From the NCBI GenBank assembly GCA_001574975.1, contig KQ965767.1, positions 337,460-371,228 of the forward strand: 33,769 nucleotides of DNA, written 5' to 3'. The position numbers and the translations under genes are program-made. Below, in pieces: positions 1 to 33,769 of the stretch (positions are counted from its first letter, which is position 1; each line of letters opens with the position of its first letter). The notes beneath the pieces were generated by a model, which was not told where the DNA came from, searched no databases, and was given only the letters and a program-made list of their open reading frames with translations. This stretch comes from Gonapodya prolifera JEL478. Lineage: Eukaryota > Monoblepharomycota > Monoblepharidomycetes > Monoblepharidales > Gonapodyaceae.

Positions 1-813
1 AGAAGGATGGAAGGCGGCTGAACGCAAGCGCGTACATAACGAGATAAAGTGATTCATGCGTATGGAAGAAGATTTGGGAGATGGCGTAGGGTGACTGGCA
101 GTTCGGTATTGTTTTATCAATTCGTCGACTTTGATAGAGAGGCACAAGTCCCCTCACCAGCTCCGACCCTTCTCCCAGCTTTAACGGTTCAAATTCGCTT
201 TTACCGGTAGCCCAACAAGCGAGCCCTGTCAGAGTACCAGGTAGAGTTGAAACCAAGAGGGACACATGCATGAAAAAGATGAGATGGGCCTTGAGAAGGA
301 TCAGCGGTGGCATCGAACTGTTGAGTAATCTCCACAAGATATGAAAAGGAGGTATTTGAACTCACATGCGCCCGCTTGTCCCGTGGGATGGCAGAAACCT
401 TTTTCAACATATCGAAGCAAGTTGCTCCCACACCGAACGAGAACATTGCAGGCAATTGGGCCTAATCACCGAGATCGATGCACCACCGGATCATTGCCGA
501 TAGATTTCCACGGGATAATGAGGAAATGATGTGTCAATCGGAATCTTATGGTTTGGAACCGGCATCAAGACAACAAGAATGGCAGCGACTCACATCCATC
601 GGGCTTTTCGAAACACCAGGAGGAGCCGGCGGAGGCTGGAACTCCGGACCGAAGACGGGGCGGGGCGACGCCATCGAGGGGAGGTTGAGTGAAGTTGTTA
701 GTGCACTTTGGTGTTTGACACATTTTCAAATCTCCATTAACAGCGAATGCCAACAAAAGTATGTGATTTTGCATATTTTGCATCCAAATGATAATATTGT
801 GAGATAAATGAAC
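1..813. other. Left-edge region, no resolved gene
   Basis: No complete gene can be built here. On the minus strand there are hints of one running off the left edge. An open hydrophobic stretch (about 94 to 1) follows a good CAG acceptor. A second hydrophobic stretch (about 317-205, also after a CAG) contains runs such as LIFFMHVSLLVS. A third open segment (about 455-370) is followed by a GTGAGT donor. The phases of these three pieces do not join into one frame, so I do not propose a gene. Positions 540-813 are the 3' flank of the zinc-finger gene that ends at 814. Confidence 0.2.
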
Positions 814-2542
814 TTATACTTCTTCCTCGAGCTCTTCCTCGATCTCCCTCTCTTCTCCCGAAAGTGGCTCCAAGGTGCGGGTACGCTGCCGAGGCGACGT
901 GCTGAGTAAAGAGTCCTTGGTACGTCGATCCCGAAGCTCTCGTGGTTGTTTCGATGGTTCAGGACTCCCGCCGTCTCCGCAAGAAGTTGATGAACTGTGT
1001 GCGGCCTCTTTGACAGTTTCAACATCCTTCAAAGAGTCGACGTCTTCACGGATTGCATCAGATGGTACGGTTGGGGTCGACGATTGTTTCTCCTTGCTCT
1101 TGAGGAGTATATCTTCCCCTCTGGCCATGACCTTCTCCGCCGTTGCGCGAATAGCTGAAAGTGACATGCTCGACTTTGACGGTGAACTGATGGCGGTAGT
1201 CGTTGGAGCGGACGAAGATACTACTGGTGGAGCTGCAGCGGTGTGCGCTTGCGTGCTGTGGTTAGCCATGCTCTGCAGGATAGATGCTGCTGCAGGTGGG
1301 GCATGTGCTGGTGATCCCTCGAGAATATGTCCACCTTGCTGGGTTGAGGAAAAACGACCAGGACTCCCGACTTCACTACTTCTATATCTCCTGTTAACGC
1401 TGCTTGCCGGTTGGACTTCACGTGAGCGCGGCGCCCCGTCCTTCGCCTGTTGTTCAATTCCAGCTGCATATGCCGTTACGGAAGCCAGTGTTTCTAATGA
1501 GCGCTCTGATGAGCTACGACCAGACGCCGTCTCCCTCCGTGAAGATGTGGAGGGGTCGTAGTTCGCAGTTGGTTGGTAATCCTGGGAGGGTACTGGTGGC
1601 GGATAGTACGGCGGCGGCATATAGGGAGGTTGACTGAAAGGAGGTCCTCCAGGGTGAGGTGGCATGGGGTAAGGAGGCATGCCGTTGTAGCCGGGATAGT
1701 TGTATGGATAGTGCGGGGGATAATACGGCTGGTTCGGATACTGCGGATAGTACGACGCGGATGGGTAACTATATGGATAGGGTGGTTGGGGAGCATATGG
1801 TAGCGGCGGGTTCATGTAGTTCATGGGGGCGCCAGTTGGGTAATCTGGGGGCCAGTACCCGTAGCCATTTTGATTCGGTGACGGTGGTGCTCTGGGTACG
1901 TCGGATGGTCGCCGTGACGAGCTGGACTGCGAGCCGTCATGTGGAGTTTCGTCCGAGGCTTCCGAGGGGGGTTGGACGGGGTTTCCGTCAGCATCGAGGT
2001 TCGGGCATTTCCCCGTTTCGATGTGCAGACGGAGGCGGTCTTGCCTGATTATGAGGGGACAGGGATGGGTGGTGGTTCATCGATGGGAAGCAGCATGACA
2101 AGAGCGAGGAGTTGCTTAAAGCAACTGAAAAGTACCTCGCAAAATCCTTGCCGCAATGCTCGCACACGAACGGTCTGTGTCCCAGCGCATGCATCCTCCA
2201 GTGCCTCGTCAGGTCACCCGACCGATAGAACTTGAGACCGCACACATCGCAGACAATCTTGGATCGCGTTGGATCGTGTATGGCCATGTGCGTTTTGAGG
2301 TTGAAACGGCTGAGCGATTCGATGTCAAGGTAACAGCCAGTCTTTCTCCTTCTGCCATCAAAGGGACCACAAGTGCATCCTCACCGAGAGAACGATTGTC
2401 CGCAAACATCACAAGAAAATGGCTTTTCCTTGTCCGCCTTGCGCAAGTTCGGATTGCCAACCGCGGTGGCTGTGGATCCTCTTTCTTCCTGGTCCGAGGG
2501 ACCTGCGACCGTCCGGTCGGTGACGGCATCAGGAGCGGCCAT
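814..2542 (-). CDS. C2H2 zinc-finger protein, three fingers, Pro/Tyr-rich tail
   Basis: Three exons (2542-2385, 2309-2136, 2044-814) join in phase to give 520 residues. Both introns are GT-AG, and the first falls inside finger 1. Finger 1 (C44, C47, H60, H64) and finger 2 (C73, C76, H89, H93) are standard C-x2-C-x12-H-x3-H units joined by a short linker. The third (C102, C105, H118, C124) is a C2HC variant. From about residue 185 the chain is low-complexity and very rich in Pro and Tyr, then Ser-rich, and it ends in an acidic tail (EEELEEEV). This fits a nuclear DNA-binding regulator with a disordered, prion-like tail. The start was chosen because it gives all three fingers and the frame closes upstream. 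Target genes cannot be inferred. Confidence 0.88.
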
Positions 2543-3155
2543 CGAGTCGATAGAGAGATTTTTTGACGTTCAGAGTGGACGTTTCGACCGCCTCTGGCTG
2601 GGTTTCGGTGTTGGACAAACGACGTGGCCAGTACTCGGGGGCAAGCTGCGGCTGCTGCTGCCGTTTGGCGGAGGCGATACAGAACAGAACGAGACACACT
2701 TACACCTTTGTTATACGCGAGAACAGTTCCGTGTGCGGTCTACGCAAGCGAAAATTTATGGGAGGATTCGAGGGACAGCAATTCAAACGAGGAATGGCAC
2801 CGGGAGAACTGCGGAAAAATCTGATTTCCAAGAATGCAGAATGGACACGCGCTCCTCGCGAAAAGAGAGAAATCCTTTCTGGATTATGTATTTGGCTCAC
2901 CAAGGTCTCCACAGAAGATATCGAACTAGATCATGATTGACCACCGAGGTACCCGTTCAAAGACATATCAAACAAGAAGGAAAGGTCTGCAGTGTCACTA
3001 TCGTTTGCTTGAAAAATGTCACTGATGTGCATCTCGTCCCTCGCTTCGGACTCACTTTGGCCAAGACCTTCCCTGGCACAAGGACGTACGATTCACTCCA
3101 CATGCAGTTCGTGCTACAACGGTTCACGCGAGGCAAGTAAGGCAATTTCTTGCGG

Positions 3156-3163
3156 TATAAAAG
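3156..3163 (+). promoter_or_regulatory. TATA box (TATAAAAG)
   Basis: A perfect TATAAAAG lies in an AT-rich dip. Transcription would start near 3185-3195, but no long open frame follows on the plus strand. It may drive a non-coding RNA or the leader of a gene I did not resolve, or it may be fortuitous. Confidence 0.3.
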
Positions 3164-3543
3164 TTAGCTTTCTTTTGGTATACGTTTAAGTAAATGTATA
3201 GAACTGATGACACTGGCGTGGAGTCCGTCCGGAAGACGACTTCCCGACCGTATTGAAGTGTCCTTCTGTGCTATGCGTAGGTAGTGGTACTATCCTCACT
3301 CCCCAATCGATGTCTTCTTAAATTCATGGGTGCTTTTGGACACGGTCTCATGCTGGACTTCGATGCGACCGCATGCATCCGCGGAGTTGTCAGAGTCAAC
3401 GCAAGTTCAAGTAAATTCCGGAAGAGCAAGAGAGACAGATCCGTCTATTCGCAACACCTTTCAATCATACTCACAGAAGATCCAGATGGCTGATAACTTC
3501 ATCAACCTTGCCGCCAAGCTCTACTTGTTCACTGCCCCCATGG

Positions 3544-3917
3544 TCACCTTGCATCGTCGGCACACTCAGCGATCATGACATAATGGTAGTCAAACTCCTC
3601 GGAGAGCTCGTCTGGCACTCTCACGCCGACACGGACGACTTTTTTCCCGTTACAAGGGCCACATCGTGATTCGGATGAGGGAAAAGGTGGCAAGAGATGA
3701 AACAAGGTAGTAGAGCGTGGATATCGGAGAGGGCGAGGTGTTTGTGGTACCAGAGGGAGTCGAGCATCGACCGGTGGCGAAGGAAGAGGCTCATGTCATT
3801 AATCGAGCCAAAGGGAACGCCAAATACGGGGGATGTGGACAGAGCCGCAGTTATAATGCTCGCCTGATATGATATCTCGAAAATTAAATGAAATATCCGT
3901 GCAACATTTGCACTCAT
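3544..3917 (-). pseudogene. Possible degenerate minus-strand gene
   Basis: A minus-strand frame is open from an ATG at 3917 to 3621. Just before it closes, a second frame offset by one base becomes protein-like and stays open to a stop at 3546-3544. The switch coincides with a run of six A on the minus strand (3645-3640). The second frame reads plausible protein (for example DELSEEFDYHY and MIAECADDA) and could run on through a GTGACC donor. A single-base slip in the homopolymer would explain this, as decay or as sequencing error. I recognise no family and cannot exclude chance open frames. Confidence 0.25.
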
Positions 3918-4338
3918 ATGTTGTGTTTTAGCTTTGCGTTCGTGAACTGGTTCAACACAGAAGTCGAGCCGTATATTGTCATACGTGATTCGTCATGCTC
4001 ATAAGCATTTGGGCAGGTGGTCATTCATTGGTGAGGACTTGTGGTATGCACTCATCTCTGACAAGCAAATTTTCTTGCATTCTTGTTCCATTTGTGAGTG
4101 GTGACCATTCGGCTGTCGGCGACCCGGAACGTAGATGAACAGGGAGAAGAGACGTTAGCCGAAGATGTTGGTCATTGCATTTGTATGACGTGATGGGGGA
4201 GTTACTGATCTGGAGATGTTGCTGAATGAACCCCACCCTCAAAACACGTAAGGGCAAAATTTTAATAAACCCTTCCCGACAAGCCCCATCCACGATCCAC
4301 CTTACATATTTCCAATCGACGCGACTTCGCTTAGACTC

Positions 4339-7143
4339 ATGGCAAGCCAATCGCCTGAAACCTCGCCGACATGGACTCAGGAAGAAGAGCGCAAGCTCAT
4401 GCGCAAACTTCATTGGCGATTGATGCCTCTTGCGATGCTGATGTTCATGATGGCGTATCTGGAGTGAGTCCTGGAATCGCTTATCGGTCGATTCCTGTCT
4501 TGTGGTAATGTGCGACCCAACAGCCGCGGCAACATATCGAATGCGAGGTGAGCCGTTGTGGTAGGACGATTCCACCAAACAGACGACTAAAGCTTCAATC
4601 GTAAAGGACTGCAAACGGACTTGGCACGAGTGGCAATCCAGAAAGTATGTACGGTGGATGTCGTTGATGCTGTGAAGGTTGCGATCACTGATAATCCCTG
4701 AACCTCAACGCAAAACCAATCGACTCGCTCCACTTCCCAAAGTTTCGAGGTTCAACTCGGCAGAGAGTGATTTTCTGCCAGCTCGCTCTCTTCGGAGACG
4801 CTAGCTTCCTAACCCGATCGAATACACATTCTCAACCTTATTATCGTCTCCCAGTGTCCGGAGACGATTTTCAGTTCTGCGTGTCCATCCTTTCTGTCAC
4901 TTACATTCTCTTTGAGGGGAGATGTGATCGTGCTTCTCCCATTAATCGCAAAGAAACTCACTTCAAAATGCTCTGTCCGGACCCCAGGTTCCATCAAACA
5001 TGTTAGAACTGTCCCTTTATGAAATGGGAAGCTCGATTATAACCAACCTTGTGATTTTCCCAGGGTCTTGAAATACTTTACGCCAAGAGTGTGGTGTGAG
5101 TAACTCTTTGACCTTCACTCAAGTTACTGTTATGTCACGCTGATGCGCCATTGTTTTACAGTCGCCCGTATCATGGTTATGTGGTAAGTCCCGCAACGCA
5201 CGCTAAGGCGAGCGCACTTACCGCAAGGGGCATTATCTCCGGTTGTCAAGCTGCTTGCTCCAACAAGGCAGGTATCGCTGCCTGTCGTCTGTTGATTGGG
5301 CTCGCGGTGAGTCTCCAATGGTGAATTGGCGCTCCAAGAAAACTTGAGCTCAAGAACGACTTCGTAAATAGGAAGCCGGTCTCCTTCCAGGTCTTCTTTT
5401 TTGGATCGGCGTCTGGTACCGCAAGTTCGAGATTGCCACAAGAACTGCTCTGATTCACTCTATACTGGCGTTTTCGAGCGCCTTTGCTGGACTCATCGCT
5501 TCTGGAAGTGAGTTCCCTGGAGTTTTTGTTGACCTTCCGTCATCTGCTAACAAACCACGTGACAGTTGGTCGCATGAATGGCGCTGCCGGGCTACCAACC
5601 TGGCGCTGGATCTTCATCATAAGAACACTGCCTACATATCCTCCAGAAGCGTCTTCACAATGCTCTTTTGCAGCTCGAGGCCATCCCGTCCGTCGTGCTC
5701 GCTATCGCCACCATCATCTGGTTACCGGATTTCCCGTACACTGCCAAGTTCTTGGTAGGTAACATCATATTTCTTAGGATTAGGATGGGCGAGAACGTTA
5801 CTGGTGCATCCTGTAGAATGCCCGCGAACAACAAATCGCGAATGCGCGACTTCCACCATTCGCTCCCAGTCACCTTCGGAAACACTTTGATAAGGTTCGC
5901 GTGCTACTGGATCAACTTATAATCGCGTCTCGTCCCCGCTCCTTTTTCGCTTACACGTTCCATTCCAACATACGTAGGACGCATTCATCGAATCTCTCAA
6001 GGATCCCATGATCCTTCTGTACCCTGCCTCCATAGCCATCGGTGTGATCCCCCAGCTTGCTCTACAGTACTTCTTGGTGAGAATTCACTGGTTTGTACAG
6101 TGTGGTCTGGCCTGAAGTACCTCATGTCTCCACGACACACGCGAAGCCGACAATTCTTGCCGAGATGGGCTATACTGGCGCTACTGTAAGAATGCCATTT
6201 TTCACAAGCTCTGATTCTAAGCTCATCATTTTTTTTATTCACTTCGCAGAGCAATTTGATGTCCCCCCCTCCCAAGTGAGAACTCTGAAATCGCTGCTCG
6301 CATCCCATCTATTGCTGACAAAAACACCGCGCTTTAGTCTCTGGGGAGTTGCTTTTGCGGTGGTTATGGCGTACCACGGTGATGTGACCCAAGAGCGCCT
6401 GTTCCACATTTTCGGCCCCTCGGCAATTGGGTTGGTTGGATACGTGCTGCTCCCTCTTGCGGGGAAGAACGCATGGCCGATCGGTGTGAGGTACTTCTTG
6501 ACCTTTGTCGCAAACTCTGGCGGGTTGTGAGCGTGCAGTTGGTTCGGTTTTTGGCTATCGAAGTAGTAATGGGTGAACAAACGTCGCTGTTATGTAGGTA
6601 TTGCGAGCGCTCCCAGCTGGTACGCATGGAGACAAGGCACTTTAGTCGGCGCCACTAATGTCTCTTTCGTCATGGGATGGACCAACTCCGGTGAGTTACG
6701 TCGTGAATGTCTCGGGGTGTTGTGACGTCAAGCTCGATGTTGGTTTCCTGCACATTTTGACACGTGAAGTTGTCAATGTTGCCGGCGCTGTAGCACCGTA
6801 CTTGTTCCCGACACAGGACCGTCCGTACTACCAAACCGGTGGAAGTTGGGTGGGTTGGCATCGCTGGTGTTCACGTCTTTGACTCGCATCTGACTCCACG
6901 CTGAAAGTCTTTTATCCCTTAGTGCCGGATGCATCGCTGCGTCCATGGTCGGTGCTGTCGTGATTTACTTGTGAATCATGAGCAAACGTTGCGTTCATGT
7001 CACACCGCCCGTGTCCTCCAACCAGTTACGACGCGTGGCGCCGCAAGAAGGGATACTACGCCGCGATCGAGGAGGAGGCCAAGCGTGAGCTTGAGAACAT
7101 GCAGGCGATGTTTGACAAGGGAAATGTAGCGGATAAGGCGTGA
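4339..7143 (+). CDS. MFS permease, Dal5/allantoate-phthalate (ACS) family
   Basis: Twenty short exons give a 492-residue transporter, a normal length for the family. Exons: 4339-4463, 4524-4547, 4593-4648, 4855-4916, 4988-5001, 5064-5095, 5162-5183, 5228-5306, 5372-5507, 5566-5618, 5674-5754, 5817-5894, 5978-6076, 6147-6185, 6250-6275, 6338-6526, 6590-6690, 6770-6866, 6923-6970 and 7026-7143. Family hallmarks are YLDRGNISNA after TM1, FEVPSN at the end of TM2, RLLIGLAEAGLLPG in TM4, RWIFILEAIPS, and a basic/acidic cytoplasmic tail. Such permeases take up allantoate, phthalate, nicotinate or related organic anions; the substrate here is unknown. Three boundaries implied by the protein lack consensus dinucleotides: donor GG at 4917, donor AT at 5619 and acceptor TG at 6588-6589. 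No stop or frameshift is seen in the exons. Introns 2 and 3 are the least certain. The gene may be recently inactivated or may use unusual splice sites. Confidence 0.8.
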
Positions 7144-7312
7144 ACTGTGGAAGACACTACAAATCGTCATGCTTGGGGTTTTAGTAGTTATTAAGGAGAT
7201 ATTTTGGTATTTCATTGCTTCTTCTTGCACGAATGAGAATGATAATCTGCGTTCGCGGTGAAAGGAATCGGCATCGGAACATTTCAACCAAATCAACTTC
7301 AAAATTTCAAAA

Positions 7313-8451
7313 ATATCGGACGCATCGCAGCAAAGCAAACCAACAACAGCCGAATTATCCGTCGAAGATGATTCACTGTCCTTCGCTGTTGCCGCGGAAC
7401 ATTATGACAGTACCGACGAACAAGAACGTCTCACGCTTTCGCGGTCAGCATCGGGCCAAACCGAGTACATCCACTGGAAGGAACCGAACAAGACAATGCT
7501 TGATCGTGGAGTGGGGCTCGGTCGACGGGTGGTGGAACATGGGCGCGCGGTGTGGAATTGGTTGAAGGACATCGGCGGGAGGGTCGTTGAGGAGTGGAAA
7601 GAGTGGACGTACCATTTCAGAGTCAGGCAATGTTTATGGTGAGTGGTAGACTTCTGATTGGCTTCGCTGTCCAGTAAATAACCAATCACCTTTGTCGACG
7701 TGTCTTTTCATTGATGACGCCATAACTTTCTGTCCACTGAAGGAGATGGAAGAGCGCTTTCACATCCCTAAAGTTGGAATTGCGTTTATCATCGTGGGGA
7801 TGGTCACTGTTACCCTTTACTTCAACGTGTGAGTAAATCCGAACCGTCCGAGCACCCATCGTACTTGGTTTACTTTTATGGGCACAATTATAGTGTCGCC
7901 CGCTTCTTGACAAACATCCTCGCCATCTATCCTGTGGTCGATATTCTCAGAACCCCGCTCATGGAAGGCAACGCTCTCGACAACTCAATTCAAGCACGCA
8001 AGTGCATCACGTATCTTGTCGTTCTTGGTATCTTCAACTTGATGGAGGATTCCATGTGGGAACCACGACTACTACATGCGGTACCATTCTGGTACTTTGC
8101 CAAAGTCATCGTATTGATTTGGATGGTTCATCCGGAATGCCAGGTGAGTTCGACAAGGAGACGTGTCCGGGCATTGTGTTGTGGGGATTTAGAGCGTTCA
8201 GAATACTGACACTGCAACGCATGGCTTTCAGGGAGCACTCGTGATTTACGAAGGGCTCGTCAGTGACCTCGTCATCTGGAGTTATCACGTAACAACGGCA
8301 CAACGTGATCAAGGTTCAACACACCACGGGTCGAAAACAATTCCGTCGAGTAAGGTCAGAACGCGAACGCGTCTTGCCTGAAGTGAAATTGAAAAGCGTG
8401 AAGGGTAAGGAGAAGGCCTTTGTACAAGAAGAATTGTCTTTCCATCAGTAA
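7313..8451 (+). pseudogene. Broken YOP1/REEP (TB2/DP1/HVA22)-like gene, copy 1
   Basis: This is a tandem duplicate of the gene at 8586. Exon equivalents are 7313-7638, 7743-7828, 7894-8143 and 8232-8451. Exons 2 and 3 have exactly the same lengths as in copy 2 (86 and 250 nt), and all GT-AG sites are intact. Three lesions are visible. The start codon position reads ATA. The end of exon 1 is about 13 nt shorter than in copy 2, which shifts the frame into exon 2. A further one-base shift in exon 4 cuts the C-terminal tail, whose homologous remainder (ending SFHQ) continues in another frame. The TB2/DP1 core (ARFLTNILAIYP to MVHPECQ) is well preserved, so the decay looks recent. An in-frame ATG at 7496 or a GTCAGG donor near 7628 could in principle give a shorter protein. 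Confidence 0.75.
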
Positions 8452-8585
8452 TTTTTGATATCAAGAAACTGTGGGAGACTGTACATCACTTTGCGCTTGG
8501 GGTACGGCAAAAGTTAAAACTCAGCAACCCGCAGTGGCCCTGATAGCGGCTGCAACTTCAAACTTTCATCTCAACCTTTACACAA

Positions 8586-9748
8586 ATGTCGGACACATCA
8601 CAGCAAAGCAAGCCCACTATCACAGACGCATCTTGGGAGGGAGACTCGTTGTCCTTCGCTGCAGCTGCTGAACCCCAGGACGGTACCAACATTCAACACG
8701 ACGTCACGATTTCGCGGTCGGCATCGGGCAAGACCGATACCGGGTTCATCCACTGGCAGGATTCGGACGAGACAATGCTGGATCGTGGAGTGGGGCTCGT
8801 TCGACGGATGGGGGAACGTGGACGCGCGACGAGGTTGTGGTTGAAGGAATATTTTGGCGAGAGGGTTGCTGAGGAATGCCAGGAGTGGACGTACCACTTG
8901 GATAGAGCGTTAGAGAAGCGGTCCATTTTTACGGTGAGGGGAGAACATGTGTGGTTTCTCCGTCTTCTCGGATTTCCAATGATCGGACGTCCGCGTGAAA
9001 TGTTGATGACGCCATGTAGGAGGTCGAGCAGCACATTCATGTTCCTAAAGTCATGATTTTTCTTGCTGTAACGGCGATAGTCACTGTTTCTTGTTACTGG
9101 AATATGTGAGTTTGACACCTGATGATCACCGGCAGACGTCATACACTAAACTTTAATCACGGGACATTTCAGCGGTGCCCGCTTCTTAACAAACATCCTC
9201 GCCATATATCCTGCAATTGATACTCTCAGAACCCCGCTCATGGAAGGGGACGCTCTCGACAGCTCGATTCAAGCACGAAAGTGGATCACGTATCTCGTCG
9301 TTCTTGGTGTCTTCCACTTGATCGAGGATTCCTCGTGGGAACCACGACTACTGTACGCACTTCCATTCTGGTATTTCGTTAAACTCCTCATATTGATTTG
9401 GATGATTGACCCGCAATACCAGGTGAGCTCGTGTTGAGGGGAACTGTGAATTTCTGCGAAACCGTGCATGTTGCGGTCATTTGGAACGCTCAGACACTGC
9501 TAACACTGCAACGTGTCTCTATTTAGGGAGCACTCGTGATTTTCGAAGGGCTAATCTGCAGAGACCAAGCAATTTGGAGTTATAACGCGACGACAGCAAA
9601 ACAAAAGGAAGCTCCAGCACGCCAAGATGTAAAACATCTTCATCGACCAATGTCAGAAGGCGAGAACGTTTTGTCTGAAGTGAAATTGAAAAGCGAGAAG
9701 GGCAAGGAGAAGGTCAATGTACAACAAGAAAGTTCTTTTGGTCAGTAG
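8586..9748 (+). CDS. YOP1/REEP (TB2/DP1/HVA22)-family ER membrane protein
   Basis: Four exons (8586-8933, 9020-9105, 9173-9422, 9527-9748) join in phase to give 301 residues. Residues about 146-245 match the TB2/DP1/HVA22 domain of Yop1 and REEP5: ARFLTN, then a hairpin membrane segment, WITYLVVLGVFHLIED, a second hairpin with PFWYFVKLLILIWM, and the family-typical DPQYQGALVIFEGLI. These proteins insert wedge-like hairpins in the ER and bend it into tubules. Unusual features are an extra N-terminal region of about 116 residues, rich in Ser, Asp and Trp, and an additional hydrophobic segment in exon 2 (about 124-145). The tail is Lys/Glu-rich and presumably cytosolic. It lies 134 bp downstream of a decayed tandem copy. 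Family assignment is firm; the role of the extension is unknown. Confidence 0.88.
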
Positions 9749-10126
9749 TTTCGACGTTAGAACTCTCTGAATGCTCCGTGGGAGCCATTTGAGTGGTTGG
9801 AATAGAAGTAACTTGGATCGAGGTGGTCCGTGCAATGTCTCGAGCTGACCAAAGTCTGCACCAGAAACATTCGTCTTTGCCCAATCCAGAGGGAAAACGT
9901 CGCCTGCCAGTTTTTGAAAACGCACTCTGTGTCACTCTGAGTGTGCGCTCCCTCCAACCAATCCTCGTCAGGTCAGTCGTGCGCAGCAACTTCCCGTGAG
10001 TGTCGTTCCGTGGCAGAAAGCGAAGCACTGCTCTCCCATCCACTTCTCTGACTCGATATCTACCCACCGTCGTACGCGGCCGCCCTCGTGCCCCCGTTTC
10101 CCCCCGTTCCCCCCGGTCCAGCCCCA
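9749..10126. other. Intergenic region upstream of SmD3
   Basis: 378 bp between two plus-strand genes. It holds the 3' flank of the YOP1-like gene and the SmD3 promoter and leader, the last 50 bases being very C-rich. No TATA box, RNA gene or repeat is evident. Confidence 0.5.
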
Positions 10127-10810
10127 ATGTCTGCCTCAATCGGTGTCCCCGTCAAGTTGCTGCACGAAGCCGCCGGTCACGTCATCACTCTCGAACTCAA
10201 AACCGGTGTCGTGTACCGCGGGAAGCTTATTGAGGCCGAGGACAACATGAACTGCCAGTTGGGGGACGTCACGGTCACGCAGAGGGACGGGAGGGTTGTG
10301 CAGCTGGACCAGGTTTACCTTAGAGGTAGCCAAGTAAGGTGAGCGATGCATAAGGCGTTATTAGTTGTGTGTGGTGTTATGCGACTGGGGGACACGGTTC
10401 GGGGCGAGGTCGAGAGAACACCCCCTACCGTTGCGTGGATCAGTAAAACGAGACGGAATTCAAAGAGGACACGCCTTGTTGTACATACGGATGGAAGCTA
10501 TGCACTACGCACGTGCAACCCTGAGAGGGTCATTTGGAAGCGACTTTGTTATCTGACGTACTTCGACGATTACGAATGCCCCTAACAAACATCAACCCAA
10601 CCTACCCCTACCAGATTCATCATCGTCCCCGACATGCTCAAGAACGCTCCAATGTTCAGGAAGATTGGTCCTGGCGCGTTGAAGGGCAAGGGTGTCGGTA
10701 TGGGACGTGGCCGAGCAACCGTTGCAAGAGCGCAGGCAAGAGGACGGGGTAGGGGTAGGGGTGGTCCACCCGGTGCCGGTGGCAGGGGGGGATTCCGTGG
10801 GGTTCGATAA
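10127..10810 (+). CDS. SMD3: Small nuclear ribonucleoprotein Sm D3
   Basis: Two exons (10127-10338, 10615-10810) give 135 residues. The Sm fold is complete. Sm1 runs from [15 protein letters not shown] through [17 protein letters not shown]. Sm2 covers [22 protein letters not shown], with the intron splitting the Arg codon of SQVR. The sequence type ([27 protein letters not shown]) is that of SmD3 rather than SmD1, D2 or B. The tail is an Arg-Gly repeat (GRGRGRGG), the usual target of symmetric arginine methylation. SmD3 pairs with SmB in the heptameric ring on U1, U2, U4 and U5 snRNA. ATG 10127 is preferred because an upstream in-frame GTG at 10088 would only add a proline-rich stretch. The intron is 276 nt, long for this region. 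Confidence 0.96.
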
Positions 10811-11199
10811 AATGTATGAACGTTCTGTTTTCGACTGGCCGTTCGTGTGGAATACAAATAGTCGGAACCATTTGCACCACCTTAAATGCTCAGATTCAAG
10901 ACTCGAATCGTTTATGGGTAAAACGTCTTCGTCAGTTCTTCCACCGCGTTTGCAAGAGCCTCCCCAGCTTCAGGTATCTCAGGAGACTGGAAGTGCTTCA
11001 TGAAACCACTGTCGTTCACCGAAACAGGTGAACAAGGGGACAAGATCGAGAAGCAGATCCAACTCGTCGACTTACTGGTTCAGCGTGGGGTAGTGCGAGT
11101 GTACTACGTTGGAGAGGGTTGCTGCAGCGGGCCGCCTGCACCAACGCTGGCGGTCCGACAGGGTAGTTACGCCGTGGGCGTGGGCGTTCCCTGAGGCAG
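10811..11199. other. Intergenic region 3' of SmD3
   Basis: About 390 bp between SmD3 and the promoter-like block at 11200. No open frame here looks coding, and no RNA gene or repeat was recognised. It presumably holds the SmD3 3' UTR and the upstream promoter of the next gene. Confidence 0.4.
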
Positions 11200-11230
11200 G
11201 ACGCCGCCTCGGCGTCGCACAATATATAAG
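11200..11230 (+). promoter_or_regulatory. GC-rich dyad followed by TATA box
   Basis: GACGCC (11200-11205) and GGCGTC (11211-11216) form a perfect six-base inverted repeat with a five-base spacer. The spacer GCCTC is itself the complement of GAGGC at 11193-11197, so the dyads are nested. A TATATAA box begins about ten bases downstream (11223-11229). The layout suggests a protein-bound dyad next to a core promoter. The probable target is the membrane-protein gene at 11742. Confidence 0.45.
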
Positions 11231-11741
11231 CCGTACTGGGGTAGCATACATAGTCTAACACTACAATACATCACACTCTACCCACTTCTACTTCTCGTTC
11301 ATACTTATCAGTGACAGTACCGTCACAATTCAGTGATCCAGAGTTCATTCAGTGATCATCATCACCCTTCTGTTCTTTGAAAAAAATTCACATTCGTCTG
11401 TGCATATTCTTCCCATGACTCTAGAAATATTCCAACAAGTACCTCCTTCACAACAAAGGTTTGGATATGCACCTCTCACGTTGTGTATCACTTGCCCCTG
11501 CCCCCCGCCCTCGCCCTGCCCTCAACCTCGACCTCGCCTGCGTGCAATCAGCAACATGTTAACGGTTCTTTCAAGGAAGCAAGCTGGAATCCGACCAATT
11601 AATTTCAAGACATGGGAGTGAGTATACAATTAAGCTCAGAAGAATGATGGGGGTGCGCATGTCTTGGCGCCTTGGCGCCTTGGCTTTAATTAGGAATGTC
11701 TGGGGACAGAGGCACCCGAGTTTGAGACTAGACTTGTCTCA
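11231..11741 (+). other. Probable 5' leader or small ORF region
   Basis: This stretch lies between a TATA box and the next ATG. It holds an AT/C-rich leader with a repeated TTCAGTGATC (near 11328 and 11349) and an ATG at 11415 that could encode about 69 residues (starting MTLEIFQQV, ending INFKTWE). A GTGAGTATAC donor (near 11619) and a TTAATTAG acceptor (near 11695) flank a stretch containing repeated CTTGGCGC. These features fit a spliced 5' UTR, possibly with an upstream ORF, for the gene at 11742. A separate short gene is possible but unproven. Confidence 0.3.
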
Positions 11742-13427
11742 ATGACGAGCAAGCTTCCCTTGGATCCAGAGAAAGCATCCGAGGAAAGTCGTCGTGCGGA
11801 CGGTCAAGGCTACCTCAACTCGCTATCCTTCCTGGCGCGTGAGGCTGCCCACAGCACAGACCCACCAATTGCGCAAGCGCGCCAGGCCACTGAAAAGGCT
11901 GTCATCTCCATTGTCATCCTTCGCTCCGTTGCGCTCCTTCTGATTTTGCTGTTCTTCCCGTCTTTGATTGAATCCATCGTCTCCTCCACGGAACCATGGA
12001 CACGGGTCATCGTCTTCGGTTTTGACCCAGCCCTGGATGCGGTTGGTGGAGGGGTTCAAAAATGTACCGGCGTGCTGGGCGATATGGTTCTGACCACAAA
12101 TGTTGTTGCCGCGTGTTCACCTGCGTGGGGTCCAACGGACATTGAAGTGCCTGGAAGTTGCATCAACAGGACAGCTGTGGAGATGATGAACTCTTACAAA
12201 CCTGGAAATTCCATTTGGGGTCACGTGTTTCGCAATTCCAGGGCTAAGGACGGAGCTGTGGATTCGTGCTTCTCGCGAAGGTAGGTGACCGTTCGTACCG
12301 ACTGCGGAGATCCCCGATCCATGATGACCTTGTCTAAAGGTCAAAGGCACTTAATGATGCTGTTTGCTCAGAAAAATGTGACAGAGCCCTGCGATGGTAC
12401 TTTGAAATCGCCAAGGCCGGATGTGGAAGCACAGTCAGTACTGGTTACAATTTATATTTGTTGGTTGCACACACAAACCAAGCATAACTTTCCTTCAGCT
12501 ACTGTGGACTGCACGCAATAGCAGCACTCGGAACCCTGGCCATCACCTCCACGTATCCACTTCTGAAGCCAACTTTGGCCTTTTTATTCAGCAAATGGTT
12601 GCCGTGAATGCATCAATTGACATACATGACGTACAAAGCCTTACAACATTTATAAGGAACGTTCGGTGCTCCGATGTCGCACGTACGCGCTTGCATGAGA
12701 GTGCAGAGGCAGAGGTGCGTGGCGATATTGACCGCATAGATGTCATCAGCTTGGTCAAGAAAATGGTCGAGCCCAATACAACCATGCATATTACCAAAAC
12801 GCTGGTGCAGCCACCGATATGGGGTCCTGGCGCATACCAGTGGCGTGATTTGAAGGGTGGTGGGTGTTTGTGGTGAGCGCCATCAGTTTTCGTGTTTTCC
12901 ATTCAGATGACAATTTATGCATAACTTTTTGCAGTCACAGAAATGCTACATCGGTTTCATACCCTGGAAGGGACACCATGAACTTGGACACCAATCGCCC
13001 AGATGTGAATATAACTGACCTTGATTTCGCAAGGTCTGCATGTGTGTGGTAAGTTGATAAGCGAGTGCGTGGCTGAAAGGTACTCTTCTCACGTCACAAA
13101 ATCCTATTTTATGTTTTCCTGGACCGCGTAAAATCTCATGTTCTTAGCTACGGTGGCATGTCTCCCTCCCAAGCTGCCGAAACCCTGGCTGCTCAAATTG
13201 CCAATGCAACCAGCCGCAAGGAGGAAGCTTTATTGAAGATAGGCACAGACCTTTGTGCAACACATTCCGAAGTCTTCAAGACTATGGTGATGGACTCAAA
13301 CAGTGTGAAAAATGGACTCCTCAATTTGCACGTGATGAACAACGCGAAGAAGACGATGGAGTTACTGTGCAAGGAAGTGGAGCAAGTGCAATCAAAGGTG
13401 ACCGGGCAGACGTCATCCGCTCAATGA
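11742..13427 (+). CDS. Predicted type II membrane protein with Cys-containing ectodomain, unknown function
   Basis: Five exons (11742-12280, 12340-12433, 12499-12872, 12935-13048, 13148-13427) join in phase to give 466 residues. The N-terminal 60 residues are polar. One strong membrane segment follows (about 61-85, SIVILRSVALLLILLFFPSL). There is no signal peptide, so the long C-terminal part is probably outside or lumenal. That part contains scattered cysteines, several close to splice junctions (SCFSRR, VCSEKC, GCGS, NVRC, GGGC, SACV), and several N-x-S/T sites (NRT, NAS, NTT, NAT, NIT). I recognise no family. The weakest point is exon 2: an alternative acceptor a few bases downstream with a later donor would replace its reading frame. 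I prefer the frame given because it supplies cysteines in keeping with the rest. Confidence 0.7.
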
Positions 13428-14701
13428 GACAAAATAGATGTTCCAGGCAGCTGCAGGTTCCAACTACCGTGGTACCCAGGTTGAGGTGGCATAGTAATGT
13501 TGCAGTAAACAAACCGACAGTAAATTTGCTAGTATTCCAGAAAGCCAGAAGTCCCACGAATCTTTGAATCGTTGGTGACGAGAAAAGGGACTGAAAAGAT
13601 GGACGTTGTCAAATGGGGGTGTTGACATTCTGCTAGACATCCAATGACAAGGGAGTAAGCGAGGCGCAACTCAAGAAGCTTGGGTGAAGTGATCATGTTG
13701 GGAATGGCATTTGCCTTGGAAGTCGTCGGTGGAAAAATATATCGTTGGTCAGTTCACAATAAGAAAAGACTCCTGGTCTTTTAAAGAAAAACTATCACAA
13801 TTCAGTTCTGTGTATTGTCTTATCCTCTTGGGGGACTTGCAGGCGGTCCACACTTTAGCGATTCACCTCATGTTGCGGTTGCCGAATTTCTTTGCGCCAA
13901 CCACGCATTCCCGTCACAACAATAACCACGATATCTGCGGGAAAGCATTTCTGAAAAAAAACTCCTTGGTTGAATCGCAAGTCTCTGATGGATCCCTCTC
14001 CATGTCACCACATTTGGCTGAAGCTGGCCATCTTCACCTGCATCTACTCTCGAAAACACGATATCACCAGGTCGCAAAAGTTACGATTCTGTTTCGCTGG
14101 AAAACGCCTGATGGTTTGAGTATGGGAGTCAGGTGGCCGTTTTTGCTCGGCATAGACTAAGTCCGAAAGTACAAATTTTAGTCGGACCGCAACATTGACG
14201 GTGCAGCATGAATCATGATCAGTTCACATGCCTGCCTGACATTTCTCATCGATGCCCTAGCGTACACCACTGGCGAGGAATTTATTTTTCCGTGAAGCGG
14301 ACTTGCGGCGCGCTACCTGAGGTCTCACTGATGCTTGTCACAGCACTCCTCTTACTCCGTCTACTTCACCCTTTCTACCGATTTATCACTTTCTGGTCGG
14401 GTTTGTCGCGCAATTTCTCGCGCGTCTCTCAACGGCCGATTTGGAAAAATTTTGAGATCAGTCCGCTGCCCTCGATTGAGCTCCTCACAGCAACAGAATC
14501 AATCTTTTTATTTTAATATCAATTATCTGATCAGATTTGTAGCTCGGTACGAGTTTACATCCGATTTGATCGTTGTTACTCTTTTTTCCAATTTCGGTTG
14601 ATGCTTCAACTTTGGCGGTGCGAAACCCTCCTCCCCTCTCAACAGCACACCCGGGTCGCACCGTCGACGAACAGGAATACCTCCCAAACCGAGCTTTCGC
14701 G
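13428..14701. other. Intergenic region, no supported gene
   Basis: About 1.27 kb between two plus-strand genes. A 149-codon plus frame (13711-14160) and a 69-codon minus frame (14077-13868) are present, but neither shows splice context, recognisable motifs or a family resemblance. A small inverted repeat (GTCCGA at 14161-14166, TCGGAC at 14182-14187) follows the first. The last 100 bases are pyrimidine-rich, as in a fungal promoter or leader for the GH16 gene. Confidence 0.4.
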
Positions 14702-16698
14702 ATGCTGCGAGGCTCTCCTTCCGCCTGTCCGTCGTCGGACCCTCGCAATCGACTCCCCAAACCCCACACAACACAGTGGCAGAACCGTTCACGTTTGATC
14801 GCCTCTCCCCTCCTCGCTTTGTTCCTATTTGTTTGCTCCACATCTGCCCAGCAACAACAGCAATCGAATAGACAGCCGCTTGCTCATCAGGTGCGTTTTG
14901 GAGGGGAGGCTTCGATGCGGAACTCGCCGATGCTCAACGAATCCCAATCGCTTCAGGTCTGGTACGGCGATTCCGTGAAACCACCATGCAAAAACTACAC
15001 GGAGACGTTTGACGACGCCACGAAAATGAGTGAGTCTTCGGTCTCTCTTTCCCTGGTCCCTCGGATTTCAAGCAAGCTAATTTCCACCATCCCTGCATCC
15101 GCCACACTTTGTCTACTGTCACAAAGTCTCCTGGCAAAACTGGTTCAATAACCCTGACCAAGCTGTGTGGATTATGGAGGACGCGCAGAACGCTAAAATC
15201 GCGAACGGGGAGCTTGTGCTCCAACTGCTCGGCACTGGCACATCACCAACCACGGGAAAAAAGCAAGGTGAGGGGGGCATCTATGGGCACCGCTAGTCCC
15301 ATTACTCACCCTCTCTATCGCATGCACTCGTCCCATTACCAACCAATCGACACCATTACATCCCTGCCACTGTTCGAAGGCGCTAACGTCATCGTCGCAC
15401 ATTCTCGCTGGTTCCACTACGGTCTCGTTCAAGCAAACATGAAAATCGCCAAGGGAAAGGGTGTCGTGTCGGCGTTCATCGTGGACTCGTTCACTCCCGG
15501 ATACAACCCTGGCGACGAGTTGGATCAAGAATGGACGGGTCAAAAAACGTCCACCTACCAATCCAACTGGTTCAGTCTTGGTCAGTTAAACTACCCAGTG
15601 GGTGCGGCCGCAGCTCAACAGCATTATGGAAACGGACAAGAGGTGAATGGAACGGCAGACTTCTCCGCGGAATACCATACTTTCGGCATGGAGCGCACTT
15701 TCAACTACGTTCGTTGGTTTATCGATGGGGTTATGGTCCGCGAAGTGACGAGAGCCGAAACCGGAGACCAATACTTCCCCGATCGCCTGGGGGCGGTGGT
15801 GAGTTGTGTACGATTTTCCTTGCTCACCGTTGAGTCTTGAGCCGTGTGCCTTTGTACACCGATACCTTCAGATGTTCAACATCTGGGACGCGGGGCAGCA
15901 GGCTAATGGTACCCGAGACTGGGCTGGGTGTGTACCCTTTTGAACCTTTGAATATTTCCCCATCTACCGTTCAACTGACATCTTCGCCAACTCCATATCA
16001 CAGAGGCGAGACTGACTGGACGGTCCCCGATCCAAACCCCGCATACACGGTTCACGTCAAGGATTTCCAAATAATATGCTACGACAACCCTGGTAACTGG
16101 ACCCCGCCTACGGCGACAATCACCGCCACGGTCCGTACCACCGCTACTCCCTTGTCGGCGGATGGCCCCATGATCTTTGGAACCATCCCGATGATGCCTA
16201 TGATCGGAGTTGGCGTGGCGTTCTCGTCGGTCGTCATTTTGATGTGCGCCGGCGCGCTCGCGTCGGGATGTGGGACGAAAGACATGGCTCCGTACAATGT
16301 ACGTTCACTTTGACCTGTCGCGTGCCTTAAGTGGTCAAGGTATCGTTACCTTTTTCCCTTACAACCAGATGTACGACGAAAATCCCTATGCGAAAGCAGA
16401 AGCTGCCCGCACCACAGTGGAGGTAGCTTACGCGGTTCCCGTCGCTGCAGGCGCTGCCGCTGTCGGTGCAGCTGCAGTTGTCGGGGCCGCTGCCGTCTCG
16501 TCTCGCGGACAAAGCGGAGGTGGGCGTCCTCCCTCACGCGGCCAGCAAATGGATCAGCGTAGACCGGCGAGTGGGGCTCCGGCAAGGCCAGGTGATGCCT
16601 ACGACGGAAGGCAGCGAGGCTCGACTCCCCAAGGGGAACGTCGTCGAAGCAGCTCTGCAGCACCCGGTGATAGGGGCCAAGGTGGACGAAGGCGATGA
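14702..16698 (+). CDS. GH16 Crh-like wall transglycosylase, membrane anchored
   Basis: Six exons (14702-15029, 15127-15267, 15380-15798, 15872-15927, 16004-16298, 16369-16698) give 522 residues. A hydrophobic signal segment (about 33-50) ends near SAQ. The GH16 catalytic signature is DELDQEW at about 202-208; the expected nucleophile E203, assisting D205 and acid/base E207 are all present. Downstream, YVRWFIDGVMVREV, FPDRLGAVMFNIWD and GGETDW match the Crh group, which links chitin to beta-glucan in the wall. No cysteine-rich chitin-binding module precedes the domain. Instead of a GPI signal there is an internal TM helix (about 381-402) followed by a cytoplasmic tail of about 120 residues. 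That tail is Ala/Val-rich, then Arg/Gly/Ser-rich. Fungal Crh proteins are often GPI-anchored, so this architecture is notable. Activity is inferred, not shown. Confidence 0.88.
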
Positions 16699-17035
16699 TT
16701 TTATCTCGGGGCGGTACTCGTATTTCTGTTTTTGTGTTTCTCGGCATTGAAAATTTGTGTTCGCCGGGATGTCGTACCTTGGTTGTTGACGCTTTCAGCC
16801 TGGTGCTGTTTTCGCTGACACAGGCCGTACATACTTTATGGAGTAAATAAGAACTGACGTCAGAGAGTAAATACTATATCCTGGTTATCGACTTCCTCCG
16901 ACGGATGCGTGTAGCGTTGTCATCGTTCACAGTGATTAAACAACAAAGATATTAACTAATCAAAGAAACATCCATTTTACCATCACCCATGGTCAATAAC
17001 GTAACACATTCGAGCCGAAACCCGATACACAGTTT
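16699..17035. other. Convergent intergenic region
   Basis: 337 bp between the 3' ends of the GH16 gene and the minus-strand membrane protein. AT-rich AGTAAATA motifs around 16844 and 16866 may serve polyadenylation. The palindrome TGACGTCA occurs at 16855-16862, but between two 3' ends it is unlikely to be a promoter element. No gene was seen. Confidence 0.45.
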
Positions 17036-18648
17036 CTATTGCGGAGGGACATTGGCCGGTGCAACGGGGGGCGGTGCAGCGTTTCTTCCTCCCAACCTCC
17101 GCGCCTCTAACACAGCAAAGATGAGAGCGAACGACCACCCGAACAGGATGGCGAGCGGGACGATCCACTTGGTCGCCACTTTCCACGTGCCACACTTTGC
17201 CGGTACGATGGGTGGCGCGAGAGAGATCAAATACGACTTTTCCTCGTCCACGGTTCCGTCAGGAGCCGTGTGCTTCTGGAGGAAGAGCGAGTGACCAGTG
17301 TTCCCAAGCATCGCGGCTGCGAGGTTGCCCTTTGGCGGAGTGAAGCTCGGCAAAGCCGCAAGGAGGTTCGCCATGCGCTCGTTGAATTCTTCGACCGAGG
17401 GTACGGGTTGGTGAGGTTTCGGGGGGACCATGCCATTGACGGGTGGTGGCTTGGAGGCTGCTTTCCGACGACGAACGAGCGCTGTCTCGGCGGCGAGGCG
17501 AACGCTGGAAAGACGTGAATATTTGTGATGTGCAGGGTTGTGGAGAAATGAGGAGTAGTGATTGAGACGGGAGAGTACAGCAGGTCAATTCTCAAAACCG
17601 CCATAAACGACAAGCACGTCTGATTGCAAATCGGCGCTAACACGGGCACGCAAAATAACACCCAGTAAGACACGTCTTGCCGGTCTTCGATAAGTGATAT
17701 CTGGGACTCCCCTTGTCGCTTGACATGCCGATGTACTCACAAAGATACTGGAAATCCGTAGGCTCTGGGAATCCGTTTGGCCAGATCCGCTTCGTACCAC
17801 CTCACAACGTTGGTACCCTTAGAGATACCCTCATCGACGTTAGGATCCGACGCATGACTGTTGTACACGAGTAATGTCGTCCGTGAAACGTTTGTCCGAT
17901 GAGAAATCGGACAGGCATTGAAATAGGTGAAGTATCAACAAGGGTCAAACTCCAGGAGAAGCCGACAAACTCACCACTCAACGATGCCTCCCATTTTCCT
18001 CATGTAGTTCTCTGAGTCGCGTCCCAAAGCAGCGAGGTGTTCATCTCCGTAAAAGTCCAATTTGAGGTGAGTGTACTTGGTAGTGTTGAAGAAACACTGA
18101 GGATGATCGAGTGGAGGAGGAAGCAGCACTGTTGATTGACCTGGGGGACTTCCCGGTGGCCAGGAGAGGGTCTTTTGGATACTGGTCAACCCAAGGTCGA
18201 ACCAATCCGACGCGCATTTGGTGATGGACCACTGGTCGTCACAGACGGCGTTTGCAGGGCAGGGCACCGATGCGGGTAGGAGCGATGTGAGAGGATTGGC
18301 GAATGTGGATTGACGTGGCGTTGAGTTTGGAACGTCGAAACCAGAGTAGACGGAGGCGAGCCAGTGGAAGTAGAGCCCAGTAAACGTGATGAGAACTGCG
18401 TAGAGAATAACTTGGGGCTGGATGGGGAACGCTGGCGATGGGGCGGTAACAACGTGCGGGGTAGGTGATGGAGCAGAAGGAGAGTCGTTCGCCGCCTTGT
18501 CCGCGTCCACCGACGATTTCTTGTCTCCCTTGCGCTTCCGCAATTGCGATTCCTCGCCGGCCATTTCAGTCTTAGGTCTTCGGTCGACGAACGGAGTCTG
18601 CGCAATCAAACCGGCTGAATGGGTAATCTCTGCGGGCCTCTTCCGCAT
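17036..18648 (-). CDS. Two-pass membrane protein, unknown function
   Basis: Three exons (18648-17975, 17857-17741, 17504-17036) join in phase to give 419 residues. The N-terminus is charged and disordered (LRKRKGDKK, then Ser/Pro). TM1 is about 80-98 (VILYAVLITFTGLYFHWL). A domain of roughly 270 residues with several cysteines (PCPANAVCDD, TKCASDW, PQCFFN) follows. TM2 is about 377-396 (WIVPLAILFGWSFALIFAVL), then a short Pro-rich tail. Two cytosolic ends flanking a lumenal or intermembrane domain is the simplest topology. A second in-frame ATG (residue 29, at 18564) has a strong context and may be the true start. The third intron boundary is the least sure, as its 236-nt intron may hide a small exon. 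It lies only 71 bp downstream of the alcohol dehydrogenase on the same strand. No family recognised. Confidence 0.7.
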
Positions 18649-18719
18649 TTTCCCTGAGAATGATCGCAGTCATTTACGATAGATCGGGTATTCTTGCTAC
18701 CATCTTTTAATATTTAAAA

Positions 18720-20307
18720 TTACACGAATTGGGTTACTACTTTCCGTCCCGTTACGAGGCCCTTTTCCAACTCCTCGAAAACATGGGGAACCTCGGAAAG
18801 CTTGCACCCCGAAGTGAGCGGGTGCACTTTGCCAGTTGCGACAAGATCAAGAACAGTCTTGGCGTCCTTTATCGAGGGGTGCCCAAGTCAGTGACCTAGA
18901 AACATCATGTAAACTGGGTTTTGGAACTTACGTCAGTGGAGCCCAGTAGCGATCCCATAATCTTTATCTCTTTGGAAAGAATCACAACGGGCATGTATTT
19001 TACTTCCGCCATCGTGACACCTATGGTATGGAGGTGGGTTTTGATATTTATGACGTAAAATAACAATTCAGTTACCAATGCTTCACTCACCAATGAAAAC
19101 AACGGTGCCACCTCCTCGTACGAGCATCCACGAGCTTTCAAATGCGCTCGCGGCGGTCGTGACAACCAATAGAGCGTGAAGGCCTTTTCCATCTGTCTGA
19201 GCGATCACCGCACCGGGCAGTCCACCCTTATCCGCAGGAGCAGTTGCAGCGTTGACGACAACATCAGCACCGAGCTTTTTGGCTTCAGCGAGCTTTCCAT
19301 CGTCAATATCAATGGCGAGAGTCTAAGTGGTCGACGATGGTGCAACAAAAAAATGTGTTGTAATTGGTGGATTCGTACAACGGGGTGTTGCCCACATCAA
19401 CGGCAAACCCGACAAACCTTGTAGCCAAGCGCCTTGGCGACTTGTACCCCCATCAAGCCTAACCCTCCTGCTCCCGAGAACCCAATCCAGCCCCCCTTAG
19501 GCACGTTGGCACGACGAATAGCTCCGGTTACTGTTACTCCGGCACTTGAAAGAAGTGGATCGAACCGTTTGAGTTCGGCCAAAAAAAGTCGAAAAGAGTA
19601 AAGTGTCAAGACCCATTTTATGAGACCCGATATCCCCCCTCCTTGCCGCGTGTAGCGGGAACTCACCATCCACAAGGTCCTGCTTTCTCAAACGATACGT
19701 TGTCGGCAAGTTTTACGATAGTTTCCGCACTCGTCACTGCGTACTCGGCGCTACCATGACACAGGTTCTTAGAGTTGAATAAAGCAGAAACACGACAAGA
19801 AAACTTCGTACAAGCATCCCCACACTTCCCCAGCGTGCCATTTCTTCTGTGCACATTGGGTAACGAATCCTTCCAAACAGAAGGAACATTCACCACATTG
19901 GCCGTGGTGCATGGGGACGGAGACCTAGCAGAGACGGTCTTCGGTTGGACAAAAGACACACCCCGGCCTTGTAGCAGTGCGATTGAACTCACCCGGTCAC
20001 CAACGTTCCAATTAGTAACACCCTCACCGAGCACCGCGACAGTTCCTGCGCCTTCGTGGCCGAGGATGTGTGGGAATGTCGTGGTTGGCGGTCCGACTCG
20101 CCAGTAGAGCTCGTCCTATAGAGGAACGAAAAGCCTCGTGTTTGAAAAGGGGTGCCCGTGATTGAGAAGACGACAAGAGGGACTCACAGTGTGGCAAACA
20201 CCGCACGCTTCAATCTTCACCAGCACTTCACCCTTCGCCGGAGAAGGGGTGGGGACTTCACCGATGGACATGGGCACACCAGGTGCAGTCATGATGAGGG
20301 CTTTCAT
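18720..20307 (-). CDS. Zinc-dependent alcohol dehydrogenase (MDR superfamily)
   Basis: Eight exons (20307-20188, 20115-19993, 19924-19826, 19767-19667, 19544-19418, 19322-19091, 19020-18932, 18866-18720) give 345 residues, the usual length for a tetrameric microbial/fungal ADH. It should oxidise an alcohol to an aldehyde with NAD(P)+ or the reverse. The catalytic zinc ligands are visible as C38 in GVCHT, His in GHEGAG and the Cys of CAGVTV. The structural zinc site is the C-x2-C-x2-C-x7-C run starting at QCGECSFC. The Rossmann fold has GAGGLGLMG and, after it, AIDIDDGKL. The C-terminus (LEKGLVTGRKVV) is typical. An upstream in-frame ATG at 20367 would add 20 residues not found in the family, so 20307 is preferred. 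The substrate cannot be told from sequence. Confidence 0.93.
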
Positions 20308-20743
20308 GGTCTGTCGGTGGAAGGATTTGTGGGGTTTCTTTTCGCCGGGAGACAAGTAGCCGGACAAGTCCGAACCTTCGGGATCGTCATCGTTTAACAG
20401 TGATTGGAGACGGAGGGTTGGGGTACGAAAGGGATCAAGATTGCAGATGGGCAGGGAGACTTCCGATTGCTTTATGTTTATTTGACGGACAATCCGATGC
20501 CGACAAATCTCAGCCTAAACGTAACAATTATGAGCCGAAAAGAGCGACCGCCATTCAAAAACGAACGATTTCCGAAGCTTATCATTTCACTTAAACCACA
20601 CGAATAAATGTGATACAGTTTGCTCAAAATTGAGTGCAATATTTACGGCACTGTGGGTAATACATTACGGGTAGTGGATGGAAAGGTTCAAAATTACCTG
20701 GCAAAAGTCCGAATGTCCGAGTCCCAGTCCAACAATGGCACGT
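20308..20743. other. Intergenic region upstream of ADH
   Basis: 436 bp between the ADH start and the stop of the next minus-strand gene. It holds the ADH promoter and the 3' end of the 899-residue protein gene. No clear TATA box, repeat or RNA gene was seen. Confidence 0.4.
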
Positions 20744-23579
20744 TTAGCGTCTCTCCAATTCCTTACCATCCTCTGGGTATCTGTCAATCTCATCCCCACC
20801 AGAAGAATCCCGTCCTGGGTCACCATCGTCATTTCTATCCATGTCGTCACTACTGTCATCCGAATAACGTCGTTCAACTGTCCACACTCTCGCCTCAAGC
20901 TCCGGGTCCCAGGTGACTCGTTTGCGACCCGTAGTAGTCCCATTGCTTGAAGTCGAGCTCTGTCGGCCGACCGGTGGATCGAAGGATGACGTTCGTCTCA
21001 AGACTGGGGTCGGACCACGCGGTCCCTGTCCAATAAACGCGGCAAAGCTGCCCGTCGGGCGTGAACCGGAGTCGAAGACAGGGGGTGCGAAGGTGGTTCC
21101 CGGCATTGACGGATACGGCAGCATTTGGGGAGAGTAGCCAGCTGAAGCTAGAGATGGAAGAGGGTACGACGGAGAACTTGCGACGGTGGAATCGGCAGAG
21201 GCTGGTCTCGATGAAGAATTCGTGTACGCTGGGGACGTTGGGCCGAGAGCATTTGCTGCACCAGGTTGATTTCCCCGAAGCCTAATTAAAGTGATTCGTA
21301 CGTCAGTATAATTGAAGTCGGTGCACCAGGGGAGTAGACGCAAAGATAATTACCTTCGCACGAGCTCGCCCATTACCAATCGCCTTGGAGCCCCCGCGAC
21401 CACCGCCTCCCGCAACTCTTCCGCCTCGAGCTCCTCAAACCTGACATGTCTCCACAATACCTCCTTGTCGACAGGATGGAGAGTGGGCCATCGCGCCAGG
21501 TACGCTGCCACAACCCTAACGACGTCTGCCGGTGGGGTTTCGAAAGGATTTCCAGGACTGACTGCGTAACGGAGCAGTGCGACCATGAACGTAAATGACA
21601 GTGATACGAAGGCTTCCTCCGAATATGCCCCTTCGGCTATTCTTCGGGCAGCCTCTTCCAAGACACGCAGACGGTCCGCTCGTGGGTGAACGTATGCAAT
21701 CTCCAATCCAGAAAGCGTGAGACGGTCGAGGTTCTTTGGCGGCGGGTCCGCATCCATCGACATGGGATTCCGGGCGCCGTCACTGCTTTCCTTGAGTTGC
21801 TGCATCGTGATTCCAACATCCTCCCATCGCGATCGCGGAGAGAGAGCTCGCGAGGTCTCTTGAGCTTCGCCAGCGCCGTCCGAATCTGCATCAGACCATC
21901 CGCTGTCGGCATATTCGGGAAGGGGATCAGTCGACGGTGTGCCCGCTCGAGCACCGGTCTGGCCGCGCTGCTGATCACCATTCGACCGCACAGTGCTCTT
22001 CGACGAGTTGGACTGCATCGTGGAATCTCCCGCAATCGACGTTCCTTGACCGATGTTAAAGAACTTCCCATCAATAAATGACAGTCGAACGGAGAGAACT
22101 GGCTCTGCAGCGCCGGTCGCGGCTCCGTCCGCCCGTCGTGGAATACCGCCAGTATTGGAACTCCCGTCATTCGGTTGTCGACTATCACGACCCCGGGACT
22201 GTTCCAGTGACGCCCGAGGTTGTGGACCCTGTCGTTCTTGTTCCAGGGATTGTCGTGGTGATTGATCACGTCGGTCAAGCGACTGTCGCGGGGACAGAGC
22301 CGCCCGTTCGAGTTCAAGAGATTGGCGAGGAGAAGGTACGATGCGGTCGATAGAGGTGCGTGGCTGTTGAGCGTCCAAGGACTGTCGCGGGGAGGGATCT
22401 TTGCGCTCGAATGACTGGCGAGGCCGGTTCGGGGTTTGGTTCTCCGGCAAGTCGTCTGCTCGCGGCATGTTGGAAGTGGTTCGAGGTGGTGTTTTGACGC
22501 TCCCCTTCAAGAGAAGTTTCTGTCAGCTGGTGCATGGCAATTATGGGAACAGACTGCAAATCCCTTACCGGGGCAGGCTTCACCGTCCCACCCTTCAGAG
22601 ATTCCGGAACACGACGACGTAGGGAAACGGTGTTCGCCGCCTGTCGCTCAACGGGAGGGAGCGCCGACATCTGCTGACCACCGCTGGCCAATCCATTGTC
22701 GGGGGAAAGCGGACTGTCTGTATATCCTTGCAAAACTGAGCTGAGCACCGGCTCCGGATCAGCCACGGGTGGAGAAGGTGTGGCGACAAAGTCGGGTGGG
22801 AGAGATGGACCACCGGAGGGTCGTTCCCGTTCGGGGGTGCGACGTCCTGACGATTCTGACTCCTCGAAAGAATACCGATCGTCTTGATCATCGTCTCTCA
22901 CATCAGAGAGTGGTTTGTTAGGTTGCGAGTCATGTGCGTTGGCGTAGAGTTGACTAGGTGCACTTTGTGAAGTGGGAAGGGGACCTCGTACGGATGAAGA
23001 AAACACAAGACTTTGCTTCAGTGACGGTGTCCGTGGCAATCCAGCTTGGACACTGAGGTCCTCCGCCTGGAGCGACGCCCATCGCTTCGGCGCAGGAGGA
23101 GCATTTGGCGGTCTCGCCTGAGATAGCAACCGACTGGCTGCGGCGGCGGCGGCGGGATTATTGCGGAGGCTATATGAAGGCGTCTGGACCACCTCCTCGA
23201 GTGTTCGTGGCATCCCCTTTTTGGGGAGTCCACCACCCCGTCCTCCCGACTGTGGTAACACCTCCGAGAACGGCGTTCGAGGCGTGCCCAGTGATTGAAA
23301 GAAGTCTGGTCGCCCCAACAAAGTGGCCGTTTGCTGGCCCATCATGTTGCGCTCCAGCTCCTGACGCAGGGTTCCTGCTCTCCTCCTTGTATTTGGCGAC
23401 AAGGGCGACCTTGGACTTCGCGCTGGAGCTCGTGGCGAAATCCGTGGCGAGGCGGGAACGGGACTTGTCCGACTACGGTCCCTGCGCTTCCTTGCCCAGC
23501 AGAGACAGACGACTTTGAGGCGGCGACAAGTCTCACAGATGGTGGGAATGCGTATGCGCGGCCGTGGATCACTGAACAT
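20744..23579 (-). CDS. Large disordered protein with BACK-like repeat and RVxF-type motif (paralogue A)
   Basis: Three exons (23579-22569, 22504-21354, 21281-20744) join in phase to give 899 residues. The N-terminus has C-x2-C-x6-C (CETCRRLKVVC) and a basic run, but no second half of a Zn2Cys6 cluster. Residues about 40-590 are Ser/Pro/Arg-rich and probably disordered. They include seven degenerate copies of SPRQSL[DE] followed by 4-7 residues (about 364-440). A helical domain lies at about 594-721. It opens with a segment containing VLEEAARRIA, then has a BACK-like unit of the pattern VVAAYLARWPTL...VLWRHVRFEELEAEELREAV. After a Ser/Pro linker comes KRVTWDPELEARVW (about 841), a fit to the RVxF docking consensus of protein phosphatase 1, then an acidic end. 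The same two elements occur in the divergently transcribed gene at 24598. Function unknown; a scaffold or adaptor is my inference. Confidence 0.82.
22196..22426 (-). repeat. Seven-copy SPRQSL peptide-coding repeat
   Basis: Within paralogue A, residues about 364-440 contain RPRQSFERKD, SPRQSLDAQQ, PRTSIDRIVP, SPRQSLELER, SPRQSLDRRD, SPRQSLEQER and QPRASLEQSR. The period varies from 10 to 13 residues. The constant core P-R-[QTA]-S-[LFI]-[DE] places a serine two residues after an arginine, as in basophilic-kinase sites. Confidence 0.8.
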
Positions 23580-24597
23580 GAAGACCCCGCGATCCCCGCG
23601 GGCTCGTCACCGTGCGGGAGGGTCACAGAAAGGTATGCTGCCAAATGGAGGCGTCCGATGCTACGCTCCAAGCCAAGTGTAGTCTATAGTACGGTACACG
23701 TCTCCAGCTGCAGGAATCGTGGGCGTGGGCTCGCTGCTTTCTGACCGGGATGTTGGTGCTAGCGGCAGTGCCTCTCCCTTGGAGCGCAGATCAAAACGCC
23801 GATCTGCTTCAGTGGCTTCGGGTTATTCAAGTGACGTGCGAGTCTCGCAGATTTCGCCTTCTTCTTGTGGTGTACTTTTGCAAAAACCGCGAAAGAACGA
23901 TTTTTTGCGGGTCACTTCCATAATTAGGATTCAGGGCTCGTGTGGTCAACGTTGATAAGGTGGAGCTGCAGAATATATCAAATGAAACGGACAAAGAAGG
24001 CCGTTTGTGATATGAATGATATTCGTCTTGGGTACATGTTCGAGTGCTTTTCTCTCTCGTTGTCAAATGGGCCCCACGATATTGCTGCGCCTCGCGGGGC
24101 GGACGGAATCAATGACAGCTGTAGCAGAGTGGCGCCAGTCAGTTTTTCACAATGTGATCCTTGACTCTTCGTGTTCTCCTTGCTTGAGTGCCCCTCGAAG
24201 GTTCACCCCACACTCGGCTCACCGTTCCGGAAGCTCCTGTCGGTCGCTGCTCTGGGGCGTCGAGAACCCTGCGTAGGCGTTGTGGTGGTGCTCAAGGGCC
24301 CCGATGGCGAGAGAAACTGGTTCCTGAGTGGCTTTAGGTTTTACAGGCGAGTGGTCCCCTCGGACACCCCGTCTAAAAGATCAACTGCCGGAATTCTCAA
24401 ATTTTGTGTCAGCGGTTTGTAGACTGATGGAATTGAAGATTCTGTTGATTTGATTTTTGTCGCTAAAAAATATCCAGAAGAGGCAACGTGCTTCGGTCCG
24501 GCGACTGTAGACCCAAAGTGGGGCTGCAGCATCCGCGAAAGGGAGATACCACACCGGGTGTGTCGCCCACGTCCGCATCATCGCTCCGCCTGCAGCG
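23580..24597. promoter_or_regulatory. Divergent promoter region between paralogues A and B
   Basis: 1,018 bp separate the start codons of the two head-to-head paralogues. Short open frames here show no gene-like properties. No clear TATA box is visible on either side. The arrangement would allow shared regulation of the pair. Confidence 0.5.
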
Positions 24598-27500
24598 ATG
24601 CCGTCCCTTGTCTTGAGCAAGGCGCCGTCCAAGGACAGTCTGTGGGTCAGCCCGGCGGACATGCAAGGCCAACTCTCCCGCCACAGCATGGACAAGCCAA
24701 TCAGCGAGGTTGGCTACACGGTCGAGGTGCCCAGACCGCGGGTCGTCAAGAGGAGAAAATCTCTGTGGCATCTGCTGTCTCGTTTGTGGCGCCGACGCTG
24801 TGAGTGTCCGGTTTGGGGATTGGCAAGGGCGGCAAGCATCAACGCTGACAAATCCCATCCACACAATTTCCATCGGCTTCAATGTTTCCTCCCCATTCAA
24901 CACCGATCGTTGGTGACTCGCATCAGCCCCTCGCCGTATTCGCGAGACGCCATCCGAAGAGGGTGTGTCCTATGACCCCTCCAGTTACTCTTCTGCTGGA
25001 TCGCTGGGACGTCCATCAATGTCATCGTTGCGAAGCTCTGTTTATGGCCGTTCCAGCACACCGACGTCGGTGGTGTCGGGTCTGGACTATTCCCCTGACT
25101 TTGCTGAGATGGAAGGCCCCTCTGTAGCAGACCCTTTTTCACGTTTCAGAGTGGATCCAGAGTCCCTCCCCCCAACTGGTCCCCGTAGAGTTCACTCTTC
25201 TCTCTCCCTCCGTTCGCGTCCTTACACTCCCCTTCGCATGGCGATGTCCCCCTTACCTGGATGGGAACCGTCACTCTTTTACCCGCAACCTCAACTCGTC
25301 GACATAGGAATACAGGTCGACCCACCAGAGGAAGATCAGCAGCCGGTTCCAGTTCGGTACGCGGAGTCTGTTTACGACTTGCCCCTCCTGGACGAACTCC
25401 CCGAATCGGACCCCACCGCCGCCGCCGCGTCGAACCGTGACCCAGCACAAGCGGACAGTCCGCGTACATCTGAGTCGTCGAGCGCCGACACGGTGGTCGG
25501 GACCGATGAGCTGGACTTGTCGGAAAAGTCCACAGGTGTCAGCGAGGTGAGCACCAATCTCGGTTTTGTTACGGACCTCCAAGAGTCACACCTGCATTTC
25601 AATCCAAATGCAGCCATTCCCCTCTGCCTCAACCACCACAGAACCCACTTCTGAATACTCCCTACACAAAGTGGCATCCTTGGCTTCGATATCCGGCGCT
25701 CGTCCAAAACCCAATGCGCATCTCTGGCTTCAAGTCAAGCCCCGACCTTCCTCGACGTATTCTCAAACTGGGGAGGCCTCTACCGGAACCGGTGTCGATG
25801 AAACACACATTGACCTCGATGCTTCGACTGCGACGTTGCCGGGGAAGTCGCCAAGCACACCGCAGACCCCTTCGGCGTCCCCACGGGATACTGCAGCCGG
25901 CACCTCCTCCATCCCAATCGACACGAAACCCAGCGAGCAACAATCATCCGCTTCTGGTGAACCCCGACCGTCCAGTTCCGGAAACCCCCTGGTCGTCTTG
26001 CCAGCATCGATCGCAGTGGAATTGCAGCTGCTCGCGGAACTTGCGGAGGGCGTCAAAGGAAGCCCCGATATTGGCAAAAGGGAACTTCCAGAGCGCGTGT
26101 ACGATACTTCCGCCCTGGACGCTGACTCAAAGGGTGTGGACGTGCCCCCGTCGGCGGGTATTCTTCCTGTTGCAGAGGTCGCGGTAGATTCGGGCGTTCC
26201 AACCGCAGAGGACACGAAGATCGAAATGCCCACCGCTCGCGTCACATCGGTGCTTGCCGAACCGTCTCCACAGCCTGAGACAGAGCTAAAGCCGAAAGTG
26301 GACGTACACGAGACAGCTGGAGAGCCTGTTTCTGATCTACCAATACCCGCGGGGGTACCACCAGCAGCGGAGACGCCCCGGGAAAAACCTTCTACGGAGA
26401 CTGCTCCTACCGAATCTGCAAGCGCGGATGAACCCCCTAAACTGACCGGTCGTGCTTTGCGTGCCGCCAAACTGGCCGAAGCAAAAGCTGCAGCGACAGC
26501 CTCGACAGCGAAGAAGCCCGGAAAAGTTGCCGATATTATTCGTCGGTTTGACGTGTTGATCGAGGAAAAGACTGTTGAAGCTGGGGCAACGAGCCCGGTG
26601 GTCGCCTCTCCAGGTGAGGAAGGTGGAACGTTTACATCGTTTCGAACTTCCATTTGACATGTTAAATATCGTTAGCGCGAGGTCGTCCGGCATCTCTTCG
26701 GGGGGAATCGCCTGCCCGAGCTTCACTTCGGGGAGAATCACCTGCTCGACTACCCGACTCCCCCAGCACACCAACGACTCCACTCCGTCCTCGCCACCAC
26801 TCTCCCGTCCGTATTCCCGCAGTTCCCGTGACAGCCGCTCGAGGGAGGGCTCCACACATCACCACGAATCTGTCCACAAAACCTGTCGAAGCTCTTGTCC
26901 CTGTTGTACCGGCTGTAAATACGGATATCAGCCTTCCGAGTAAGATCATTTCCGATGGACCTAGCGGTGATCAGAATACCCCGGCACCCGCAAGCCTGGA
27001 ACATTCAAGTGAAGGCGTAGTGGTGCCGAAATCGGATGAAGCGCCAGCTTTTATCGGTGGTGGGGATCCACCCAGCGCTGATAGCTCTGAAGCACCACCA
27101 GCAGTCGTCAAATCAGACCTTGAAGTACCCAGCGCAGATGTGGAAAAGCAGACGTTGCCATCACCCGCGCCGTCGGAGAAATTGGAACTTTCTTCCAGTG
27201 TCAAAACTTCTTCAGCCACACATCTTGCTGAGCCGGGGTCTCCGAAAACGCCCGAGGTGTCGACAGAGTCAGTCGTTGTTGCCCCTCTCCCGAGCACTCC
27301 TGCACTGGAAAGTGACTCCAAAAAGACAGACTCTCAGAGCGCAACGCAAGAGGCCCCCTCGATACAGGTCCAAGAGGCTGGTATGTCATCGGCGATTTCC
27401 AACTCAGATCTCATAGTGGATACGAAACCAATACCCGAGTCATCAAACGATGGAACTGCAAAACCTGGATCCTCGACAGAGTCCTCCCAGTTGCCAGTTT

Positions 27501-29790
27501 CTGTGCAGCAATCACCCGAGGATTCCACGACCCATACTAGTCCAAACGTTACAAAGACGACTATCGTTGAATCCAAACCTCCTCCTTCCAAATCGCACTC
27601 TGACGTTCCTCGAAGAACTTTTTCGGCGACGGCGAAAGCCAAGAGCTTTGCCGAGTCCAGTATTCCACCTTCGGCCTTGGATATTCCCCAGGTCACCTTG
27701 CTTGCAGTTGAGCGGTCGTCTTCGACTAGTTCGCTCTCGTCCTCGCAAACGTCTGTTGGAGCTTCGGAGGCCAAGCAAAAGGAGAAGGGCTCGTCTGTCG
27801 AGGTAAAACTGAGTGCCCCTAAAAGAACGGTCTCTGCCACCCCTCGAGCTAAAAGCACTGCGGAACAAAGTATCGCTACAAAGCCACCTGAAATCATGGA
27901 GCGTTCGCCCGCGTTTATGACCGCTTCAACATCGACAGAGTCCATAGTACCAGTCGCTTCCTTGAATGCTCCTCCTACGGCGGTCACTGGATCCACTAGT
28001 GTGAAGTTGCCAGCTTTCTCTCGGACTTTTTCCTCCGTTGGGCAGTCACTGCCACCAACAAGTTCGACTTCATCTCTCGCAGCCCAACCAACTGCAAGAG
28101 CTGCGCCATCAAGATCACCGACCCCACAATCGACCGGAGGCCTTAGTCCTTTGGAAGCTTTGCGGCGATCGGTCTCAACGAATCCCGACCCACTCGCACG
28201 GTTCCATCTTGTGCGTAATTACACCACTTCCAACCCCTCTCTCCCCGCTCGAGAGAATCTTCAACTGTGGACTCTAGTGCCATTCGCAAGACTCCACGTC
28301 CCTGTTCTTCAAACCGCCCTCATCGATCACGCTGTACCTCTGGAACTGCTACTCGACGGTGCGGCACTGAAGATATCACCGGGGAGTGGTGCTGACGATG
28401 CACTTATCACGAGCTATTCGTCGGATCTTTTCCACGCTGTGGTGGAGCATGCCATTGATGTCGGACTTTGGACGCACGCCCAGACGTTCAAAATCGTGAG
28501 GACGTATATATCTGCCCACCCACAGGAAGAGACAAATGGAAACATGCCACCCGAGGCTCTCGAACCACCACCGCCGCTTCCTTCCGCTTCGGAGCCGATC
28601 AAGGCGAAACCATTCGTTCCACCTGTGACTTCAGGCGGCGGCAAGGGACTTTTGACGGTGCCATCGGTCAACCCACAGGCGGAGACTGAAGAGGAAGATG
28701 GATGGGACGACGATGAAGTTGAGTGGGAAGTTAGGGAGGTACACCCCTTGGGTAAAGAAGAACGAGAAGGCGCTGCACTGTCGAACCCGTCTTGGAGGTG
28801 AGTTTCCGCTGTTAAGTTTCGTCTGAAAGTTTTTGTCCTGATTTCTGGATACTTACCGCCAGGAACCCCTTCCATGGGGAGGAAGAGCCGAACCCGGAAA
28901 CATTGCATATTGTTAGCCCTTCAGATCCGGGATCTGAAGAACCCGACAACAACGACTCTTCCCAATTCACGCCCGAGCTCGCCGTTCTTCCGCTCTCGTC
29001 GGTCGTGGACATACTCCGCACAGGCGGGGGCAGCGACGGAAGCTTAAGCTTCGTCACGGCCAGAAAGTACATTTACAGTCGCTTGCTGTGGGCCGAACCG
29101 CTGACGGAAGCCGAAGGTCGGGCACTCTGGTCCGAGGTGAAATTCAGCAAGCTCGCATTGTCGGAGCTTGAGCTGGCGTATGACACACCAGGCGTGGACC
29201 CGTCTGCCGTGTTGGAAGAAGCCGCGCGGCGGATAGCTGGTGAGAAGGATGACAATGGCGAGTTCATCCCGGATGACGACTTCGACCACATTCTCGCTAC
29301 TGCGTTCTCCGTGGAGCTGTTCTTTGGGGTGGTTGGGTTTTCTCAAGGAGCAGCCAAACGCCGCTGGACACCGTCTCAAACTCTGAAGGCTGTTTCAGCG
29401 TACGTGCGGAATCGCCCGTACTTGGATCCCACGGTGAAGTCGCACCTCTGGGGATATGTGAGGCTGGACCAATTGACTCCGAAGGAAGTCTCCGAAGCCT
29501 TGAAGACTGGAGTTCCGTCGGAACTGCTCGATGGAGTCGATTTGTCAAGGTTTGTTGTTTGATGAAATCAATTGGATGTGTTGCAATAATGATTGATGAT
29601 GTTCCCGTTTTCCAGCGCTGACGTCAATGCGGGGGAACCCCTGGGAACTCCTTTGGAAATTTCTGCCCCACCAACGAACCGTATAACTAAAATCCGCTGG
29701 CATACGGAAGTGATGGTTCGCGAGATTCCCGCACGGAAGAAACGACCCCAGTCGGTGTCTTCCATGGAATCTGAAGTTTCCTTTACCTGA
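24598..29790 (+). CDS. Very large disordered protein with BACK-like repeats and RVxF-type motif (paralogue B)
   Basis: Six exons (24598-24799, 24927-25546, 25614-26613, 26676-28797, 28863-29549, 29616-29790) join in phase to give 1,601 residues. A short basic N-terminus (KRRKSLWHLLSRLWRRR) is followed by about 1,000 residues rich in Ser, Pro, Thr, Ala and Glu, with little predicted fold. Helical units follow. Unit 1 (about 1096-1225) contains LQLWTLVPFARLHVPVLQTAL. Unit 2 (about 1356-1440) contains RALWSEVKFSKLALSELELAY and VLEEAARRIAGE. Unit 3 (about 1483-1542) contains LKAVSAYVRNRPYLDP and LWGYVRLDQLTPKEVSEAL. The pattern LW..V.F..L...EL..A resembles BACK-type repeats of BTB proteins, but no BTB domain is present. 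Near the end, TKIRW (KIRW about 1569-1572) fits the PP1 RVxF consensus. Units 2 and 3 and the terminal motif align with paralogue A in the same order. Function unknown. Confidence 0.83.
26690..26749 (+). repeat. Tandem 30-bp repeat coding ASLRGESPAR twice
   Basis: Two adjacent 30-base units (26690-26719 and 26720-26749) encode the same ten residues, with differences almost all at third codon positions. The silent divergence means the peptide has been conserved since the duplication. It lies at the start of exon 4 of paralogue B. Confidence 0.8.
27611..27874 (+). repeat. Two copies of an RT[FV]SAT-AKS-AE-SI peptide motif
   Basis: In paralogue B, RTFSATAKAKSFAESSI (near 27611-27664) recurs as RTVSATPRAKSTAEQSI (near 27824-27874) about 210 bp downstream. 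A weaker third match is SRTFSSVGQSL near 28020. Such conserved islands in an otherwise low-complexity chain look like short linear binding or phosphorylation motifs. Confidence 0.6.
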
Positions 29791-30046
29791 GTAAGTCAAT
29801 CGATCACGCATGGTGTCTTTCTTTTGGAATCTACGGGAGAGAATGCTGGGAGTTGGTATACCGCGCTGCAACGACGTTGTACATGTTCGTTCCCACGTCA
29901 CGTAATTTTGAAACGCATTTGCATATTGGATTATGTTGATTGTGCTTTTTTAATATAATTATTTTTTGAGTCCAAACATAACTCGGTCAGTTTGAGATGG
30001 GGGTGGCATGGGTGAAGACCGGTAGAACTCTTATCGCCACACTTCA

Positions 30047-30525
30047 ATGATATCCCCCCGGGAGACAGACTCTGCACCCGTAGACACTGGACCGGGCTCT
30101 GCGTCGGAAGCCAAGCGGCGAATAATGGAGCAGATGGAGGTGAGAGCTGGAGGGGGGCCACTCGAAGAACCATCGCAAAACGCAATCGCCTCGCGCCACC
30201 ACGCCAGGCGGCCAAGAAAAAGGCGCCAGAAATGAAGAAAACATGGAAGGTGGACACTAACAGGAGTACTGTGAGTTTTCCTTTCGTTTGGGCAATCGTC
30301 ATTGTGTTGATTCTACTACCTTGCTTCCTCCGTCGTATCTTTTCTTACAATCACCACGTCTGCAGCCGGAAGGAAAGTTCAAACCTAAAACTGCCTTCAG
30401 TGAGTATATCCTCTTTCCACTCGGTGACGCCTGTGTTCCATGAGGTCCAGTAATCGCTTGACCCTATCCTATTTCTCACAGAGGAAGCCCCTCCTCCACC
30501 GAAAAAACTCTCGGATCTTCCGTAA
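30047..30525 (+). CDS. Small 77-residue protein from four tiny exons, unknown function
   Basis: Four exons (30047-30139, 30208-30270, 30366-30399, 30482-30525) join in phase with GT-AG introns and end at a TAA. The product starts MISPRETDSAPVD, has a short charged helix (EAKRRIMEQMEAAKKKAPEM), then KKTWKVDTNRSTPEGKFKPKTAFKE and a Pro-rich end (APPPPKKLSDLP). It has no membrane segment, cysteines or recognisable domain. The consistent phasing of three introns within 480 bp supports a real gene. It is 256 bp downstream of paralogue B on the same strand. Because no exon exceeds 93 bp, such a gene is easily missed by ORF-based annotation. Confidence 0.6.
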
Positions 30526-30762
30526 CATACCAAGAATATCTGCATATTCGCGTTATTGCAAATTGCCTTTGTATACACTGCAAATGTTTGTAATCAAGCA
30601 CATCGAGCCGCCATTTATTGCACCAACATCGATAACACTGCCTCGGCCGTGAATCAGCAGAATGGATTCTCACACTTGCTACTCAGCTTATGTTTTTAGA
30701 ATTGTGCTCGCATAAATGCACTGCTGTGGTAAAAAGGCCGAGCAGAACCTGAAAACCTTCCG

Positions 30763-31943
30763 ATGGCACCGATTCCACCACCCGCACTCCCGTCCGCCCC
30801 GCTCAACGCACGGATAAAGGCTGATCTTGTCGGCGCCAAGCCCACCTGGCAGGCAGCGTCGCACATCGTGGTCCGAAACAACTTCAACGGTAGGCAACTG
30901 TCGTTGACATTCATCAGACAGCCAAAGACAAACAACTCTCTGTTTAAACGTCTGCTCAGCTCAATCCCATCCCGAGAGGGACCCTCTCGCATCCGTTCGC
31001 GACGTCTCCGTTCAAGTCTCGCACCCGGCGGGAACCTTCAGCTGCACCATTTACACACCTGAGGTATCGCTTGCCGGACCACTCCCTGTACTCGTCTACT
31101 TCCATGGTGGCGGCTTTGTCATCGGAAACCCGGCGTCACACAAGGCTCAGGCTGTTTGGTGCGCGACGGGAGCGTCGTGTATTGTTGTTAGCGTTGATGT
31201 GAGTTTCTTTTCGAAGACACCTGTCTCTGTCCTGCCATGGTTGCGCTCTGATACATTTCTCTCAGTAACATTGGTCCAATGTAGTACAGATTAGCGCCCG
31301 AGTTTCCTTACCCTACACCAGTTCACGACAGCGTTGAAGCCGTGGAATGGGTGTTCAACAACGCCAAGGAGTTGAACATTAACCCCAAACGAATCAGTGG
31401 GTTTTCAAAGTGGTCTGGCTCTGCACCGAAAATTGAAGTTTTTGTCCTGGTCAACCACGTCTCTCCACCAAGCTGTTGGTGGAGACTCTGCAGGCGGAAA
31501 CCTCACAACAGTAGTCGCTCTCGAGTTGGGTGGTCGAAAAGACTCGAAAACCATCATTTGCCAACAACTTCTTGTTTATGTTAGTACTGTGGAGGTTTTC
31601 TTCGTCCAGCACTTCCAATTTGATGCAGTCCCGCATTTTTTGACGTAGCCCGTAACCGATCTTCTTCGACTCTATCCTGACAGCTACGACTCTTACATCC
31701 GCTACGGAACTGGCCTGTGAGTGGCTCGTTTCAGACTTGCGTCACCTCGCAAATGTTCCTGACCCATGATTGTCATCAATCAGCGGCCTTGAGACAAAAT
31801 CCATGATCTGGCTAATCGACCACTACCTCGACGGTCTCGGAGAGAAGCTTACTCCAGCGGAGTTTCAATCGCGTGCGGCAGAGATGACTGCCAGCCCAAT
31901 CGTCGCGACTTCAGAAGAACTTTCGTTGGGCCACCGGTCTTAA
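30763..31943 (+). pseudogene. HSL-type alpha/beta-hydrolase (lipase/esterase), truncated
   Basis: Six exons (30763-30889, 30960-31198, 31285-31396, 31473-31579, 31649-31716, 31784-31943) give 270 residues before a TAA. The hormone-sensitive-lipase group signature is clear: oxyanion-hole HGGGF (in VLVYFHGGGFVIG), DYRLAPEFPYP, nucleophile motif GGDSAGGN, and the conserved SPIVA near the break. About 70-90 residues carrying the catalytic Asp and His are missing from the frame. Decayed homologous pieces follow in other frames: PPVLM near 31930, YQLLRGNGVVQRFES near 32072-32116, and NIQGVFEAPENARNAV near 32127-32180. In the last of these, Gln stands where the family has the catalytic His of HGF. 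The gene is therefore probably inactive, although its splice sites and the first 260 residues are intact. Confidence 0.7.
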
Positions 31944-32176
31944 TGTGCGTATGACAGAACTCTTCTATACGTCTGCAGTTTCTGATTTGCGCATTGGGCC
32001 TTGTCAGCGAGACACTGGAGCCTTCGGAATGTTTCCACTTGACTGTCTTCAGCTTCCTGATGTGATGACCCAATATCAGCTACTTCGCGGGAATGGTGTA
32101 GTCCAGCGCTTTGAGTCCAGAACAATATCGCAACATCCAAGGTGTTTTCGAAGCGCCAGAAAATGCGCGAAATGCC
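31944..32176 (+). pseudogene. Decayed 3' part of the lipase gene
   Basis: This stretch keeps recognisable fragments of the C-terminal third of an HSL-type hydrolase, broken by frameshifts and stops. The alternative, an unspliced intron plus exon, does not yield a continuous frame that I could find. The region expected to carry the D-P-L-R-D-E-type acid motif is not recognisable. Confidence 0.5.
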
Positions 32177-32655
32177 GTCTCATGGAGGCTCTATCGGTCC
32201 CATTGAAACCTAATTCGAGAATTTATGGAAAAGGAAGAGATGAGACTGTAAAATTGAAAATGATACTGAAAATGCTACTAAAAAATAAGATCTGAGACCA
32301 AAAAAGTACTGTTGAGACTGAAAGAAGGTGATAGACTGATGAGACTGAAAAAGTGAGGTTGAAGAGATGCTAAAAATGAAGCCCCAACCACAAAAAAACA
32401 ACAAACAACTAAACCTGTGAAATCGAAATTGTGCACTTTGCTCCATATGAAGCATATGATCAGGATATCGGTCTCAACTGTCTCATACGCTTATTTTCAG
32501 TCTCATCCGTACTATTTCGGTCTCAAGAACACTGAAGAAGGGTCTCATGGAGGTTCTATCGGTCTCATTAAAACCCAATTCAAGAATTTATGGATAAGGA
32601 AGAGGGGAGACTGTAATTTTGAGGTTGATACTAAAAATGACATTTAAACATAAGA
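32177..32655. repeat. Direct-repeat pair with internal fold-back, possible non-autonomous element
   Basis: A segment of about 110 bp starting GTCTCATGGAGG at 32177 is repeated, diverged, at 32542-32655. Both copies share TCTATCGGTC, AGAATTTATGGA and AAGGAAGAG. Between them, GAGACTGAAA-type motifs lie on the left (from 32244, 32312 and 32341) and their complements TTTCAGTCTC/GGTCTC on the right (32470-32520). One pair, 32338-32351 with 32494-32507, is a perfect 14-base inverted repeat. The layout suggests a small mobile element or hairpin, but no terminal TG/CA or clear target duplication was identified. The left copy overlaps the decayed end of the lipase gene. Confidence 0.6.
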
Positions 32656-32845
32656 GATTGATCCTGCATCATTGATCACAAAAAACGAACACAAACCACT
32701 GAAAATTGCAATGGCACCTAACCAATCCAATTCGGACCCCAGCAGTCCAATGTGAACCCAACAAAAAAAGCAGATTCACAGCAATCTAGGATGTTTTGTA
32801 CTCACCTGGTTTTTTTTCAGTTTCTTCTGTGTATGTAAGAAAGAG

Positions 32846-33241
32846 ATGAAGTGGGGACTTGTTGTGGTGTTGTGCTTTGGAGCACTGGCACTTTCCTTCG
32901 CGATATACTTGATCACGGCGAAGACACCCCGCACGCAGACAACACCCGCTGTTACAGTAGGAGAAAGTCAGTGTGTCGCGGAGCAAACAGGTAGATATGG
33001 CAGCAAAAGTGTCGTATGCTACAGCGATGTGGTCTATGAGGTTGCAGGGAAGTCATACAAGGGAAAAATTAAGGGGGCATTCAAAGCAGAAGCAAAAATC
33101 GACCTCGAGTACAACCCGAATGACCCCACAGATATCTCATACAAGGAGGTCACGCAAAGTACCGTTGTAGGGTGGCTTATGATCGTTCCTGTGATGTTGC
33201 TAACGATAGGGTCTTCCATATATTTCTACAGGCAGAAATAG
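32846..33241 (+). CDS. Intronless two-TM protein, DUF3592-like
   Basis: A single 131-codon frame with a good start context (AAGAGATG). TM1 is about 4-23 (GLVVVLCFGALALSFAIYLI) and TM2 about 107-127 (VVGWLMIVPVMLLTIGSSIYFY). The loop between them has two cysteines (QCVAEQ, VVCYSD), then VVYEVAGKSYKGKI and the signature YNPNDP. A two-helix arrangement around a beta-rich loop with Y-N-P-x-[DN]-P is the pattern of DUF3592-type proteins, known mainly from bacteria and also seen in large DNA viruses. Lack of introns, in a region where nearly every gene has several, is unusual. A T-rich tract plus CAG (about 32812-32820) upstream could be a splice acceptor, so a 5' exon is possible. The function is unknown, and the resemblance is judged by eye. 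Confidence 0.6.
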   Translation: MKWGLVVVLCFGALALSFAIYLITAKTPRTQTTPAVTVGESQCVAEQTGRYGSKSVVCYSDVVYEVAGKSYKGKIKGAFKAEAKIDLEYNPNDPTDISYKEVTQSTVVGWLMIVPVMLLTIGSSIYFYRQK

Positions 33242-33769
33242 ATTTCCGAGTTTTCACGGGATCAACGTAGACGTGAATGCATTCTTCGTGATACATCCTC
33301 CAAGGAAACCCCAAAAGGTGAGCAAGGACGGTGGAAACGGAGTCCAGACATTTGGATATTCCAGCACTGTGACTGGGCGGATGTGCGCGTGCGTAGCTTT
33401 GCATGGGGAAACCTATGGGCGCATGTCGCTCGTCATCGTGCAGCGATGACACACACACGTGACTGTTGACCAGGGTTTGTAAACCGTATCATGATGTGAA
33501 TAGTTCATCTCTCGATTATGGAGCCCTGTGTATTCACGTTGTGACGCGTGAAACTGCGGACGGAAATCGTATCGATTTGTGTGAAATTTACATCGCATAG
33601 AGAGACGCGTGGTCCAGTGTCGTAATTTGTAGCATGTGTGTGCGCTTTTCTGTCCGTGTTCTCCTGAACATTAGAATAGGAAGCGTTGAAAACCCGTTTT
33701 TTCCGGGGGTTCATCATCGCTTTATGTTCAGTGTTCATACTTTATGCTCACCATTCTGTTTTAGGGCAA
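33242..33769. other. Right-edge region, no gene seen
   Basis: 528 bp with only short open frames on both strands and no splice-supported model. No repeats beyond a short ACACACAC run near 33450, no RNA gene and no clear promoter were recognised. Confidence 0.4.

What the first reader, a model, noticed from the sequence alone, without database searches (positions are those of the whole stretch)
20744..29790. Divergent pair of giant disordered paralogues with a BACK-like helical repeat and no BTB domain
Seen: two head-to-head genes encode 899- and 1,601-residue proteins that share, in the same order, a VLEEAARRIA-containing helix set, an AYL/V...P.L...LW..VR(F/L)..L...E(L/V).EA unit and a short C-terminal motif. 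The rest is low-complexity and unalignable by eye. Known: the LW..V.F..L pattern recalls BACK repeats, usually next to BTB. Inference: a family of large scaffold proteins made by inverted duplication, with protein B carrying an extra N-terminal unit. I know of no described family with this layout.
Basis: partly seen in the sequence, partly recalled or inferred. Interest (0 to 1): 0.85.

Follow-up and report, generated by a model that had tools for sequence, protein, structure and literature searches.

The report
BTB-less BACK-like fungal scaffold genes
Two neighbouring genes of an early-branching aquatic fungus make long, floppy proteins whose only recognisable folded part is a helical module from a family that often carries a BTB domain, and both end in a short sequence that looks like a docking site for the protein phosphatase PP1.

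The parts
20744..23579 (-). Gene A, 899 aa, 3 exons (23579-22569, 22504-21354, 21281-20744)
   Evidence: Spliced model; homeologous copy on C144 encodes 897 aa with conserved splice sites; dN/dS 0.131. The deposited model M427DRAFT_155839 is 596 aa and lacks the first 303 residues.
21356..21730 (-). A: BACK-like unit 2 (residues about 596-720)
   Evidence: 19 matches in the genome at E <= 10, itself included, 15 of them at E <= 0.01; inside a 136-residue run identical between homeologues; dN/dS 0.010 for residues 600-726.
20864..20929 (-). A: C-terminal RVxF-like motif GRKRVTWDPELEARVWTVERRY (839-860)
   Evidence: Residues 835-865: 0 amino-acid and 2 synonymous changes between homeologues, weak evidence of constraint.
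23478..23579 (-). A: Cys-containing N-terminus (residues 1-34, CxxC...CxC)
   Evidence: Identical between homeologues; residues 1-60 dN/dS 0.063; no Pfam match for residues 1-80. Function unknown.
23580..24597 (.). 1,018-bp intergenic region between the divergent genes
   Evidence: Gene models; most indels here between homeologues are not multiples of three, as expected of non-coding DNA.
24598..29790 (+). Gene B, 1,601 aa, 6 exons (24598-24799, 24927-25546, 25614-26613, 26676-28797, 28863-29549, 29616-29790)
   Evidence: Spliced model; homeologue 1,602 aa; dN/dS 0.233.
28154..28531 (+). B: first BACK-like module (residues 1101-1226)
   Evidence: Genome search with the E paralogue hits C37:365631-365987 at E 3.9e-12; unit-2 profile hit.
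28966..29547 (+). B: second BACK-like module (residues 1350-1543)
   Evidence: AlphaFold2 model pLDDT 82.4, pTM 0.78, nearly all helical; KLHL11 BTB-BACK has the highest Foldseek probabilities of the 50 rows shown, 0.85-0.87, at E 2.2-3.0.
29686..29748 (+). B: C-terminal RVxF-like motif TKIRWHTEVMVREIPARKKRP (1568-1588)
   Evidence: No synonymous and no amino-acid change between homeologues here, so that comparison says nothing about constraint.
24751..24798 (+). B: basic/aromatic N-terminal segment RRKSLWHLLSRLWRRR (52-67)
   Evidence: Sequence. A membrane-binding or nuclear-localisation role would be inference.

Best explanation
A and B are BTB-less members of a Gonapodya family whose usual layout is a BTB domain followed by two tandem BACK-like helical units. 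Without the BTB (the part that in such proteins binds CUL3 and dimerises), they kept the helical module and have long disordered arms. I propose that they are PP1-targeting scaffolds: the BACK-like module binds a localisation partner or substrate, and the C-terminal RVxW motif docks the PP1 catalytic subunit in its RVxF groove. Shown here: genes, paralogy, absence of BTB, tandem units, and a tail motif shared by three paralogues that fits the RVxF pattern. Inferred: PP1 binding, and the role of the module as the targeting part.
Confidence: 0.4

Rival explanations
1. Ubiquitin-pathway partners: A and B keep a BACK-like module that pairs with the BTB-BACK paralogues or with their substrates, acting as BTB-less scaffolds or competitors of CUL3 adaptors; the C-terminal motif binds something else.
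For: The parent family is BTB-BACK-like. In animals BTB-BACK proteins are CUL3 adaptors (PMC1257465, passages). BTB-bearing paralogues D and E lie in the same cluster on C37.
Against: Without the BTB the main CUL3-binding surface is gone. Nothing here shows that the modules of different paralogues associate. CUL3 was not searched for in this genome.
Confidence: 0.28
2. Structural scaffolds only: the module and arms organise a cortical, flagellar or nuclear structure, and the shared C-terminal stretch is a beta-strand or peptide ligand for an unknown domain, not PP1.
For: Long low-complexity arms with several blocks unchanged between homeologues; the motif is shared by deep paralogues although the rest of the tail is not alignable by eye.
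Against: The shared core [KR][VI]xW is the PP1-docking pattern, and a fungal W-type example exists.
Confidence: 0.25
3. Decaying BTB genes: A and B are remnants without function.
For: BTB absent; low-complexity expansions; deposited gene model of A truncated.
Against: Open frames and splice sites in both homeologues, dN/dS 0.13 and 0.23, domain of A at 0.010.
Confidence: 0.04

Closest known systems
BTB-BACK proteins (KLHL11; Pfam PF00651 plus BACK)
   Different: A and B lack BTB; the units occur in tandem; no kelch or other Pfam domain; no Pfam BACK match; very long disordered arms.
PP1 regulatory subunits with an RVxF motif (yeast Ypi1; Ki-67/RepoMan)
   Same: Basic-[VI]-x-[FW] core in a low-complexity tail; W form as in Ypi1 RHNVRW (PMC6506691, passages); downstream hydrophobic residues compared with Ki-67 (PMC5005033, passages).
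   Different: No other PP1 motif established; the folded part is BACK-like; binding untested.
Gonapodya sp. JEL0774 HDU93_002866 (P0003) and G. prolifera M427DRAFT_308471 (P0002)
   Same: Same helical units, found by sequence profile.
   Different: They carry BTB, are shorter (556 and 454 aa), and the P0003 tail has no RVxF pattern.

Membership tests
BTB-BACK family | BTB/POZ domain | tested here: not met
   0 Pfam matches for A and B; no PF00651 hit within C37:337460-371228; a BTB signature pattern of my own is absent from the window and from 5 of 5 loci holding C, F and the C144 copy of A-B, and present in 7 of 9 control loci; the 2 without it hold U and V.
BTB-BACK family | BACK fold in the helical domain | tested here: inconclusive
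BTB-BACK family | Match to the Pfam BACK profile | tested here: not met
   No BACK match (E up to 10) or 88 (E up to 1).
BTB-BACK family | CUL3 binding | not testable with these tools
   Needs an experiment.
Gonapodya BTB plus tandem-unit family | Sequence homology of unit 2 | tested here: met
Gonapodya BTB plus tandem-unit family | Phase-2 intron after unit 2 | tested here: met
   13 of 16 ORFs have a GT at this phase and place, A included; B has a phase-2 intron at the equivalent place; T and F do not show it. Outside A and B the donors are read from sequence, not from transcripts.
PP1 regulatory subunits | RVxF-type motif [RK]x(0,1)[VI]{not P}[FW] in a disordered tail | tested here: met
   A 841, B 1569, C tail; F lacks it, G has it. 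The regular expression is recalled, not taken from a call; disorder is judged from composition.
PP1 regulatory subunits | PP1 with an intact RVxF groove in the same genome | tested here: met
   Ile169, Leu243, Phe257, Leu289, Cys291 and Phe293 conserved in 2 of 2 loci read (C1, C6); Arg261 is Lys in C1; Leu296 not covered; the third locus, C64, was not read.
PP1 regulatory subunits | Motif kept by selection | tested here: inconclusive
   Shared by paralogues A, B and C, but 0-2 synonymous changes between homeologues leave no power.
PP1 regulatory subunits | phi-phi residues downstream | tested here: inconclusive
   Read from the sequence: plausible in C, arguable in A, irregular spacing in B.
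PP1 regulatory subunits | Physical PP1 binding | not testable with these tools
   Needs an experiment.

The most novel reading that the evidence does not exclude
A subset of a BTB-BACK family changed pathway: it dropped the ubiquitin-ligase-binding BTB domain and acquired a PP1-docking tail, so that the same recognition module now brings a phosphatase instead of a ligase to its targets, with A and B as a divergently transcribed pair of such adaptors.
Probability: 0.24. Interest if true: 0.7.

Novelty: new variant of a known kind. Interest (0 to 1): 0.45.

Why it matters
BACK is known as the partner of BTB in CUL3 adaptors. A fungal family with tandem BACK-like units, in which one branch lacks BTB and carries a candidate PP1 motif, would show a recognition module moving between ubiquitin and phosphatase pathways. 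It also supplies a sequence family whose helical part no Pfam model matched here.

Tried and rejected
Zn2Cys6 or other zinc domain at the N-terminus of A: no Pfam match. Chance similarity of A and B: rejected by E 2.1e-11 and intron phase. Pseudogenes: rejected by dN/dS and conserved frames. FSH1 match to the B domain (12.8 bits, cut-off 21): taken as chance. Relatives outside the genus: A found only its own deposited model, the paralogue profile found 4 proteins, all Gonapodya, and B found none, not even itself. These searches need shared 5-residue words and a length window, and two of the three scored only the candidates sharing most words, so absence elsewhere is weak. Local inverted duplication of A and B: left open; the 4 inverted repeats of 20-30 nt found are 72-76% complementary and look like chance. 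RNA genes in the window: 0 by Rfam at gathering scores and 0 tRNA. Fold families other than BTB-BACK in the VIA lists were not followed.

Rows dropped: the unit-2 tree has 26 rows; I left out S (C11:154529), the C3:440150 member, the first module of B in both copies and the weak C128 hit. The tails are 10 of those in the family; those of C, D, E, F, G and R were read by eye from frames downstream of unit 2, acceptors not proven.

Literature: 'Gonapodya prolifera' + BTB, BACK domain/BTB/fungi/Cullin-3 and chytrid/BTB domain/gene family expansion returned 0 papers; the BTB-less BACK search listed 5 papers, none on fungi by title. These searches cover open-licence PMC papers only. Papers seen as passages: PMC5005033, PMC6506691, PMC1257465, PMC3387161, PMC4494064, PMC6572847; all others as search listings. 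PP1 groove residues other than the six named (e.g. Val264, Tyr78, Leu296) are recalled.

Change after the checking round: one search showed that motif identity between homeologues carries little information, so I lowered confidence in the PP1 reading from 0.42 to 0.40 and the novel case from 0.25 to 0.24, and gave 0.01 each to two rivals.

Full report
What is there. The window is contig C37:337460-371228 of a 47.6-Mb, 207-contig assembly. The one database match to gene A is a hypothetical protein of Gonapodya prolifera JEL478, identical over the region searched, whose contig is 371,228 bases long, the length of C37.

Are the genes real? A second copy of the pair lies on C144 at 88% DNA identity; I call it a homeologue, since other window stretches match C144 too, at 71-85%. 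Its spliced frames give 897 and 1,602 residues without a stop, and GT/AG ends are conserved. The indels inside exons are multiples of three; in introns and between the genes most are not. dN/dS is 0.131 for A and 0.233 for B. By segment: A 1-60 0.063, A 61-590 0.179, A 600-726 0.010, A 727-845 0.084, A 846-875 0.456; B 1-80 0.118, B 81-600 0.199, B 601-1090 0.374, B 1090-1215 0.130, B 1216-1440 0.077, B 1440-1545 0.160, B 1546-1601 0.824. The high values at the two tail ends rest on few changes. The motif stretches show 0 amino-acid and 2 synonymous changes in A 835-865, and none of either in B 1568-1588, so this comparison neither supports nor denies constraint on the motif.

The domain is a family. 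Searches of the own genome with the A and B domains gave 19 and 31 matches at E <= 10, with further members. A unit-2 profile found it in A, B, C, D (two frames), E, F, G, H, P, Q, R, S, T, U, V and a C3 member, about 16 genes, 11 of them seen in two copies. BTB hits over the Pfam cut-off fall at 9 of these genes: D, E, G, H, P, Q, R, S and T (D only with its neighbouring pieces). U has a weak BTB match (13.2 bits, below the cut-off), V and the C3 member none. The relatives P0003 and P0002 score 34.6 and 35.1 bits against 20.5. A BTB signature pattern is absent from the window and from 5 of 5 loci that hold C, F and the C144 copy, and present in 7 of 9 control loci.

Architecture. BTB-bearing members run BTB, unit 1, unit 2, then a low-complexity tail. 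Units 1 and 2 are homologous by profile comparison (97.5%, E 7.8e-12), so the module is a tandem repeat. D shows the pattern in two successive frames. A keeps one unit; B has two modules (1101-1226 and 1350-1543) separated by an acidic linker. A GT donor in phase 2 follows unit 2 at the same place in 13 of 16 ORFs, A and C included; B has a phase-2 intron at the equivalent position.

History. In a tree of 26 unit-2 rows, A, B, C and F, all BTB-less, form one clade at 99/99; without the long F branch, A, B and C hold together at 84/93. Both trees carry warnings that long branches meet. The simplest reading is one loss of BTB before these parted. Sister status of A and B is undecided, so the inverted-duplication idea stays open. 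The family is clustered: C, D, E, A and B lie within about 80 kb on C37, and D and E are also divergent.

The C-terminal motif. A carries RKRVTWDPELEARVW, B TKIRWHTEVMVREI and C KKVRWSTKTSVMII near their ends. All fit the RVxF docking pattern for protein phosphatase 1, with tryptophan. B holds no other match in 1,601 residues; A holds two more, both inside its folded unit. Of the 10 tails examined, 4 match (A, B, C, G) and 6 do not (F, P in two species, R, D, E). Shuffling gives 0.062, 0.067 and 0.035 for A, B and C, and 0.038 for G. A review of fungal phosphatases names the W form in yeast Ypi1, RHNVRW, where W53A abolishes binding (PMC6506691, passages). Ki-67 and RepoMan bind through RVxF plus downstream phi-phi residues (PMC5005033, passages). 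Matches to human PP1 lie at three loci; in the two that I read, the six pocket residues named in PMC3387161 are conserved.

Mechanism proposed. The BACK-like module is the recognition part, the disordered arms are tethers, and the tail recruits PP1. In the BTB-bearing relatives the same module would serve a CUL3 adaptor (from knowledge of BTB-BACK proteins; PMC1257465 passages). The PP1 step is inferred.

Scope. No relative outside Gonapodya turned up in three protein searches, whose sensitivity is limited; the second found an orthologous BTB member in Gonapodya sp. JEL0774 (P0003).

Noticed in passing
window against C144; family loci C37/C83, C28/C101, C17/C183, C95/C51: The window's DNA has partners at 71-88% identity, mostly on C144, and most family genes occur in two near-identical copies on paired contigs, as in an allodiploid or an old whole-genome duplication. 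The genome-paper passages I saw (PMC4494064) do not mention it.
   Followed up: partly
window 20502-30338: The A-B segment aligns to C144 in the opposite sense to short stretches on both sides (20131-20500, 30328-30500), as after an inversion with breakpoints just outside the two genes; no long inverted repeat marks them.
   Followed up: partly
C83:72354-73562 (L014) and C83:81872-83626 (L035): Two BTB-bearing family members, G and H, on C83 have no unit-2 match in C37:318000-337459, where a counterpart might be expected.
   Followed up: partly
window 11111-11327: A sequence of about 217 bp found at 89-96% identity in 9 places on 8 other contigs, and less alike elsewhere; not in Rfam. Perhaps a solo LTR or short interspersed repeat.
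   Followed up: no
window 15109-15840, 1988-2287 and 19397-20034: Neighbouring genes: a GH16 glycosyl hydrolase (85.8 bits), a C2H2 zinc-finger protein (37.8 bits) and an alcohol-dehydrogenase-like frame (only a sub-threshold ADH_zinc_N match, 13.8 bits).
   Followed up: no
window 20744-23579: The deposited model of gene A (M427DRAFT_155839, 596 aa) starts at residue 304 of the 899-aa protein and misses the N-terminus that is identical between homeologues.
   Followed up: yes
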